From: Imperialibacter roseus
GTDB taxonomy: Bacteria > Bacteroidota > Bacteroidia > Cytophagales > Cyclobacteriaceae
Assembly: GCF_032999765.1 (NCBI RefSeq)
Contig: NZ_CP136051.1
Location: 5,908,501 to 5,972,500, forward strand
Length of the DNA: 64,000 nt
Direction: 5' to 3'
The translations under genes and the position numbers were made by a program. Below, in pieces: positions 1 to 64,000 of the stretch (position 1 is its first letter; each line of letters starts with the position of its first letter). Under the pieces are notes generated by a model. The model ran no database searches, had not been told where the DNA came from, and saw nothing but the letters and a program-made list of their open reading frames with translations.

Positions 1-1382
1 TTCACAAAGGCATCACCTCTCAAGCCGCCAGCAATTTCAACAAGACTTCGAACTGTCATGCCTTCCTTTAACTCGTAATGACCGGGGCGCAACACCGCAC
101 CGGAAACCTGTACCCGGTTAATGAAACGATCTTCTATTTCGCCAACATAAACGACATCTCCATCGGCTGGCTTGAATGTATCATAAGCCTCTTTGCTAAT
201 CGTTTCAACCCTTTTCTGAGTTTCACCGTATCTTGACACCGTCACGTTGTCCTTGAATGCTTTTTGATTAAAGCCTCCAGCGAAGTGTAACAGGTCAGAA
301 AATGATTCATCGGGTTTGACCTCGAACAATCCTTCGATTCGAACCGCACCACTAACTTCCACTCGACGTGTTACTGGCCTCAGGAGAATCACATCATTGT
401 CTTCCAACGTGATATTACTTTCGGATTGCCCTTTGGTAATAAATTGATAAACGTCGACCTCCGTGACTAACTTATTTGCTCTGTAGACCTGAATATGCCT
501 AAGAGTTCCATTTGGAGTTGGCCCCCCGGCTGCGTAAAGGGCATTAAATACCTTTGCAAATGATGGCATAGTATATGTGCCTGGGTTTTTCAACTCACCT
601 ACCATATTCACTTTGATACTCCTTATATTTGCAACAGTAAGTGAAAGAAAAGTGTTTGGTCTGTCTCCCTTGAGCCCTCCATAATAGTCACCAAGTCTGG
701 ATTTCAAAAAATTCTCAGCTTTTTCTATTGTAAGTCCGGAAAGTGACACCAGCCCTACCAACTTTAGCTGAATAAAGCCATCGGGAGTGATTACTTCTTT
801 AAAGTTGTCGTTAGTGCCTCCGAAAATAGAAATAGCCACCTCGTCTCCAGGGCCTAGAGTGTAATTCTTTGGAGTCGGCATATTGAGGTTAGGGGAAAAA
901 TTAAGTGCTTTTTGATGAAAAATTGAATACCCAAAAATTTTCTTTTCCAGAATTGTCAAGTCATAGCCCAAACTGTCCCTGGCCGCTATTGATTCGAATA
1001 AATCCTCTCCCCCGTACTGCAGCGCACTTCGGAGTTCATCTTGCGCCGATCTCGTTCTTTCTTGTCTTCGCTGACGCCTCAGGCTTAAGGGGTCTAGTCT
1101 TCGGCGTAGCCTCGAGAGCTCACTTGGAGGCATTCCCCGCTGCCCTGCTAAGGCGTACAATTGGTCATTAGAAATCCCTAACGACTCTGCCTTATCGAGT
1201 AGGTTCTCAAGCTGACGATCCGTCAGCTGATCCACTTTAACAGTGCCAAGGTCGTTGAGCGACTGTGACTCACAAGTACGAATTATAGCTATGTTGCAGA
1301 TGAGGAATACTATAGTTGAAATAAACAAAACCCTGATTCCGAGAGATTTCGACGGTTTTTTTCTGCTTTCTGTTAACACCAT
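1..1382 (-). CDS. SLBB-domain polysaccharide export protein (Wza-like), 3' end outside window
   Basis: The minus strand reads open from an ATG at 1382 to the window edge (about 460 codons), so the C-terminus is missing. The N-terminus has an uncleaved-looking hydrophobic stretch (LGIRVLFISTIVFLICNIAI), then a short helical region (VDQLTDRQLENLLDKAESLG), then a Poly_export domain (MPTPKNYTLGPGDEVAISIF) and at least two SLBB repeats (VEVSGAVRIEGLFEVKPDES and VQVSGAVLRPGHYELKEGMT). The domain order and many phrases match the complete 871-residue protein encoded at 17765-20365, so they are paralogues. Known family role: outer-membrane or periplasmic conduit for polysaccharide export. Reading-frame phase was checked at several points down to position 111 and no shift was seen. 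Membership is sure; the exact export partner is inference. Confidence 0.9.
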   Translation of the reverse strand, partial: MVLTESRKKPSKSLGIRVLFISTIVFLICNIAIIRTCESQSLNDLGTVKVDQLTDRQLENLLDKAESLGISNDQLYALAGQRGMPPSELSRLRRRLDPLSLRRQRRQERTRSAQDELRSALQYGGEDLFESIAARDSLGYDLTILEKKIFGYSIFHQKALNFSPNLNMPTPKNYTLGPGDEVAISIFGGTNDNFKEVITPDGFIQLKLVGLVSLSGLTIEKAENFLKSRLGDYYGGLKGDRPNTFLSLTVANIRSIKVNMVGELKNPGTYTMPSFAKVFNALYAAGGPTPNGTLRHIQVYRANKLVTEVDVYQFITKGQSESNITLEDNDVILLRPVTRRVEVSGAVRIEGLFEVKPDESFSDLLHFAGGFNQKAFKDNVTVSRYGETQKRVETISKEAYDTFKPADGDVVYVGEIEDRFINRVQVSGAVLRPGHYELKEGMTVRSLVEIAGGLRGDAFV

Positions 1383-1848
1383 GCTCTTTTATACCATTTA
1401 GATCATTCATGGGAATACGGTATCCCGCTATGATTAATGAAGTCTACGTCTTAAACGGACGCAAATATAGATAATTATCTAACGGGAGTTAACCATTGGC
1501 AATAATTCTTGCTATCTCCCTGAGTTGCATATCCGCTGATTGCATTTACCTAGAATTGGATGATTAACAGTTATTAGCCCGGTTCACTCAGAATCAGTTG
1601 TGGTGAAATATATATGACCATGTAGTATTTATTATTTTCTTTGTCTAATGCACAAATCGGCTCGGACATACAAAAAAGGGTTTCCTTTCGTACTCCTTGG
1701 GGTGGGCTTTCAATGCCAGAATAATGTGTTCGTTGGTTTGAGTTGAATGTCCCATTGCTCAACCTCGCTAGTGACCAGCGATCAGCGACCAAGTTCTCCT
1801 CATCCTCCAAGGCGACTACCCGGATCGAAGATGGAGGTCTTGGTAAGT
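1383..1848. other. 466-bp intergenic region with a -7-like box and a palindrome
   Basis: No convincing gene. Small open frames on both strands have no recognisable family. On the minus strand TATATTTG (1469-1462) fits the Bacteroidota -7 box TAnnTTTG and would give a leader of about 75 nt for the export gene starting at 1382, but no good -33 TTG lies at the right distance. A perfect 14-bp palindrome, TAGATAATTATCTA (1468-1481), sits directly upstream of that box. CCTCCA (1804-1809) and TGGAGG (1832-1837) could form a hairpin just after the Wzi gene stop, but no U-tract follows. Confidence 0.4.
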
Positions 1849-3498
1849 CTACCTGCCAAAACGGTAAACAATATTGACATTTACAAAGGCATTGAATTTT
1901 TTCTCGCCCCTTGGAAGCACTGTATTCTCTTCACCGGGCCGAAAGCCCCATTGATAATTGTTCGAATTAACAAAAGAGAGGTTGGTGCTTATGAAGAACC
2001 TGTTAAAGTTTCTGTCAAAAAGCAGCGCAGCTGATGTATCCACCCATGGAGAATGAAGAGGGTTGTAACTAAATGCAACATTATAAAAGTCATTGTTGTG
2101 AGTCAGCCTTTCTACTCGCAGTCCAATCTTATTTAGTCCGTTTACCCAACTTGCCTCTAACGACTGTAGGTTACTCCCAGGCCCGATTCCAGCGCCAATC
2201 ACTTGCCCAAGATGTGTAAAGCCGTTTGTGACTTGCGAATGTAGGTACCAACTCTTCGCATCTCTATTGATATAATTGCTGGACTGCTGCAGCTGTGTAA
2301 GCTCCGCATTCAGTTGAAGGTAACGATCCTTACCAAGCAATGAAAAAAGCTTAGAAAAACCAAGGATGTATGCTCTGGAATGCTCTGGAGTCATAATGAA
2401 ATCTCTCAGGTTCCATGAGGCATCATTCCGACCGTATTCTGCATATAACTCAGCATGCGCCTTTTTCCAAACCCACCTAAAATACACGGAAATCAGCTGA
2501 TCCCTGTTAAGCAAATCGTCGGAAACCGGATCGTTGGCTTTAAAAATATTTAGTATGCCCGGAAAATAATCTTTGTTCCTTTTGGTGTCACCAAAATATT
2601 GTTGAAAAACTCTAGAAGCTCCAACATGAAAGCCAGAGAACCACGATGGAGAATAATTAAAGGTGAATCCAGATAAATACCTCCAATCATCTATTGGATT
2701 CAAATAGAGCGGATTAATAGTCTGTGTCGGCATGTAGCCAGAGCCTTCGAGCTTTCCAACCAGTGTTTGAAATTCAAAAGACCCTATAGAAGTCTCGATT
2801 GGTCTGGTAGTTTTTAACCCCAAGTGATAAAAGCCAGGAGCATTGTTGCTGAAGATCAAAGCGTTTCTTTTTCCCGGGCCCCACCAGATGTTCTGAGAAG
2901 AAGCTCCAATAAAAACGGGCCCCAGGTTGAGGCCTGCAAAGCTCTGGCCGGGATGAAACCTATAGTAAGCACCTTCACCAAATCTTTCAGGCGAATCTAT
3001 ATAATTATAGGTGTACCGATAGTAAAAAGGCAGCACATAGGGGTTGGTAAAACCTTGATACGCCTGGTTTGCCGACCAAACTGCTTCAGGACGTAGCTGC
3101 ACTTGAAAGGGCCCAGCTTTAAGATAAAATCCTCCTGAGATGTAAGACTGGAAGCCCCTGGAAGGGATCATCAAACCATCATTCCACCCATATGGATTAG
3201 TAGTGTTCAATTGAGTAGTTAATTCAAAAGGGAGTAACTCTAAACGAGCCTTTGATGCCTTCCCTTTGAGAAGAATATGACTAAATGCATAGAGCTTTAT
3301 CGTTGAATCTGCCAAATAAACTTTACTGTTAATTGGGCGAATATTAAAAGATGGCCTAATCAAAGTATCTCCCAATAACTGTAGACGCCGTATTCGCTCC
3401 TCAAAGGGTTTAAAGCCTGTAGGCATGTCTTGCGCATTGACTACAATGGAAATAGCCAACGCTACTATGAAGCCAAAAAATTTTATTCCCTTGTTCAT
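1849..3498 (-). CDS. Wzi-family capsule assembly protein (copy 1)
   Basis: A 549-residue outer-membrane beta-barrel protein of the Wzi capsule-assembly family. The ATG at 3498 gives a clean signal peptide (MNKGIKFFGFIVALAISIVVNAQ); the longer open frame starts with GTG at 3537 and adds 13 residues before the signal peptide, so the shorter start is preferred. Family signatures include GWNDGLMIPSRGFQSYISGG, WWGPGKRNALIFSNNAPGF and the late IGAGIGPGSNLQSLEASW. In other bacteria Wzi binds polysaccharide at the cell surface or helps attach it. It is paralogous to the protein at 7066-8775 and lies upstream of the export gene at 1-1382 on the same strand. The substrate is unknown. Confidence 0.9.
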   Translation of the reverse strand: MNKGIKFFGFIVALAISIVVNAQDMPTGFKPFEERIRRLQLLGDTLIRPSFNIRPINSKVYLADSTIKLYAFSHILLKGKASKARLELLPFELTTQLNTTNPYGWNDGLMIPSRGFQSYISGGFYLKAGPFQVQLRPEAVWSANQAYQGFTNPYVLPFYYRYTYNYIDSPERFGEGAYYRFHPGQSFAGLNLGPVFIGASSQNIWWGPGKRNALIFSNNAPGFYHLGLKTTRPIETSIGSFEFQTLVGKLEGSGYMPTQTINPLYLNPIDDWRYLSGFTFNYSPSWFSGFHVGASRVFQQYFGDTKRNKDYFPGILNIFKANDPVSDDLLNRDQLISVYFRWVWKKAHAELYAEYGRNDASWNLRDFIMTPEHSRAYILGFSKLFSLLGKDRYLQLNAELTQLQQSSNYINRDAKSWYLHSQVTNGFTHLGQVIGAGIGPGSNLQSLEASWVNGLNKIGLRVERLTHNNDFYNVAFSYNPLHSPWVDTSAALLFDRNFNRFFISTNLSFVNSNNYQWGFRPGEENTVLPRGEKKFNAFVNVNIVYRFGR

Positions 3499-3747
3499 TA
3501 GGCTACTTCTTGTTAGCGTGTTGAAAAGCAATGTCACGAAAAGCTCAGATTTTGCTTATCTTTTATCTGCTTAGGATTGATGTAAAATCTGTCAAGATAC
3601 TAATGTCTTTTGAGCTTGATTTAAATTAGCCTTGCTAAGTTCTAAATGCCAGCGAAGAACTTAGACGATAGTTGCCGTCTACCTGCCTGTCGAGTAAATT
3701 CGAAAGCAACGATTGTAGTTGGGTTTCATTAAACCATAGCAGAACTT

Positions 3748-4563
3748 TTAGTAGTTGGGTGGTTCCAGCTTCCAGGAACCCTCCTTAGCCACTGTAACCA
3801 ACACCTCAAGCTCTTCAGAGAAAATATAACTTGTATTTCCAATTGAAGAGAGGATCTTATAAGTGCCTTCAACAGGGCTTTCCCAAGAATACTGCTTATA
3901 GTGGTATTTCTTAATACTCACGTTAAAGTCATCTGACAAAAGGTGGAAGTATTTTCTTATCTCTTTAGCAGAATACTCTTTCCAATGGTGGCCATACGTA
4001 ACCCTTCCAAATATCTCCTCAACGCCAACACCAATCCCTGTCATAGTCAATAAGTTTTTTATGCTTCTGACGATGCTCATTAGAGTCAAAGAATTAGGTG
4101 TCGATATGTAAATGATCCCTCCTGGCTTTATTATCCTGTGAACACTCTTCCAAAATGAAATGGGGTTGAATGTTATGTGCTCCATGATCTCAGTAAAAAG
4201 AATCAAGTCATACCTGGAATCAACACCCTCCATGGATTTCATTTGTTCGAGGTCATTTTCAACTATCCCTACTATTCCAAAGACCTTTTCTCTCTTCCTT
4301 ACAAACTCGAGCTCCCAAAAAGGACTCACATCCATGGCGTCTATCTTGTAGCCCAGCTGGGTAAGAATCATAGAAGAATGCAAATAGTGGCTGCCTATTT
4401 CCAATATTTTGCTACCAGGGGGCATTATCTTTATTACCGAAGACGACATTCTTCGATACCTGAGTTTGTGGTAATTGAAATATTCCAGGTCGCTCTCTTT
4501 TTCTTCAACAAGTTGAGAATGCACCTCTTCTATTGCTTTGTCGACGTCACTTACTGACCTCAT
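3748..4563 (-). CDS. class I SAM-dependent methyltransferase
   Basis: A 271-residue protein with a Methyltransf_11/23-type Rossmann fold. Motif I reads ILEIGSHYLHSSMIL (about residues 50-65), the acidic residue after strand 2 is in IDAMDVSPFW, and motif post-II is LILFTEIMEHI followed by IIKPGGIIYISTPN. No signal peptide or membrane span is evident, so it should be cytoplasmic. It lies between a Wzi gene and a divergently transcribed flippase within the polysaccharide locus, so modification of a sugar or lipid-linked precursor is the natural inference. The acceptor cannot be named from sequence. Confidence 0.85.
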   Translation of the reverse strand: MRSVSDVDKAIEEVHSQLVEEKESDLEYFNYHKLRYRRMSSSVIKIMPPGSKILEIGSHYLHSSMILTQLGYKIDAMDVSPFWELEFVRKREKVFGIVGIVENDLEQMKSMEGVDSRYDLILFTEIMEHITFNPISFWKSVHRIIKPGGIIYISTPNSLTLMSIVRSIKNLLTMTGIGVGVEEIFGRVTYGHHWKEYSAKEIRKYFHLLSDDFNVSIKKYHYKQYSWESPVEGTYKILSSIGNTSYIFSEELEVLVTVAKEGSWKLEPPNY

Positions 4564-4748
4564 TAGGTTGCTTTATATAGTTTATCCCGCAAGGAAATAA
4601 TTTGTGAAGGTAAATATCTAAAGCTTTTTGTATTTATGTGACTTAAATTGAAAATAGATGATCCAATGGTAGCCTGAGAGAACAGACCTAATCAATTTCC
4701 TTGGAAGATCTTCATCTTATGTCGAGTTGGGAGACACCTCTCGTAGCT

Positions 4749-6179
4749 ATGAAAAGAAACTATTTTTATAATCTTATTTTTTCATTTTCGAATATCCTCT
4801 TTCCTATCATAACCTTCCCTTATGTGTCAAGGATATTGGGGCCTTCTGGCATTGGAAAGGTACAGTTTGTCACTTCCTTCTCTCAGTACTTTACGCTTAT
4901 TGCAGCGCTGGGCATCCCCGTGTATGGTATTCAGGTAATTGCAGCTGCAAAAAACGATTTTTTTAAACTTTCAAAGGTCTTTTCCGAGCTGACAAGCATA
5001 TACTTAATTACCAGTTTGCTGCTTGCTTTAGCTTATTTTGCCATAATTTTTTCGGTCCCTTTTTTTGGCGACCAGTTTCAACTGTTTCTATTTGCAGGCC
5101 TAATAGTGGTTCTGAGTTTTACCTCAATCGAATGGTTCTACTCAGGCCTCGAAGATTTCAAAACCATCGCTGTCAGATCCGTCATCATAAAATCGATAGC
5201 ACTTGTTCTTACTTTCACTTTCATAAAAGAGGCAGACGACTACCTGGCCTATTTACTTATTGTTCTGTTCACAATACAGGGAAGTCATTTCCTGAATGTG
5301 GTTTTACTGAGAGGAAAAGTCTCTTTGTCATTTTCAGGTTTAAATCTAAAAAGACATCTCAGGCCTCTTCTGTTTATCTTTAGCACTACGGTAGCGGCAA
5401 GCATGTATACTGTGCTTGACACGGTCATCCTTGGTTTCCTAACAAACGACGAGTCTGTTGGCCTATACACAGCTGCCGTCAAGCTGACAAGGATCACTAT
5501 TCCAATCGTGATTTCATTGGGTGCCATATTAGTGCCCCAAGTAGCACGGGCGCTTGCCAGAAACGAGCAGGAAGAGATGAAGGCAATGGTCAACAAAGCC
5601 TTTGGTTTCGTCTTGCTTCTGGCAATACCAATAAGCGTGGGACTGCTGCTGCTGGCTCCCGAATTTATTGAAGTGTTTTCAGGCGATGGATTTTTACCTG
5701 CAGTGCCCAGCATGCAAATACTTTCAATATTACCTCTTCTTGTTGGTCTCGGGCATCTATTCGCCTTTGTTATTTTGGTTCCTGCTGGCTTTCACAAAGA
5801 AGTGTTTTACTCCGTAGCACTCGGTTTGGGCCTTTGCCTTGCCCTTAATTTTGTTTTAATCCCTGCCTTTCTGGAAGTCGGCGCCTCAATTGCTAATGTT
5901 CTAACCGAAGTGGTTGTCACCTGTTCGTACCTTTATTTTATTCAAAGGAACTTTCGCCTCTCATTTAACTGGATGCCCTCCCTTAAGTCGATGCTATGTG
6001 CTTCACTGTTTGTTCCCATTATATTTGGTCTACGGCTGTTATCTTTAAGTGCGGCACTTACTCTAACATTGTCAATAGGCTCCTGTGTACTTGTATACAT
6101 GGCTTTGCAAATGCTCGTGCTAAAGAACGTGCTCATGGTAGATTTATGGCAGGCCGTAATGAAAAAACTTAACTTCTGA
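4749..6179 (+). CDS. Wzx-type oligosaccharide flippase (MOP/polysaccharide_synt superfamily)
   Basis: A strongly hydrophobic protein of about 476 residues, the size and pattern expected for a 12-14 helix lipid-linked oligosaccharide flippase. The N-terminus (MKRNYFYNLIFSFSNILFPI then ITFPYVSRILGPSGIGKVQF) is typical of Polysacc_synt/RfbX proteins. The ATG at 4749 gives this conserved start; upstream in-frame candidates at 4701 (TTG) and 4719 (ATG) add a polar extension with no family support. Its stop overlaps the next glycosyltransferase start as TGATG, so the two are translationally coupled. Expected role: moving undecaprenyl-linked repeat units across the inner membrane for the polymerase at 15188-16593. 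Confidence 0.9.
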   Translation: MKRNYFYNLIFSFSNILFPIITFPYVSRILGPSGIGKVQFVTSFSQYFTLIAALGIPVYGIQVIAAAKNDFFKLSKVFSELTSIYLITSLLLALAYFAIIFSVPFFGDQFQLFLFAGLIVVLSFTSIEWFYSGLEDFKTIAVRSVIIKSIALVLTFTFIKEADDYLAYLLIVLFTIQGSHFLNVVLLRGKVSLSFSGLNLKRHLRPLLFIFSTTVAASMYTVLDTVILGFLTNDESVGLYTAAVKLTRITIPIVISLGAILVPQVARALARNEQEEMKAMVNKAFGFVLLLAIPISVGLLLLAPEFIEVFSGDGFLPAVPSMQILSILPLLVGLGHLFAFVILVPAGFHKEVFYSVALGLGLCLALNFVLIPAFLEVGASIANVLTEVVVTCSYLYFIQRNFRLSFNWMPSLKSMLCASLFVPIIFGLRLLSLSAALTLTLSIGSCVLVYMALQMLVLKNVLMVDLWQAVMKKLNF

Positions 6180-7105
6180 TGCCTCGAAGGGTTATGAATG
6201 AAAGAAAAGTTTCTGTGGCTATGGCGACATTTAACGGCGGTGCATTTCTGGCCGAACAGATTAACTCGATAGTCAACCAAAGCCTTCCTCCGTCAGAAAT
6301 TGTCGTCTGTGACGACTTATCCCAGGATAACTCTGCAGAAATTCTTAAGAGTTACGAATCGTCAGGTTACCTGCGCTACCTTCCCAACGAATTGCGGCTT
6401 GGCATTATTGAGAACTTCAAAAAAGCCGTTTCACTAACTGATGCTCAAAACTACATCGCATTTTCGGATCAGGATGACATTTGGATGCCGCACAAGCTGG
6501 AGACGTTGTTGCATCGCATGAGCGAAATAGACGATGGAATCACTCCAGCCTTGATATATTCAGACTTGGCGGTCATTGACAGAAAAGGCAAAGTGATTAG
6601 AGAATCGTTTTGGAACGAACTTGGACAGGATACTTACGTCCACAGTTTCGAAACGCTACTCTACGGAAACTTTGTTACGGGATGTAGCATGTTAATAAAT
6701 CCGCCAATGCGAAAACTATTTCTCGAAATGCCCTCCAACGCACCAATGCATGATTATTGGATAGCACTGATCGGGTATAGCTTTGGTATTGTATCCAGAA
6801 TCGACCTGCCACTTGTAAAGTATAGAAAGCATGAAAGTAATGCGGCCTTTTCAGCGTCTCATCGAAAAAAAACTGCTTTCAAGCGGCGACTCCAAAACCT
6901 AAAATTTCTAGTAACCGGGGATCAAGACTACCTAAAGAGTGAGACTGCAATAGCTTCGCTTTTTTTAGAGAAGTTCAAGCCAGTGCTGTCAGAAAAACAT
7001 CGCACTATGTTACTCCGCCTTTCACAATTGAGGAACCGATCCTTCTTGAAAAAGAAAGTCTCATTTCATTTGGCCCTGCGTGGACGATGGAGAAAGGAGA
7101 AGTAG
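6179..7105 (+). CDS. glycosyltransferase family 2
   Basis: A 308-residue GT-A glycosyltransferase. The nucleotide-binding start is VSVAMATFNGGAFLAEQINS, followed by IVVCDDLSQDNS and the FSDQDDIWMPHKLE signature with the DxD-like metal site. This form is common among rhamnosyl- or galactosyl-transferases of O-antigen and capsule loci. The start at 6179 overlaps the flippase stop (TGATG), arguing for coupling; an internal ATG at 6194 is the alternative. The last 40 bp overlap, antisense, the 3' end of the Wzi gene on the other strand. Donor and acceptor sugars are unknown. Confidence 0.9.
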   Translation: MPRRVMNERKVSVAMATFNGGAFLAEQINSIVNQSLPPSEIVVCDDLSQDNSAEILKSYESSGYLRYLPNELRLGIIENFKKAVSLTDAQNYIAFSDQDDIWMPHKLETLLHRMSEIDDGITPALIYSDLAVIDRKGKVIRESFWNELGQDTYVHSFETLLYGNFVTGCSMLINPPMRKLFLEMPSNAPMHDYWIALIGYSFGIVSRIDLPLVKYRKHESNAAFSASHRKKTAFKRRLQNLKFLVTGDQDYLKSETAIASLFLEKFKPVLSEKHRTMLLRLSQLRNRSFLKKKVSFHLALRGRWRKEK

Positions 7106-8775
7106 CCCTTATCCCACTGCAGCGGGACTGTGCAGGAAATGGCAGGGTGAAAGTTTGTCACATCACGCCCGTTGCGAAACCAAGGCAAATCAGGGTCAAA
7201 CACCAGCTCCCACTGATAGTTAATTGACCTGACGTAGACCGCTTTTGCGGATACTAATATGTTAGAAATTTTCCAATCGACATGCAGCCCTGCTGTAAAA
7301 TCGATCCAATGCCTTCTATAGTCTCCTGTTCGGGAAAAAGCATATAGCATCCAGTCATTATCGTGTGTGATTCTCTCTAACTGGATACCTATTCTATTAA
7401 TCCCTTTTATCCAACTGAAATCCAAATACTGCGAATTGCCTCCTGGCCCAATTCCTGCACCGAGAAGCTGGCCCTTGTTAGTAAACCCCTGCCGAATATA
7501 GTCGTCGGAATACCAACTGTCTGCATCAAAAATTCCTTCCCTTTGCGATTGCTGTAACTGAGTGACTTCTATTTGGAACTGCAAGTACTGTTTGGTCCTT
7601 AAGGGAAACAACTTGGTAAGGCCAAGAGTATAGCCTCGGTTTTTTTCGGGCTCCTCCAGCCATTTCCTGAATTTTCTGGGCTTCCCATGATTGCCAAATT
7701 CAGCGTAAATCTCTGCTGATTCCGGTTGAAAGACCCACCTCAAAAAAACAGAAGATTGCTGGCTACTGTTTGATTGGCCTACTATTGGGGCCTCAAAGGC
7801 GTTTTCTTTCTTGTTAAAGATTGGAATAAAGTCTTGGAGGTGCTCTAAATCTGCTTGGTAGAGTTGCTTTGTTTTATTGTAGCCCAGGAAAAGCCCCTTG
7901 ACCCACTTTGGCTGCCATGAAAAGTTAACGCCGGAAATATATCGCCATTCATTTCTCTTTGGAGAAAAAAGAGTAGCCCCATAATATGTTCTGCCTTGCT
8001 GAGGCGGGGTTTTTCCAGAGTTCCTCAATTTGCCGGCAATAAATTGCCCTTCGAAATTACCAATGGCAGTAACCACCGGTGCGTTCGTTTCCAGAAAAAA
8101 ATGGGTGAAGCCCTGCGCATTGTTGCTTAATATTATTGCGTTTCGGTGACCGGGGCCCCACCACAGGTTCTGCGTTGATATTCCCATGGAAAAGCGGTCA
8201 AAGCTGTACTTCACGAAGGACTGACCGGGAAGAATTTTGTTGTAATTTCTGTTCGCCAGTTTTTCCGGTTGGTCTATTCTGTTCCACCAAATATACCTCC
8301 ACATCCAAATGATGTCGTAGTGCACCGAGGGAAACCCTTCGTAGTCGAGGTTCCGTGCGAAAATGTATTCAGGCCGTAATTGAGAGGTCAATCTTCCATA
8401 CTTAATATGCAGGCCAAGGCTTAGAAGGTTTTGAGCGCCGACAGCTGGTATAACAGCTCCATCATTGCTACCATAAGGAATTTTTGTGTTGCTCTGATAG
8501 CGATTTTGCAAAGGAAGTGCAGCTACTTTAAATTTCTCTTCATTAAAAATCGTACTCCCTTCCCACAGATACCGGACATTGTTAATGTAAGACGAATCGT
8601 CATTTATAAAAGACAATGATCGCCTGGAAAAAGAATACTTATCCGAAATCTCTCCCAGCAACTGGCCTCGTCTCAAATAGTCCTCGACAGCATCATAACC
8701 CATAGCGGGGATCGACTGCCCAAAAACTTGATTGAACAAACATAAACTCAAAAGCCAGAAAAGGTACTTTCTCAC
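7066..8775 (-). CDS. Wzi-family capsule assembly protein (copy 2)
   Basis: A 569-residue outer-membrane beta-barrel protein with a signal peptide (MRKYLFWLLSLCLFNQVFGQ). It shares the Wzi hallmarks with the product of 1849-3498: YGSNDGAVIPAVGAQNLLSL, WWGPGHRNAIILSNNAQGF, then LLGAGIGPGGNSQYLDFSW. Having two divergent Wzi proteins in one locus is notable. The 3' end overlaps the convergent glycosyltransferase gene by 40 bp, so both C-termini are encoded by the same DNA. It is separated from the next minus-strand gene upstream by 232 bp, so it may have its own promoter, though no clear -33/-7 pair was found. Confidence 0.9.
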   Translation of the reverse strand: MRKYLFWLLSLCLFNQVFGQSIPAMGYDAVEDYLRRGQLLGEISDKYSFSRRSLSFINDDSSYINNVRYLWEGSTIFNEEKFKVAALPLQNRYQSNTKIPYGSNDGAVIPAVGAQNLLSLGLHIKYGRLTSQLRPEYIFARNLDYEGFPSVHYDIIWMWRYIWWNRIDQPEKLANRNYNKILPGQSFVKYSFDRFSMGISTQNLWWGPGHRNAIILSNNAQGFTHFFLETNAPVVTAIGNFEGQFIAGKLRNSGKTPPQQGRTYYGATLFSPKRNEWRYISGVNFSWQPKWVKGLFLGYNKTKQLYQADLEHLQDFIPIFNKKENAFEAPIVGQSNSSQQSSVFLRWVFQPESAEIYAEFGNHGKPRKFRKWLEEPEKNRGYTLGLTKLFPLRTKQYLQFQIEVTQLQQSQREGIFDADSWYSDDYIRQGFTNKGQLLGAGIGPGGNSQYLDFSWIKGINRIGIQLERITHDNDWMLYAFSRTGDYRRHWIDFTAGLHVDWKISNILVSAKAVYVRSINYQWELVFDPDLPWFRNGRDVTNFHPAISCTVPLQWDKGYFSFLHRPRRAK

Positions 8776-9007
8776 ATTAAATGTACTTTGGGCATGATGT
8801 TACTGTATGAGCTGGCATAACAATTAAAATATCAGTTCTATTCATCTTCATTCAATAGTAGCAAGACTCACCTTGATGTATTCGTAACAGTAGGAGTGCC
8901 TACTCTCTTTTAACTACTTGTATGTCAAAACAAACACACTAAACCTCCAGCTTTCCCACCAAATATTTCCCAGTAGAAAGAAGAATAGTAAATCATTTCA
9001 ATATGGT

Positions 9008-9652
9008 CTAATTTAAAGTAAGCGTTTTCAAAGTCAAATTGTCTAGAGACCAGCTTTCGTCGCATATGTCATTTGGAATAGGTTGGGTAAGCCTATCAAA
9101 AAATCTGATTTCCAGCTTATCCGCTGAATGACCAACCGTTTTACTGATTTGGTAAATACTAGTTCCATTACTGAGCTCAGAATAGTAACACAGCAACGGG
9201 AGGTCAGTCTTAAAAGCTCCGGTCTTCGGGTCATTCATCCTCCATCCGTTTTGAGGATAAGATTGTTGTATGCACCATAAAGCATTACATATCCCATTGG
9301 AAAAAGTGGTTTCGATGATTGACTGCCCGTCAACCAGCATCAACCACCAATCTGGCCCAGCAGGATACGATAAATTGCCATCCCAGGAATCATGAATAAA
9401 CAGGTCAAAGGAAATAGTTATATAGTTATGTTCGGGAAGGCCGTCCAGTGCTATAGAAAACCCATCGTCAAAGTAATTCCCAATTACCTGATTTCCATTA
9501 TAATTCATGAGCTTGCCTCCCACAATATTATCCATATCGGCACTCTCAAAATCGTTGAAAAATACAATAGCGTCATTTTTCACCGTGGGTTCACACGAAG
9601 CAAAAAAGATCACAAAACCCATCCACCAAGAGTATTTAATTGATAGTGACAT
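9008..9652 (-). CDS. small lipoprotein of an unrecognised family (copy 1)
   Basis: 214 residues. A hydrophobic leader ends in a lipobox-like FFASC, so lipidation at about Cys20 and envelope location are likely. I do not recognise the family. It is clearly paralogous to the protein at 27445-28101. Shared blocks are GGKL-x2-(F/Y)NG, HDSWDGN followed by GPD-x-W, TFSN-x2-C-x4-C-x2-QSYP, NDPKTGA, GTS-x-YQI-x-KT, RF-x-DRL-x-Q and CDESWS. Four non-lipobox cysteines are conserved between the copies, which suggests two disulfides in a beta-rich extracytoplasmic domain. The start lies 11 bp after the stop of the GT4 gene at 9664-10782, so the two are probably co-transcribed, tying it to polysaccharide export or attachment by context only. 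Confidence 0.75.
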   Translation of the reverse strand: MSLSIKYSWWMGFVIFFASCEPTVKNDAIVFFNDFESADMDNIVGGKLMNYNGNQVIGNYFDDGFSIALDGLPEHNYITISFDLFIHDSWDGNLSYPAGPDWWLMLVDGQSIIETTFSNGICNALWCIQQSYPQNGWRMNDPKTGAFKTDLPLLCYYSELSNGTSIYQISKTVGHSADKLEIRFFDRLTQPIPNDICDESWSLDNLTLKTLTLN

Positions 9653-9663
9653 AGTCCCGATAA

Positions 9664-10782
9664 CTAACTCCGCAGCTTCTTTGCAACTTTATTAAACGTT
9701 TCAATGTACTGGCTGGTCACAGTGTCCCAGTTGTACTTGGCTGTAAGCCCTTGCCGGACAACGATCCTAAACTCATTCGCCAGCTTTTCGTCCATATCCA
9801 ACACTTCTATTTTTTCCACCACTGAGTCAGCGTTCTTTTCGAAAAAAAGCCCATACTTGTCTACACCAAGCACTTCTCGACTAAATGGTGTATTCAAAGC
9901 CAATATACAACATCCATAGGCCATTGCTTTAAGTAAAGTGGGGTTGGTTCCTCCAAACTCGTGACCATGCAAGTACACGAAGGCATTGTGATAAAGCTCG
10001 GCCAATTCCTCTGGATCTGTCACATATCCTGTAAATAGTAACCTGTCATCACTTTCAGCCATTGATTTAATGTTTTTGGCATAGTTGTCTTTGTAGGGCA
10101 CGTCGCCAACAATGACAAGTTTTCTTTCAGAGCTCGAGCGTAGAAAACCCTCTACCAAGAGGTCAGCATTGTTGTCAGGTATAAGGCGGCCTACGATTAG
10201 AAAATATTCTCCTTTAGTAAGCCCCCACTTTGATATTTTCGAGGCATCAGTAGATTCTCTAACATTCGCTCCGTAGGCAATAACAACTGACTCTCTTTTA
10301 AACAAGCTTAGATATACCCTCCTCATTTCATCAGAATCATTAACTAACTGATCATATAGCTTTGTGGAAAGCCAGGAAGCAAAATAAAAGTATCGGGCAC
10401 CTAATCCCTTCCATTTTGGGCGAAGCCACTCCATCCCATCCACATTAATGGCTGTTTTTTTTCCAAATATTTTCGATATCACTCCAAAAGGCCCATTGGC
10501 AGAATTAACAACGAAGATGACATCAACTTTGCTAAAGCAGGCATGTATCATTGAAAAAAAAGAGTGTATGAACTGACTAAGTACCTTCGTTTCTATCGAA
10601 GGAAGGTACACTAACTTCACACCATTAACCTGCTTCGGTCGATCCTGAAACAGCGCCTTATGACAATAGACTGTTACTTCAATCCCTCGTTCAACAAGTC
10701 GTTCCGACAGTTCCTTTACCAGCGTTTCGTACCCGCTGTATACATAAGGATATCCCCTGGAGCCAATAATCGCTATTTTCAT
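9664..10782 (-). CDS. DUF1972-type glycosyltransferase family 4
   Basis: A 372-residue GT-B glycosyltransferase. It opens with MKIAIIGSRGYPYVYSGYET, the signature of the DUF1972/rhamnosyltransferase group (usually GSRGIP then GGFET), and has a GT4 C-terminal domain with FLIVGRLIPDNNADLLVEGF and a late HGHEFGGTNPTLLKAMAYGC segment carrying the donor-binding glutamate region. The ATG at 10782 gives the family start; the longer frame from TTG at 10794 adds four residues. Relatives transfer rhamnose or similar sugars early in repeat-unit assembly. It precedes the lipoprotein gene by 11 bp. The sugar is not determinable. Confidence 0.9.
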   Translation of the reverse strand: MKIAIIGSRGYPYVYSGYETLVKELSERLVERGIEVTVYCHKALFQDRPKQVNGVKLVYLPSIETKVLSQFIHSFFSMIHACFSKVDVIFVVNSANGPFGVISKIFGKKTAINVDGMEWLRPKWKGLGARYFYFASWLSTKLYDQLVNDSDEMRRVYLSLFKRESVVIAYGANVRESTDASKISKWGLTKGEYFLIVGRLIPDNNADLLVEGFLRSSSERKLVIVGDVPYKDNYAKNIKSMAESDDRLLFTGYVTDPEELAELYHNAFVYLHGHEFGGTNPTLLKAMAYGCCILALNTPFSREVLGVDKYGLFFEKNADSVVEKIEVLDMDEKLANEFRIVVRQGLTAKYNWDTVTSQYIETFNKVAKKLRS

Positions 10783-10871
10783 TCCGTTAACCAATCAACT
10801 TCCCTTCCTCTGATATCAAAACCAATATTCTTAACGTTCTCATTGGGGCAGAGCCTGATGAAGTAATTTTT

Positions 10872-10879
10872 TACATTTG
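10872..10879 (+). promoter_or_regulatory. possible -7 box upstream of GT2 gene
   Basis: TACATTTG matches the Bacteroidota -7 consensus TAnnTTTG exactly and would give a leader of roughly 40 nt before the ATG at 10927. The nearest upstream TTG (10843-10845) is 26 bp away, longer than the usual 17-23, so this is tentative. Confidence 0.35.
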
Positions 10880-10926
10880 TTTCCAAAGACCCACCCATTT
10901 ACTCTTAAGTTGTGTCACTACGAAAA

Positions 10927-11865
10927 ATGAACACTGTTGTATCAATCGTTTATGTAAATTACAATAGTTCGGCACTTATTGTTGACTCCATTGATTCACT
11001 GACAGCTCACTGCAAAGATGTTCCTTTTGAAGTAATAATTGTCGACAATGCTTCCAAAGTTGAAGAAAAGCTAAAATTGGACTCTTTGAGAATGGAAAGG
11101 AATTGGAACAATATTCAAATCATTTACGCCGGTGAGAACCTGGGTTTTGGTAGGGCAAATAATCTTGGGGCTACCAAAGCCATAGGTAAATATTTGTTTT
11201 TTCTCAATCCAGATACGCTGATTTGCAACGACGTTGTAAGAATACTTTTTGATTTTCTGGAGTCATCAGAGCCTAAAATAATTGCTTGTGGTGGCTCCCT
11301 CCTCACAGCGGACAAAAAGCCTACTTCTTCCTACGGAAATTTACCCGGAATATTCCAGGAGTTGGGAAATATCGGGCTAGGGTTAAGTTTCATCCTTGGC
11401 GGCTATTACAAAAGGCATTTGGCAATCAACGCCGCCGTCTATCAGACCACTCCGACAAAAGTACCTTACATCGTTGGTGCCGATATATTTATTTATGCTG
11501 ATGCCTTTAATGACCTTAATGGATTTGATGAATGCTTCTTTATGTACTACGAGGAAACTGACTTGTTTTATCGACTTTCAAAAAAGAGATTGGATTCTTA
11601 TATTGTTCCTGATGCTCAGATCATACACCTTGAAGGTGGGGCTGTAAATTCTTTGGCGACAGAAAAGTTTAACCATGCCAAATTTGAAATGCTCCTGGCG
11701 AGTAAGATTTATTACTATCGAAAATGGTCGTCAAAATCATCCCTTCCCTTATTTAAGCTAATTTTCCTGCTCCAGATTGTTGTTCAGTTTACCAAAGGCA
11801 ATATGGGTAGTCAACTCAAGCCTCTACTCAAAAGCTATTTTTCGATAGTTTTAGGAGCAAAATAG
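10927..11865 (+). CDS. glycosyltransferase family 2 (WbbL/rhamnosyltransferase-like)
   Basis: A 312-residue GT2 enzyme. It begins MNTVVSIVYVNYNSSALIVD, continues VIIVDNASK and has the NPDT motif in YLFFLNPDTLICNDVV, the arrangement of WbbL-like rhamnosyltransferases, with a late FDECFFMYYEETDLFYR segment. The ATG at 10927 is preferred over a GTG at 10912. It begins a plus-strand run of three glycosyltransferases (10927-14252) and is divergent from the GT4 gene at 9664-10782. Acts at the cytoplasmic face of the inner membrane on lipid-linked intermediates; acceptor unknown. Confidence 0.9.
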   Translation: MNTVVSIVYVNYNSSALIVDSIDSLTAHCKDVPFEVIIVDNASKVEEKLKLDSLRMERNWNNIQIIYAGENLGFGRANNLGATKAIGKYLFFLNPDTLICNDVVRILFDFLESSEPKIIACGGSLLTADKKPTSSYGNLPGIFQELGNIGLGLSFILGGYYKRHLAINAAVYQTTPTKVPYIVGADIFIYADAFNDLNGFDECFFMYYEETDLFYRLSKKRLDSYIVPDAQIIHLEGGAVNSLATEKFNHAKFEMLLASKIYYYRKWSSKSSLPLFKLIFLLQIVVQFTKGNMGSQLKPLLKSYFSIVLGAK

Positions 11866-11962
11866 AATAGGTTCTATTTCGCTTGACGGGTATCAAAAAG
11901 ATTCCGTGAATATTAACTCAATACATCTCGGTTTAGAATAGCTTTGAAGCAATACAGAATTT

Positions 11963-13105
11963 ATGAAATTAGTAGTTGACACTCACCATTTGATGTTAGA
12001 GAATGCCGGCACAAAGAGGGTAACTATCAATTTGCTCGCTGAGCTAAAAAGAACTCCCGGAATTGAATTGATAGAACTTAAGCCAGACTATTCTTTAAAA
12101 AAAGGAGCAAGTCTCGCAAGCAAGCTCAAAGGTCATTTTCTGCGGTTCTTGTGGGTTTATGTTCATTTACCTTTCAAATGCTACACTTCTAAAGCTGAAT
12201 TTTTATTATCTCCTGAGTTCAACACACCCTTGTTTTGCCCTTGTCCACGGGCTGTAATTGCCCACGATGCGCACATGCGGGCTCAGCGAGAGTTTACCAG
12301 CACTTTATGGTTCTATTTCTACTATGTTCCATTTATAGAAGTAGCCATCAGAAGAGCTGACTTGATATTCACCGTTTCTCAATTTGCTAAAAGGCAAATC
12401 GTTGATTTAATGCGTTTGGACCAAAGGAAAGTTCATGTAGTATATAACGGGGTCGATCAACTGTTTTTTAAAAGTGCGCCGGAGCTCAATTCAAGGCTTC
12501 CCGGTGGACTTGTTGCAAACCAGTATATTCTTTTCGTTGGCACCTTTGAAGCGAGAAAAAATATCGGAAGGCTTCTTGAAGCTTTTAGCATATTGAAAAT
12601 CAAACACACGGAAGCATTTCAAAAATTAAAGTTGGCCATAGTAGGGCAGTCAGCTTCCGGCAAGTATTCAGATAGCACTAAGCAAATACTATCACTTATT
12701 AAGAGCCTAAACCTGACGAATGACGTAGTATTTTGTGGGTATGTGGCCGATGCTGAGTTGCCGATAATTTACCAAAATGCGAAGGCTGTAGCGTTTCCAT
12801 CTTTGCATGAAGGGTTCGGGCTCCCTATAATTGAAGCGTTTGCAAGCAATGTACCTGTATTAACCTCCAATCTGTGTTCAATGCCAGAAATAGCTGGAGG
12901 TGCAGCCCTGTTGATAGATCCATACGAAATAGACGATATCAGCAGCAAACTAGAAAGGCTACTTTTCGATGAGGTACTTCGCCAGGTGCTAACCACCGCC
13001 GGTACTGAGAGGGTGAAGGAGTTTACGTGGGAAACATTCGGCTCAAAAGTGTTAGCAAAAATCACATCCTTTTTGAATAAAACAGATGTCAGCGCTGATA
13101 CATAA
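11963..13105 (+). CDS. glycosyltransferase family 4 (mannosyltransferase-like)
   Basis: 380 residues, GT-B fold. The C-terminal domain shows ILFVGTFEARKNIGRLLEAF and the PSLHEGFGLPIIEAFASNVP signature with the EX7E-type glutamates that bind the nucleotide sugar; the N-terminal domain has AHDAHM and ADLIFTVSQFAKRQIVDLM. This pattern is common in WbaZ/MtfB-like mannosyltransferases. It overlaps the following GT9 gene by 20 bp, indicating coupled translation. The 97-bp gap to the preceding GT2 holds no evident gene or terminator. Sugar specificity is inferred only loosely. Confidence 0.9.
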   Translation: MKLVVDTHHLMLENAGTKRVTINLLAELKRTPGIELIELKPDYSLKKGASLASKLKGHFLRFLWVYVHLPFKCYTSKAEFLLSPEFNTPLFCPCPRAVIAHDAHMRAQREFTSTLWFYFYYVPFIEVAIRRADLIFTVSQFAKRQIVDLMRLDQRKVHVVYNGVDQLFFKSAPELNSRLPGGLVANQYILFVGTFEARKNIGRLLEAFSILKIKHTEAFQKLKLAIVGQSASGKYSDSTKQILSLIKSLNLTNDVVFCGYVADAELPIIYQNAKAVAFPSLHEGFGLPIIEAFASNVPVLTSNLCSMPEIAGGAALLIDPYEIDDISSKLERLLFDEVLRQVLTTAGTERVKEFTWETFGSKVLAKITSFLNKTDVSADT

Positions 13106-14252
13106 CAAGAAGAAAAGGCTACTGCTATATCCACTTAATGCTGTTCTGTGGCTACTTTTTCTGCCTAAGAAGGTGTTTGGCAAAAGTGTGAAGTTTAATT
13201 CCTTGCCAGCAAAAAAAATTCTCTTGGTAAGGCTAGACTATATAGGTGATGTAGTTATGACCAGCCCCTCCTTTTCATTTATAAGGCACCGGTTTCCCAA
13301 CGCCAAAATCACACTATTAACTAATCCTTCAGCCAAGGCGCTTTTTAATAAAGACCCCAGGATTGACAGAATCGATACTTTTAATTGGCCCTGGGGACAT
13401 TTGAGAACAAATAACCGATTCAGCTTTTCGTTACTTAAAGAACTATTAGACCTCGTTTTTCGCCTAAGGAGGGAGGAATTTGATTTGATGGTTGATTTTA
13501 GGGGAGACATGAGATTTGGGTTACTATTCGGGCTCTTTACGGGCGCAAAGGTGCTGGTGGGTAACTCAAGGTCAGGCAACAAATTCATGCTGGACTACGC
13601 ATCGGAATATGATGCCTCAAAACACGAACTGGAGAGGACTTTAGATGTACTCGCCTGCTTCGGAGAGGTTCCTGTAGTGAGTCACCCTGAGATATTTCTT
13701 TCAGAAGAAGCGAAGCTTCTGGCAACCAAACATTTAGAGGAGCTTCTGGACACAAGCTCACTAAAAAAACTTGCTATAATCGCTCCGTTCTCCTCAAAAG
13801 ATATCAAGTCGTGGCCGCTTCCTTACTTTGAAGTCGTTATCAAGCACCTGTTAACCCTCGGTTATAAAGTTGTTATCGTTGGAACAAGGGAAGACCAGGA
13901 GAATTCTGCATCTCTTGCGAGTTCTTTTCCTTCAAAAGTGTACTCTTTGGCGGGTAAAACAAGCCTTACTGAGCTGGCTTGGATGACCTCGATATCTACA
14001 CTTGTTATTGGAGTTGACACCGGCGTTCTGCACATAGCATCTTGTTTTGACACTCCGATCGTAGCTATTTTTGGGCCAACACGATCCTGTGAATACAGGC
14101 CTTACTCCAAGTTTTCAATAGTAGTGGATAGTGGTGAATGCAGGTGCGATCAACTCACCCACGTAAAGTGTGATATTCAAGTTAATGACTATGCAAAATG
14201 CATGTTTGAACTAGGCCCAGAGGCCGTAATAAGAGCTATTCAGAGCCTATGA
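13086..14252 (+). CDS. glycosyltransferase family 9 (heptosyltransferase-like)
   Basis: 388 residues. The start region ILLVRLDYIGDVVMTSPSFS and the C-terminal GVDTGVLHIASCFDTPIVAIFGPT are classic GT9/ADP-heptose:LPS heptosyltransferase signatures; the central segment has KLAIIAPFSSKDIKSWP. The N-terminus overlaps the preceding GT4 gene by 20 bp. GT9 enzymes usually build the LPS inner core, so finding one in a capsule-type locus suggests that heptose or a related sugar enters this polymer, or that the locus makes a core-linked glycan. Its last 6 bp overlap the convergent methyltransferase gene. Confidence 0.88.
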   Translation: MSALIHNKKKRLLLYPLNAVLWLLFLPKKVFGKSVKFNSLPAKKILLVRLDYIGDVVMTSPSFSFIRHRFPNAKITLLTNPSAKALFNKDPRIDRIDTFNWPWGHLRTNNRFSFSLLKELLDLVFRLRREEFDLMVDFRGDMRFGLLFGLFTGAKVLVGNSRSGNKFMLDYASEYDASKHELERTLDVLACFGEVPVVSHPEIFLSEEAKLLATKHLEELLDTSSLKKLAIIAPFSSKDIKSWPLPYFEVVIKHLLTLGYKVVIVGTREDQENSASLASSFPSKVYSLAGKTSLTELAWMTSISTLVIGVDTGVLHIASCFDTPIVAIFGPTRSCEYRPYSKFSIVVDSGECRCDQLTHVKCDIQVNDYAKCMFELGPEAVIRAIQSL

Positions 14253-15191
14253 ATCAACATTATTCTCCCCCGCATGTGGGTTGCTGGCATAAATCCTTAT
14301 AATTCCGCCTCGATGAAATAAGCTTGCCACCGTCTCCAAAACCGTTGACACCGGTAGCAACACTCCAATTAAGAGATAAAGAGGAATACTTTTCTCGTTT
14401 TTCAGACTGTGAATAAGGTCTCCCTTGTAGCCCACCAAGCCCAGGCAGGTACGCAACATTCCCAAGAGGCCCACATGGGAAGAGAAGTAGCTAATTTCAA
14501 CAGGATGAAGACCACAAGACTCAATTAAGGAGATGATAGAGTCTTGGCTAAAATGATTTATATGACGAGGAACGTCCAATTGCAGCCAGTTTTTGCCAGC
14601 CCACCTTGATTGCCAGCTATCTATATTCGGCACTTCCACAACTACCAGTCCTTCTCTACCCAAATTATCACGTATAAGATTCGTGAAGAGGTCTTTGGGT
14701 TTGCTTAAGTGCTCTAAAACGTGGAATAAACTTATCACATCAAAAGGAGCGCCCAGAAGTTTGCCTTTGGAATAATAGTTTGAATCTATTTCTAGGTGAT
14801 AAAATTTCCTTGCAAAGTCAGCCCTCGGCCCTGACGTTTCCACTCCTTTTGTCCTGAAACCAGCCTCCTTACACAAAGAGAGGAATTTACCCTTGCCACT
14901 ACCAAAATCGAGTACTCCGGGTTCCGAGCCACACCTCTGCTTAATCTTGCCAACCACTCGCTTGTACTCAAAAGAAAGCATTTTGTCAAATATAGAATTT
15001 CGATTGTCAATGACTCTATATCGCTCATCCCGATAGATTTCTTCTTCAGAAACATTCACAACAAAATAGGTATAACGGTGATCGCACTTTCTGCAAGTCA
15101 CTATTGTGAAATCTTCTGAAATCTTGATTCCGTTCTCCAATCCCAACGCATCTGGCTTGGTTGAACACAAAGGGCAGGAAGCTTGCTTCAT
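14247..15191 (-). CDS. SAM methyltransferase with N-terminal zinc-binding motif
   Basis: 314 residues. The N-terminus has two CxxC pairs (CPLCS near residue 6 and CRKCDHRY near residue 34), a zinc-ribbon as seen in Methyltransf_13/14-like sugar C-methyltransferases. The Rossmann core has VLDFGSGKGKFLSL and VISLFHVLEHLSKPK, and NHFSQDSI follows. A hydrophobic stretch near residue 285 (PLYLLIGVLLPVSTVLETVA) may anchor it to the inner membrane. Its ATG overlaps the stop of the polymerase gene as ATGA (15188-15191), so it is coupled to it. It is the last gene of the minus-strand export/polymerase operon. Acceptor unknown. Confidence 0.85.
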   Translation of the reverse strand: MKQASCPLCSTKPDALGLENGIKISEDFTIVTCRKCDHRYTYFVVNVSEEEIYRDERYRVIDNRNSIFDKMLSFEYKRVVGKIKQRCGSEPGVLDFGSGKGKFLSLCKEAGFRTKGVETSGPRADFARKFYHLEIDSNYYSKGKLLGAPFDVISLFHVLEHLSKPKDLFTNLIRDNLGREGLVVVEVPNIDSWQSRWAGKNWLQLDVPRHINHFSQDSIISLIESCGLHPVEISYFSSHVGLLGMLRTCLGLVGYKGDLIHSLKNEKSIPLYLLIGVLLPVSTVLETVASLFHRGGIIRIYASNPHAGENNVDS

Positions 15192-16593
15192 ATTGTGTTT
15201 GGCTTGAGTCGAAGTGAGGGTTTTTTATTAAGATGATAGGCTGAAACACTATACCCCACCATCCACCATGACACAAAGGCGACATATAGATATATCTCGG
15301 CATTAGAAGTAAAAAGCGGCAAAAACAAGCCCACTTTCACCGTGGCGGCTGTAAACGGTATTACTCGATCTTCTTTATAATTTGCCAGCCTATAAGCCTT
15401 AAATGAATACCGTACCGACATAAAAAGCAATAAACAGTAAAGAAAAAGCCCTAAAACACCTAGTTGAACCCCAAATATGATGAATTGGTTTTCGCCGCCA
15501 ACACGAAGTCCCTCCACGACACCCCGAGCATTACCACTCATAGCCAGACCTATTCCCTGGGGTGATGCAATCATGCTGTCAATTCCCTCAAACCATTCAA
15601 TGGCGTGACCCAAAGTGGACGGTTCTTGAAAAGTAATTGTATCGTATACGAGATCGACTGTATCCTTTGGAGCCCAAAAATAGAAATACAAGCCAGCAAG
15701 TGCCAACAATCCAACTCCTACTAAAATCATTCTGTAATACCGAAATATGATCGTAATAAATACGAGCTCGACAAAGAGCGACGCCATAGAGGCCCGGGAA
15801 AATGTTAATGCAAGTGTAATCAGAAGCAAAACTATTAATGCGACATATTTTGCCCTTGACAGAGTGTCCGTCGCATTTAACAGTAAGATGAGCGAAAGTG
15901 GGAAGGCAAGTACTACTGCACTTGCGAGCTCAAGCGGGGTAGAAAAAAAGAGGAATACCTTTTATGTCCAGCTGCAGTTTCAAAAGTCCATGAAAGCATG
16001 TATTCACCAGTTGGTTCAATTTCATTTAAGGCTTTATTATACTGAGCATACCCCGTATAGCTATGAAAGTGCGTCCCCATCGCAGATTCCGCCGCAACAA
16101 AAAAGAATGCTATGAACGCCACGGAAAGTATGACATTAGTAACTACGCTAGTATCACGTCCACTTTTAGAGAAGTTTCTCCCGAAAAAGTACATAATTCC
16201 AAGCATAAGAATGTTTTTGAAATATGCCAGCTTTTCCGGAATCCCAGCAGCTCCAAGTGGCAAAATAGCGTATGCAAAAGCAAGTAGAAGAAAGGAAATA
16301 AATACTATGTCAATGCTTAAAAGCTTATAACTCCAGGTAAGGAAATCCCGCTTAAAAAAAATAAAGGCAAGAAATGCAAACAGGACAATGAGCTCTTTTG
16401 CGTATTGGAAAACAACAACGGCTGCCGTTGATCCGGTTTGCTTGTACACTAAACTCAAAATAGTAATATAGGCTGGCAGATATAGACACATAAACACAAT
16501 TACATACTCACTGCTACCCTTAAAAAGGATTTTATAAGATGAATAGGCAATGGCCAATAGTGCGGCTGAGAAAAACAACAGAAATAACATCAT
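15188..16593 (-). pseudogene. Wzy/WaaL-type O-antigen polymerase/ligase, frameshifted
   Basis: Two adjacent minus-strand frames, 16593-15913 (N-terminal half, ends after RYSSFF) and the frame continuing to 15188, together encode one multi-helix membrane protein. The second frame reads open upstream of its listed start as STPLELASAVVLAFPLSLIL, which joins directly to RYSSFF if the A7 tract at 15943-15949 (T7 on the coding strand) were eight bases. The restored protein would be 468 residues with the O-antigen ligase/polymerase signature TFSRASMASLF and a large periplasmic loop. The intact 3' frame still overlaps the next gene as ATGA. So the gene is either inactivated or switched by one base, or the assembly has a homopolymer error. 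Expected role: polymerising repeat units. Confidence 0.85.
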
Positions 16594-16672
16594 TGCTTAT
16601 TAACTCTTGTTTTAAAAGGCGTGGTCGCTCTGTCTTTCATCCAAGACCAAATTAAAGTCCTCTATGAGAAGT

Positions 16673-17749
16673 CTAGTTAGCTTCCAATGCATAAGCAAAG
16701 AAGAACTTGACAACAAAAAATCCTGTCGAAAGTACTCCAAAGACGAACATGCCTATCACGGTGCCTTTGTACCAACGCCATTTGTTGTTTTCGAGGTACC
16801 TCATTGGTCTGTCAATTATTTGAATAAGTGGTTGCCGATCTAAGTGATTTAATTTCGCCAGCTCGAGATTCTTCACAATTTCTGAATATGCAGCGAGTGA
16901 CGATTGTAAATCCATCTGCTTTTGCTGAATGGGCACATTCTGCTTTCGGTTTAAGGCATTATAATTTAGGGTGCTCTCAAGATCCGATGCAATATCAAAA
17001 ACCGAACTGTCTAGCACCTTTTTTACGCTGTCTGCCTGATGCTGAAGTGTAGCGACAGTCTCAGTCGTCTTTCTCGTTTTACTATAAAGGTAGAACTCAC
17101 TCACTTTCTTTACCAAAGTCGTATCAAAAGCCGCTGAAAAAAACGGATCCTTAGAATTAACCTGCACACTAATAATGTTGAGCCTTCTTGACGGTTTGTC
17201 GACCGCTAGATATCTTTTCTGCAACTGCTCAACTACCTCAATTAAAATACTGTCATGACTGGCGGTAAATTGCGAGGGGTCTACATCGAACGATAAGCCC
17301 TTCAGGTGACTCTTTGACTGCCAAACTTTTTCCAATTTGGACTCCCTTGCAAATGTATTGATCAGCCTTTCCTTGCTTCCATTATGGTCTACCTCGGTCA
17401 GAAGCGTTTCTATTAACATCCGCTTCGACTTGTAGAGCTCCAAAATATTCTCTCCCTTAAATAGCCCCTCTTCATCTCCTCCGAGAGACCCAAGGCTTAG
17501 CCCAAGCGAAGAAGCTAGCCCTGACACTTGGCTTAAACTACTGGACTCCTCAAGTGCGAAGGTTGTTTGTGCTGTATAAGTCGGCTTACGCAGTGTATAC
17601 AGATAGCCAAAAACACCCCCGACCAAAACAACCATGGCGATGATTTTCCATTTGCGCAGCAGATAGTTAACCAAAGCTGTTATTCGCAACAAAAGCTCCC
17701 TTAGCGAAATCTTATCTTCCTGAATGTATGGTTGGTGTTGATTTGTCAT
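16673..17749 (-). CDS. Wzz-type chain-length determinant protein
   Basis: 358 residues with the polysaccharide co-polymerase layout: an inner-membrane helix near residues 35-55 (IIAMVVLVGGVFGYLYTL), a periplasmic domain beginning RKPTYTAQTTFALEESSSLS and rich in predicted coiled coil, and a second helix near 330-352 (GTVIGMFVFGVLSTGFFVVK). The segment IQIIDRPMRYLENNKWRW before the last helix is the usual proline-bearing motif. No tyrosine kinase domain is fused. It starts 15 bp after the export-protein stop and precedes the polymerase gene by 79 bp. It should control polymer length together with those two proteins. Confidence 0.9.
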   Translation of the reverse strand: MTNQHQPYIQEDKISLRELLLRITALVNYLLRKWKIIAMVVLVGGVFGYLYTLRKPTYTAQTTFALEESSSLSQVSGLASSLGLSLGSLGGDEEGLFKGENILELYKSKRMLIETLLTEVDHNGSKERLINTFARESKLEKVWQSKSHLKGLSFDVDPSQFTASHDSILIEVVEQLQKRYLAVDKPSRRLNIISVQVNSKDPFFSAAFDTTLVKKVSEFYLYSKTRKTTETVATLQHQADSVKKVLDSSVFDIASDLESTLNYNALNRKQNVPIQQKQMDLQSSLAAYSEIVKNLELAKLNHLDRQPLIQIIDRPMRYLENNKWRWYKGTVIGMFVFGVLSTGFFVVKFFFAYALEAN

Positions 17750-17764
17750 ACGACGACTCAGGTT

Positions 17765-20365
17765 TTAGAATTTTATCTGGGTGATTAGAAGCGCAAGAGT
17801 AGCCAATCCGCTGGTAAAGCCAATAATCTCACTTGGTTTCAAGGGTATTTTGAAAGGCTTGACAGGCACAATTACTTCTGCACCGGGTTCTACAGACGGG
17901 TAGGCACGAATAAAAAGCAATCCCCTTGTTCGGGCCACTTCGCCATTGGCATAAACTACGTACGTTCTGTTTCTCTTCGCCCTGCTATCAAAGCCCCCAG
18001 CATGATTAATAAAGTATTTGGCTGATTTACCACTCTCATAACGAACTGTAGTGGGATACAAAACCCGTCCCTTAAGCCTGACTGTTTGAAGCTGTTTGGG
18101 AATACTAATAATATCGCCTTCCTCCAGAATAAGATCGTATTTGGATCCGGGCTTGGCCATAATTTCCTCCAAATTGATCCCAATAATCTCAGTACCTTTA
18201 TTTCCTCCGGCAGAAATTAGGGGGTTATTCAGACCCATCTCTGTCAAGCGTTCCCGCTTAGCGAGGCTACTTAAATCTTCATTGGCTGAGAGATCACTAG
18301 CCTTCTGATAAACTTCATCCTCAACCTTTTCAGTACGCAATGTCTCTGATTCTGTAGGGCTCTGCGAGGTCAATTCAATGTTTTCTTTAACCCCTTGCAG
18401 GCTCGCTATTTTTCTTGCTAGTTCTGGCTCATTCTCGAAAAACTCTGTTCTTCTAATTAACGTAGCACCTTTAGGATAAGCAAACTCGCTCAGCCCGCCA
18501 GCTCGCTCCACTACGTCGGATATTTTCTCATTGACATTTCGAATGGCATATTTGCCCGGGTATAACACTTCTCCGTCAACTTGTATGAATCTCTCCACCC
18601 GGTAGTTCGGATTTCGCCTGACAACAATGTGGTCAAAAGGCTCAAGATCAATTTCAGAGCCCGACGCTGAAAGACTCAAATCCTTATTAATACCCACTAA
18701 AAGTATGTCAGATATGTCCCGGGAGTTTTGATCTTTTACTCTTCTTGTGATTTCTATATTTGATTCTGAAGCTGCCTCTCTCAATCCGCTGGCTTGGGCA
18801 ATCAGATCTTCTACGGTCAGGCCCTCAGAATATGGAAAATTACCTGCCTGGTTAACCTCTCCGGTAATAGTTACATAATACTCTTCCTTCAAGTCATACC
18901 TTGAAAATATGGTTACTACATCTTCTTGCCTTAATGCTATGTCTTCTGTTTTTTCGGTCAAAAGGTCAGAAAGATCAAAAGAAATTGTTTCAGTGGAAAG
19001 ATCACTTTTTGTTCGTGTAATAATGGCCCTCGCCAAATGTGCGTCACCAGAGAGCCCCTCAGCTCTTTTAACAAGCTCTCTGACCGTAAGTCCGTCAGTA
19101 AGCGAATAATTGCCCGGGCGGAATACAGCACCTTTTATTTGCACTCGATTGGCATACCTGTTCAGGATTTTCCCTACACGAAAAACATCGCCGCTTTTAG
19201 CCGTAAACAGGGAGAACTGGTCACCAAAAATATCTGCAACCGTCTTTTCTGAATCCGTATTCCTGGTCACGTTTACCCGATCCTTATAGCTCTCGTCTGT
19301 AAAGCCACCTGCATAGGCCAGAACATCAGCAAAACTTTCACCGCCTCTCAGCTCAAACACTGCCGGCCGCTTCACTTCTCCCTTCACTTCCACTCTTGCC
19401 AAATACGGATCCACGATCACAACGTCCTGATCCTCCAACCGAATGTTGATTTCAGATTTTCCGCCAATTAGAAAATCATAGGCGTCTACTTCTTTTACAA
19501 GCTTATTCGAACGAAAAACTTTGATTTTTCGCAAAGTCCCATTGGTGGTAACACCCCCAGCTGCGTAGAGTGCATTGAATACCGTTGCTAATGAGCTGAT
19601 AGTATAAGTACCCGGCATCCTAACTTCGCCAACCATGTTCACTTTTATAGTTCTCACAGACCCCAAAGACACGTTTAAAAAAGTGTTGGGTGTCGAACCA
19701 TTCATCCCTTTGTAGGCGGTGGCCAACTTATCCTTTATTCGCTCCGTCGCTTGCTCAATCGTCAAACCATTGACAGGTAGTGGGCCAAAATTAGCTATCA
19801 ACAATCTACCCTCTGCGTTTACCCTAGCTTCAAAATATTGCTCAGCTGCGCCATATATGTCAATAAATAAAACATCGCCGGGACCTATCACATAGTTACG
19901 GGGAGTTGGCAGGTTAAGGCTTGGCTCAAATGTTAATTGTGGGTTCTTATTGTTGAAAAGGGTGAAACCGAAGATTCTGTCTTCCAAGGGAAGCTCTGGC
20001 TCAACGGCATCACGGACGGGTCGGCTGATTTTTTCCCAATCATTTTGTCCTCTTACCTGACTTCCGGGATAAGAGGAGCCTCCGGTCACACGAGCAGAAT
20101 TAGCTTTGCCAACACGTTGGGTAAGTTTGGTAATCTCTGATGACGGCATACCCTGCGACTGTGCTAGTTGAATCATCTGATCGGGCGTATAACCCATTGA
20201 ACTCCCTCGACTCATCAGATCCATAATTTGTGAGTCGGAAAGCTCATCAACTTTAACAGTGGTGAAGTCGGGAATAGCCTGCGAGCTCGCTGGTTGATAA
20301 CTGCCGACTGAGGCCAGCAAAAAGAAAATTGCCAGGAGACGGTATTTTGCGTTCGAAAAGGTCAT
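17765..20365 (-). CDS. SLBB-domain polysaccharide export protein (Wza-like), complete
   Basis: An 866-residue protein, much longer than the roughly 380 residues of E. coli Wza. The ATG at 20365 begins a signal peptide (MTFSNAKYRLLAIFFLLASV) ending near SSQA; the open frame extends 14 codons further up to 20407. After a helical segment (TTVKVDELSDSQIMDLMSRG) comes a Poly_export domain (NYVIGPGDVLFIDIYGAAEQ) and several SLBB repeats, for example VNMVGEVRMPGTYTISSLAT, VEVKGEVKRPAVFELRGGES and IQVDGEVLYPGKYAIRNVNE. The C-terminus ends in a hydrophobic helix (EIIGFTSGLATLALLITQIK), as in Wza. First gene of the minus-strand operon that continues with wzz-, wzy- and methyltransferase-type genes. Confidence 0.92.
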   Translation of the reverse strand: MTFSNAKYRLLAIFFLLASVGSYQPASSQAIPDFTTVKVDELSDSQIMDLMSRGSSMGYTPDQMIQLAQSQGMPSSEITKLTQRVGKANSARVTGGSSYPGSQVRGQNDWEKISRPVRDAVEPELPLEDRIFGFTLFNNKNPQLTFEPSLNLPTPRNYVIGPGDVLFIDIYGAAEQYFEARVNAEGRLLIANFGPLPVNGLTIEQATERIKDKLATAYKGMNGSTPNTFLNVSLGSVRTIKVNMVGEVRMPGTYTISSLATVFNALYAAGGVTTNGTLRKIKVFRSNKLVKEVDAYDFLIGGKSEINIRLEDQDVVIVDPYLARVEVKGEVKRPAVFELRGGESFADVLAYAGGFTDESYKDRVNVTRNTDSEKTVADIFGDQFSLFTAKSGDVFRVGKILNRYANRVQIKGAVFRPGNYSLTDGLTVRELVKRAEGLSGDAHLARAIITRTKSDLSTETISFDLSDLLTEKTEDIALRQEDVVTIFSRYDLKEEYYVTITGEVNQAGNFPYSEGLTVEDLIAQASGLREAASESNIEITRRVKDQNSRDISDILLVGINKDLSLSASGSEIDLEPFDHIVVRRNPNYRVERFIQVDGEVLYPGKYAIRNVNEKISDVVERAGGLSEFAYPKGATLIRRTEFFENEPELARKIASLQGVKENIELTSQSPTESETLRTEKVEDEVYQKASDLSANEDLSSLAKRERLTEMGLNNPLISAGGNKGTEIIGINLEEIMAKPGSKYDLILEEGDIISIPKQLQTVRLKGRVLYPTTVRYESGKSAKYFINHAGGFDSRAKRNRTYVVYANGEVARTRGLLFIRAYPSVEPGAEVIVPVKPFKIPLKPSEIIGFTSGLATLALLITQIKF

Positions 20366-20489
20366 GATACCCTTTTGCTTAGTCTGGTTTCGAGAAATAA
20401 AGCGCAAGATAGGATAATTAATTAGCTTACTAAATAGGAATACAGCCCTGACAACGAAGGCGACAGGATAGTTGGTGTACTACGAAAAT

Positions 20490-20519
20490 AAAAAAGAGAA
20501 CCTGTTAGTCCTCTTTTTT
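20490..20519 (-). terminator. intrinsic terminator overlapping the cysQ stop codon
   Basis: AAAAAAGAG (20490-20498) pairs with CTCTTTTTT (20511-20519) around a 12-base loop that contains the cysQ stop codon. On the minus strand the stem is followed by T-rich sequence. The stem is A/T-rich apart from a GAG/CTC core, and because both arms carry runs it could act in both directions. Confidence 0.6.
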
Positions 20520-21287
20520 TGCTCTTGCTATGAAAAAGTGATTGAGCAATACCTCTTTGTTATACCTGAGGGGCTCGTTTGTCTTGTTGTCTATCACCGA
20601 GCCTCCTGCTGCTTCCAGTACTGCCTGCGCTGCGGCTGTGTCCCATTCCATGGTAGGGCCGAAACGTGGATAAACGTCGGCACCGCCTTCCGCCAACACC
20701 ATAAACTTCAGCGAGCTGCCCATTGATACTATCTCAGGCTTATCGTATTGGTTGATAAACTCAAGCGTTTCGTCGCTCATGTGAGAACGGCTGGCCACTA
20801 CTCGTACGGGGCCGGAGTATACAGACGATTTTCCTCCATCAAGCTGAGTTGTCTGGCCTTTTTCTTCCAGAAAAGCTCCCTGGCCAATAATGCCCCAATG
20901 CAACTTCTCCTGCACAGGTGTGTACACCACGCCAGCCACTAGCTCCGTTCTGTTAACAAGGGCTATGTTGACTGTAAATTCACCGTTTCTCTTTATGAAC
21001 TCCTTTGTGCCATCGAGAGGATCAACCAGCCAGAAATACTCCCAGCCTGATCTTTCGCTGAAATCTATCCCTTTGCCTTCTTCACTCAACACCGGGATGC
21101 CGGTGTTCTCAAGGTGTTTCATGATCACGTCATGAGCTGCCTTGTCGGCCTTAGTCAGTGGAGAATTGTCCCCTTTGGTTTCTACGCCAAAATCCTCTGT
21201 GTCGTAAATTTTGAGAATAGCCTTTCCGCCTTCTATCGCAGCTTCTTTTGCTAAACCTATCAGGTTCTTAATTTTAGTTTGCTCCAT
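20505..21287 (-). CDS. cysQ: 3'(2'),5'-bisphosphate nucleotidase CysQ
   Basis: 260 residues, inositol monophosphatase superfamily. Metal-binding and catalytic motifs are PVLSEEGKGI (about residue 66), WLVDPLDGTKEFIKRNGEFT (about residue 87) and the late WDTAAAQAVLEAAGG. CysQ hydrolyses 3'-phosphoadenosine 5'-phosphate (PAP), the by-product of PAPS-dependent sulfotransferases or reductases, to AMP. Its start overlaps the cysN stop as TGATG, so it is the last gene of the PAPS operon. The C-terminus is short and lysine-rich (ARAKKED). Assignment is firm. Confidence 0.95.
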   Translation of the reverse strand: MEQTKIKNLIGLAKEAAIEGGKAILKIYDTEDFGVETKGDNSPLTKADKAAHDVIMKHLENTGIPVLSEEGKGIDFSERSGWEYFWLVDPLDGTKEFIKRNGEFTVNIALVNRTELVAGVVYTPVQEKLHWGIIGQGAFLEEKGQTTQLDGGKSSVYSGPVRVVASRSHMSDETLEFINQYDKPEIVSMGSSLKFMVLAEGGADVYPRFGPTMEWDTAAAQAVLEAAGGSVIDNKTNEPLRYNKEVLLNHFFIARAKKED

Positions 21288-22549
21288 CAGATAATCATCC
21301 CCGCTGCGACAGTTTCGTTGGTAGCCTCGTCAACCAAAATGATACTACCAGTATTTCTGTTCCTTCTGTATGAATCCACCAGAAGCGGCTTTGTTGTTCT
21401 TAACTGCACCCTCGCTATTTCATTCATTTTGATGTCCTTATCATCTTCGATGCGGTGCAGGTTACTGATATTAACCTTGTATTGCACCTCTTTGATGATG
21501 GCCTTTACCTCATTGCTGGTGTGGAACAAAGTATATTTGGCCCTTGGCAGAGGTCCTTTATTGTTCATCCAGCAAAGCATTACATCTATGTCCTGCACCG
21601 CCTTGGGTTGATTGTTGTCCCGAACGATCATATCTCCCCTGCTGATATCAATTTCATCTTCAAGAGTGATGGTTACCGACATTGGAGGAAACGCTTCTGC
21701 GATTGGGCCATCTGCCGTGTCGATAGATTTGATTTTTGAGGTGAGGCCTGAAGGCAAGACTGTCACTGAGTCGCCAGGTTTGAAAATACCACCAGATACC
21801 CTGCCCGCATAGCCCCTGTAGTCATGATACTCGTCAGAATGGGGTCGGATAACTGTTTGCACAGGGAAACGGCAGTCAATATGATTTTCATCGCTGGCGA
21901 TGTGGATGGTTTCCAGTTCATGAAGCAACGTGCCACCCTGGAACCAGGGCGTTTTCTCTGACTTGTTCACCACGTTGTCGCCATGGAGGGCACTAATGGG
22001 AATGAACCTGATGTCTTTCACATCAAGTTTGGCCGCAAAGTCTTCATACTGCTTCACTACCTTGTCGTAGGCTTCCTCAGAGTAGTCGACGAGATCCATT
22101 TTGTTCACACACACAATAATGTGGGGGATTTGCAGGAGGGAAGCAATGAAGCTGTGGCGGCAGGTTTGCTCAATCACCCCTTTTCGGGCATCCACCAGAA
22201 TAAGCGCCAGGTTGGCGGTAGACGCACCAGTCACCATGTTACGGGTGTACTGAATATGCCCAGGTGTGTCGGCAATAATAAATTTCCTTTTTGGCGTAGC
22301 AAAGTACCTGTAGGCTACGTCTATCGTGATTCCCTGCTCTCTTTCGTCCTTCAAGCCGTCGGTCAAAAGCGAAAGATCCACGTGACCAAGTCCCTTTTTC
22401 CTGCTGGAGTTCTCCACTGAAAGCAGCTGGTCTTCAAAAATTGATTTTGAGTCAAAAAGCAGCCTTCCGATCAAGGTACTTTTCCCGTCGTCCACACTTC
22501 CGGCTGTAGTAAACCGGAGCAGTTCCATGTCCAAATATCCGTCTGACAT
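21287..22549 (-). CDS. cysN: sulfate adenylyltransferase subunit 1 (GTPase) CysN
   Basis: 420 residues, an EF-Tu-like GTPase. G1 is TAGSVDDGKSTLIGRLLFDS, G3 is ADTPGHIQY, G4 is VNKMD, followed by beta-barrel domains. With CysD it forms ATP sulfurylase, making adenosine 5'-phosphosulfate from sulfate and ATP driven by GTP hydrolysis. The length is that of a stand-alone CysN, without a fused APS kinase; CysC is separate in this operon. It begins 10 bp after the cysD stop and overlaps cysQ by one base. Confidence 0.96.
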   Translation of the reverse strand: MSDGYLDMELLRFTTAGSVDDGKSTLIGRLLFDSKSIFEDQLLSVENSSRKKGLGHVDLSLLTDGLKDEREQGITIDVAYRYFATPKRKFIIADTPGHIQYTRNMVTGASTANLALILVDARKGVIEQTCRHSFIASLLQIPHIIVCVNKMDLVDYSEEAYDKVVKQYEDFAAKLDVKDIRFIPISALHGDNVVNKSEKTPWFQGGTLLHELETIHIASDENHIDCRFPVQTVIRPHSDEYHDYRGYAGRVSGGIFKPGDSVTVLPSGLTSKIKSIDTADGPIAEAFPPMSVTITLEDEIDISRGDMIVRDNNQPKAVQDIDVMLCWMNNKGPLPRAKYTLFHTSNEVKAIIKEVQYKVNISNLHRIEDDKDIKMNEIARVQLRTTKPLLVDSYRRNRNTGSIILVDEATNETVAAGMII

Positions 22550-22559
22550 TATCTTCTAA

Positions 22560-23465
22560 TTAAAAATAGCCTTCTTTCTTTCTGTCTTCCATAGCGGTTT
22601 CAGATCGTTTGTCATCCGATCTGTTGCCTCTTTCAGTTTGCCTTAGCGCCGACACCTCAAATACGATCTTCTCCAGCGTGTCAGCATCAGATTCTATGCC
22701 GCCGGTGATAGTGATATCGCCCAGCGTTCTGAACCTGATCTTCTTCTTTTCAATTTTTTCCCCTTCACGAAGCTGCGTGAACTCTGACTTGGGCAGCCAT
22801 GTGCCGTCTCGCCTGATTACCTCTCTTTCATGGGCAATGTAGAGCGACGGTATATCGATGTTTTCTGACAAAATATATTGCCAAACGTCCATCTCAGTCC
22901 AGTTGCTTATCGGGAACACCCTGAAATGCTCTCCCTGGTTTTTCTTGCCGTTGAAGAGGTTCCAAAGTTCCGGGCGTTGATTTTTCGGATCCCACTGACC
23001 AAATTCATCTCTATGTGAGAAGAAACGCTCCTTGGCACGGGCCTTTTCCTCATCTCTTCTGGCACCTCCCATCAGGGCATCAAACTTATTTTCCTCGATG
23101 GAGTCCAGCAGAGTTGTAATCTGCAGCCAGTTGCGGCTAGCATTTTTTCCGGTTTCTTCACGAACCCGACCAGCATCTATAGACTTTTGCACTGAAGCCA
23201 CAACTAAATTGACCCCCAGCTCTTTTACAAGGTTGTCCCTAAAGTCAATCGTTTCTGGGAAATTGTGACCCGTGTCGATGTGAACGAGGGGAAATGGGAT
23301 TTTGGCCGGCCAGAAAGCCTTCCTGGCCAAATGGGTAACCACTATGGAGTCTTTCCCTCCGGAGAAAAGTATCCCGGGGTTTTCAAATTGAGCAAAAACC
23401 TCTCTGATGATAAAGATGGATTCTGCTTCCAGTTCCTTCAGGTGAGTAAGATTGTACCTCGCCAT
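22560..23465 (-). CDS. cysD: sulfate adenylyltransferase subunit 2 CysD
   Basis: 301 residues, PAPS reductase/ATP sulfurylase superfamily with the PP-loop LFSGGKDSIVVTHLA near residue 35, then VHIDTGHNFPETIDFRD and ALMGGARRDEEKARAKERFF. The C-terminal RQTERGNRSDDKRSETAMED block is typical of CysD. It is the catalytic subunit partner of CysN. The start overlaps the cysC stop by one base, which supports coupled translation. Confidence 0.96.
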   Translation of the reverse strand: MARYNLTHLKELEAESIFIIREVFAQFENPGILFSGGKDSIVVTHLARKAFWPAKIPFPLVHIDTGHNFPETIDFRDNLVKELGVNLVVASVQKSIDAGRVREETGKNASRNWLQITTLLDSIEENKFDALMGGARRDEEKARAKERFFSHRDEFGQWDPKNQRPELWNLFNGKKNQGEHFRVFPISNWTEMDVWQYILSENIDIPSLYIAHEREVIRRDGTWLPKSEFTQLREGEKIEKKKIRFRTLGDITITGGIESDADTLEKIVFEVSALRQTERGNRSDDKRSETAMEDRKKEGYF

Positions 23466-24073
23466 TAATTTTTAATTTTTTTCAAAACTACTTCCAAAAT
23501 CTTTTTTGTGCACACTTCCAACGACTCTTCGTTGGTTTTTACTACTACATCTGCATTTTTGGGTTGCTCGAAAGGCGAGTCGATCCCGGTAAAATTTTTA
23601 ATCTTCCCTTCTCTGGCCTTTTTGTAAAGCCCTTTCACATCTCTTTGCTCACACACTTCCAGAGGGCAGTCGACAAACACTTCTATAAAGTTATCCGCCC
23701 CAGCCAGGTCTTTGGCTTGCTTTCGGTCATCAATAAACGGCGAGATGAATGCCGTGAGTACAATAGTGCCCGAATCGATGAAAAGCTTCGACACCTCACC
23801 AATGCGGCGGATGTTCTCCTTCCGAGCCTCATCACCAAAATCCAGGTCTTTGTTGAGACCCGACCGAATATTGTCACCGTCGAGAATATAAGTGTTGAGC
23901 CCCTGGGTAAATAAGGCCTTCTCTACCTCACTTGCCAGCGTTGATTTGCCGGAACCTGACAAACCAGTCAACCAAACCAGCACGGGTCGGTAGCCATTTC
24001 GCTCTACTCTGTCAACATGAGTGATACTGTGCTTGTGCGGAATTATATTTTCTGAAACGGAATCAGCAGACAT
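23465..24073 (-). CDS. cysC: adenylylsulfate kinase CysC
   Basis: 202 residues. P-loop WLTGLSGSGKSTLASEVEKA near residue 35, substrate motif LDGDNIRSGLNKDLDF, then RKENIRRIGEVSKLF and FVDCPLEVCEQRDVKGLYKK. It phosphorylates APS to PAPS in the cytoplasm. First gene of the cysC-D-N-Q operon; a good Bacteroidota promoter lies about 55-90 bp upstream. The presence of CysC plus CysQ without any reductase gene nearby is compatible with PAPS being used for sulfation, although assimilation genes may be elsewhere. Confidence 0.96.
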   Translation of the reverse strand: MSADSVSENIIPHKHSITHVDRVERNGYRPVLVWLTGLSGSGKSTLASEVEKALFTQGLNTYILDGDNIRSGLNKDLDFGDEARKENIRRIGEVSKLFIDSGTIVLTAFISPFIDDRKQAKDLAGADNFIEVFVDCPLEVCEQRDVKGLYKKAREGKIKNFTGIDSPFEQPKNADVVVKTNEESLEVCTKKILEVVLKKIKN

Positions 24074-24134
24074 ATTTGAAGCCGGAAAAATGAATTAACT
24101 ATATTCTCTATTGGGTTAGTATAGAATTGAGGCA

Positions 24135-24164
24135 CAAAGATAATTGAAGGTTTCCCGAAAACAA
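24135..24164 (-). promoter_or_regulatory. promoter of cysCDNQ
   Basis: On the minus strand TTG (24164-24162), a 19-base spacer and TATCTTTG (24142-24135) match the Bacteroidota sigma-A pattern TTG-N17-23-TAnnTTTG. Transcription would begin near 24129, giving a leader of about 55 nt before the cysC ATG. No riboswitch or leader peptide was seen in that leader. Confidence 0.65.
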
Positions 24165-24183
24165 GATGAAAACCCCCATAAAC

Positions 24184-24206
24184 CAATAAAGGGCCATGAA
24201 GGCCCT
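24184..24206 (-). terminator. weak terminator-like hairpin after DUF4097 gene
   Basis: AGGGCC (24190-24195) and GGCCCT (24201-24206) form a GC-rich hairpin with a five-base loop; on the minus strand TTTATT follows. It lies about 30 bp after the stop of the DUF4097 gene at 24234. Confidence 0.45.
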
Positions 24207-24233
24207 CTATCAATGCTTATCAATGTAAATGTG

Positions 24234-24902
24234 TTACAATCTTCGAAGAAGTATGTCTCCACTGATCGACTTGAGCTGAAGATTCTTCCCTCCGTTGTTC
24301 AATTTGGCGTCCAGCTTTACGCCGACAATCTCTTTCAACCCTTTCCCACCATCAAGGTATTCGAACGTCAGGTCGCTATAGATGTCGCCAGAAATGGTTG
24401 ACGCCTTCAACGAAATGTTTTGAGACGCTGGCAGCTTAATGTCCACATCGCCGGAAATAGTCTCAAGAGACAGCTCACCACCGTCGAAAGTGGTTTCAAT
24501 GTCGGCGCTGATGCTTTTCACACCAATATCGACCCCTTTTGGTAACCACACCTCCACTGTCATAGTGGGGGTGGAGCAGTAGCAGTTTTCACGACCGCCT
24601 CTTTGCTTTTTCCAGTAGTCTTCAAACTGTTGTTTCTTCATGTAGATGCTCAGTGCCGAGGTAGTATTGTCTACGCTGATAGTAAACTCAGGAGCGGGCC
24701 AGTCTTCTTTTTCCTCCACGCTCAAAACTGCTTTTGCCTCCTGTTGATCCCAGTGATTAATCTTGATCACCGACGAGAAATCAAACTCCAGGTATATCTT
24801 CTGGCCAGCCTTCACCGGGCTACTTGCCTCGGTGGTGTATTGGGCCAGGAGGGAGGTCACGCTTCCCAGAAGCATGACCAAACCCATTGCTATGGCTTTC
24901 AT
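24234..24902 (-). CDS. DUF4097-like secreted beta-repeat protein (copy 2)
   Basis: 222 residues with a signal peptide (MKAIAMGLVMLLGSVTSLLA). The second half shows the repeating beta-strand phrases typical of DUF4097/adhesin-like right-handed helix proteins: SISADIETTFDGGELSLETI, SGDVDIKLPASQNISLKAST and a terminal LKSISGDILLRRL. Two cysteines (NCYCSTP) lie near residue 107. It starts 7 bp after the stop of the similar 286-residue gene and ends with nearly the same sequence, so the two appear to be a duplicated pair. They sit at the end of a sigma/anti-sigma operon. Biochemical function is unknown; an envelope location is expected. Confidence 0.75.
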   Translation of the reverse strand: MKAIAMGLVMLLGSVTSLLAQYTTEASSPVKAGQKIYLEFDFSSVIKINHWDQQEAKAVLSVEEKEDWPAPEFTISVDNTTSALSIYMKKQQFEDYWKKQRGGRENCYCSTPTMTVEVWLPKGVDIGVKSISADIETTFDGGELSLETISGDVDIKLPASQNISLKASTISGDIYSDLTFEYLDGGKGLKEIVGVKLDAKLNNGGKNLQLKSISGDILLRRL

Positions 24903-24909
24903 GGCTGAA

Positions 24910-25770
24910 TTATTTTTTCCTTAGGAAAATATCACCACTTACAGCCCTGAGCGATATCTCCACGCCACCACCGTTGAAGGTTGGGTTGGCATTCATGCCT
25001 CCCCACGACTTAAGGCCTTCCTTTTCAGCAAACTTTAAATCAAGGTCAGTATAGATTTCACCGGAAACCACGCTTAGCTTAAAGTTAACTTTGGCATCCG
25101 AGGGCATGGTAATATCAATATCGCCGCTCGTGGCTGCCAGTGAAGTGGGTTTGGTGGCATTCAGCTTGCCGAAAACAACGTTTATGTCACCACTTACCGT
25201 ATTTGCTACAATGGGGCCTGACACATCACTCAGGATAATGTCGGAGTTTTTCGACTGTACGTTGATTTCGCCACTAAGGCCTTTGACTACAAAGTCACCT
25301 CCTCCGTGCCATGATTCTTGCTCATAGGAGAGCCCCATCGCCGTTGGCATTTTTATGATGTAATCAGAGTCGCTGGCCGCCTTGCCTGCCCCTGAAAGCG
25401 AGATAACATTTCCTTCTGTCTTGATATTTAACCCTATCTCCGTGTTGTCTGGCCCGGTAGCTGAAAGCGGCTTCAGTCCTTTCGCTTTTTCAGGAATCCC
25501 TTCGTAGTCAAGGGCTGTAATGACCAGTTCCGTGCCGGAATAAGCCTCAAAAGTAATATCGGTTTGAAGGTTTGACACTTTTAGGGTGTACTGCTCCGGA
25601 GAGCCTGGAACCTTAAATTTGAATTCCTTGGTTTGGCCTTCCCTTTCACCGAATCGATTCATGTCTCTTCTGTCAACCTTGGCTAACCTCGCCAGTTCCT
25701 GAGATTTTGCCGGAAGCTGGCTAACCATCGTCAGAGCCAGTGCTGCTGTAAATAATTTGATTGTTTTCAT
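24910..25770 (-). CDS. DUF4097-domain secreted protein (copy 1)
   Basis: 286 residues with a signal peptide (MKTIKLFTAALALTMVSQLP, cleaved near SQE). It has repeated SGD/SGE-centred strands (LSGEINVQSKNSDIILSDVS, NTVSGDINVVFGKLNA, AATSGDIDITMPSDA, LRAVSGDIFLRKK), the hallmark of DUF4097. It lies 38 bp after the anti-sigma factor gene and 7 bp before its smaller relative. In many Bacteroidota such genes follow an ECF sigma/anti-sigma pair, probably as part of the same response; the molecular role is not established. Confidence 0.8.
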   Translation of the reverse strand: MKTIKLFTAALALTMVSQLPAKSQELARLAKVDRRDMNRFGEREGQTKEFKFKVPGSPEQYTLKVSNLQTDITFEAYSGTELVITALDYEGIPEKAKGLKPLSATGPDNTEIGLNIKTEGNVISLSGAGKAASDSDYIIKMPTAMGLSYEQESWHGGGDFVVKGLSGEINVQSKNSDIILSDVSGPIVANTVSGDINVVFGKLNATKPTSLAATSGDIDITMPSDAKVNFKLSVVSGEIYTDLDLKFAEKEGLKSWGGMNANPTFNGGGVEISLRAVSGDIFLRKK

Positions 25771-25808
25771 TGTCCTTTATGTTTTATGCTTATCAATTAT
25801 TGAATGCT

Positions 25809-26606
25809 TTATATCAAAACTTCTATGCCCAACTGGGCTTGTTTTCTCACTTCAGGTAGCGTCTCTGTGTTGTCAATCAGCGATTTCAACTTGTTCACCG
25901 CACTCTTTTCTTCGAGTTCCACCATCATGTTGATGAGTGAAATTTGAACAATCGGCTCCGTCTGAAATTCCAGGGAGCGCACCAGCTCGGCTCTCACGGT
26001 GCTGTTGACAGTCGCAAACTTCTGCAAAGCATTGGCTGCCGCAAGCCGCACATTGGGGCTGGCATCAGTATTCAGTGTGGTTACCAGCGCTTCAATCAGC
26101 TTCGGGTCAACTTTGTTGTAGCTTTCCACCTGGCTTACGGCTTGTATCCGCTCGCTTGGATATTGCGCCTTCAGGTTCGCCAGCATGAGCATTTCTTTTA
26201 TTTCGCTAATCTCCTCCTTCATTTCAGCTACCTGGTTGTTGTCGGCAACCGGTGCATCGTCTTTGTTTCCCCACCAGTAGCCCACTGCCAGCAGCATTAC
26301 CGCCGCCGCTACCCTCGACATGGCTTGCCAGGAGAAGAAAAAGACCTGCCTTGCTTTCGGACTTGAATGCAAGCCTTTCTTCTCCTCCTCAATCATGGCA
26401 AACACATCCTTTTTGAGTTTTTGGCCTGGTTGAGCTGGCTTCACCAGAGAAAACGCTTGTTCCAGCTGCAATTCCTGCTCATAGGCCTGTCTACAACTTG
26501 CACACTCATCAAGGTGAAGCTTCACTGCCTCCTCCTGATTTTTTGAAAGCATTCCGCCGATGTACTCCGGCAAAAGCTCCTCGATATGTCTGTTAGTTTT
26601 CTGCAT
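25809..26606 (-). CDS. anti-sigma factor with zinc-finger and HEAT-like repeats
   Basis: 265 residues. The N-terminal zf-HC2 domain has the HxxxCxxC motif in LHLDECASCRQAY (about residues 31-40). One membrane helix follows near residues 95-113 (AMSRVAAAVMLLAVGYWWG). The periplasmic part has a short coiled coil (NNQVAEMKEEISEIKEMLML) and then HEAT-type repeats (LIEALVTTLNTDASPNVRLA and following). The ATG at 26606 is preferred to a TTG at 26612. It overlaps the sigma factor gene by 14 bp, so it should be the cognate anti-sigma factor. The HEAT tail suggests that the signal is sensed by protein-protein contact. Confidence 0.85.
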   Translation of the reverse strand: MQKTNRHIEELLPEYIGGMLSKNQEEAVKLHLDECASCRQAYEQELQLEQAFSLVKPAQPGQKLKKDVFAMIEEEKKGLHSSPKARQVFFFSWQAMSRVAAAVMLLAVGYWWGNKDDAPVADNNQVAEMKEEISEIKEMLMLANLKAQYPSERIQAVSQVESYNKVDPKLIEALVTTLNTDASPNVRLAAANALQKFATVNSTVRAELVRSLEFQTEPIVQISLINMMVELEEKSAVNKLKSLIDNTETLPEVRKQAQLGIEVLI

Positions 26607-27135
26607 GATCAAAATATATTTCTCTCAGTTGCTGGATGGCCCGGTGCATTTGCACTTTGATGTTGCCAACGGTCGTATTCCTTATTTCTGCTATCTCTTC
26701 GTACTTCATTCCTTCCAGTTTACCAAGCACAATCAGCTCCCTCTTTTCCTCCGGCATTTTGTCGAGCGCCTGGAAAAGCACCGACTCCCGCTCCCTGGTT
26801 ATTTCGTCTTCCTCATCGCTATGATGCAGGTCGGCGACATTCTCCACTTTCTTAAAGTCGTCGGTGAGCTGCTTGTTCTTCCGGTAGTGATCGTGGTGCA
26901 CATTGCGGGCCATTTGATACACCCAGGTTTTGAATTTGTACTCGGGGTTAAACGACTTGCGGTATTTCATCAGCCGCATGAACACGTTCTGCACCAAATC
27001 GTCACTTACATCCTGATCGAAGGTCATGCGGAGAAAGAAATTGTACAGCCTCACCTGATACCGCTCAAACAGGTCCTTCAGATAGTCCAGGTCGTCGTTT
27101 TGCACCTGAATCATCAGCCACTCATCCGTTATCAT
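26593..27135 (-). CDS. ECF-type RNA polymerase sigma factor
   Basis: 180 residues. Region 2 reads LFERYQVRLYNFFLRMTFDQ then DLVQNVFMRLMKYRKSFNPE and FKTWVYQMARNVHHDHYRKN; region 4 reads LDKMPEEKRELIVLGKLEGM then YEEIAEIRNTTVGNIKVQMH. The ATG at 27135 is chosen; a TTG at 27165 would add ten residues. The 3' end overlaps the anti-sigma gene. Probably autoregulated together with the anti-sigma and DUF4097 genes, but no ECF-type promoter could be recognised by eye. Confidence 0.9.
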   Translation of the reverse strand: MITDEWLMIQVQNDDLDYLKDLFERYQVRLYNFFLRMTFDQDVSDDLVQNVFMRLMKYRKSFNPEYKFKTWVYQMARNVHHDHYRKNKQLTDDFKKVENVADLHHSDEEDEITRERESVLFQALDKMPEEKRELIVLGKLEGMKYEEIAEIRNTTVGNIKVQMHRAIQQLREIYFDHAEN

Positions 27136-27444
27136 CTCCACAGTTTTGGTCAGGCGATTTTGCAAGCTTTTCCGATCGATTTGGTTTGGTTACCAAAAAA
27201 GGTACGGAAGGTTACAGGAGGGAAAAAGATTTATTTGGGAAATGATGGGAACGCTGAACCAACACAGCCCCAAGAAAAAACGGAATGGATAAATTTGGCG
27301 CAAGAAATACGCAAACGTGGTTTAGTGGAATATCTTCAAATCGTTTCAAAACACCGGCTTCGATAAGATGTCAATTGCCTTAACTTAAGCCGGTGTGAAA
27401 GGAGACCTTTATGTTTAGTTTGGTTTCATTCAAGCCTATTGTTT
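27136..27444. other. intergenic region upstream of the sigma factor
   Basis: No gene is supported; the long plus-strand open frame here is antisense to the sigma factor and has no family features. It holds the leader or promoter of the sigma operon and a strong inverted repeat at 27351-27396, described separately. Confidence 0.5.
27351..27396 (-). terminator. 10-bp perfect inverted repeat, probable terminator of lipoprotein gene
   Basis: ACACCGGCTT (27351-27360) and AAGCCGGTGT (27387-27396) are perfect complements separated by 26 bases. On the minus strand the second arm is followed by TTTTG, so it could terminate transcription of the lipoprotein gene ending at 27445. The long loop is unusual for an intrinsic terminator. 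Confidence 0.5.
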
Positions 27445-28101
27445 TCACTTCAGTCTAACAGCCTTTACTTGCAAGCTGCTCATTGACCAGCTTTCGTCGC
27501 ACGCAGGCGCACCTGAGTTAGTTTGCACCAAACGATCATAAAACCGAAAGAAGGCTGCCTTACTAGTGTGTGCTATTGTCTTTGTTATTTGGTACACACT
27601 GGTTCCATCAGGCAAGTCGGCCCTATGGCATAAACCCGGTAAAAAATAGCTGGCACCGGTCTTCGGATCGTTGAAGTCAGGAAACTGATCAGGATAAGAC
27701 TGGAAGAGGCAATAAGTGCTTACGCAAGGGCTATTCGAAAAAGTGACATCCATGATTCGAGCGTCGTGCAGTTCCATATACCAGCGATCCGGCCCATCAT
27801 CTCCGCCAGCGTTGCCATCCCACGAATCGTGTAACAACAGAGTAAAGGTAACTTCCAGAAAATCGTGCTTGGGAATATCTGAAAGGTCAAGATTAAAACC
27901 ACCTCTGTTATACGGGCCAATTACCCAATCTCCGTTGAAGTCAAAAAGCTTGCCTCCTTCGATATTAGCCAGTTCAGATTGGTCAAACTGGTTGGCGTAT
28001 ATCACTTCTGTCAGTTCTTCCTTGGGTTGACATTTAACCAACAGAATTAAGATCAAGAAGAAAAATGTGGCTTTGATGCCGTTCAATAACATAGATGCCA
28101 T
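27445..28101 (-). CDS. small lipoprotein of an unrecognised family (copy 2)
   Basis: 218 residues. The signal peptide ends in LLVKC, an acceptable lipobox for Bacteroidota lipoproteins. Family not recognised. It is the paralogue of the protein at 9008-9652, with the same ordered blocks: GGKLFDFNG, LLHDSWDGN, GPDRW, TFSNSPCVSTYCLFQSYP, NDPKTGA, DGTSVYQITKT, RFYDRLVQ and CDESWS, and the same four extra cysteines. It stands between the fatty-acid operon and the sigma operon, with no obvious partner. The ATG at 28101 is used; 28092 is an alternative. Confidence 0.75.
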   Translation of the reverse strand: MASMLLNGIKATFFFLILILLVKCQPKEELTEVIYANQFDQSELANIEGGKLFDFNGDWVIGPYNRGGFNLDLSDIPKHDFLEVTFTLLLHDSWDGNAGGDDGPDRWYMELHDARIMDVTFSNSPCVSTYCLFQSYPDQFPDFNDPKTGASYFLPGLCHRADLPDGTSVYQITKTIAHTSKAAFFRFYDRLVQTNSGAPACDESWSMSSLQVKAVRLK

Positions 28102-28189
28102 TTCTAAATTACAACGATAACTTCATTATTATATATGAGTCAGTTTATCGATTAAGAAGTTCTCAATTTTCAAACTCAGTTACTATGCT

Positions 28190-28528
28190 CTAAAACAGCC
28201 TCTTAAACAACTTCGTAAACTTCAGCATCTCGTTCAGGTCGCTCACTTTGATTTTGCCCATCATAAAGGCCATTTCGGCGCTACGTTTGCCCAGCTCAAT
28301 TTCTTCATACACTACGTCGCTTGTTTTTATTGTGCATTTTGCCTCGCCCTCCAATCCCTGACTTACACGGCAGGAACCTTTCTCGATCACAGCGGTAAAT
28401 TGCCCGCCGTTCTTTCCTTCTATATCAAAATGAAATATCGTTTCAAATCCTTCCTCCAATTTTTCAGGCCTGAAGCGATCCTGCAATGACAAAACTATTT
28501 CCCGTGCTATCTCTGGTTTGGTTTCCAT
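28190..28528 (-). CDS. SCP2 sterol-binding domain protein
   Basis: 112 residues, essentially a single SCP2 domain: FHFDIEGKNGGQFTAVIEKG, KCTIKTSDVVYEEIELGKRS and AFMMGKIKVSDLNEMLKFTK. SCP2 domains bind lipids or fatty acyl-CoA in a hydrophobic tunnel. The ATG at 28528 gives METKPEIAREIV; the longer frame to 28582 adds 18 residues without family support. It follows fadJ by 95 bp, so a role in acyl-CoA handling alongside beta-oxidation is a reasonable inference. Confidence 0.85.
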   Translation of the reverse strand: METKPEIAREIVLSLQDRFRPEKLEEGFETIFHFDIEGKNGGQFTAVIEKGSCRVSQGLEGEAKCTIKTSDVVYEEIELGKRSAEMAFMMGKIKVSDLNEMLKFTKLFKRLF

Positions 28529-28623
28529 GGTTTCTTGTAGGTGTATAATGCTATTTCTGTAATTTTTACTTTTTCTCTCCAACTCTCTGATTCAAGCGTC
28601 CGCTTGGATCCAACTCATCTATT

Positions 28624-30759
28624 TCAATAAAACTTCTTCCCTTTCTCAGCCAGCTCCACCAGCAAATCGGCTGGCTTAAACCTGCTGCCAATTTCTTTCT
28701 CGAGCTGAGCCATTTTATCGACAATGGTTTTCGCTCCCTCGGAGTCGCTATAGCGAAACGGTCCACCCAGAAAAGGAGGGAAACCCAACCCGAACACCGC
28801 CCCGATGTCTCCATCTCGTGGCTCTTTCAATATACCATCTTGCAGGCAGTAGACTGCTTCGTTGATCATGATTAGTGACAGCCTGTCCTGTATTTCGGAA
28901 TCAGTAAAAGTTTTGCTTCCCCGGCTTTCTATGAACCGCAACGCCTCCTCATTCACTTTGCCCCTCAGTTTCTTACCTGTCTTTTCATCGTACTGTAAAA
29001 AACCCTTTCGGTTCTTGCGGCCCTTAAAGCCTGCTTCGGCAAGTTTGTTCAGTAGGTTGGAGCTCTTCGCTCCCCGCTTGTTGAAGAAAGCTTCCAAATC
29101 TCCTTTATTGATATGAGCGCCAACGTCAATACCTACTTCATCAATCAAGGTGATCGGCCCGACGGGGAAGCCGAATTTCTTCATTGCCTTGTCCATCTGC
29201 AAAGGATCGGCCCCTTCCTGCATGAGCAACAGCGCTTCATTGATGAATGGCGCCAGGATTCGGGTAGTGTAGAAGCCCGGGCCGTCTTTCACTACGATAC
29301 AGGTTTTGCCCTGCTTCACACCTACTTCCAGCGCTGTGGCAGTTACCCAATCAGCTGTTTTACCCGTAACAACTATCTCCAGTAGGGGCATTTTGGGCAC
29401 TGGCGAGAAATAATGCATGCCAATGACTGTCTCCGGCCGGGAGGAGGCTTCTGCGATTTTAGTAATAGGCAATGCCGACGTATTCGAAGCGAAGACACAA
29501 TCCTTGCGCAGAGTGGCTTCAGTCTCTTTCAGTACTTTGTGTTTAATGTTAATGTCTTCAAAAACCGCCTCAATGATCACATCCGCCTTGTGGAAACCCT
29601 CGTAAGTAGTCGTGGTGTGTACTTTGTTGATGATAGTTTCGGCGTCCGCTTTGGTGATGGCTCTTGTTTTCACCTTTTTCATCAGCACCAACCAGATGTT
29701 CTTTTTGGCCTGGGCCAATGCTGGCTCCTGTAAGTCTTTCAACAAAATATCGGTGCCGTTTTGAACGGTGACTTCCGCTATGCCTTCGCCCATGAGGCCA
29801 GCGCCCAAAACTCCTAAAGTTTTAACTGGCCTGGCAAGCTCTTTCATCGGGTTTTTGCGCAGCGCATTCATGGCAAAGAAAATGTTGATCAGCTGAAATG
29901 CCTCGGGCGACTGAAGCAGTTGATCAAACAGTTCAGTCTCTTTTTCGGCAGCCTGCTCCCGGGTATGGCTCAATCCGTATTTAACTGCCTCGAGTATTTT
30001 ATAAGGAGCAGGGTAGTTGCCGTTAGTTTGGCGAAGCATCATTTTTGTTGCCTGGCTGAAAATGATGCCCCTGGTCAGCGGATTGCTTTCCAGAATTTTG
30101 GAAGCCAGGGGCACTTTGATTTTCCTCCTGAACTGGCCTGCAGCCAACTTTCTTGCGAGTTTGATCGCCGCATCCAGCAGCTTCGGTTGAAAGACCAGCT
30201 CATCAACCAGTCCCATTTTCAATGCCGGAAAGGCGTAGACATTTCTTCCTGTCAGAATGATACTAAGGGCATTCTGCACACCTACGAGTTTTGGGAGTCG
30301 GTAAGTGCCTCCCAGGCCGGGAAGCAATCCTAGCTTCACTTCTGGCAAAGCCATCATAGTGCTGCTGTGATTACTTGCCACTCGTCCGGCGCAAGCCAGG
30401 CTGATTTCCAGGCCCCCACCCATGCATGCACCATGAATGGCAGCCACACAAGGTTTTTTGGAGTCTTCCAGATCACGCAGCATAGCATGGCCTGCCTGCG
30501 CTGTTGCTTTCGATTCACCAGGCTTCATTTGCAAAAACTTCTCTATATCAGCACCAGCCATAAAACCCTTCTTCCGGCTTATCAGCACAGAGGCTTTAAG
30601 CTCTGTGTTTGCCTCAATCTGCTGCATTACCTCCCGAAACTGCGCTTCAGTGTCAATCGATATCTTGTTCCACTCTTCTCCGGGCAAATCCATCCAGATC
30701 ACGCCTACTTCGTCGTGTTTTTCAAAAGTCAGAAAGGAGTTTTGTGCTTTTGAGGCCAT
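28624..30759 (-). CDS. fadJ: fatty oxidation complex alpha subunit (enoyl-CoA hydratase/3-hydroxyacyl-CoA dehydrogenase)
   Basis: 711 residues, the usual FadJ/FadB size. The crotonase domain (residues about 10-200) has GFMAGADIEKFL and AIHGACMGGGLEISLACAGR with LPEVKLGLLPGLGGTYRLPK carrying the catalytic glutamates. The NAD-binding domain follows (LGVLGAGLMGEGIAEVTVQN near residue 317), then IGMHYFSPVPKMPLLEIV with the catalytic histidine, and two C-terminal 3HCDH domains. It hydrates enoyl-CoA and oxidises 3-hydroxyacyl-CoA. It follows the DUF4403 lipoprotein gene by 111 bp in an operon with fadI. Choice of fadJ over fadB is by similarity of layout. Confidence 0.92.
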   Translation of the reverse strand: MASKAQNSFLTFEKHDEVGVIWMDLPGEEWNKISIDTEAQFREVMQQIEANTELKASVLISRKKGFMAGADIEKFLQMKPGESKATAQAGHAMLRDLEDSKKPCVAAIHGACMGGGLEISLACAGRVASNHSSTMMALPEVKLGLLPGLGGTYRLPKLVGVQNALSIILTGRNVYAFPALKMGLVDELVFQPKLLDAAIKLARKLAAGQFRRKIKVPLASKILESNPLTRGIIFSQATKMMLRQTNGNYPAPYKILEAVKYGLSHTREQAAEKETELFDQLLQSPEAFQLINIFFAMNALRKNPMKELARPVKTLGVLGAGLMGEGIAEVTVQNGTDILLKDLQEPALAQAKKNIWLVLMKKVKTRAITKADAETIINKVHTTTTYEGFHKADVIIEAVFEDINIKHKVLKETEATLRKDCVFASNTSALPITKIAEASSRPETVIGMHYFSPVPKMPLLEIVVTGKTADWVTATALEVGVKQGKTCIVVKDGPGFYTTRILAPFINEALLLMQEGADPLQMDKAMKKFGFPVGPITLIDEVGIDVGAHINKGDLEAFFNKRGAKSSNLLNKLAEAGFKGRKNRKGFLQYDEKTGKKLRGKVNEEALRFIESRGSKTFTDSEIQDRLSLIMINEAVYCLQDGILKEPRDGDIGAVFGLGFPPFLGGPFRYSDSEGAKTIVDKMAQLEKEIGSRFKPADLLVELAEKGKKFY

Positions 30760-30870
30760 GATAAAGTGAATTAATAATCTCCTGGAAACGCTCCCAGAGC
30801 TTTAGTATGCATGCAGAGTAAATATAGGCGATTATTTAGGATTATGTAAGGCAAATAAACACGAAGTTCT

Positions 30871-32295
30871 CTATTGGCTGATCGCCTTTTGTTGCGTGCT
30901 ATCTTTTCGTATTTCCTGCAGCCTTATTTCGGCCATGCCCCTCACCTGAATAATCATTTGAAGGTCTTTGGAAGTGATAAGAGTAGCTATTGGCATAATC
31001 TCCCATGAATCAATATATACCTCCAGTTTTTCTGCCAGCTTTCCCTTTTCTATCCCGCTTGTGATGAGCATGGGGATCATGTCGGCATAGGGCTGGAGTT
31101 CATAGGTAAGCTGCTTTTCAACCATCGTCTTTATGGAGCTATGGAGAAGCCAATCAGCAGAAGCCAGAACGGCGTCATCAGAATCTACCACAAAGTCAAA
31201 GTCTTCTATCTTAAAACTTTTCGATGTTCTGTCAATCACTGGCTTTCCCTGAAGATAGACATCGCCCCTCACATCGCCTGTCAACCCCAGCTTCACGGCC
31301 AAGCCATCCTTCGTGCCGTATACCTCTACATCCTTGATTTGCGCAGAATAACCTGCCGAATCGATCCTCAGCCCCAGCAGCTTTTTTCTGCTGTATTTGT
31401 TGACCAGGTCAAACGGAAGTGTACACAGTACGCTTGCCACCAGGCTATCCTGATGGTCTGTTTGAAAACTAAACTCAGGTAATGGCACAGGCGAAACTGT
31501 TAGGTCATCTCCTTCCACGAGGGTTGATATTTGAGCCGTTAATTCCGCTTGGGCAGTAATTTGTCGTTCAGGGCCACGGGTCCACCTTGCTTTCAGCGTC
31601 TCGGCTTTGGCCAGCAGCCAAATCCTTGGCTCATCCTTTTTTAGTCGGATCGGTTGCTGCAAGTCGCTCCAGATTTTTTCAATGATTTTCCTTGTGTCAA
31701 TGGTCTCTTTCATAAAACCATCCAGCTTCAGTGTAAGGCTGTCTTGGTGGTCGTTCAGCGCTTTCTCGACAGGTTTTCGGAAATTGATGGTCGCAATCCC
31801 GAGATTCATCACTGGGTCGCTTTTCCAGACTATCTCGTCAATAACAGTTTTGGGCCTGATGCTCCAGTCTTTTTCAAAACCAAGCTCCGTCTTAAAGAGT
31901 AGTTCCAATTCAAATTCTATCGGCGTTTGATTTTGGATTTTCACACCCAAAATATTCTTCATGTATTGACCTGAAACTTTCAGATGAGCCCGATAGCGAA
32001 GGTCTGGTGCTTTCCAGGTCAATATTATAGGCTGTTGCTTAGTAAGCTCAAAGTAAAGACTGTCGTTTGTATTGACCGCTACCCTCTTTCTCAGAAAGGT
32101 GCCATCGATTTTTTCGTTGATAAGGGCTTCTACCTTATCCAGGCTAAAGCTGAGAGGGATGGTCAGTCTTGAAACCGGCGGAGCAAGCGTTGAGTCGAGT
32201 GTTGTTCTTTCCGGAGCGTCGGTTTTTGCTTTCTTGCAGGAAGCAAGGGCCAAAGCCAAAGCGACGGTAACGGCGAGGCATTTTAAGATATCCAT
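30871..32295 (-). CDS. DUF4403-family lipoprotein
   Basis: 474 residues. The ATG at 32295 is fixed by a TAATG overlap with the fadI stop and gives a lipoprotein signal (MDILKCLAVTVALALALASC) with lipobox LASC; the longer frame begins inside fadI. The body matches DUF4403: LTIPLSFSLDKVEALINEKI near the start and VEGDDLTVSPVPLPEFSF later. Function unknown. Its placement between fadI and fadJ with translational coupling suggests an envelope role related to lipid or fatty-acid use, but that is inference from context. Confidence 0.8.
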   Translation of the reverse strand: MDILKCLAVTVALALALASCKKAKTDAPERTTLDSTLAPPVSRLTIPLSFSLDKVEALINEKIDGTFLRKRVAVNTNDSLYFELTKQQPIILTWKAPDLRYRAHLKVSGQYMKNILGVKIQNQTPIEFELELLFKTELGFEKDWSIRPKTVIDEIVWKSDPVMNLGIATINFRKPVEKALNDHQDSLTLKLDGFMKETIDTRKIIEKIWSDLQQPIRLKKDEPRIWLLAKAETLKARWTRGPERQITAQAELTAQISTLVEGDDLTVSPVPLPEFSFQTDHQDSLVASVLCTLPFDLVNKYSRKKLLGLRIDSAGYSAQIKDVEVYGTKDGLAVKLGLTGDVRGDVYLQGKPVIDRTSKSFKIEDFDFVVDSDDAVLASADWLLHSSIKTMVEKQLTYELQPYADMIPMLITSGIEKGKLAEKLEVYIDSWEIMPIATLITSKDLQMIIQVRGMAEIRLQEIRKDSTQQKAISQ

Positions 32296-33593
32296 TAGAT
32301 CTTCTCTAGAATCATCCCATGACCATGCGCTCCGGCAGCGCATGCCGCCAGCAAGGCCAGTTTGCCTTCCTCCCTCTTCAATCTGTTCATGGCAGTAGTT
32401 ACCAATCTCGCTCCAGTGGCACCAAAAGGGTGACCCAAAGATAGTGAGCCTCCGTGAATATTAAGTTTATCCATGTTTATCTCGCCAGCTTTTGCAGTCA
32501 ACCCCATCTTCTCCATTGCAAATTGGTCGGAATTCAATGCTTTGAGATTGGTGACAACCTGAGACGCAAAGGCCTCGTGAAACTCTATAACATCCAAGTC
32601 TTTCAAGGTGAGGTTCTGTCGGTGCAGCAGTTTGTAGGTGGCATATGCCGGGCCAAGCAGAAGCTCTTCATTGGGGTCCTGACCAGTGAACACATAGTCT
32701 CTGATTTGAACCGATGTGTCGTAGCCCAGGGCTTTGGCTTTTTCTTCGCTCATGAGCAACACAACTGCGGCACCATCTGTGAGGAAGGAAGCATTGCCGG
32801 CCGTTATTGTTCCGTTCTTTTTGTCGAAAGCTGGTCGCAGCTTTGCTAGCTTCTCAACCGTTGTATCTGCCCGATAGGTATTGTCTTCCTTAATTGCCTC
32901 AAACGATGGCGGAAACTCTGCGGGAGTAATCTCACTGGCCAATATCCCTTCCTCAGCGGCTCTTGCAGCTAACTGGTGCGACCGGGCTGCAAATTCATCC
33001 TGCTCTTCCCGGGTAACACCAAATCGGGTGCCCATCAGTTCGCAGTCCTGACCCATAGTGCGCCCGGTGGAGTATTCTGCGATTTGGGGTACCTCTGGTT
33101 TGAAATCTGACGGACGGAGAGACAACACAAACTTCAGCCATTCACCGGTCGAGCGAATCTTCTGAGAAGCGAAGAGCTTGGTTCTCATTTTCTTGGGAAA
33201 GCCTATCGGAATATCCGACACGCAGTCGGTCCCGCCTGCAACAACCACATCGGCATGACCAAGCCTGATCAGATCAGCTCCCTGAGCAATAGCCTGGTTG
33301 GCAGAAATGCAGGCCTGGGAAACGGTATGTGCCGGTGTAGTAAAAGGAATACCTCCTGTGAGGGCGCACTCTCTGGCCACATTGGATGTCACAATATTAT
33401 GCACCACTGTACCCATGATCACCCGTTCAACCTGAGCCGCATCGAGAGATGTTTTTTTCAAAAGACCCGAAATTGCCACAGCGCCCAGTTGATAGGCCAT
33501 AAGATCCCGATAGCCTGTGCCCGACTTCAGAAAAGGCGTTCGGGTGCCGTCAACTACTACTACTTTTCTTCCGACATATGATTGCTTTGCCAT
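32295..33593 (-). CDS. fadI: acetyl-CoA C-acyltransferase (beta-oxidation thiolase)
   Basis: 432 residues, thiolase family of the longer FadI type. The nucleophilic cysteine is in HTVSQACISANQAIAQGADL (about residue 99); the C-terminal motifs are LNIHGGSLSLGHPFGATGAR with catalytic histidine and LLAACAAGAHGHGMILEKI with the second cysteine. It cleaves 3-ketoacyl-CoA to acetyl-CoA and a shortened acyl-CoA. First gene of the operon fadI-DUF4403-fadJ-SCP2, downstream of an intrinsic terminator that ends the AsmA-like transcript. Confidence 0.93.
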   Translation of the reverse strand: MAKQSYVGRKVVVVDGTRTPFLKSGTGYRDLMAYQLGAVAISGLLKKTSLDAAQVERVIMGTVVHNIVTSNVARECALTGGIPFTTPAHTVSQACISANQAIAQGADLIRLGHADVVVAGGTDCVSDIPIGFPKKMRTKLFASQKIRSTGEWLKFVLSLRPSDFKPEVPQIAEYSTGRTMGQDCELMGTRFGVTREEQDEFAARSHQLAARAAEEGILASEITPAEFPPSFEAIKEDNTYRADTTVEKLAKLRPAFDKKNGTITAGNASFLTDGAAVVLLMSEEKAKALGYDTSVQIRDYVFTGQDPNEELLLGPAYATYKLLHRQNLTLKDLDVIEFHEAFASQVVTNLKALNSDQFAMEKMGLTAKAGEINMDKLNIHGGSLSLGHPFGATGARLVTTAMNRLKREEGKLALLAACAAGAHGHGMILEKI

Positions 33594-33625
33594 ATCTGGG
33601 GCTGTTTAATTGGATATAATTATAC

Positions 33626-33662
33626 AAAAAAACCCTCAGGACAATAAACATCCCGAGGGTTT
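33626..33662 (-). terminator. intrinsic terminator after AsmA-like gene
   Basis: AAACCCTC (33630-33637) and GAGGGTTT (33655-33662) form a stem, extended by GG/CC past one mismatch; on the minus strand the stem is followed by seven U residues (33632-33626). A textbook rho-independent terminator between the AsmA-like gene stop at 33686 and the fadI start at 33593. Confidence 0.85.
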
Positions 33663-33685
33663 GAAACGTCTCGTGAGGGTGGGAA

Positions 33686-36600
33686 TTATTCTCCTCCTCC
33701 TTTTTTCTTTTTAAGCAGCCCCTTCAGTTTGTCGGCAGCCTCCTCTTTCACTTCTTCTTTTTTCTCTTCGACTTGTTCTTTCACTTCTTCCTTAGCTGCC
33801 TCTTTTTTCTCCTCTACCTCTTTTACAACGGCTTCTTTCTTTTCTTCAGCCGCTTTGACAGCCTCTGCTTTTGCCTCCTCTGCTTTTTTTGCAGCTTCTT
33901 GTTTCTTCGCATCCATTTCTGAAGCTATCTTAGCCTTGGCAGCATCTGTGGCGGATTTGCCACCCTCGCCCGCATCTACGCTTTTCAGTGTCACTTTTGG
34001 ATCATCATAAGTGCCACCAACGCCGAAGTTCATCACAATATTGGAGGAGATAGCAGAACTCACTCCTGTGACAGACGCTATGGCCTGATTGGCTGCGGCA
34101 GATGCGGCACCGGCAGGCACGTTCATGGCCATTACGTAGTCAATTGTGCCATCTATACCATTACTTCCGGCAATCGTGGTTTTGTATTTGCCTACATTCA
34201 CATCGAAAGGCTTCAGCCACACTCTTCCGTCCCTAATTTCGGCTTGCATAATCACGTCTTTCAAACTCAATGTCCCTGAGTCATCACCAAGTTTTGAAAC
34301 AGACGACAAAGCGGTCAGCACTTTAAGGTCATTTACTTTGCCCTCAGCGACTTTCACCACACCCTGGCCCAGGATAGACTCCATCACAGGCATCATATCC
34401 TGACCCAAAGCGCCCGCCATAACAAAGTCTGTTGAGAACTTGCCTTCCATCTTCTCAGCTATTGGCGCCAGTTGTTGAACTGTTGTGAATGTATTATACG
34501 CTGCTTTGATTGACATATCGGTGATTGAAAAGTCGAAAGCAAACATTGGCTTTTCCAGGTCACGGCTATCGTACTCCCCGTCCATAGCAAACAGACCATC
34601 CATCAAATTGAACTTACCATTGTCAAGTTTTACCACACCATCTTTCACAATGATATTGCCCTTCATGTTTTTGATCTCCATGTTGTCATACAACAGACTG
34701 GTAATACTTGACCTAAGAATGAAGTCGATATTCTTTGGCACTTCCACTACTTCAAGTGCAGCCGTGTCGGCCTCCACAGTGGCAGTGGTGTCTTCGTCGG
34801 TCATCCACTCGTTCAGGTCAAACGAGTTTGAAGAAAAGTTCAGCTCGCCTTTGATGGTTTCATCGTTCAGCGTATAGGCCATGTAGTTGGTAATGGCGCC
34901 GGTCATGGCCATGTCGCTGCGACCAAGCGTAGCGTTGAACTTACTCAGGCGAACTTCTTTTGGATTGAAGCTCAGTTCAGACTCAGAAATGGCAAAGCCC
35001 TGGGGCAGGTCAGCGTCGGCATAGTAGAAGTTGCTTACGGTCATCCCTCCGCTGGTGGCCAGCTTGTCGTATCTCTCGGCATCTACATCCGACATTTTGC
35101 CTTTCGTCTGCATGTTGGCAGCGATTTTGCCTTTCAGCTCCATGCCCTCCATTGGGAAGATTTGCATGATTTTCTCTAGGTCAATACCGCCATTTACTGC
35201 CAAATCCCAGCTATAGTCATCCAGGTTTTCAAACCTTAGTGTTGATTCAAGCTTTTCGCCATCTACCAACATAGTGAATTTGTCCATCAGCACCACCGTT
35301 TCAGCCATCTTGCCGCTTTCGTTTTTGATGGTAGTATGCATATTCATCTGTTCCATCGGTATCGGATACTCCGCATATTTGATGAAACCATCGGCCAGCC
35401 CCATTTCCATATCAATTGTCGGAATCGTGTTGGCAATGCTGTCATAAACGCCCTGAGATTTGGCATTCATACTAAAAATACCCTTCATCTCAAGACCTTC
35501 CATAGGGAACATAGTGGCCAGCTCACCTAGATTCAGTTTTGCCTGAATGTCGGCTACCATGTCATAGTTCACCAGGTTTTTGATAGTCAGTTTAGCATCA
35601 ACGGGATTATTGCCGAAGTCAAGATGAAATTGCTTGATGTCAACCAGCGTATTGTCTATGTTGCCATCAGCACAGTCGATCAACATATCAACATTCACAT
35701 TGCTGACTGCTGAGGGCAGTTCGGGATATTTGAAATTACCGTCGATTACCTTCATGCCGAAGTTGAATGCTGGCATTTGAGTGTCGTTGTAGATGCCTTT
35801 AACAAACCCGCTGAACTGGGTGTCGCCAGAGGCTGTCAGCCCGGTGAAGCTATCACTGTACATACCAGGCACAAGCGACAACAACGACTTGAAGCTGTTC
35901 TCAGGCGACGAAAAACTAATGTCCATGTCGTATCCCTCCTCTGGCATGGCAAAATACCCGTCAAAGTTGAGTCCGAAATCGTTGAGCGACACCACGTTGT
36001 CTTTGAAGGTAAATTTCATTTGGCCCAAGTCCATATTCAGCGCCATGTCGGCTTTGAGCCTTTTATCAGACATATATTCTACGCCGTCGTAGGAAACAAC
36101 TAAATTTTCTATTTCTGTGTAGGTGTCCATATCAAACACCTCTAGCGTAAAGTCGCCGCTTCCAGTGTGGTTCATTCCTTTCATTGCCATGTAGAACGGT
36201 ATCGTGGCGTCATCATAAACGATGTTGCCATTTTTGATTTCCCATTTGTCGATGCCAAACTGAACATCGCCACTTTCTGTTGGAGCTTCTTCGGCAACTG
36301 GTTCCTCAGAGGGCTTGGCGATATCATAATTGGCTTTGCCATTGGCCAGCACCTTCACGTAAATATTTGGCTCGTTGAGGTACAAGCCGCTGATACGGTA
36401 GTTGCCGTTGATCACAGACATGATGTTGACCACCACGTCGACCTGGTCAACTGCAGCAAGAGTGTCCTTCTTAAACTCATCAATGCCAACCACCCCCAGG
36501 CCACCGAGTGTTACAGTTAAATTGGGAAAGTTTTTAAAAAGTGTAAGGCCGAACCGTGACTCATCAAAATACACTTTGGCGTTAACATTCTCTGCAATTG

Positions 36601-36709
36601 CATCGTCGAGCGCCGCCTTAATATCATCTTTATAGATGACCGGCAGTATGGCTGCCGCCAAAAGCACGACTACAATGAATCCACCAACAATCAATAGAAA
36701 CTTTTTCAT
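33686..36709 (-). CDS. AsmA-like family protein with charged C-terminal tail
   Basis: 1007 residues. One N-terminal inner-membrane helix (FLLIVGGFIVVVLLAAAILP) is followed by the AsmA opening (ALDDAIAENVNAKVYFDES then LTLFKNFPNLTVTLGGLGV). Long repetitive beta-strand regions follow and an AsmA-like C-terminal domain around residues 730-900 (MEGKFSTDFVMAGALGQDMM, LKDVIMQAEIRDGRVWLKPF). AsmA relatives form bridge-like lipid channels between membranes or affect outer-membrane assembly. The last 90 residues or so are almost purely Ala/Glu/Lys (KKAEEAKAEAVKAAEEKKEA and similar) and end in LKKKKGGGE, a probable long charged helix. Single-gene unit with its own terminator. Confidence 0.85.
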   Translation of the reverse strand: MKKFLLIVGGFIVVVLLAAAILPVIYKDDIKAALDDAIAENVNAKVYFDESRFGLTLFKNFPNLTVTLGGLGVVGIDEFKKDTLAAVDQVDVVVNIMSVINGNYRISGLYLNEPNIYVKVLANGKANYDIAKPSEEPVAEEAPTESGDVQFGIDKWEIKNGNIVYDDATIPFYMAMKGMNHTGSGDFTLEVFDMDTYTEIENLVVSYDGVEYMSDKRLKADMALNMDLGQMKFTFKDNVVSLNDFGLNFDGYFAMPEEGYDMDISFSSPENSFKSLLSLVPGMYSDSFTGLTASGDTQFSGFVKGIYNDTQMPAFNFGMKVIDGNFKYPELPSAVSNVNVDMLIDCADGNIDNTLVDIKQFHLDFGNNPVDAKLTIKNLVNYDMVADIQAKLNLGELATMFPMEGLEMKGIFSMNAKSQGVYDSIANTIPTIDMEMGLADGFIKYAEYPIPMEQMNMHTTIKNESGKMAETVVLMDKFTMLVDGEKLESTLRFENLDDYSWDLAVNGGIDLEKIMQIFPMEGMELKGKIAANMQTKGKMSDVDAERYDKLATSGGMTVSNFYYADADLPQGFAISESELSFNPKEVRLSKFNATLGRSDMAMTGAITNYMAYTLNDETIKGELNFSSNSFDLNEWMTDEDTTATVEADTAALEVVEVPKNIDFILRSSITSLLYDNMEIKNMKGNIIVKDGVVKLDNGKFNLMDGLFAMDGEYDSRDLEKPMFAFDFSITDMSIKAAYNTFTTVQQLAPIAEKMEGKFSTDFVMAGALGQDMMPVMESILGQGVVKVAEGKVNDLKVLTALSSVSKLGDDSGTLSLKDVIMQAEIRDGRVWLKPFDVNVGKYKTTIAGSNGIDGTIDYVMAMNVPAGAASAAANQAIASVTGVSSAISSNIVMNFGVGGTYDDPKVTLKSVDAGEGGKSATDAAKAKIASEMDAKKQEAAKKAEEAKAEAVKAAEEKKEAVVKEVEEKKEAAKEEVKEQVEEKKEEVKEEAADKLKGLLKKKKGGGE

Positions 36710-36881
36710 GGCTGAGTGATTTTAAATTCGGAAAGGACAATTACCCGTATATATTACGTTTTCGTTTGAAGTAATTAGATGCAAATTAACAATTTAGAAT
36801 GCTGAATGATAATAACGAGGGGATGATTTATTTATGATGTTTATGCATCAGCATCTATTGATTTTATAATTTTCGCAAACA

Positions 36882-37526
36882 ATGATCTTTACACCCAAAA
36901 TAATCTTCAGAATACTGCTATGGGCGCTCTTGCTGGTCGGCGGGGTAGTACTGTGGTTCAACAGTGGGTTGTTTGTTGAGCCAACCACAGTGAACCAGCG
37001 ACACCAGGTACTGCTGAAAGAAATCGAAGCTTTGGGCAAGCTGGAGCTGGTGAAGTACCGGATGCAGGATGTGGTGGAAATAGAGAGGCTTAGCAAGCGC
37101 TACCTGGATCTGGGCATTTTCAGGATTCAGGACGGTGGCGACTCAAGGGCGGTGCTGATTGCCGCCGGAGAGGCAGTAGCATGCATCGATCTTTTGAAAG
37201 TGACGACATCGGACATTATCGACGGAGACACGCTGGTGATTCAACTACCAAAACCGGAGCTTTGCTACCACAAAATTGACCACAGCAAAAGCAGGTTTTA
37301 CGACTTAAAAAGGGGCATTGGTCTGGAAGACAAAGAGTTCAACCAGTTTATTGACACTGCTTACGCTCAGGCAGAGGCTCAGATGATGAAATCTGCCCTC
37401 GAGGGTGGTATCCTTGAGGAGGCAGAGGAAATGGCTTACAAAATTCTCTTGCCGCTTCTCAATAAAGTTGCGTCCCGGCCTGTAATCATTTATTTCAAAG
37501 AGGAGGACGTTATCCGCTTAAACTAA
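36882..37526 (+). CDS. DUF4230-domain membrane-anchored protein
   Basis: 214 residues. An N-terminal membrane helix (IIFRILLWALLLVGGVVLWF) precedes a DUF4230 domain (VLLKEIEALGKLELVKYRMQ, then EAVACIDLLKVTTSDIIDGD and IQLPKPELCYHKIDHSKSRF). The C-terminal region is helical. The family has no established function. It lies 25 bp upstream of the decarboxylase gene, so co-transcription is likely; it is divergent from the AsmA-like gene with 172 bp between. Confidence 0.8.
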   Translation: MIFTPKIIFRILLWALLLVGGVVLWFNSGLFVEPTTVNQRHQVLLKEIEALGKLELVKYRMQDVVEIERLSKRYLDLGIFRIQDGGDSRAVLIAAGEAVACIDLLKVTTSDIIDGDTLVIQLPKPELCYHKIDHSKSRFYDLKRGIGLEDKEFNQFIDTAYAQAEAQMMKSALEGGILEEAEEMAYKILLPLLNKVASRPVIIYFKEEDVIRLN

Positions 37527-37551
37527 GCTCGTTGAAAACTCTCTACATCAA

Positions 37552-39006
37552 ATGAATCTAGACTTTCAGGAAAAAGAATTTCGCCAATACACCGAGCAAG
37601 CGGTATCCATTTACTTCGACTGGTTAAAGCACCTCCGAGGTTCCAAAATCTATCACAACTATACGCCAGCGCAAATTCAGGAGCGATTCAATGAAACGCT
37701 GCCAGAGGAAGAAACGCCTATGGAGTCGCTGCTGGCCAGTGTTGGCTCCGACGTTTTCGAGATGTCGAACTTCAACCCGAGCCCCAACTACTACGGGTAC
37801 ATCACAGGCGGAGGCAATCAGGTTGGCATGCTTGCTGAATTTCTAAAAGCTGGGTTGAACCAAAACAACCTGAAGTGGCACAACGCCCCCGCCAACTCCG
37901 AAATGGAGAAAATAGTCATCAAATGGCTCTGCCAGTTCATGGGTTATCCTGATGACAGCGCAGGCGTGCTGGTGAGTGGAGGTTCGGAAGGTAACTTCCT
38001 GCACCTGGCTGTGATGCGAAAAGTGATGGGGCCTGCTTCTCTTTCTGAGAAGGGCCTTTATGGCCAAAAACCTATGACGGTCTATGTTTCTAATCAGGGT
38101 CACTCCAGCTTCGACAAGGCCATGGACCTGCTGGGCATGGGAAAAGAATACCTTCGGAAAATCCCCGTCGACGATCAGTTTCAGGTAAGGGTTGATTTGA
38201 TGGAAGAAGCCGTTCAGAAAGACCTGAACGAAGGCTTATTGCCTATTGGTGTAATTGGCATTGCGGGCTCCACCAACAATGGCGCCATCGACAAGCTCAA
38301 TGAACTCGCAACACTTGCCAAAAAATATAAATTGTGGTACATGGTAGACGCTGCCTACGGCGGCCCTGCGGCTGGCACCGCTGTTGCTGGTCATCTTTTC
38401 AGGGGCATGAGCGAGGCTGATGCCGTTCTTGTGAACCCACATAAATGGCTCTATGTGCCCTTCCAGGTGGCCGCTGTTATTGTGAGAAAAAAAGAGCACC
38501 TCAAAAACACCTTCAGCCTGGTGCCCGACTACCTTCGGGGCGGTTCGAAAAAAACGGAGCGAGAAGACCTGATGGATTTGACGCTACAGCTCACCAAAGA
38601 CTTTAAAGCGCTCAAGGTATGGATGACGTTCAAAGCCTACGGGGCGAAAAAATTGCGGCTAGCAATCGAGAATGATATTGCGGTAGTGAGGTATTTCCAG
38701 GGGCTAGTGAATGCCTCCGAAGATTTCGAAATGCTGGGGCCAGCCAATTTGTCAATAGCTACCTTCCGTTATGTGTCGGAGAACGATGGAATAAAAAGTA
38801 ACCAGGCAAGAGTTGACGCAGTAAACGAGCGGATACTTGAACTGATTGAAGAAGATGGGCGTATCTTTTTTGCTGGAACCCGTATTGATAACAGGCCCGC
38901 TTTGCGCATCAACTGCAATAATTACAGAAGGACAAAAGCCGATATTGACTTTTTACTGATGGTACTGAGAGAATTGGGGGAGAAGGCACTGTTGAGATCC
39001 GTTTAG
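37552..39006 (+). CDS. PLP-dependent group II decarboxylase
   Basis: 484 residues, pyridoxal-dependent decarboxylase family (aromatic-L-amino-acid/glutamate/tyrosine decarboxylase type). Key segments: FNPSPNYYGYITGGGNQVGM, VLVSGGSEGNFLHLAVMRKV, the aspartate in WYMVDAAYGGPA, and the PLP lysine in NPHKWLYVPFQVA (about residue 302). The C-terminal NYRRTKADIDFLL is typical of the class. The substrate amino acid cannot be fixed by reading. It may form an operon with the DUF4230 gene upstream. Confidence 0.88.
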   Translation: MNLDFQEKEFRQYTEQAVSIYFDWLKHLRGSKIYHNYTPAQIQERFNETLPEEETPMESLLASVGSDVFEMSNFNPSPNYYGYITGGGNQVGMLAEFLKAGLNQNNLKWHNAPANSEMEKIVIKWLCQFMGYPDDSAGVLVSGGSEGNFLHLAVMRKVMGPASLSEKGLYGQKPMTVYVSNQGHSSFDKAMDLLGMGKEYLRKIPVDDQFQVRVDLMEEAVQKDLNEGLLPIGVIGIAGSTNNGAIDKLNELATLAKKYKLWYMVDAAYGGPAAGTAVAGHLFRGMSEADAVLVNPHKWLYVPFQVAAVIVRKKEHLKNTFSLVPDYLRGGSKKTEREDLMDLTLQLTKDFKALKVWMTFKAYGAKKLRLAIENDIAVVRYFQGLVNASEDFEMLGPANLSIATFRYVSENDGIKSNQARVDAVNERILELIEEDGRIFFAGTRIDNRPALRINCNNYRRTKADIDFLLMVLRELGEKALLRSV

Positions 39007-39018
39007 TCGATTTTGCAT

Positions 39019-39026
39019 TATATTTG
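39019..39026 (+). promoter_or_regulatory. possible -7 box for the UPF0175/DUF3368 pair
   Basis: TATATTTG fits TAnnTTTG exactly, and a TTG lies 24 bp upstream (38992-38994). Transcription would begin near 39032, almost at the ATG at 39033, so the message would be nearly leaderless. Tentative because the spacer is slightly long. Confidence 0.35.
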
Positions 39027-39032
39027 TCTTAC

Positions 39033-39254
39033 ATGAAAACAATTACGCTCAATCTTCCGGAAGAAACCGACGAGAAAGAAGTCAAAATGATCGTTGCTTC
39101 ATCACTCTTCGAAAAAGGGATATTGTCATCTGGCCAGGCTGCCACCTTTGTTGGCATCTCCAAACGAGAATTTATTGAAACCGTTGGCAACTACGGAGTG
39201 TCGATTTTCGGAGAAACAGCAGATGACCTGAAGAAGCCGTTTCCCAATGGCTGA
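39033..39254 (+). CDS. UPF0175-family antitoxin-like protein
   Basis: 73 residues. It reads MKTITLNLPEETDEKEVKMI then ASSLFEKGILSSGQAATFVG and ISKREFIETVGNYGVSIF, the layout of UPF0175 proteins (ribbon plus helix-turn-helix-like part), usually the antitoxin partner of a DUF3368 PIN protein. The ATG at 39033 is preferred over a TTG at 39024. It overlaps the following gene by 8 bp, standard for a toxin-antitoxin pair. Confidence 0.85.
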   Translation: MKTITLNLPEETDEKEVKMIVASSLFEKGILSSGQAATFVGISKREFIETVGNYGVSIFGETADDLKKPFPNG

Positions 39255-39702
39255 GATTATTATCTCCGACACAAGCTGTCTAATTGCTTATCAACGAATT
39301 GACAGGCTAGACATCCTTCAAAAGTTATTTCATGAGGTGATCATTACTGAGCAGGTTCTCTCAGAGTTTGGCTATGCTGTACCTGAATGGATAAAGGTCA
39401 AATCAGCGCCGCCCCCGTTTGGTCATAGCATTCTTGAAACGCTCGATTTGGGAGAAGCAAGTTCAATTTCGCCTGCTCTAAAAACACCTGGTTCAATTCT
39501 AATCCTTGACGAGCGGAAAGGAAGGAAAGTTGCCACCGACCTGGGCCTGGAAATTATAGGATCAATAAGAGTCCTCCTCCTCGCAAAAGATAAAAAGATT
39601 ATTCCAAGTGTGCGTGAGATGGTGGATCAGCTTTCAGAACACAAATTCCGATTTTCCACACACGTCGTCAGGCAGCTTTTGATAGAGGCAGGAGAAGCAT
39701 AG
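39247..39702 (+). CDS. DUF3368 PIN-like toxin
   Basis: 151 residues. The PIN-domain acidic residues are visible in IIISDTSCLIAYQRIDRL (start), in LDLGEASSI and in LILDERKGRKVATDLG, as in DUF3368 proteins related to VapC ribonucleases. With the overlapping UPF0175 gene it forms a probable type II toxin-antitoxin module. Its stop codon (39700-39702) abuts the metX stop on the opposite strand (39703-39705) with no bases between and no terminator. Confidence 0.82.
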   Translation: MAEIIISDTSCLIAYQRIDRLDILQKLFHEVIITEQVLSEFGYAVPEWIKVKSAPPPFGHSILETLDLGEASSISPALKTPGSILILDERKGRKVATDLGLEIIGSIRVLLLAKDKKIIPSVREMVDQLSEHKFRFSTHVVRQLLIEAGEA

Positions 39703-40809
39703 CTACACCGCCACCATCACCCTCTTATAAAACTTCTCAATAGAAGCGCCAATGGCTTCCCATTCTATAAGAAAGCCATCGTGCCCATAGAGCGAATCGA
39801 TGATATCCAGCGAGGCATCGTCGACATGAGAGGCCAAAAACACCTGCTCATCTATGGGAAACAAAATGTCGGACCTGATGCCAACAAAGTGTGAGTTGGC
39901 TTTTATCTGCGAAAGTGCTTTCTCTATGCTGCCTCTGCCTCTGCCTACGTTATGTGAATCCATCGCTTTTGATAGCCTCCAGTAGCTATAGGCATTGAAA
40001 CGCTTCTTCAGCTTTTCTCCCTGGTACTGCTGATAACTCGACGCCAAATAGTCGTCCGTTTTCTCTGTTGTGTCCTCCTCCTGGGTTCTTTGGTAGGTGA
40101 GGTAGTGCCTGTAAGAAAGCAGGGCGATTGTTCTGGCAGTCTTCATTCCCTCAAGTCCTGCATCCGGTTTACTTTCTTTAAAGGTAGCGTCGTTCGCAAT
40201 CGCCATCCTCTGCGACTCGTTGAAAGCAATGCCCCAGGGTGAATGGTGGGCGTTGGTGGAAACCCCGATGAGGTTCTCGAACACGTCAGGCTCAATAATG
40301 GCCCACTCCAGTGCTTGCTGCCCTCCCATAGAGCCGCCAATGAGGGTGTGGACCTTTTCAAAGCCGAGGGATTTTCTTAATTGAATAAAAGCGCCAACTA
40401 TGTCTCTATTGGTGGGCGTGGGAAAATCGTGAAAGTAGGGCTTGGCTGTCGAAGGGTTTTTATCGAGTGCATTGGTTGAGCCGTAGCAACTCCCCAGCAT
40501 GTTGGCACATATCACAAAAAACTTCTCAGGATCATACACTTTGCCGGGCCCAAACAACCCTGGCCACCACTCTGAAGGATTAGAATTGCCCGTAAGTGCA
40601 TGACACACCCACACAACATTGTTCCTTTCGGGGTTTAGCTTACCAAATGTCGTATAGTGCAAATGGTACTCTGTCAATTCCCGACCGGACTCAAGTTTCA
40701 ATGGCTGGGTCGATCTGTATAATTCCTCGGTTATTTTCACTAAGTCCTCTTCTTTTGGGTTAAAATTCCTCCCGGCCATTGGATGTATAGCCGGGAGGTA
40801 AGTCATCAA
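39703..40809 (-). CDS. metX: homoserine O-acetyltransferase MetX
   Basis: 368 residues, alpha/beta-hydrolase fold. The nucleophilic serine is in HTLIGGSMGGQQALEWAI (about residue 160), with the rest of the triad in IRSDILFPIDEQ and YGHDGFLIEW; the oxyanion region is VWVCHALTGNSNPSEWW. It acetylates homoserine with acetyl-CoA in methionine synthesis. It lies 28 bp after metY and shares its SAM-riboswitch/leader control. Confidence 0.94.
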   Translation of the reverse strand: MMTYLPAIHPMAGRNFNPKEEDLVKITEELYRSTQPLKLESGRELTEYHLHYTTFGKLNPERNNVVWVCHALTGNSNPSEWWPGLFGPGKVYDPEKFFVICANMLGSCYGSTNALDKNPSTAKPYFHDFPTPTNRDIVGAFIQLRKSLGFEKVHTLIGGSMGGQQALEWAIIEPDVFENLIGVSTNAHHSPWGIAFNESQRMAIANDATFKESKPDAGLEGMKTARTIALLSYRHYLTYQRTQEEDTTEKTDDYLASSYQQYQGEKLKKRFNAYSYWRLSKAMDSHNVGRGRGSIEKALSQIKANSHFVGIRSDILFPIDEQVFLASHVDDASLDIIDSLYGHDGFLIEWEAIGASIEKFYKRVMVAV

Positions 40810-40837
40810 TTAACCTGTATATATAATTAACTAAAAT

Positions 40838-42175
<1,338 letters not shown>

Positions 42176-42177
42176 TT

Positions 42178-42262
42178 AAAAAATTGCCTGTAACGGGTTG
42201 GCTCCCTGGCCAATAGTCCGTCGTTTGCTGCTAAGCGACAAAGGCAAAAGCGCCTAGCAGCA
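42178..42262 (-). promoter_or_regulatory. putative attenuator: 12-bp hairpin, competing pairing and U6 tract
   Basis: On the minus strand TGCTGCTAGGCG (42262-42251) pairs with CGCTTAGCAGCA (42237-42226), a 12-bp stem with one G-U. Its 5' arm contains the last two Cys codons and stop of the leader ORF. The 13-base loop holds TTGCCT (42247-42242), which can pair instead with AGGCAA (42189-42184), immediately followed by six U (42183-42178). Inside that alternative, TTGGC/GCCAA and ACGG/CCGT can also form. The two folds compete, as in amino-acid attenuators. Base pairing is read directly; the switching mechanism is inference. Confidence 0.6.
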
Positions 42263-42388
42263 CATACAGCAACAACAGCAGGCAAAAGCCGCCCTGATTG
42301 AAAAATTTAATACATGAAATGTGTGAGCCGATGACCGGCCGTGCGATGAGATAGCGACTGTCGCTAGAAGAGATTCCTGATTTTTCAT
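42254..42388 (-). CDS. cysteine-rich leader peptide of metYX
   Basis: A 44-codon ORF from ATG at 42388 to TAG at 42254. It begins MKNQESLLATVAISSHGRSS and ends FACCCCCMCC-stop, with the codon run TGC TGT TGT TGC TGT ATG TGC TGC TAG. It lies between the SAM riboswitch (last paired base 42396) and metY, and its final codons form the 5' arm of the hairpin at 42226-42262. A run of codons for the amino acid related to the downstream pathway, right before a hairpin, is the signature of a ribosome-stalling attenuator. Too short for routine gene calling. Expression is not proven. Confidence 0.65.
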   Translation of the reverse strand: MKNQESLLATVAISSHGRSSAHTFHVLNFSIRAAFACCCCCMCC

Positions 42389-42395
42389 TTTGCTC

Positions 42396-42508
42396 TCAAT
42401 TTATATTCTCCGCCAACCGGCGGATCAGGATTTAGCACCTTACCACCTTGAGTGGCCGGTTGCTAGCGCTTCATAGAGCCTGTCTCTCCACGCTTCTTTA
42501 TAAATCAA
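42396..42508 (-). ncRNA. SAM-I (S-box) riboswitch
   Basis: The minus strand carries the S-box core: GTGGAGAGACAGGCTCTATG (from 42491), AGCAACC, GGTGCTAAATCCTGA, and a closing GAATATAAATT segment. P1 is explicit: TTGATTTATA (42508-42499) pairs with TATAAATTGA (42405-42396) over 10 bp with two wobbles. A small hairpin, CCGCCGGTTGGCGG-like, follows the GGTGCTAAATCC strand. It starts about 18 nt after the predicted transcription start and precedes metYX, the expected target. Binding of SAM should repress methionine synthesis; the expression platform is not a simple adjacent terminator here. Confidence 0.9.
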
Positions 42509-42532
42509 TTGCTAAGAATTGACTTGAAGGCA

Positions 42533-42564
42533 CAAACGTAGATATGCCGAATTATGTTTCCAAA
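42533..42564 (-). promoter_or_regulatory. promoter of the metYX leader
   Basis: On the minus strand TTTG (42564-42561), a 20-base spacer and TACGTTTG (42540-42533) match the Bacteroidota consensus TTTG-N19-21-TAnnTTTG. The start site would be near 42527, about 18 nt before P1 of the SAM riboswitch, which supports both calls. Confidence 0.75.
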
Positions 42565-42714
42565 CATTTTGTAGAAAATTTCCTGAGCGCCGATTTTGGA
42601 GGTATTGTCTCGAAAATGAAGCATTTTATTTTGTGCTCTCCTGACAATTAACTCAAATGCGGCCTTCTAAATATTCATATTCAGCTATATTTGGGCCCGA
42701 TTAAAATGAAAATC

Positions 42715-43479
42715 ATGAGAAAGAAGATTGTAGCAGGAAACTGGAAAATGAATAAGAACCTGGAAGAAGGACATCAGCTAACTTCCGAGGTGGTTAACAT
42801 GGTGAAGGATGAAGTGACCAGCGACGTGCAGGTGGTTTTATGTACCCCTTTTGTTCATTTAAACTCTATCAGCAAACTTTTGGCAGGAAGTAAAAACGTA
42901 ATGCTTGGTGCCCAAAACTGTAGCGAACATGCGTCAGGTGCTTACACAGGCGAAACGTCTGTTTCGATGCTCAAGTCTGTCGGCACTCAGTTTGTCATCA
43001 TAGGCCACAGCGAGCGAAGAGAATACTTTGGAGAAACAGATGCTCTTTTTGCAAAAAAGGTTGATGCGGTGCTTGCAGCTGGCATGACTCCTATTTACTG
43101 CTGCGGAGAGAAGCTGGAAGTGCGTGAAGCCAACGATCATATTAAATTGGTAACTGCGCAGGTATCAGAAGCGCTTTTTCATCTTTCAGCAGATGCTCTT
43201 CAAAAAGTAGTGATTGCCTATGAGCCTGTTTGGGCTATCGGAACCGGTAAAACAGCCTCCTCTGCACAAGCGCAGGAAATGCATGCTGAAATCAGGGCTC
43301 ACCTGGCTGGAAAATATGGCAAGAATGTTGCCGAAGAGATTACTATACAATACGGCGGCAGTGTGAAGCCGGACAATGCAGTCGAGATTTTTGCCCAGCC
43401 CGACGTGGATGGCGGACTGATCGGTGGCGCTTCTCTGAAGTCACGTGACTTTGTCGACATTGTAAAAGCAATGAAGTAA
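42715..43479 (+). CDS. tpiA: triosephosphate isomerase
   Basis: 254 residues, the normal size. Start MRKKIVAGNWKMNKN with the catalytic lysine, histidine in VIIGHSERREYFGE, glutamate in VIAYEPVWAIGTGKTASSAQ and the phosphate loop IQYGGSVKPDN. The ATG at 42715 gives the standard start; ATG 42706 and TTG 42691 are upstream alternatives. A TATATTTG -7-like box (42686-42693) lies just upstream, without a clear -33. It interconverts dihydroxyacetone phosphate and glyceraldehyde 3-phosphate. The next gene starts at the base after its stop. Confidence 0.97.
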   Translation: MRKKIVAGNWKMNKNLEEGHQLTSEVVNMVKDEVTSDVQVVLCTPFVHLNSISKLLAGSKNVMLGAQNCSEHASGAYTGETSVSMLKSVGTQFVIIGHSERREYFGETDALFAKKVDAVLAAGMTPIYCCGEKLEVREANDHIKLVTAQVSEALFHLSADALQKVVIAYEPVWAIGTGKTASSAQAQEMHAEIRAHLAGKYGKNVAEEITIQYGGSVKPDNAVEIFAQPDVDGGLIGGASLKSRDFVDIVKAMK

Positions 43480-43824
43480 ATGAACATTTTCGTTTTCCTC
43501 GGTTTAATTAGTCTAAGCCTTTCTTCCGTTGACGAACCAATGGTTGCTGCAGATCAGGATTTCTGTGGTGTTTATGGTGCCATATACGTGGAAACAGACA
43601 GAAGAAGGGCTGACTACCTGGTTTTTGAAGATGAAAACGAAGCTTTTGCCGACATGTTGATTTTCAAGGAGAGCAGCAGGGTTTTTGCTGACAGGCAGGG
43701 GATTTGGTACTTCACCAAAAACCGGGGCCTGGCCGACTTCACGATATATTATGTCAAAGAAAAAGGCCAGCAACACTTTTCTGTTAATTTCACTGATACC
43801 GAGTCATTTGCCGGCTGCAGATAG
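43480..43824 (+). CDS. small secreted protein, DUF6150-like
   Basis: 114 residues with a weak signal peptide (MNIFVFLGLISLSLSSV). The body is a run of short, similar beta-strand phrases: CGVYGAIYVETDRRRADYLV, ENEAFADMLIFKESSRVFAD and QGIWYFTKNRGLADFTIYYV, resembling the DUF6150 family of Bacteroidota. It begins immediately after the tpiA stop (TAAATG) and 29 bp before prmA, so it is probably co-transcribed. Two cysteines (near residues 29 and 113) bracket the domain. No known function. Confidence 0.65.
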   Translation: MNIFVFLGLISLSLSSVDEPMVAADQDFCGVYGAIYVETDRRRADYLVFEDENEAFADMLIFKESSRVFADRQGIWYFTKNRGLADFTIYYVKEKGQQHFSVNFTDTESFAGCR

Positions 43825-43853
43825 GCAGTTAACCACCCTAATCCAGGTCAACT

Positions 43854-44693
43854 ATGGACTTTATCGAATTGCAAATTAAGACCTCCAGGGATCTTGCAGA
43901 TATCCTCATAGCCGAGCTGGGAGAAATTGGCTTTGACACCTTTGAGGAAACTGACGAGGGGTTTAATGCCTATATTTTGGAAGGGAGCTTCAAAGAGGCT
44001 GATGTCAAAGAAATTATTCAGAAGTATTCTTTCCTTGGCATCGCCAGCTACGAAACTGTAAAGATTCCAAAGGAAAATTGGAACCAAAGCTGGGAAACAA
44101 ACTACCACCCCATCGAAATCCCAAGTCGCTGCAGGGTCAGGGCTTCTTTTCATAAACCCGACCCATCTTTTCCGTTGGAAATCGTTATCAACCCAAAAAT
44201 GTCGTTCGGCACAGGGCACCATTCCACCACCTATCTCATGATGGAGTTGCTTCTTGATAGCGACCTAAAGGGAAAGTCGGTGTTTGATTTTGGTACTGGC
44301 ACCGGCATATTGGCCATTTTAGCGGCCAAACTCGGTGCTGCGCACATCGACGCCAGCGACATCGACGAATGGTGTATAGAAAACGGCATGGAAAACATCG
44401 CTATTAACGATTGCAGTAATATCAAAATCCAGCTAGGCACTGTAAAGGAAGTAAAAAAGAACCCTTCTTACGACCTGGCCATCGCCAATATCAATCGAAA
44501 TGTGTTGCTGGAAGAAATGTCAGACTATGCCGCTGTGCTTCCGGAAGGCAGCAAGCTGTACCTAAGCGGCTTCTACGAAACTGACCTACCAGTAATTGAG
44601 GAAAAAGCCTCGTCACTTGGCCTCAGCAAGACCACCCATAGGGTGCGAGAGAAGTGGGTGGCTGCTGCTTTCGAAAAAAAGGCGGTTGAATAG
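43854..44693 (+). CDS. prmA: ribosomal protein L11 methyltransferase
   Basis: 279 residues. N-terminal substrate-recognition domain (MDFIELQIKTSRDLADILIA), linker with FGTGHHSTTYLMMELLLDSD, then the SAM domain with SVFDFGTGTGILAILAAKLG and AIANINRNVLLEEM, the NxN motif of PrmA. It trimethylates L11. Length and motifs are those of the family in Bacteroidota. Located in the tpiA cluster on the same strand. Confidence 0.95.
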   Translation: MDFIELQIKTSRDLADILIAELGEIGFDTFEETDEGFNAYILEGSFKEADVKEIIQKYSFLGIASYETVKIPKENWNQSWETNYHPIEIPSRCRVRASFHKPDPSFPLEIVINPKMSFGTGHHSTTYLMMELLLDSDLKGKSVFDFGTGTGILAILAAKLGAAHIDASDIDEWCIENGMENIAINDCSNIKIQLGTVKEVKKNPSYDLAIANINRNVLLEEMSDYAAVLPEGSKLYLSGFYETDLPVIEEKASSLGLSKTTHRVREKWVAAAFEKKAVE

Positions 44694-44767
44694 ATAGTAA
44701 CAGGCCCTCATTTTTCGTTACCTTTGAAGTTATGCAGGTGTTTTTAAGGGAACGGTTATCTCTAAAA

Positions 44768-47700
44768 ATGAGATTCTTAGCAATATTGCTATTGCTGTCC
44801 TCACATCTATGGGCTCAACAGTTTACCTTTTCCACTGACCCTAACACATTCGGGCAAGATTTATCAAACGGTATAAGACAGATTGACAATGAAGGTGCGG
44901 CCAAGATCGCCGCTGACTTTGTCACCGTGTGGAATTCGGGTCAGATCAATGCCGACCAGAAGAAAATTATTATTGATATCGCCGTCAAAATGCGGGATCG
45001 GAGAATGCGCACCTACCCATATTTCGAGTTCTTCGGTGCCTACATAGCCTACGCCATTCAAAAGGAAAATATCAGCTCCACCGAGCTCACAAATCTTCTC
45101 AAGATCAACAATCAGGTAGTCGACACCTATCGCAACAAGGAGTACAGCGAGTTTTTGCTCATGCTCAATCAATTTTTTGCCCGAAGGGCTTTGTACTACA
45201 CCAAATACTTCAAACTATATGCCGAGGGAGGCACTTATGGCTTTGAATTGGACGAGGCAGAGCCGGCCTATGTATTGCCTGCTGAGGAGCCCCCGATCGA
45301 AGAGGAAATCCCGGCAGATAGCGGCTGGGGAACGTCCGACAGCAGCAACGATGGTTGGGGCACACCCTCTAATAGCGGATGGGGCAATGACTCAGGATGG
45401 GGCAACGACCCGGTAGCCGAGCCTGAGCCGGTTGCTGATGCTTTTGTGGCAGAGGTAGTTAGTCAAGCACTACTTCCCGAAGTGAGTGGGCCTGTGATAA
45501 AACTCAACAATGTGAATTTCAGGTTAGTAACACCCTATGACTCCGTCGGCATCCAAAACACGTCGGGCTCGGTTGTCATCCACGACAAAGTGTTTGTGGG
45601 CACCGGGGGTAAATTTAACTGGCCCGGCGAAGCAAATGGTGCGGAAGCCGCCTCAGTTACCTTTACTGATTACAGCTTTGAAATCACGAAACCAAGAATA
45701 AGTGCGGAGAAGGTCAGCCTCAGCTTCCCTGCCTGGTTTGATGGAGAAGCAGAGGGAATTTTCGACTTCAAGAGCTATCAGAGGACAGACAAAGAGGAGC
45801 TGTATTTTCCCCAATTTACCTCCTACTATAACGACATCACTTTAAAGCTTAAAGCACCAAATGCTACGTATACTGGAGGATTTTCCATCATAGGAAACAA
45901 ATTTTACGGCACGTCCGCCCTTAAGCGACAGTCCGTGCTCAATATCAGAGACGACTTCGGTCGTTCTTTCACAGCAAGGGGCGTCAAGTACGCCTTCGAG
46001 GACTCCCTGATAACGTCGGACAGGGCAATGGTCACCATTTACCACAACGGTGATTCGATCTTCCACCCTCAGAATAAACTGGTTTTTGACGAGGGCAAAA
46101 ACCTGCTCACCTTATACAGAGACCAGAATAAATTCAAAGGCACACCCTATTCGTCATCGTTTTTCCTGATGGACTTCAGTGCTGATAAAATCAGTTGGGA
46201 TTTGAAGACCGACAGCCTCGATATCTCTATTATGAATGCCCGAAACCGTATTCCTGCGGTTTTCGAGTCTCAAGACTATTTTAGTGAAAAGCGGTTCTCA
46301 ATGTACCCGGGTTTGTTTGGTTATCACCCCATCATGGCTGTGGTTCGGTATGCAAGGAATTCAGGAGCAAGTGAGTTTTACCTCCGCGACATGACAACTG
46401 CCTATAAGCTCGACTACAACCAGGCGCTGGCAGCAATGAATTTCCTTTACCAAAATGGCTTCATCAATTTCCAGCCTGAAACAGGCTTCATAAAGGTGAA
46501 GGACAAATCTTTTCACTATATTCTATCTAATCAGAATAAGAAAGACTACGATAATCTAATCGTGCCTTCTCTTACTGAGCGGTATCCGAACGGCACCCTC
46601 AACTTTGGCACCAAAGAGCTCACGGTTAGAGGTGTAGACAGGGTGTATATCACTACTGACCTGAAGGTTTACATGGAGCCAGACAGTGGCGTGGTAAAAA
46701 TTCTCGAGGGTAGAGATTTGTTATTTAATGGAATGGTGAATGCCGGAGATTTCGTTTACAAAGGAAAGGACTTTCAGTTTCAGTATGCCGACAACCTCTT
46801 CGCCATGCCGACTATTGACTCTATCAGGATTCAGATTCCGGTGCCTGACTCACTCAAGGTTGAAGGCGGTGAAGAAAAGACAGCCTTGCACAACCATCTC
46901 GAACTCACCTCCGGAACCCTCTTTGTAGAAAGCCCCGATAACAAGTCAGGAAAAAAGCAAAACCTCCAGTATCCTTACTTTACTTCCGATTCCGAAGCCG
47001 TTGTTTTCTTCGACTCTAAGGAGATTCTTAAAGGGGCTTATAACAAGACAGTCAGGTTTGTGATACCGCCATTCGAAATAGACAGCTCCAACAGAAGTGA
47101 TGGAGCAAGTATAAGTTTTGAGGGCACCTTCTATGCAGGAGACATATTGGAGCCGTTTGAGGAGAAGCTTGTTATTCAACCTGATAAGTCGCTGGGCTTT
47201 GAGCATAAAATACCTGAGAGCGGTTACAAGCTGTATGGGGGCACCGGAACACTCTACAACAACCTAAGCCTGAGCTACCAGGGCTTGAGGTCAAATGGAA
47301 AGATTGACTACTTAACGACCACCGTATACTCCAACGACTTTATTTTCTACTTAGATTCTACTTCAGCCATCGCTCAAAATGGCGAAATCAGACCGGGCAA
47401 CTTAGGGTCGGCCTCCTTCCCACAAGGTATAATGGGAGCCCTGAGAATGAAATGGCTGCCCAAAAAAGACAGCATGTTTCTCAAAAACATCGGTGACCCC
47501 ATTGAGCTGTACAATGGCACGGCCAAGCTTCAGGGGGCTGCGAACATTACTGCCAAAGGGGCCTTTGGGCTTGGTACGCTGGAGACACGAGGATCGAGGG
47601 TAAAGTCGAAGCAGTTTAGTTTTTCGGAAACAAAATTCAGCGCCCGCCACGGAGCGTTTGAAATTTTGACTGACAACCCTGAGAAACCAGCCATGGCTGG

Positions 47701-49522
47701 CGAGGACATTGCGTTGAATTTTGACCTTGCAGCAAATGTGGCAGACGTTCACCCTGAAAAGGCTGGTGTGGCGGCTATTGGCTTCCCTTATGCACAAATG
47801 AAAACGTCAATTACCAACGCTATTTGGAACCTAAACGACCAAAAGATTACGATGAGCAAGCCGGCTAATGTTGCCATCGAAGACTCCTACTTCTACTCAA
47901 CCCGACCAGATCTGGATTCGCTGGCGTTTAACGCAACAGCGGGTATTTACGACATCAACCGCTACGAGTTGAACCTGCAAGGCATTCCGTACATCACAGT
48001 GGCGGATGCGGAAATCACGCCGGAAAACGAAGAGATTACGATCCTTGAGAACTCAACACTGCAGGAGCTTAAAAATGCTATTGTCAGGATTGACACTGCC
48101 AATCGTTACCATACCCTGACCAACGGACTCATCACCATTGTCGACAGAAATAAATTCACTGGCAGCGCTCTGTATCAGCTCGTCAATGCGGCGCAGGACA
48201 CTTTTACGATCAAGTTCAATCAATTTGAGCTTCAGAATGTGCCCATAGCCAAGAACAGGTTCAAGACGATGACGGTGTCGGAAGGCGAAGTGCTGGAAGA
48301 CCAGGATTTTGTGATGTCGCCAGGGTTCCTGTACAAAGGTCGGGCTAAAATGTATGCAGACAGGAGGGCGCTTGAGCTGATTGGCGGGGTGAAGCTCGAC
48401 TGGAAAAAAGAAAGGGACTCTCAGTGGATCAGCTATACTAACAAAACTGAAAATCCTGAAGTGCTTGTTAACTTTGATGCCTCGACGGCTGAAGCGGGCC
48501 AAAAGCTAGTCGCCGGTCTACACTACGATTCATTTGATGACATTATATACCTGACCTACATTAACGACAAAAACGACCCGGCGGACTTTGACCTTTTCAC
48601 GCCTCATGGCATCCTTTCTTATAATCTCGAAGGCGATTTCTACAAAATAGAGGACAAAGCCAAGTCAGACGGGAATTCCTACGCTGGTAGCACGTTCATT
48701 TACTCCGAAAGCACCAACAGCGTGATCTTTGAAGGCCCCGTAACCTTTATAAAGAACAGCCCGGATTTTACATTAAAGGCATCTGCAAAAGGTATTGGCC
48801 GACTCGACTCCTCTTACTTTAAAATGACGGCTTTTTTAACGGCCGATTTCAAAATTAGCCCTGCCGCAACCGACATAATGACAAAGGATCTGGTTGACAT
48901 TATTGAGCGCCTCGGGGCTCCACAAGCCAATAGCATACAGGGTGACTTGGTTTATCTCCTCGCCAATCTCACCAGTGATCAAATTGCCAAGAGCTATGAA
49001 AACAACTCTTTGAAAAATTACGTGCCATTGGTGTCTATTTCACCAGAGCTTCAAAAAGCGCTGTCTCTCTCGGAGGTAAACTTGCAGTGGAATGCTACTC
49101 ACAAGGCCTGGTACAACGATGGCAAGATTGGCATTTCAAACATTTTCAGAAATGACATAAACGCAGTAGCTGACGGCTTTGTTGAAATCAAGAGAGATCC
49201 CCTCGGAGACATTGTAAATATTTTCATCATGTTTTCAGAGGCCACGTGGTATCACTTCAGGTTCGACCAAAACAGGCTCCTGATTCTCTCTTCCAACCAG
49301 CCGTTTAATGAGGCCATAAGAGGTTCATCCACATTAGAAAAAGCTGGGCTTGGTGCTTTTGCTCTTGGGCTTGGAGAAGAGGCTGAAACGATGACTTTCA
49401 TCAACAACTTTCGCAAAAACTATTACAACATTGACAAGCCGTTCAAGTTACAGTTCGCTACTGACCCTGCCTTTGGGAAGGACAGCTTCGATACGATAGA
49501 AAAAGACAAGGACGGCTTCTAG
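44768..49522 (+). CDS. very large secreted protein of unknown function
   Basis: 1584 residues starting at the ATG at 44768, which gives a signal peptide (MRFLAILLLLSSHLWAQQ); the upstream ATG at 44732 adds 12 residues. A TACCTTTG -7-like box at 44719-44726 would place the transcript start close to 44732, also favouring the shorter start. After an N-terminal helical domain of about 150 residues comes an acidic low-complexity linker with repeats of SGWG/DGWG type (DSGWGTSDSSNDGWGTPSNS), then over 1300 residues of beta-rich sequence with recurring short motifs such as DRAMVTIYHNGDSIFHPQNK and KLVFDEGKNLLTLYRDQNKF. No membrane helix, no C-terminal sorting domain. Family not recognised beyond a likely conserved Cytophagales protein. 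Confidence 0.8.
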   Translation: MRFLAILLLLSSHLWAQQFTFSTDPNTFGQDLSNGIRQIDNEGAAKIAADFVTVWNSGQINADQKKIIIDIAVKMRDRRMRTYPYFEFFGAYIAYAIQKENISSTELTNLLKINNQVVDTYRNKEYSEFLLMLNQFFARRALYYTKYFKLYAEGGTYGFELDEAEPAYVLPAEEPPIEEEIPADSGWGTSDSSNDGWGTPSNSGWGNDSGWGNDPVAEPEPVADAFVAEVVSQALLPEVSGPVIKLNNVNFRLVTPYDSVGIQNTSGSVVIHDKVFVGTGGKFNWPGEANGAEAASVTFTDYSFEITKPRISAEKVSLSFPAWFDGEAEGIFDFKSYQRTDKEELYFPQFTSYYNDITLKLKAPNATYTGGFSIIGNKFYGTSALKRQSVLNIRDDFGRSFTARGVKYAFEDSLITSDRAMVTIYHNGDSIFHPQNKLVFDEGKNLLTLYRDQNKFKGTPYSSSFFLMDFSADKISWDLKTDSLDISIMNARNRIPAVFESQDYFSEKRFSMYPGLFGYHPIMAVVRYARNSGASEFYLRDMTTAYKLDYNQALAAMNFLYQNGFINFQPETGFIKVKDKSFHYILSNQNKKDYDNLIVPSLTERYPNGTLNFGTKELTVRGVDRVYITTDLKVYMEPDSGVVKILEGRDLLFNGMVNAGDFVYKGKDFQFQYADNLFAMPTIDSIRIQIPVPDSLKVEGGEEKTALHNHLELTSGTLFVESPDNKSGKKQNLQYPYFTSDSEAVVFFDSKEILKGAYNKTVRFVIPPFEIDSSNRSDGASISFEGTFYAGDILEPFEEKLVIQPDKSLGFEHKIPESGYKLYGGTGTLYNNLSLSYQGLRSNGKIDYLTTTVYSNDFIFYLDSTSAIAQNGEIRPGNLGSASFPQGIMGALRMKWLPKKDSMFLKNIGDPIELYNGTAKLQGAANITAKGAFGLGTLETRGSRVKSKQFSFSETKFSARHGAFEILTDNPEKPAMAGEDIALNFDLAANVADVHPEKAGVAAIGFPYAQMKTSITNAIWNLNDQKITMSKPANVAIEDSYFYSTRPDLDSLAFNATAGIYDINRYELNLQGIPYITVADAEITPENEEITILENSTLQELKNAIVRIDTANRYHTLTNGLITIVDRNKFTGSALYQLVNAAQDTFTIKFNQFELQNVPIAKNRFKTMTVSEGEVLEDQDFVMSPGFLYKGRAKMYADRRALELIGGVKLDWKKERDSQWISYTNKTENPEVLVNFDASTAEAGQKLVAGLHYDSFDDIIYLTYINDKNDPADFDLFTPHGILSYNLEGDFYKIEDKAKSDGNSYAGSTFIYSESTNSVIFEGPVTFIKNSPDFTLKASAKGIGRLDSSYFKMTAFLTADFKISPAATDIMTKDLVDIIERLGAPQANSIQGDLVYLLANLTSDQIAKSYENNSLKNYVPLVSISPELQKALSLSEVNLQWNATHKAWYNDGKIGISNIFRNDINAVADGFVEIKRDPLGDIVNIFIMFSEATWYHFRFDQNRLLILSSNQPFNEAIRGSSTLEKAGLGAFALGLGEEAETMTFINNFRKNYYNIDKPFKLQFATDPAFGKDSFDTIEKDKDGF

Positions 49523-49745
49523 TACCTACAACTGTCAAGATAAGCAAGCCTATTCCTAAAGTTCGATCTGGTTGCAACGTCTTTTCCACGCCACCATTGA
49601 CAAATGCCATTGATACATAGCAGATTTGCCTTTGCAGCGTCTTGGTAATATTCCTTACTTTTACCCGATGAAACCACGGGTGCTTCTTTCCGAAGAAATA
49701 CAGGATAGCATCCAGGAAAACATTAGCCTGATAAATTAAAATTTC

Positions 49746-51128
49746 ATGAGTGTAAAAACCAAGATTCCGTACATCGAGCAAAACCAACAACGGTTTTTAG
49801 ATGAGCTTTTTGAGCTGTTGAGAATTCCATCGGTGAGTGCCGACAAGAAGTTCAGGGATGATGTAAAAAAAGCGGCGGAGTTTATAAAAGCAAAACTAGT
49901 TGAAGCCGGTGTCGATAAAGCTGAAATCTGCCGTACCGCTGGTCATCCCATTGTTTATGGAGAAAAAATAATTGACCCCGCACTTCCAACTGTTCTTGTA
50001 TACGGGCACTACGATGTGCAGCCTGCCGATCCGTACGAGCTTTGGGAAACACCTCCGTTTGAACCTACTATCAGAAACGAGAAAATCTATGCCAGGGGAT
50101 CTGCCGACGACAAAGGCCAAATGTACATGCACATTAAGGCCTTTGAAACAATGATGCAGACCAACTCACTCACCTGCAATGTAAAGTTCATGATCGAAGG
50201 TGAGGAAGAGGTGGGCTCCAACAATCTGGGCATTTTCACTGAAGCCAACAAAGAGAAGCTGAAGGCCGACATGATCATGATTTCTGACACAGGCATCATC
50301 AGCAACGAACATCCCTCGATCACGGTGGGCTTGCGTGGGCTCACCTACGTGGAGGTAGAAGTGACAGGGCCCAACAGAGACCTTCATTCCGGCATGTACG
50401 GTGGCGCTGTAGAAAACCCCATCAATGTGCTCTGTGAGATGATTCATAAAATGAAGGATGAAAATGGTCACATCACTATTCCTGGGTTTTACGACAAAGT
50501 CGTCGAACTGTCAAATGCAGACCGGGAGGCAATGGCGAAGCAGCCCTTTTCTCTGGAGAAATATAAAAAAGACCTCGACATAGCCGATGTATTTGGAGAA
50601 AAAGGCTTTTCCACGATAGAAAGGACAGGGATTCGGCCGACCTTCGACGTCAACGGCATTTGGGGTGGATACATTGGTGAGGGTGCCAAAACGGTGCTCC
50701 CCTCCAAAGCCTACGCCAAAATAAGCATGAGACTGGTGCCAAATCAGAACTCTGATGAAATCACAAAAATGTTTACCGACTATTTTCTGAGCGTGGCCCC
50801 TAAAACAGTTAAGGTCAAAGTAACGCCCCATCATGGCGGCGAACCTGCGATGGTATCTACCAAATCCACGGCCTACCAGGCTGCGGCATTGGCGGTGGAA
50901 GAAGCCTGGGGAAAAGCCCCGATACCCACCAGGGAAGGGGGGAGCATCCCGATCGTGGCACTGTTTCAAAAAGTATTAGGCCTCGACTCTTTGCTAATGG
51001 GTTTCGGGCTTGATGAAGACGCCATCCATTCTCCCAATGAGAGTTATGGCATATTTAACTACATCAAAGGAATTGAAACCATCACGCTATTTTATAAACA
51101 CTTTGCCACTTTGAGCAAAGCGAAATAA
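49746..51128 (+). CDS. M20-family dipeptidase
   Basis: 460 residues, M20/M25/M40 metallopeptidase. Zinc-ligand motifs are TVLVYGHYDVQPADPYELWE, YARGSADDKGQMYMHI and FMIEGEEEVGSNNLG with the catalytic glutamate; the lid domain has GPNRDLHSGMYGGAVENPIN and the C-terminus MGFGLDEDAIHSPNESYGIF. No signal peptide, so cytoplasmic. It cleaves dipeptides or a similar small amide substrate. The 223-bp gap before it holds no gene that I can support. Confidence 0.92.
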   Translation: MSVKTKIPYIEQNQQRFLDELFELLRIPSVSADKKFRDDVKKAAEFIKAKLVEAGVDKAEICRTAGHPIVYGEKIIDPALPTVLVYGHYDVQPADPYELWETPPFEPTIRNEKIYARGSADDKGQMYMHIKAFETMMQTNSLTCNVKFMIEGEEEVGSNNLGIFTEANKEKLKADMIMISDTGIISNEHPSITVGLRGLTYVEVEVTGPNRDLHSGMYGGAVENPINVLCEMIHKMKDENGHITIPGFYDKVVELSNADREAMAKQPFSLEKYKKDLDIADVFGEKGFSTIERTGIRPTFDVNGIWGGYIGEGAKTVLPSKAYAKISMRLVPNQNSDEITKMFTDYFLSVAPKTVKVKVTPHHGGEPAMVSTKSTAYQAAALAVEEAWGKAPIPTREGGSIPIVALFQKVLGLDSLLMGFGLDEDAIHSPNESYGIFNYIKGIETITLFYKHFATLSKAK

Positions 51129-51212
51129 AAACAAGCATACAAACTCTCTGCGAAGGGAATACGTTAAGGAGTCAAATTTGGCCCTTTCTCTTTCCAGAAA
51201 AAGAAGAAACTG

Positions 51213-53240
51213 ATGAAAAAAATACTACTAGGTCTGTTTGGAGTTTTTACCATTTTTGTTTCCCATGGGCAGGTGCAAAGACCAATATCATGGACTTACG
51301 AATTAAGTAAAAAAGACCCCAAAGTAGGCGATACCCTTAGCCTCGTTTTCAAAGCTAAAATAGATAACACCTGGTATCTGTATTCGTCAGATTTTGACCC
51401 TGATCTGGGCCCTATTGTGGCAGAGTTTGACTTCGTGGGCGATCCTTCTTACGAAGCAATTGATAGCATAAGACCTATTGGCGCAAAAAGAAAATACGAC
51501 GACCTGTGGGAAGGGGAATACACCTATTTTAGAGAGCATGCTGAATTTCGTCAGACCATTCTCGTCAATAGCCTGCCGGTTAACCTTTCAGGCAGCTTTT
51601 TCTATCAGGTTTGCACCGATGTAGATGGCAAGTGCATCAACTTAGATGAAGACTTCACATACGCCACCTTCTCTGGTGATTCTAAGAAAAGCGCTGTTGA
51701 AGTAAAAAAAGGATCAAATGATACCGAAACGGCTGTCCTGAACAAAAGAGATTCCACAGATGCCTATTCGCTCTGGGGTTTTATGGTAGTTGCCTTTTTA
51801 GCCGGACTGGCGGCGCTGCTTACGCCCTGTGTGTTTCCAATGATTCCCATGACCGTCACCTTTTTCACTGGAAAAGGTGATAAGAAAAGTGGTAAGGGAA
51901 TGGCCTTGTTTTATGGCTTCAGTATCGTGCTTATTTATACCCTTATTGGATCGCTGGTTGCGCCGTTTATGGGGCCGGAAATTGCTAATGACCTGGCCAC
52001 CGGCTGGGTGCCCAATGTCATTTTCTTTTTGGTCTTCATTGTTTTTGCCCTGTCCTTTCTCGGGCTTTTTGAAATCACCCTGCCGCATAAGTGGGTCAAT
52101 GCCATGGATCGAAACGCCGACAAGGGCGGTATGATTGGCGTGTTTTTCATGGCCTTTACGCTGGTGTTGGTTTCTTTCTCCTGCACCGGCCCCATAGTCG
52201 GAAGTATCCTTGTCGAGTCTGCCGGAGGAATGATCTTGAAACCGATTTTGGGTATGGCGGCGTTTTCAATGGCTTTTGCAGTGCCATTTACGTTGTTTGC
52301 CTTTTTCCCGAACTGGCTGAGCACATTGCCAAAGTCCGGCGGGTGGCTCAATTCCGTTAAAGTGGTGCTGGGTTTTCTGGAACTCGCTTTGGCATTCAAA
52401 TTTTTGAGCATTGCCGACCAGGCCTATCACTGGAATATCCTCGACAGAGAAATCTACCTGGCTATCTGGATTGTGGTGTTTACCTTATTGGGTTTTTATC
52501 TGCTAGGCAAAATACAGCTGCCTGGCGACAGCAAAATGGAGAAACTGCCGGTGCCAAGGCTAATTCTCGCAGTAATCACTTTTACATTCGTAGTGTATAT
52601 GATCCCAGGGATGTTCGGTGCCCCCCTGAAAGCCCTTGCCGGATATTTACCTCCGCAATCCACGATGGATTTTGACTTACCTGGCATTGTTCGTCAGCAG
52701 GGAGCTTCTTCCAATTCAGGCACAGCATCCAACAGCATCTGCGAACCGCCAAAATACGCCGACATGCTTCACTTCCCTCATGGTCTCACTGGCTATTTCG
52801 ACTATGACCAGGCCATTGCCTGCGCACGTGAACAACAGAAGCCGCTTTTTATTGATTTTACCGGACATGGCTGCGTGAACTGCAGGGAAATGGAGGCAAG
52901 GGTGTGGTCGGATCCCAAGGTGCTCGAAAGGCTTAGAAATGACTTTGTATTAGTGGCGCTTTACGTAGACGAAAAGACCGAGCTGCCCGAATCACAGTGG
53001 TATGAGTCGGAATATGATGGGAAAGTCAAAAAAACTATCGGGAAGCAAAATGCTGACCTACAAATCACCAGGTTTAACAACAATGCGCAACCTTTTTACG
53101 TGATTTTGGATCCAAATGAGAACCTTTTGACCGATCCGAAGGCCTATGACCTCAATATTGCTAACTTTGTAACGTTTCTGGATGAGGCGAGTTCTTCTAT
53201 GAAGAAGAACAAACCCTTTTTTTCGACCATAAATCCCTGA
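51213..53240 (+). CDS. DsbD-like thiol:disulfide interchange protein
   Basis: 675 residues in three parts. Signal peptide (MKKILLGLFGVFTIFVSHGQ) and an N-terminal DsbD-alpha-like domain with one CTDVDGKC pair; a central membrane domain of about eight helices with its cysteines in LAALLTPCVFPMIPMTVTFF and LVLVSFSCTGPIVGSILVES; a C-terminal thioredoxin fold with the CVNC active site in IDFTGHGCVNCREMEARVWS. It moves electrons from cytoplasmic thioredoxin to periplasmic targets. It precedes the M23 peptidase by 6 bp, so the two are co-transcribed. Confidence 0.92.
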   Translation: MKKILLGLFGVFTIFVSHGQVQRPISWTYELSKKDPKVGDTLSLVFKAKIDNTWYLYSSDFDPDLGPIVAEFDFVGDPSYEAIDSIRPIGAKRKYDDLWEGEYTYFREHAEFRQTILVNSLPVNLSGSFFYQVCTDVDGKCINLDEDFTYATFSGDSKKSAVEVKKGSNDTETAVLNKRDSTDAYSLWGFMVVAFLAGLAALLTPCVFPMIPMTVTFFTGKGDKKSGKGMALFYGFSIVLIYTLIGSLVAPFMGPEIANDLATGWVPNVIFFLVFIVFALSFLGLFEITLPHKWVNAMDRNADKGGMIGVFFMAFTLVLVSFSCTGPIVGSILVESAGGMILKPILGMAAFSMAFAVPFTLFAFFPNWLSTLPKSGGWLNSVKVVLGFLELALAFKFLSIADQAYHWNILDREIYLAIWIVVFTLLGFYLLGKIQLPGDSKMEKLPVPRLILAVITFTFVVYMIPGMFGAPLKALAGYLPPQSTMDFDLPGIVRQQGASSNSGTASNSICEPPKYADMLHFPHGLTGYFDYDQAIACAREQQKPLFIDFTGHGCVNCREMEARVWSDPKVLERLRNDFVLVALYVDEKTELPESQWYESEYDGKVKKTIGKQNADLQITRFNNNAQPFYVILDPNENLLTDPKAYDLNIANFVTFLDEASSSMKKNKPFFSTINP

Positions 53241-53246
53241 TTCGAC

Positions 53247-54545
53247 TTGATGAAGAAATACGTTCTGGCAGGAACCATCTTAGTAATTATCTCTTGTTTA
53301 TTTTTCCTCGCATATAAACACCAGCAAGCTACCTACCAACCCGAGTATACCGGCGAAACCGAATTGGTGACAGTAGACACAGTTACCACCGTCTACGAAC
53401 CCGAAAGACTTTACGGTTTTAATTTGGATTCTTTTAACGTTCATGAAGACATTGTTAAAAGAAATCAAACACTGTCAGATATTCTCAAGACCTATAATAT
53501 TGATCCCGCCAAAATTTATGAGGTGGCCACTAGCTCAAGAAAAGTCTTCGATGTAAGAAAAATTGGCTACAGAAAAAACTACACCGTTTTCACCACAAAA
53601 GACTCAGCGGCTAGCGTAGTAGCCATGGCTTACGAGCCGGACAAAACTGAATTTGTGGTCTTCCACATGTCCGACTCCGTTTATACAGAACGAGTGCAAA
53701 AGGAAAAAGTGCTTCAGGTTCGGGCTATTGCCGCTAAAATCGAGTCTTCACTTTATGAAACGCTCATCAACGCCAATGTTTCCCCCATGCTGGTTTCGAA
53801 GCTGGTTGATATGTACGCCTGGCAAATCGATTTTTTTCATATCGATGCCAACGATTACTTCAAAGTCATATTTGAAGAAGAGGTAATCGACGGAGAGGTG
53901 GTAAACATCCCAAGGGTAGTGGGAGCTTATTTCTATCACGCTGGCCGTGATTTTTACTCGGTTTACTACAATCAGGGAGACGGGCTGGATTACTTCGATG
54001 AGGAGGGAAATAGTCTCCGAAAAGCTTTTCTTAAAGCCCCGGTTAATTTTAGTCGGATAAGCTCCCGATATTCTGGTAGGCGCTTTCATCCCGTGCTGAA
54101 AAGGTACAGGTCTCACCTTGGAACAGACTACGTAGCACAAAAAGGCACACCGATTTATACCGTTGGAGACGGTGTCGTTACTGAGGCCACCTACAATTCA
54201 GGAAACGGGAACTATGTGAAAATACGGCACAACGCTACTTATACAACCCAGTACCTGCACATGAGCAAAATAGCCAGCGGCATGCGGCCTGGCAAGGCTG
54301 TTAAGCAGGGGGAGGTTATTGGTTACGTAGGAAGCACCGGTCTGGCTACGGGGCCTCATGTCTGCTTCCGGTTCTGGCGCAATGGCGTTCAGGTAGACCC
54401 TTTCTCAGTAGAAATTCCACCTTCTCAGCCGATTGCTGACGCACACAAAGAGGCCTATTTCAAAGAAAGGGACAAAATCCTTTCGGCTATAGACACCATC
54501 ACTTTCCTAACCGAAAAGCCGGTTCTTAATGCTTCTGTAGATTGA
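53247..54545 (+). CDS. M23-family peptidoglycan DD-metallopeptidase
   Basis: 432 residues. One N-terminal membrane helix or uncleaved signal (YVLAGTILVIISCLFFLAY), an N-terminal OapA/LysM-like region (QTLSDILKTYNIDPAKIYEV), then an M23 domain (about residues 270-400): RYSGRRFHPVLKRYRSHLGT with the HxxxD zinc ligands and TTQYLHMSKIASGMRPGKAV. The last motif reads GPHVCFRFW, where most M23 enzymes have GPHLHFE, so a cysteine occupies the zinc-ligand histidine position. Expected to cut peptidoglycan cross-links. It may still bind zinc through the cysteine. Confidence 0.88.
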   Translation: MMKKYVLAGTILVIISCLFFLAYKHQQATYQPEYTGETELVTVDTVTTVYEPERLYGFNLDSFNVHEDIVKRNQTLSDILKTYNIDPAKIYEVATSSRKVFDVRKIGYRKNYTVFTTKDSAASVVAMAYEPDKTEFVVFHMSDSVYTERVQKEKVLQVRAIAAKIESSLYETLINANVSPMLVSKLVDMYAWQIDFFHIDANDYFKVIFEEEVIDGEVVNIPRVVGAYFYHAGRDFYSVYYNQGDGLDYFDEEGNSLRKAFLKAPVNFSRISSRYSGRRFHPVLKRYRSHLGTDYVAQKGTPIYTVGDGVVTEATYNSGNGNYVKIRHNATYTTQYLHMSKIASGMRPGKAVKQGEVIGYVGSTGLATGPHVCFRFWRNGVQVDPFSVEIPPSQPIADAHKEAYFKERDKILSAIDTITFLTEKPVLNASVD

Positions 54546-54626
54546 CGCACTCTCCGGGAATACTTTAATTTGTTGGCAACAGTTTAGGAAGTATATTCTC
54601 GCAAAATTTTTTCAAAACAGACAAAT

Positions 54627-56918
54627 ATGAGGAAGCGGCTGACTTTGCTCCTTTCAATGTCATTTATTTACTGTTGCAGCTTTTCCCAAAAAGTGGCGCT
54701 TGTATTAAGCGGTGGCGGAGCCAAGGGGCTGGCACATGCTGGGGTAATCAAAGCTCTCGAGGAGAACAACATCCCAATCGACTACATAGTGGGCACTTCC
54801 ATGGGCAGTATTGTTGGTGGGTTCTATGCCGCCGGATACAGTGCAGACCAAATCATGGAAATAGCTCTTTCTCAGGACATTCAAGATTGGGTAAAGGGAG
54901 TGATTAGGGATGACTATAATTACTACTACACCCAGAAAGACCCTGACTCCCGATGGATGTCAGTCGAATTGTCACTTGACTCTTCCTTCACTGCTTCTTT
55001 TAACGCCAATATAGCTGAGGATCATGCGCTTAACTTCGCCCTCGCCGAACACCTGGCACAGGCATCCCGAAAGTCAGTTTACAATTTTGACAGCCTTTTC
55101 GTGCCGTTCAGGGCCACTGCGGCCGAGGTATTCACTCAGCAGGCAGTACTGCTGAAAGATGGAAACTTGTCGGATGCACTCAGGGCTTCAATGACTGTCC
55201 CCTTCTTTTTCCGCCCTATAAAGTTTGATGGAAAGTACCTTTTCGATGGAGGCATTTATAACAACTTTCCCGTGGACATTGCCATTGAGGAGTTTAAGCC
55301 TGACATCATCATTGGCGTCAACGTAGCCTCAAAAGTGTACAAAGAGTACCCGACCAAAGAAGCAGACCACCTTGTAAATGAGCAATTGCTCTTTCTTATG
55401 CTTGATAAGTCTGACCCAACCAGGCTTGAAGGTAACATCTACATCGAGCCCAATCTGGAGGGGCTCAGTTCCACCGATTTTGCCAGAGCCAAAAGCATCA
55501 CCGATAGCGGCTATGTGGCAGCAATGAGGCAAATGGAGTTTATCAAATCGAAAATAGGACGTCGAGTTGGGGAGGAGGAAGTCACCGCTGCCAGAAGTCT
55601 ATTCCAATCAGATTTTGTTCCACTCGACTTTAGTGAAGTGGATGTAGAGGGATTTAATTCCAGGCAAACAAAGTACCTCGATAACCTACTGGAGAAAAAG
55701 AACAAAATCGTTGAGCTGGAAAAGATAAAATCAGGCTATTACAAAATCGTTTCTGAAGATTACTTCAGAAGTATGTACCCTCAAATCACAAAGAGCGAAA
55801 CAAGTGAGAACTACAAACTAAAGCTGACAGGATCACCTTACAGGAAGGTGAAAATGGTTTTGGGGGGAACAATGACCAGCCGAAGTACCTCTAACCTGCT
55901 GGTTGGCGCACAATACAAGCGGCTTGGCCAGGTCTTCACTCACTTCGACGGTGCGGTCAATGCAGGCAGGTTTTACCAATCGGCCAAAGCCAGTGCCAGG
56001 CTCTACTTTCCAACGTATATCCCCTTCTACCTGGAGCCTAAATATGTTTTCAACAAGTGGGACTTCATCAATTCTACTGAAATACTGTTGAAAGACAAGG
56101 CTCCCACTATAGTCAATCAGGTAGACAGAAATTTCACATTCAACGTCAGCACACCCCTGGGCACTCACCACAAACTGACATTCAGCCCTGGCCTGTTCTA
56201 TACCCGAGATAATTTTGCCGCTATACCTGAAGTAAATACCAGCGATGTACTCGACGAACTACGGTTAAAAGGATTTGCGGCGAAAATAAAGGTGAGTCAA
56301 AGCAATCTCAACTTCTATCAGTATCCAACCAAAGGCGAGGCCTTCGAGGCCTCTGTTGGCGGATACCATGGGTCAGAAAAATATTTTCCGGGAAGCACTT
56401 CCGAGCTTGCTTACAGAGAGGCCAGCCACTCCTGGCTGACAGCGAAGGTTTCCTACGAAAAATACAACAGATTGCTTAACTGGTATGGTATTGGCTACCA
56501 GATAGTTGGTCATTTCTCAACATTTCCTCTCCTGAGCAGCTACCGGGGAACACAAATTGCTGGTGGTGGATATTATCCATTTCAGGACAGCCGCACACTC
56601 ATTTTGGAAAACTTCAGATCCAATAAGTTTGCCGCCGGCGGTTTGAAACAGATGTTTTTTGTTCGTGACAACCTTCATTTCAGAATGGAGGGTCATTTTT
56701 TTGCCCCATTGCAGCTGCTTGAGAAATCACCAGATGAAATGCCCGTATACCAGCAGAACACGAAGAAGATATTTTTTGCTGCATCAGCCGGAGTAGTCTT
56801 TCAAAGCCCAATAGGTCCTATTGCTTTCGCCGCTAACTACTATGATGACGAAGAACAAAAATGGGGAGTCTTGTTTCATTTGGGCTACTTGCTGTTCAAT
56901 CAGCGAGCCTTTGATTAA
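54627..56918 (+). CDS. patatin-like phospholipase fused to an Omp85-type barrel
   Basis: 763 residues. Signal peptide (MRKRLTLLLSMSFIYCCSFS), then a patatin domain with the oxyanion loop VLSGGGAKGLAHAGV, the GxSxG nucleophile in YIVGTSMGSIVGGF (about residue 60) and the catalytic aspartate in FDGGIYNNFPV. A short POTRA-like linker (about 330-380) precedes a C-terminal surface-antigen/BamA-like beta-barrel ending IAFAANYYDDEEQKWGVLFH. This PlpD-like layout suggests an outer-membrane protein displaying or secreting its own lipase. Single gene with 81 bp before it. Confidence 0.9.
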   Translation: MRKRLTLLLSMSFIYCCSFSQKVALVLSGGGAKGLAHAGVIKALEENNIPIDYIVGTSMGSIVGGFYAAGYSADQIMEIALSQDIQDWVKGVIRDDYNYYYTQKDPDSRWMSVELSLDSSFTASFNANIAEDHALNFALAEHLAQASRKSVYNFDSLFVPFRATAAEVFTQQAVLLKDGNLSDALRASMTVPFFFRPIKFDGKYLFDGGIYNNFPVDIAIEEFKPDIIIGVNVASKVYKEYPTKEADHLVNEQLLFLMLDKSDPTRLEGNIYIEPNLEGLSSTDFARAKSITDSGYVAAMRQMEFIKSKIGRRVGEEEVTAARSLFQSDFVPLDFSEVDVEGFNSRQTKYLDNLLEKKNKIVELEKIKSGYYKIVSEDYFRSMYPQITKSETSENYKLKLTGSPYRKVKMVLGGTMTSRSTSNLLVGAQYKRLGQVFTHFDGAVNAGRFYQSAKASARLYFPTYIPFYLEPKYVFNKWDFINSTEILLKDKAPTIVNQVDRNFTFNVSTPLGTHHKLTFSPGLFYTRDNFAAIPEVNTSDVLDELRLKGFAAKIKVSQSNLNFYQYPTKGEAFEASVGGYHGSEKYFPGSTSELAYREASHSWLTAKVSYEKYNRLLNWYGIGYQIVGHFSTFPLLSSYRGTQIAGGGYYPFQDSRTLILENFRSNKFAAGGLKQMFFVRDNLHFRMEGHFFAPLQLLEKSPDEMPVYQQNTKKIFFAASAGVVFQSPIGPIAFAANYYDDEEQKWGVLFHLGYLLFNQRAFD

Positions 56919-56986
56919 TTCAATAATTTTTTTTATTAGCTTCGAAAAAGCTTACTTTTATTGGAAAAATTACTATCGACCTTACC

Positions 56987-57721
56987 ATGAAAATAACATC
57001 GGCAGCATATCTTGCCCTGTTTTTTATAGCAAGTGCGTGGCAGCTTAAAGCTAATGCTAGTTTTTTACCAACAGCAGGGTTTTATCAGCAGAAGGATTCC
57101 TTAGTCAAAGTATCCGGAAAAGTTGTGGATGATAAAACCGGAGAACCTATTGTCGCCTCTGTTTTCTATGAAAAGCTCCCGTACTATGATGATATGGGAT
57201 CAAATAAGAGCAAGCAGCAAGATGGCTCCTTTGAGCTATTCCTATTCAACAACACTTCCTACACCATGAAAATTAAGGCAAATGGGTATGATGCTGTTGA
57301 TAGAGAATTCAAGGTTGAACTTCAACCAGGCGATTCTGCCTTTAATTTGGAGTTCCGTCTTACCCCTGACCGGGCTAATCAAATGATCACTCTCGAAAAT
57401 CTTATTTTTGAAAGAGGCAGATCAAAGATCAGCTCAAGCTCTTTTGAAGAGTTGGATCGTTTAGTGGACTGGCTCAACGAGAGGCCCAACATGGTTATTC
57501 AGCTTGAAGGCCACACAGACTTTGAGGGAAGCGATGCCGCCAATATGGAGCTGTCGTTAGAAAGAGTAAATGCAGTAAAAGATTATCTTGTTTCTAAAAA
57601 CATAAAAAAGAACAGAGTGCAAACAAAGGCTTTCGGGGGCACTCAACCGCTTACGCTTGAAAGAACTGATGAAGATAAACGAAGGAATCGCCGTGTTGAG
57701 GTACGAGTCATTCGAGAATAA
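56987..57721 (+). CDS. OmpA-family protein with CarboxypepD_reg-like domain (short)
   Basis: 244 residues. Signal peptide (MKITSAAYLALFFIASAWQL), a carboxypeptidase-regulatory-like beta-sandwich (VSGKVVDDKTGEPIVASVFY to about residue 125), and an OmpA peptidoglycan-binding domain (VIQLEGHTDFEGSDAANMEL, then FGGTQPLTLERTDEDKRRNR). Its two domains match the last two of the next protein (57760-59841), so the pair looks like a duplication in which this copy lacks or lost the repeat domain. 38 bp separate the genes. Anchors to peptidoglycan from the outer-membrane side. Confidence 0.9.
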   Translation: MKITSAAYLALFFIASAWQLKANASFLPTAGFYQQKDSLVKVSGKVVDDKTGEPIVASVFYEKLPYYDDMGSNKSKQQDGSFELFLFNNTSYTMKIKANGYDAVDREFKVELQPGDSAFNLEFRLTPDRANQMITLENLIFERGRSKISSSSFEELDRLVDWLNERPNMVIQLEGHTDFEGSDAANMELSLERVNAVKDYLVSKNIKKNRVQTKAFGGTQPLTLERTDEDKRRNRRVEVRVIRE

Positions 57722-57759
57722 TTTATCCCTAATCCTAAACCTTATTGAATCGGCTTGAT

Positions 57760-59841
57760 ATGAAAAGAATTCTACTTGTATTATGTTCTTTTGCAATAGG
57801 CATAAGCCTGAAAGCACAAGAATCTGTTAGCTGGGCCAGTAGAGTCATTGAAGTTTCGTCTGAGATGTCCCCACTGGAATACTCGGCAATGCAGGTGCTT
57901 CACAAGCCCAATGTGTTGCCCAATGGAGGCGATAATCCCAATGCCTGGACTCCCAATAAGGCCGATAGAACTGAATTTATCACTGTAGCTTTCGAGAAGC
58001 CCATTAGAGCACAACAAATTGCAATTGCAGAGTCGCAAAACCCGGGCGCCATTTCACAGGTATATGCCTACGATGCGTCTTTCAATGAGTTTCTGTTGTT
58101 TGAGTTGACCCCCAGAGCGATTCCCATAGAGAGCAGACTGCTTAACCTTTTCTTCGAAAGAACGAGTTATGAAATTGCTGGTATCAGACTAGTAATTGAT
58201 GGTCGTTCTATTAAAGGGCCAAATAGTATTGACGCCATCGGAATAAGCGACTCAAACATTCCTATTACAGTATTGGTCAACATCGCTCAGAATGTAAACC
58301 AAAACCTGGAAACGGTGGAGAAATTGGGCGAAAACGTAAACAGCTCCTACGTAGAACACAGTCCGATTATATCTCCCGACGGAAAATACCTCTTTTTTAG
58401 TCGTCAGTACCACCCACAAAATGTTGGAGGCGTGGATGATGCCGAAGACATCTGGTATTCGGAATGGAATGAGGAAAAGCAAGAATGGAATATTGCTAAG
58501 AATGCGGGCCCTCCGTTGAATACAAAAGGCCCAAACTTTGTTTCTTCGATTACTCAGGAAAATGGAGAGATGATACTTTTATTGGGCAACCAATATGGTA
58601 AAAAGGGCAAAATGTTTGCCGGCGCTTCAATGAGCAAGCTTGTCAATGGTGAATGGGCTGAACCTGAAAACATCGAGATTGAGAATGACTATAATTACAA
58701 TTCCAGAGTAGACTATTCGCTCTCAGCAGACGGTAAAGCAATGATTATCTCATCAGAGAGGGACGACACCTACGGCGGGAGAGATCTCTATGTATCATTC
58801 AAAAAAGGGAATGGCACCTGGTCAGAGCCCAAAAACCTTGGTGGTGATATCAACAACGCTTCAGATGAGCAGGCCCCTTTCCTTACCAACGACAATAAAA
58901 CACTCTACTTCTCTACAAAAGGCATAAGTGGATATGGTGGTGCCGACATCTTTGTGACTACAAGGCTGGATGACACATGGCAAAACTGGTCGGAGCCCGA
59001 AAACCTTGGTGCTGGCATAAACACAGCAAGTGACGACATCTATTTCAATATGCCCACCTCAGGCAAGCATGCCTATTTCTCCAGAGGAGTTGAAAATGAG
59101 GATACTGATATTTACAGGTTCGAAATACAGGAGTTTTTCATCGAATCCGACAAGCTTTTGGCTACTACCGACCTAGATGGTGCTAAGAATAAAAACCTCA
59201 AAATAAATCCAAGGGATGTTGTCATTGCATTGAATGGTAGAGTGCTTGATGAGAAAACACAAAAGCCTGTTATCGCTACTATTATGATAGAAAGGCTCCC
59301 TGATGGTGTAGACATTGGCGCAGTGAAGACCAATCCTGAAACAGGTGAGTTTCACTTTAGCCTAAGGGGCGGTGCCCACTATGGTGTAATCACTGAGGCT
59401 GCCGGTTATATTTCTCTCGATAGAAACCTTGACCTTAATCAACCAAACCCTGAAGAAAAAGCAAGGCAACTTGATCTTTATATGGTTAAGCTGGAAAAAG
59501 GTGCGGAAATATCGTTCAACAACATCTTTTTCGATCTTGAAAAATACGAGCTGAAGACCGCTTCTTACCCCGAGCTCGAAAGAATAAAAGAAATGCTTGA
59601 AGCTCAAAAAATTGGAAAGATTGAAATTTCTGGACACACCGACACTTCAGGCCCGGAAGATTACAATCAGCGACTATCCGAACTTCGTGCCAGAGCGGTT
59701 TATAATTACTTTATCAACAATGGTATTGATAAGGCACGGTTGACAGTTATAGGCTATGGTGAGACGAAGCCCAAATTACCCAACGACACAAGAGAGAACC
59801 GTGAAAAGAACAGAAGGGTAGAGTTTAAGATCATGGAGTAA
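57760..59841 (+). CDS. OmpA-family protein with PD40 repeats
   Basis: 693 residues. The ATG at 57760 gives a signal peptide (MKRILLVLCSFAIGISLKAQ); a TTG at 57745 is the longer option. After a unique N-terminal domain (about 20-170) come WD40-like PD40 repeats (HSPIISPDGKYLFFSRQYHP, DYSLSADGKAMIISSERDDT, APFLTNDNKTLYFSTKGIS), a CarboxypepD_reg-like domain (LNGRVLDEKTQKPVIATIMI) and an OmpA domain (EISGHTDTSGPEDYNQRLSE). It resembles the PorE-type architecture of type IX secretion but lacks the TPR part. A strong terminator follows. Confidence 0.9.
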   Translation: MKRILLVLCSFAIGISLKAQESVSWASRVIEVSSEMSPLEYSAMQVLHKPNVLPNGGDNPNAWTPNKADRTEFITVAFEKPIRAQQIAIAESQNPGAISQVYAYDASFNEFLLFELTPRAIPIESRLLNLFFERTSYEIAGIRLVIDGRSIKGPNSIDAIGISDSNIPITVLVNIAQNVNQNLETVEKLGENVNSSYVEHSPIISPDGKYLFFSRQYHPQNVGGVDDAEDIWYSEWNEEKQEWNIAKNAGPPLNTKGPNFVSSITQENGEMILLLGNQYGKKGKMFAGASMSKLVNGEWAEPENIEIENDYNYNSRVDYSLSADGKAMIISSERDDTYGGRDLYVSFKKGNGTWSEPKNLGGDINNASDEQAPFLTNDNKTLYFSTKGISGYGGADIFVTTRLDDTWQNWSEPENLGAGINTASDDIYFNMPTSGKHAYFSRGVENEDTDIYRFEIQEFFIESDKLLATTDLDGAKNKNLKINPRDVVIALNGRVLDEKTQKPVIATIMIERLPDGVDIGAVKTNPETGEFHFSLRGGAHYGVITEAAGYISLDRNLDLNQPNPEEKARQLDLYMVKLEKGAEISFNNIFFDLEKYELKTASYPELERIKEMLEAQKIGKIEISGHTDTSGPEDYNQRLSELRARAVYNYFINNGIDKARLTVIGYGETKPKLPNDTRENREKNRRVEFKIME

Positions 59842-59875
59842 ATCAGTTTTTTGCCCAACTTTAAAAAATAAGAAG

Positions 59876-59901
59876 TGCCCGGCTTTGTCCGGGCATTTTT
59901 A
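59876..59901 (+). terminator. intrinsic terminator after the OmpA pair
   Basis: TGCCCGG (59876-59882) and CCGGGCA (59889-59895) form a GC-rich 7-bp stem with a six-base loop followed by TTTTT, 35 bp after the stop codon of the OmpA/PD40 gene. Confidence 0.85.
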
Positions 59902-60073
59902 TTTAACACCTCCCGCAAACTCTGGCAAAAGCCGCAATGGTGAAAAGCATCTTCGCTGGGACCCAACCTGAAGTCTACCTTTCCGCAAACCTGCTTCTGG
60001 GAGCTCTTCAAATCCTACCAAGACTTCGGATCAATCTGTATTTCTCGGGATTGAATGTTTCGTTTGTGGTTAA

Positions 60074-60155
60074 ATAAAAAAGCAAAACTGGTTCAATGCG
60101 TCTCGCCCGGCCGGGCTTCTCCAGTCGGTTAGGCTTGGACCTTTTGCTTTTTTAT
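60074..60155. repeat. 82-bp nested inverted-repeat element
   Basis: Outer arms ATAAAAAAGCAAAA and TTTTGCTTTTTTAT are perfect 14-bp complements; ACTGG/CCAGT and a GCCCGGCCGGGC palindrome lie within. It could fold as one long hairpin, or be a small palindromic repeat or MITE-like relic. Only one copy was seen in this window. Confidence 0.5.
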
Positions 60156-60352
60156 GACCGCTCGGAACATTGGGGTTGAAGGGTAATCCCCCAGATTTTT
60201 CGCTTGATCCAAGACTTGGCCGTTTTAAAAAATGCGGCCATAGACGCACATTGTCCCGATAGAGAAGGGCGAAATTTCCTAATGCAGGGAGGCTTAAGAG
60301 GCAATAAAGGGGGGTCGACTAAAGCAGGGGTGCTCAGCTTTGCAAGGGCAGG

Positions 60353-61174
60353 TTACTTACTAGCAAGCAATTCGCTTTGGCCCCGAAAGTAATCTCTTAC
60401 ATTCGAAATACGATCAGACGGGTAAAGAAAATACGACTTGTCTACGAGGGCAACCGCCTTAAGGATGTCTTTGGCATTCCAGGCGGCGATAGCCCGGTTG
60501 TAGTAGTTAAGTCCGGCCAGTTCCCTTTTGGTTAACTTGTCGTTCAGGATATAGCTTTTCTGCCCGTCAGTCGTGTTTGAAGAAATGCCCGATAAGTTCT
60601 GGCGCTGTGCACTGAGGTATTCTTTTTCCTTCTCGGAAATTTCAATCTCCGAAGAGATGAATCCTGCGATAGGGTCGGTAGACTCAAACAAGAAGCTTCT
60701 TTCGCCCGCATTAACCTTCAAGTAAATGTGATAGTCTGTTTCTACCAGATTCACCTTATAGCCCAAATCAGTGAGGTACAAGTAGTAGAGCGATGTAGCA
60801 GTGAGACAATCATATTGTCCCGTCTCGAACTGGCTCGCCAGACTAACATACTGCTCATAACTTTTCAACTCCTTTCTGTGAACCCTGTAGAAGAAGAATT
60901 TCAAGAATTGTTCTTCGCTCCTGTACTTACTCTGTTGGTTTTGATAGAAAGCAAGGTTGGCCTGATAGGTACTCAAGGCCGATTTGGCTCGCTCCTGGTC
61001 AAGCGACTCATCAGCTACCAGCAATAAACTCAAAGTTGGTTGACTGGAAGTGTTAACTAGAACCGCTTTTTCGAGCTCAGAATGAAAACGCAAATCAGAC
61101 ATATTGACCTCCTGCCCAAAGCCTAAAAAAGCCTTTGCAGTAAGAAAAATCAATATGTAAATTCTGTTTATCAT
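60353..61174 (-). CDS. secreted transglutaminase-like protein of unknown function
   Basis: 273 residues with a signal peptide (MINRIYILIFLTAKAFLGFG). A cysteine-histidine arrangement (QYDCLTATSLYYLYLTDLGY, then VETDYHIYLKVNAGERSFLF and FESTDPIAG with a possible aspartate) resembles transglutaminase-like catalytic triads. The C-terminus has a TPR-like helix pair (LNYYNRAIAAWNAKDILKAV). I cannot assign a family with confidence. It is divergent from the aldehyde dehydrogenase gene with 255 bp between. Confidence 0.65.
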   Translation of the reverse strand: MINRIYILIFLTAKAFLGFGQEVNMSDLRFHSELEKAVLVNTSSQPTLSLLLVADESLDQERAKSALSTYQANLAFYQNQQSKYRSEEQFLKFFFYRVHRKELKSYEQYVSLASQFETGQYDCLTATSLYYLYLTDLGYKVNLVETDYHIYLKVNAGERSFLFESTDPIAGFISSEIEISEKEKEYLSAQRQNLSGISSNTTDGQKSYILNDKLTKRELAGLNYYNRAIAAWNAKDILKAVALVDKSYFLYPSDRISNVRDYFRGQSELLASK

Positions 61175-61361
61175 CTGCCGCTTGCTTACTAGTGCTATCT
61201 ACTTTACGAAGTTGCGTAACATAAAGTTAACATTAAATTAATATAACGTATGCCTCTCTCAGTCTTTTTCGACGAATTCGTGCCTTTAGCGGGTATATGT
61301 GCTTTGATCTGATGCCACACATCACTCAATGTTACCCTAATGTTACCACAAACAGTTTTTG

Positions 61362-61381
61362 ATTATCTTCCGGTAGATAAT
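61362..61381. repeat. short inverted repeat upstream of the aldehyde dehydrogenase gene
   Basis: ATTATCT (61362-61368) and AGATAAT (61375-61381) are perfect complements around six bases, about 50 bp before the TTG start at 61430. Possible operator or hairpin. Two AATGTTACC copies lie a little further upstream. Confidence 0.35.
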
Positions 61382-61429
61382 GAGGCTTATTTGTGGTAAT
61401 TTGTTATTAAGGATTAAGAACGCCCGAAA

Positions 61430-62869
61430 TTGATAGACGAGAAACAACAAACAAAGGCACTTGACGCTGATCTGTCCGAACTCTTTTTGCGACAATCACA
61501 GAAGGCCCTTTTGCTCAGGCAGGAAAGCTACGGGCTGAGAATTGAGCGACTCAAAAAACTCAAGGCCTGGGTTCTTGCCAACACGACGAAAATTCGTGAC
61601 GCCGTATACAGCGACTTCAAAAAGCCTGAGTTTGAAGCCGACCTCTCCGAAACCTTTGTTGTGTTGGCAGACATCAATCTCGCCCTGAAAAGCCTAAAAA
61701 AATGGACGAAACCGAAATCGGTGCCCGCCGGGCTTACTTATTTTGGTTCCTCTGCTTTTGTTCACTATGAGCCGAAAGGCGTTTGCCTGATTATCTCTCC
61801 CTGGAATTATCCTTTCAATTTATGCATAGGGCCGTTGGTTTCAGCTATTGCTGCGGGCAACACCGCCATCATAAAACCATCTGAATTGACTCCCAACACC
61901 TCGCAGGTTATTGCGCAAATGGTAGGCGAGCTGTTTCCGCAGGAGGAGGTAGCCGTGTATCAGGGTGGGCCTGAAATAACCCAACGACTGCTTCAGCTTC
62001 CCTTTAACCACATTTTCTTTACAGGAAGCTCGGCAGTAGGCAAAATAGTGATGGAGGCAGCAGCCAAAAACCTAAGCTCCGTTACCCTTGAACTTGGGGG
62101 CAAGTCGCCCGTCATTATCGACAAAACGGCAAACTTGAAAGATGCTGCTGAAAAAATCGTCTGGGGAAAACTTCTTAATTGTGGCCAGACGTGTGTGTCA
62201 CCTGACTACCTGTTCATTCACGAAAGTGTGAGAGAGTCATTTATGGAACACCTGAAATACTTTCTGGAGACGCTATTCAAACAGCCAGGCGAAAATTTTA
62301 AAGAAACGCCTAACTACGCCCGGATCATCAATAAAAAGCACTATCAGCGGCTCTGTCAGGCTTTGAGCACGGCCATAGAAGACGGTGCCAGCCTGGTTTA
62401 CGGTGGCGACGTTGATGAAACCGAAAACTTCATTTCTCCCACAGTCCTCGACAACGTGCCTCTCCACACCACCCTAATGAAAGAAGAAATTTTCGGCCCG
62501 ATACTTCCGGTTAATACGTTTAAAAACCACGACGAGGTCATCCAATACATAAACGGACAACCCAAGGCCTTATCGCTTTATCTGTTTTCGAACGATAAGC
62601 GCATTCAAAAAAGATACCGACTGGAAACCTCGTCAGGAACAGCCTGTGTGAATGACGTGGTAGTCCAATTCCAGCAGCCACACCTTCCCTTCGGTGGAGT
62701 GAACGAAAGTGGCATCGGTAAGTCTCATGGACATTTTGGGTTTCTGGCCTTTTCAAATGAAAAAGCCTGGTTGAAACAAAGGGTCGGTTTCACCTCAGCC
62801 AAATTGCTTTACCCGCCTTATAGTGCCGCAAAAAAACGGATTCTCAATATCCTTATGAAGTATTTCTGA
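61430..62869 (+). CDS. aldehyde dehydrogenase family protein
   Basis: 479 residues, class 3/fatty-aldehyde type. SAM-free NAD-binding ALDH motifs: IISPWNYPFNLCIGPLVSAI, HIFFTGSSAVGKIVMEAAAK, the glutamate in VTLELGGKSPVIIDK and the catalytic cysteine in LNCGQTCVSPDYLF (about residue 247). The start is TTG: an in-frame TAA lies five codons upstream and no ATG is available before the conserved domain. It oxidises an aldehyde to an acid, NAD(P)-dependent. The GMC oxidoreductase gene begins one base after its stop. Confidence 0.92.
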   Translation: MIDEKQQTKALDADLSELFLRQSQKALLLRQESYGLRIERLKKLKAWVLANTTKIRDAVYSDFKKPEFEADLSETFVVLADINLALKSLKKWTKPKSVPAGLTYFGSSAFVHYEPKGVCLIISPWNYPFNLCIGPLVSAIAAGNTAIIKPSELTPNTSQVIAQMVGELFPQEEVAVYQGGPEITQRLLQLPFNHIFFTGSSAVGKIVMEAAAKNLSSVTLELGGKSPVIIDKTANLKDAAEKIVWGKLLNCGQTCVSPDYLFIHESVRESFMEHLKYFLETLFKQPGENFKETPNYARIINKKHYQRLCQALSTAIEDGASLVYGGDVDETENFISPTVLDNVPLHTTLMKEEIFGPILPVNTFKNHDEVIQYINGQPKALSLYLFSNDKRIQKRYRLETSSGTACVNDVVVQFQQPHLPFGGVNESGIGKSHGHFGFLAFSNEKAWLKQRVGFTSAKLLYPPYSAAKKRILNILMKYF

Positions 62870-62870
62870 A

Positions 62871-64000
62871 ATGAAGCTTACAGAAAGACAGTGCAACATT
62901 TTGGAGGAAGTGGCCAACACTTTCATCGCTCCCGACACCACCAATGGCGAGCACAAAGGTTTTTGGGCCTCGAAAGGAGCTGACAGGGTTGCCCCAGTCA
63001 AAGTTGCAGAGGTGATTGCCTCCCAGCCCCGGCCTGCACGTGAGGAATTTACCCAACTGCTGAAAATATTGGACAGCAACCTGCTCGGCATGACCTGGGC
63101 GGGGCCTATGAAGAAGTTTCTGGATCTGACTTTTCAACAAAGAGAAAAACTTTTCGTCACCTGGTCCAATAGCCCGGTAAAAAAGCTCCGGAAGGCATTC
63201 TCGTCTCTCAAAAAACTTTCAACTTTCATCTATTTCAGCTCGACTGAAGGCGGTTACCACCCCGACTTCAAGGCCATTCAGTATCCCGGCCCACTGTTGG
63301 GCGATGCGGACAAACTCCCCCGACTTTCTGAATTGCAGATTGACAACGATAGTGTCTTTAGCTGCGAAGTACTCGTGATCGGTAGCGGTGCGGGGGGTGG
63401 TGTGATAGCCGGTGAGCTGGCAGGCTCAGGCAAAGACGTTATCATCGCCGACAAAGGCCCTTACCTCCACGGCGCTGACTTCACTCAGGAAGAAGGAAAG
63501 ATGATTGAGACGTTGTATGACGGAAAGGGCGCTATCACGTCTTCCGACGGGCAGGTGAGCATTTTTGCTGGTAGCTGCGTAGGTGGCGGCACCACAGTCA
63601 ACTGGGCTGGTAGCTTCAGAACGCCCGACTATGTTCTTCAGGAATGGGCCAGCGAACATGGCGTGCCTTTCCTAGCTTCCCAATCATTTCAGGACAGCTT
63701 AAATGCTGTAGTTGCAGAAATAGGTGTCAACACCAACTACTCGCTTCACAACCTGCAAAATCAACTTCTGTTGGACGGCTCCAGGAAACTAGGTCAGCAA
63801 GTTGAACTCATTCCAAGAAATGAACGAAAGCCTGGCGCAGAAGACTTTCAAAAGCTGGGCTTCAGCAGCCTGGGCGACAGGTATGGGATCAAACAAGGCA
63901 CTGCTCAAACGTATATTCGAAAAGCGACAACTGCTGGTGCTCGCCTTCTTTCGCAGTGCCAAATTGAAAAGATAGCCATTAAAAATGGAAGAGCAACAGG
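62871..64000 (+). CDS. GMC-type oxidoreductase (FAD-dependent), 3' end outside window
   Basis: ATG at 62871 and open to the window edge (about 376 codons). The N-terminal part (LTERQCNILEEVANTFIAPD) matches the leader domain of long-chain alcohol oxidase-like GMC proteins. The FAD-binding motif is VLVIGSGAGGGVIAGELAGS (about residue 168), followed by GSCVGGGTTVNWAGSFRTPD. It is coupled to the aldehyde dehydrogenase gene, so the pair may oxidise an alcohol first to aldehyde and then to acid; the substrate is not known. Confidence 0.88.
   Translation, partial: MKLTERQCNILEEVANTFIAPDTTNGEHKGFWASKGADRVAPVKVAEVIASQPRPAREEFTQLLKILDSNLLGMTWAGPMKKFLDLTFQQREKLFVTWSNSPVKKLRKAFSSLKKLSTFIYFSSTEGGYHPDFKAIQYPGPLLGDADKLPRLSELQIDNDSVFSCEVLVIGSGAGGGVIAGELAGSGKDVIIADKGPYLHGADFTQEEGKMIETLYDGKGAITSSDGQVSIFAGSCVGGGTTVNWAGSFRTPDYVLQEWASEHGVPFLASQSFQDSLNAVVAEIGVNTNYSLHNLQNQLLLDGSRKLGQQVELIPRNERKPGAEDFQKLGFSSLGDRYGIKQGTAQTYIRKATTAGARLLSQCQIEKIAIKNGRAT

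Follow-up and report, generated by a model that had tools for sequence, protein, structure and literature searches.

A SAM-I riboswitch in tandem with a cysteine-codon leader ORF upstream of metY in Imperialibacter roseus and related bacteria

The metYX leader of Imperialibacter roseus

The window, which is the whole stretch of DNA analysed here, covers 64,000 nt of the Imperialibacter roseus genome (contig NZ_CP136051.1, positions 5,908,501 to 5,972,500). On its minus strand, a promoter is followed by a SAM-I aptamer, a short leader ORF, two hairpins and the genes metY and metX. In the order of transcription and in window coordinates, the locus consists of:

42533..42564, minus strand: promoter of the Bacteroidota type, TTTG-N20-TACGTTTG, with TTTG at -33 and TACGTTTG at -7 (pattern match)
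42398..42506, minus strand: SAM-I aptamer, RF00162 (cmscan, 80.8 bits, E 1.9e-17, cut-off 44.4)
42389..42397, minus strand: spacer of 9 nt between aptamer P1 and the leader AUG, the first positions of which extend P1 in relatives
42254..42388, minus strand: leader ORF of 44 codons, ending CCCCCMCC-stop, MKNQESLLATVAISSHGRSSAHTFHVLNFSIRAAFACCCCCMCC
42257..42280, minus strand: Cys/Met codon run C5 M C2, adjoining the stop codon
42226..42262, minus strand: hairpin A, the last two Cys codons and the stop codon paired with a downstream anti-Cys arm (predicted pairing of TGCTGCTAGGCG, 42262-42251, with CGCTTAGCAGCA, 42237-42226)
42192..42222, minus strand: hairpin B, GACGG-ACTA-TTGGC / GCCAA-C-CCGTT (predicted structures)
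42178..42183, minus strand: U6 tract, terminator role unsupported
40838..42145, minus strand: metY, O-acetylhomoserine/O-acetylserine sulfhydrylase (TIGR01326, 689.6 bits, cut-off 495.1)
39703..40809, minus strand: metX-like homoserine O-acetyltransferase (best family TIGR01392, 329.5 bits, below the cut-off of 500)

The promoter was labelled with a -33/-7 consensus that we take to be the one of the Bacteroidota. Counted over the window alone, this pattern does not stand out from chance (3 matches versus 1.98 expected). In the 100 nt 5' of the aptamer, the arrangement TTG-N17-24-TAnnTTTG was found in 46 of 74 metY loci compared to 0.85 in shuffles, a count that includes the window and leaves out locus L040, where upstream sequence is lacking. 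Together with the aptamer score, this bears out the first-pass annotation, which had placed a promoter and a SAM-I riboswitch in front of metYX.

The leader ORF starts 145 nt downstream of the -7 box, behind the aptamer, and ends in Cys5-Met-Cys2 as that annotation had read it. The genome, a single contig of 6.75 Mb, contains two SAM-I riboswitches, the one of the window and one before a metH-like gene, at which a Cys leader was not found. Searching the same genome for four Cys codons followed by TAR resulted in two matches, neither of which was judged to be a leader; the run of the window, with two Cys codons before the stop, does not fit this pattern. The looser pattern of three Cys codons and then TRR, by which Trp is admitted too, matched 103 times, and 53 times in the backwards control.

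Conservation, codon content and target genes

We compared the best 80 of a longer list of metY relatives, upstream DNA included. An aptamer above cut-off is present in 74 of them and was not detected above cut-off at L024 (little upstream sequence), L045, L066, L068, L076 and L081. As a strict Cys leader we counted an ORF of 12-80 codons that has its ATG no more than 25 nt past the aptamer end and in which three or more of the last ten residues are Cys. Such a leader is found in 57 of the 74 aptamer-bearing loci, whereas dinucleotide shuffles give 0.22; the 57 include weak members, e.g. L015, L059 and L070. At L015, the ATG lies at +6 and three scattered Cys barely pass the test. A looser criterion (upstream ORF of less than 130 codons with CC and three Cys) recovered 61 of the 80 relatives.

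Across the last ten positions of the 57 strict leaders, Cys accounts for 293 of 570 residues, and the last Cys directly adjoins the stop codon in 46 leaders. Both Cys codons are used (TGT 208, TGC 139). Over the 30 nt that precede the stop codon, 58 leaders contain 300 TGY triplets in frame, compared to 63 and 11 in the other two frames. The ORF and its Cys run clearly exceed chance, and the conserved feature is the codons, in frame. Conservation of the Cys run in relatives had been proposed as a check in the first-pass annotation, and lack of it as a refutation, which these counts do not bear out; its observation of a SAM-I riboswitch followed by a Cys-codon leader ORF is confirmed and extends beyond the window to relatives, where the tandem is tied to certain sulfur genes. 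The leader of the window and that of its congener (G001) are too alike for testing selection.

Among the 17 loci with an aptamer but no strict Cys leader, 12 are named Algoriphagus and 14 keep an ATG at +6 to +11. Aptamer and ATG at +8/+9 are retained without a Cys run in the Algoriphagus loci L025, L027, L028, L029, L032, L034, L042, L048, L051, L055, L058 and L065, possibly a natural loss series in which L015 would have its place, too. Upstream of a Belliella metY locus, a DUF805 RNA (RF03081) was detected at L039:195-262.

The distance between aptamer and leader is narrowly distributed: 50 of the 57 strict leaders have their AUG 6-11 nt past the aptamer (mode 9, 27 leaders), and several of those with a smaller offset contain another ATG, in the same frame and a few codons later. 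In 61 rows, including loci without a Cys run, the three positions following the Rfam model of P1 can pair in 90, 84 and 66% and the subsequent ones in 34, 34, 54, 25, 27 and 46%. Overall, pairing of this extension amounts to 51.4% versus a permutation mean of 43.8% (0/2000 as high). The putative extension of P1 towards the leader AUG is new here. The short spacing leaves little room for a separate SAM expression platform between aptamer and AUG, and such a platform was not found in the leader, where P1 extends towards the AUG and terminator-like sites lie around the Cys run. The 30S subunit needs the space in which a stable SAM-bound P1 would stand, and we infer that SAM-bound P1 hinders translation of the leader. 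As most aptamer loci without Cys run keep the ATG at the same distance, the spacing alone is no proof of a gated Cys leader.

Besides Cys, the tails are enriched in Met. In 81 distinct metY leader peptides, the final twelve positions hold 541 residues other than Cys, of which 104 are Met, compared to 32 of 2125 in the earlier part. At least one tail Met is present in 62 of the 81 metY leaders, but of the 15 leaders that precede other targets only 3 have one (Fisher p 5e-5, an optimistic value as the rows are related genomes). The run of the window leader contains one Met. A single mutation does not turn a Cys codon into a Met codon, so drift does not explain the tail Met, and the enrichment suggests that besides Cys-tRNA the metY leader probably reads Met-tRNA, too. 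The Met codons in metY tails are new here and, like the geometry between P1 and AUG and the contrast to metH described below, go beyond the first-pass account.

For the target genes, we read the DNA downstream of 119 riboswitches listed in 52 of the 59 genomes searched, the window's included, and sorted the genes into classes according to which of six reference proteins was nearest in tblastn. A strict Cys leader precedes 29 of 41 genes of the metY class, which includes the doubtful member L255 (36% identity), 8 of 19 of the O-acylhomoserine-sulfhydrylase-like class and 7 of 13 unclassified genes. In contrast, no Cys leader was found in this set before metH (0/38), a second metH-type class (0/2), metX (0/4) or cystathionine-gamma-synthase-like genes (0/2). 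The seven unclassified targets behind a strict Cys leader are a gene of the nitrite/sulfite-reductase family (siroheme; L207, by family scan), a similar reductase-family gene assigned by sequence likeness to the former (L218), a gene that weakly matches the NhaC family (L191), one for an ATP-grasp protein (L211), SusC/TonB-receptor-like genes at L232 and L250 and, at L233, a gene that has no match in NCBIfam or Pfam. A PAPS-reductase gene (L209) follows a leader with only two Cys in its tail, which fails the strict test, and no Cys leader was found at L193, which reads as homoserine dehydrogenase.

Additional genes are inserted at some of these loci. At L185, L194, L230 and L236, the SAM-Cys leader is separated from the sulfhydrylase-like gene by a short ferredoxin-like gene, which at L185 scores above cut-off as a YfhL-type 4Fe-4S ferredoxin. 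At L184, L234 and L258, an OsmC-like gene is located between leader and metY (scan below the family cut-off at L184).

Outside the order of the window, we sampled 90 riboswitches of the phylum (30 best-scoring and 60 picked for spread among the matches listed), one of which was dropped. Here, a Cys leader was found at 2 of 45 metY riboswitches, both in family f22, and at none of 44 non-metY riboswitches. With 2/45 outside the order, the tandem seems to be confined to the order of the window and to some related families. At L260, a leader ORF ending in six Cys (stop ending at base 293, reverse strand) lies far from the listed SAM riboswitches of that genome and about 190 nt before a SusC/TonB-receptor-like gene, a kind of target that at L232 and L250 follows riboswitch and Cys leader together.

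Structure between the leader ORF and metY

The first-pass annotation had described a hairpin built on the Cys codons, and pairing of the last Cys codons and the stop codon is indeed predicted. The probability of hairpin A is 0.87 in the ribosome-free leader, 1.00 when a ribosome stalls at the first Cys codon and 0.00 when it sits at the stop codon. Hairpin B, the outer stem of which was read off predicted structures, is predicted in both ribosome states, stall and stop (0.98-1.00 with a ribosome on the run versus 0.59). No rival terminator to hairpin A appears in the predicted ribosome states of the window leader, and its overall fold is ordinary (z -1.27 and -0.69).

A competing pairing next to the U6 tract had also been proposed. 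The tract is present, and TTGCCTG (42285-42279) is complementary to CAGGCAA (42190-42184) directly 5' of it, but the role as a terminator did not hold up: the pairing has a probability of 0.03 in the untranslated leader and was rejected as a terminator, and the window consensus scan shows no terminator-like site at the tract. With this low value and hairpin B holding in both ribosome states, a clear output switch was not found in the window leader.

The scan of the minus strand of the window yielded three terminator-like sites where 0.6 would be expected, and each of the three overlaps either the Cys run or the stop codon. Among 59 Cys-leader loci, sites overlapping the tail (-60 to +45 nt of the stop) occur in 17 (shuffles 4.9, largest 11) and sites anywhere from tail to gene in 21 (shuffles 4.8), while the remaining 38 have none in this stretch. 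Enrichment after the leader stop is weak (6/59; shuffles 2.3, sd 1.4), and loci without leader have 4/14 (shuffles 0.7). Because TGY repeats count as a T-rich tail, part of the excess is built in. The sites over the Cys run may represent plain intrinsic termination. The last 70 nt before metY contain 9% G in loci with and without leader alike, which would suit Rho, though not specifically.

Pairing between the Cys tail and the downstream sequence is modestly better than chance in aggregate: the mean z across 58 loci is -0.97, with 14 below -1.64, compared to -0.31 and 7 for a control segment. The downstream stretch folding on itself has a mean z of -0.91, and the window's own tail gives no signal (z -0.35).

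A hairpin with an RGUGAC loop was noticed between Cys leader and gene in 16 similar leaders (L004, L005, L006, L011, L014, L018, L020, L023, L036, L038, L044, L047, L056, L069, L073 and L237). In these, 86.5% of the cells are paired (slid controls 9-44%), a structure that was drawn from the tested sequences and is therefore biased in its favour; RNAalifold alone predicts three inner pairs. Double changes were counted in 17 cells compared to 5.7 in shuffles (0/500 as high) and in six pairs compared to 3.8 (18/500), while the pair types are not in excess (11 versus 11.8). At gathering score, no Rfam family was matched in the 15 loci scanned (L237 left out), and few pairs were predicted when the entire downstream sequence of the group was aligned with MAFFT and folded with RNAalifold. 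Hairpin B of the window lies in a similar place, but is differently built. Of the covariation that the first-pass annotation had suggested looking for, the part concerning a second hairpin was found in this group, but not for the window's own hairpin.

Relation to known leaders and a two-input reading

In aptamer sequence, structure and place before methionine genes, the window leader corresponds to SAM-I riboswitches (S-box, RF00162), but it carries a Cys-ending ORF about 9 nt further on, and a separate SAM platform was not found. As in trp-type attenuators, a leader ORF carries a regulatory codon run. In mycobacteria, Canestrari and colleagues reportedly described poly-cysteine leaderless ORFs in 2020. 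Poly-Cys leaders had been predicted earlier in Actinobacteria (PMC1262725). The likeness consists of a short ORF, a Cys run near the stop, sulfur genes downstream and no obvious terminator; the leader described here belongs to another phylum, is not leaderless, lies behind a riboswitch aptamer and has Met codons in its tail.

Related two-input or ORF-based leaders are on record. In Mycobacterium tuberculosis, the B12/ppe2 (PMC11260477) and Mbox/pe20 (PMC12810186) riboswitches control translation of a small upstream ORF, as proposed here, the latter with Rho-dependent termination as output; the ligands differ, and the ORF is not described there as an amino-acid-codon sensor. A Xanthomonas SAM-I riboswitch likewise combines SAM and uncharged (initiator) tRNA in one leader (PMC7270179), but its platform binds the tRNA directly and the abstract names no leader ORF. 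Cys codons predicted to sense charged tRNA-Cys are found in the uORFC-8-2 motif before cysS of Rhodobacterales (PMC8632094), which differs in having two Cys codons and a U-run consistent with an intrinsic terminator and for which no riboswitch is mentioned. Two inputs also act on the metE leader of B. clausii, where SAM-I and AdoCbl aptamers in tandem both control transcription termination (PMC2258182). Leader-peptide attenuation before amino acid operons has been described in a Flavobacterium (PMC9723704), and Bacteroides has sORFs that recall leader peptides (PMC7366714). Aptamer and Cys leader are each known singly, and their combination was not reported among the papers listed by searches of the open-access literature.

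On balance, we lean slightly towards a two-input leader, in which the SAM aptamer gates an ORF of Cys and Met codons. The extended SAM-bound P1, ending a few bases 5' of the AUG, would hinder initiation on the leader ORF, so that the ORF would be translated at low SAM. A ribosome short of charged Cys-tRNA (or Met-tRNA) would stall in the codon run, so that the last codons and the stop stay accessible to the anti-Cys arm; a ribosome that reaches the stop would cover them. Sulfur amino acid shortage would thereby raise and SAM lower metYX expression. As output step, our first guess is Rho-dependent termination and our second an intrinsic terminator at the Cys run that is masked by the translating ribosome, which would suit an aptamer that switches leader translation off. 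The genome encodes a cystathionine beta-synthase (516.1 bits, cut-off 510.25), so plentiful Met or SAM could supply Cys, and a veto by SAM makes sense. The same leader type on a reductase-family gene favours induction by shortage, since a sulfite reductase, if that is what this gene encodes, would be needed under Cys limitation. The first-pass interpretation, one leader that would sense both SAM and charged Cys-tRNA, is supported in part, namely for the tandem of the aptamer with a conserved Cys-codon ORF.

In a rival reading, intrinsic termination does the work, either with the SAM aptamer and a trp-type Cys attenuator acting independently, each on a terminator, as in the first-pass model, or with a terminator-like hairpin at the Cys run that ends transcription whenever the leader is untranslated. 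Here, the excess of terminator-like sites over the tail, in the window as well as in the Cys-leader loci, the smaller one after the stop and the formation of hairpin A once the last Cys codons are free have to be set against the low pairing probability at the U6 tract, the majority of Cys leaders without any site from tail to gene and the scant room for a separate SAM platform; moreover, we judge the shuffles an unfair null, since TGY repeats mimic a T-rich tail. We regard this reading as rather unlikely. The sign of the response could also be reversed. MetY enzymes consume sulfide, and a ribosome stalled by Cys shortage might lower metYX and spare sulfide for cysteine synthesis; hairpin B is likeliest with a ribosome on the run, although stall and stop are not told apart by it. 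The leader before the reductase-family gene and the Met codons in most metY leaders are, however, what is expected for induction by shortage, and the family name of TIGR01326 also covers cysteine synthase activity, which makes a reversed sign improbable in our view.

Two further explanations deny that the codons are read at all or selected as such. With up to nine Cys in the last ten residues (L010) and extra upstream Cys in some leaders, the ORF could encode a functional Cys-rich peptide, a sensor of metal, redox state or thiols, but the part before the tail differs widely by eye and the run adjoins the stop in most strict leaders; we consider a functional peptide very unlikely. The leader peptides did not match a known protein family in NCBIfam (five peptides) or, above cut-off, in Pfam (three). 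Alternatively, the Cys codons might be a by-product of RNA pairing, of UGY repeats with GCA/ACA, for which the downstream anti-Cys arm in the 16-leader group and in the window could be quoted. The pairing signal is weak, though, and neither the frame bias nor the Met enrichment, unreachable by single TGY mutations, is expected from it, so that we give this explanation hardly any weight; with the frame bias and the 57 of 74 loci far above shuffles, chance and pairing by-product were both rejected as origin of the Cys run.

If the two-input leader is true, it would be a natural example of two-input logic, with a metabolite aptamer and a codon-reading ORF as its components. As both inputs lie in one short leader, point changes can test each separately. 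The genes would be split by logic, with metH riboswitches responding to SAM alone and most metY leaders of these genomes to SAM together with Cys/Met. A more specific version, which we offer as a possibility short of probable, is a composite gate: SAM would permit or forbid translation of the ORF, the ORF would sample both Cys- and Met-tRNAs, and expression of the operon would require low SAM together with a shortage of Cys or Met. The codon mix would then be tuned to the target, with Cys plus Met before metY and mostly Cys alone before the other targets.
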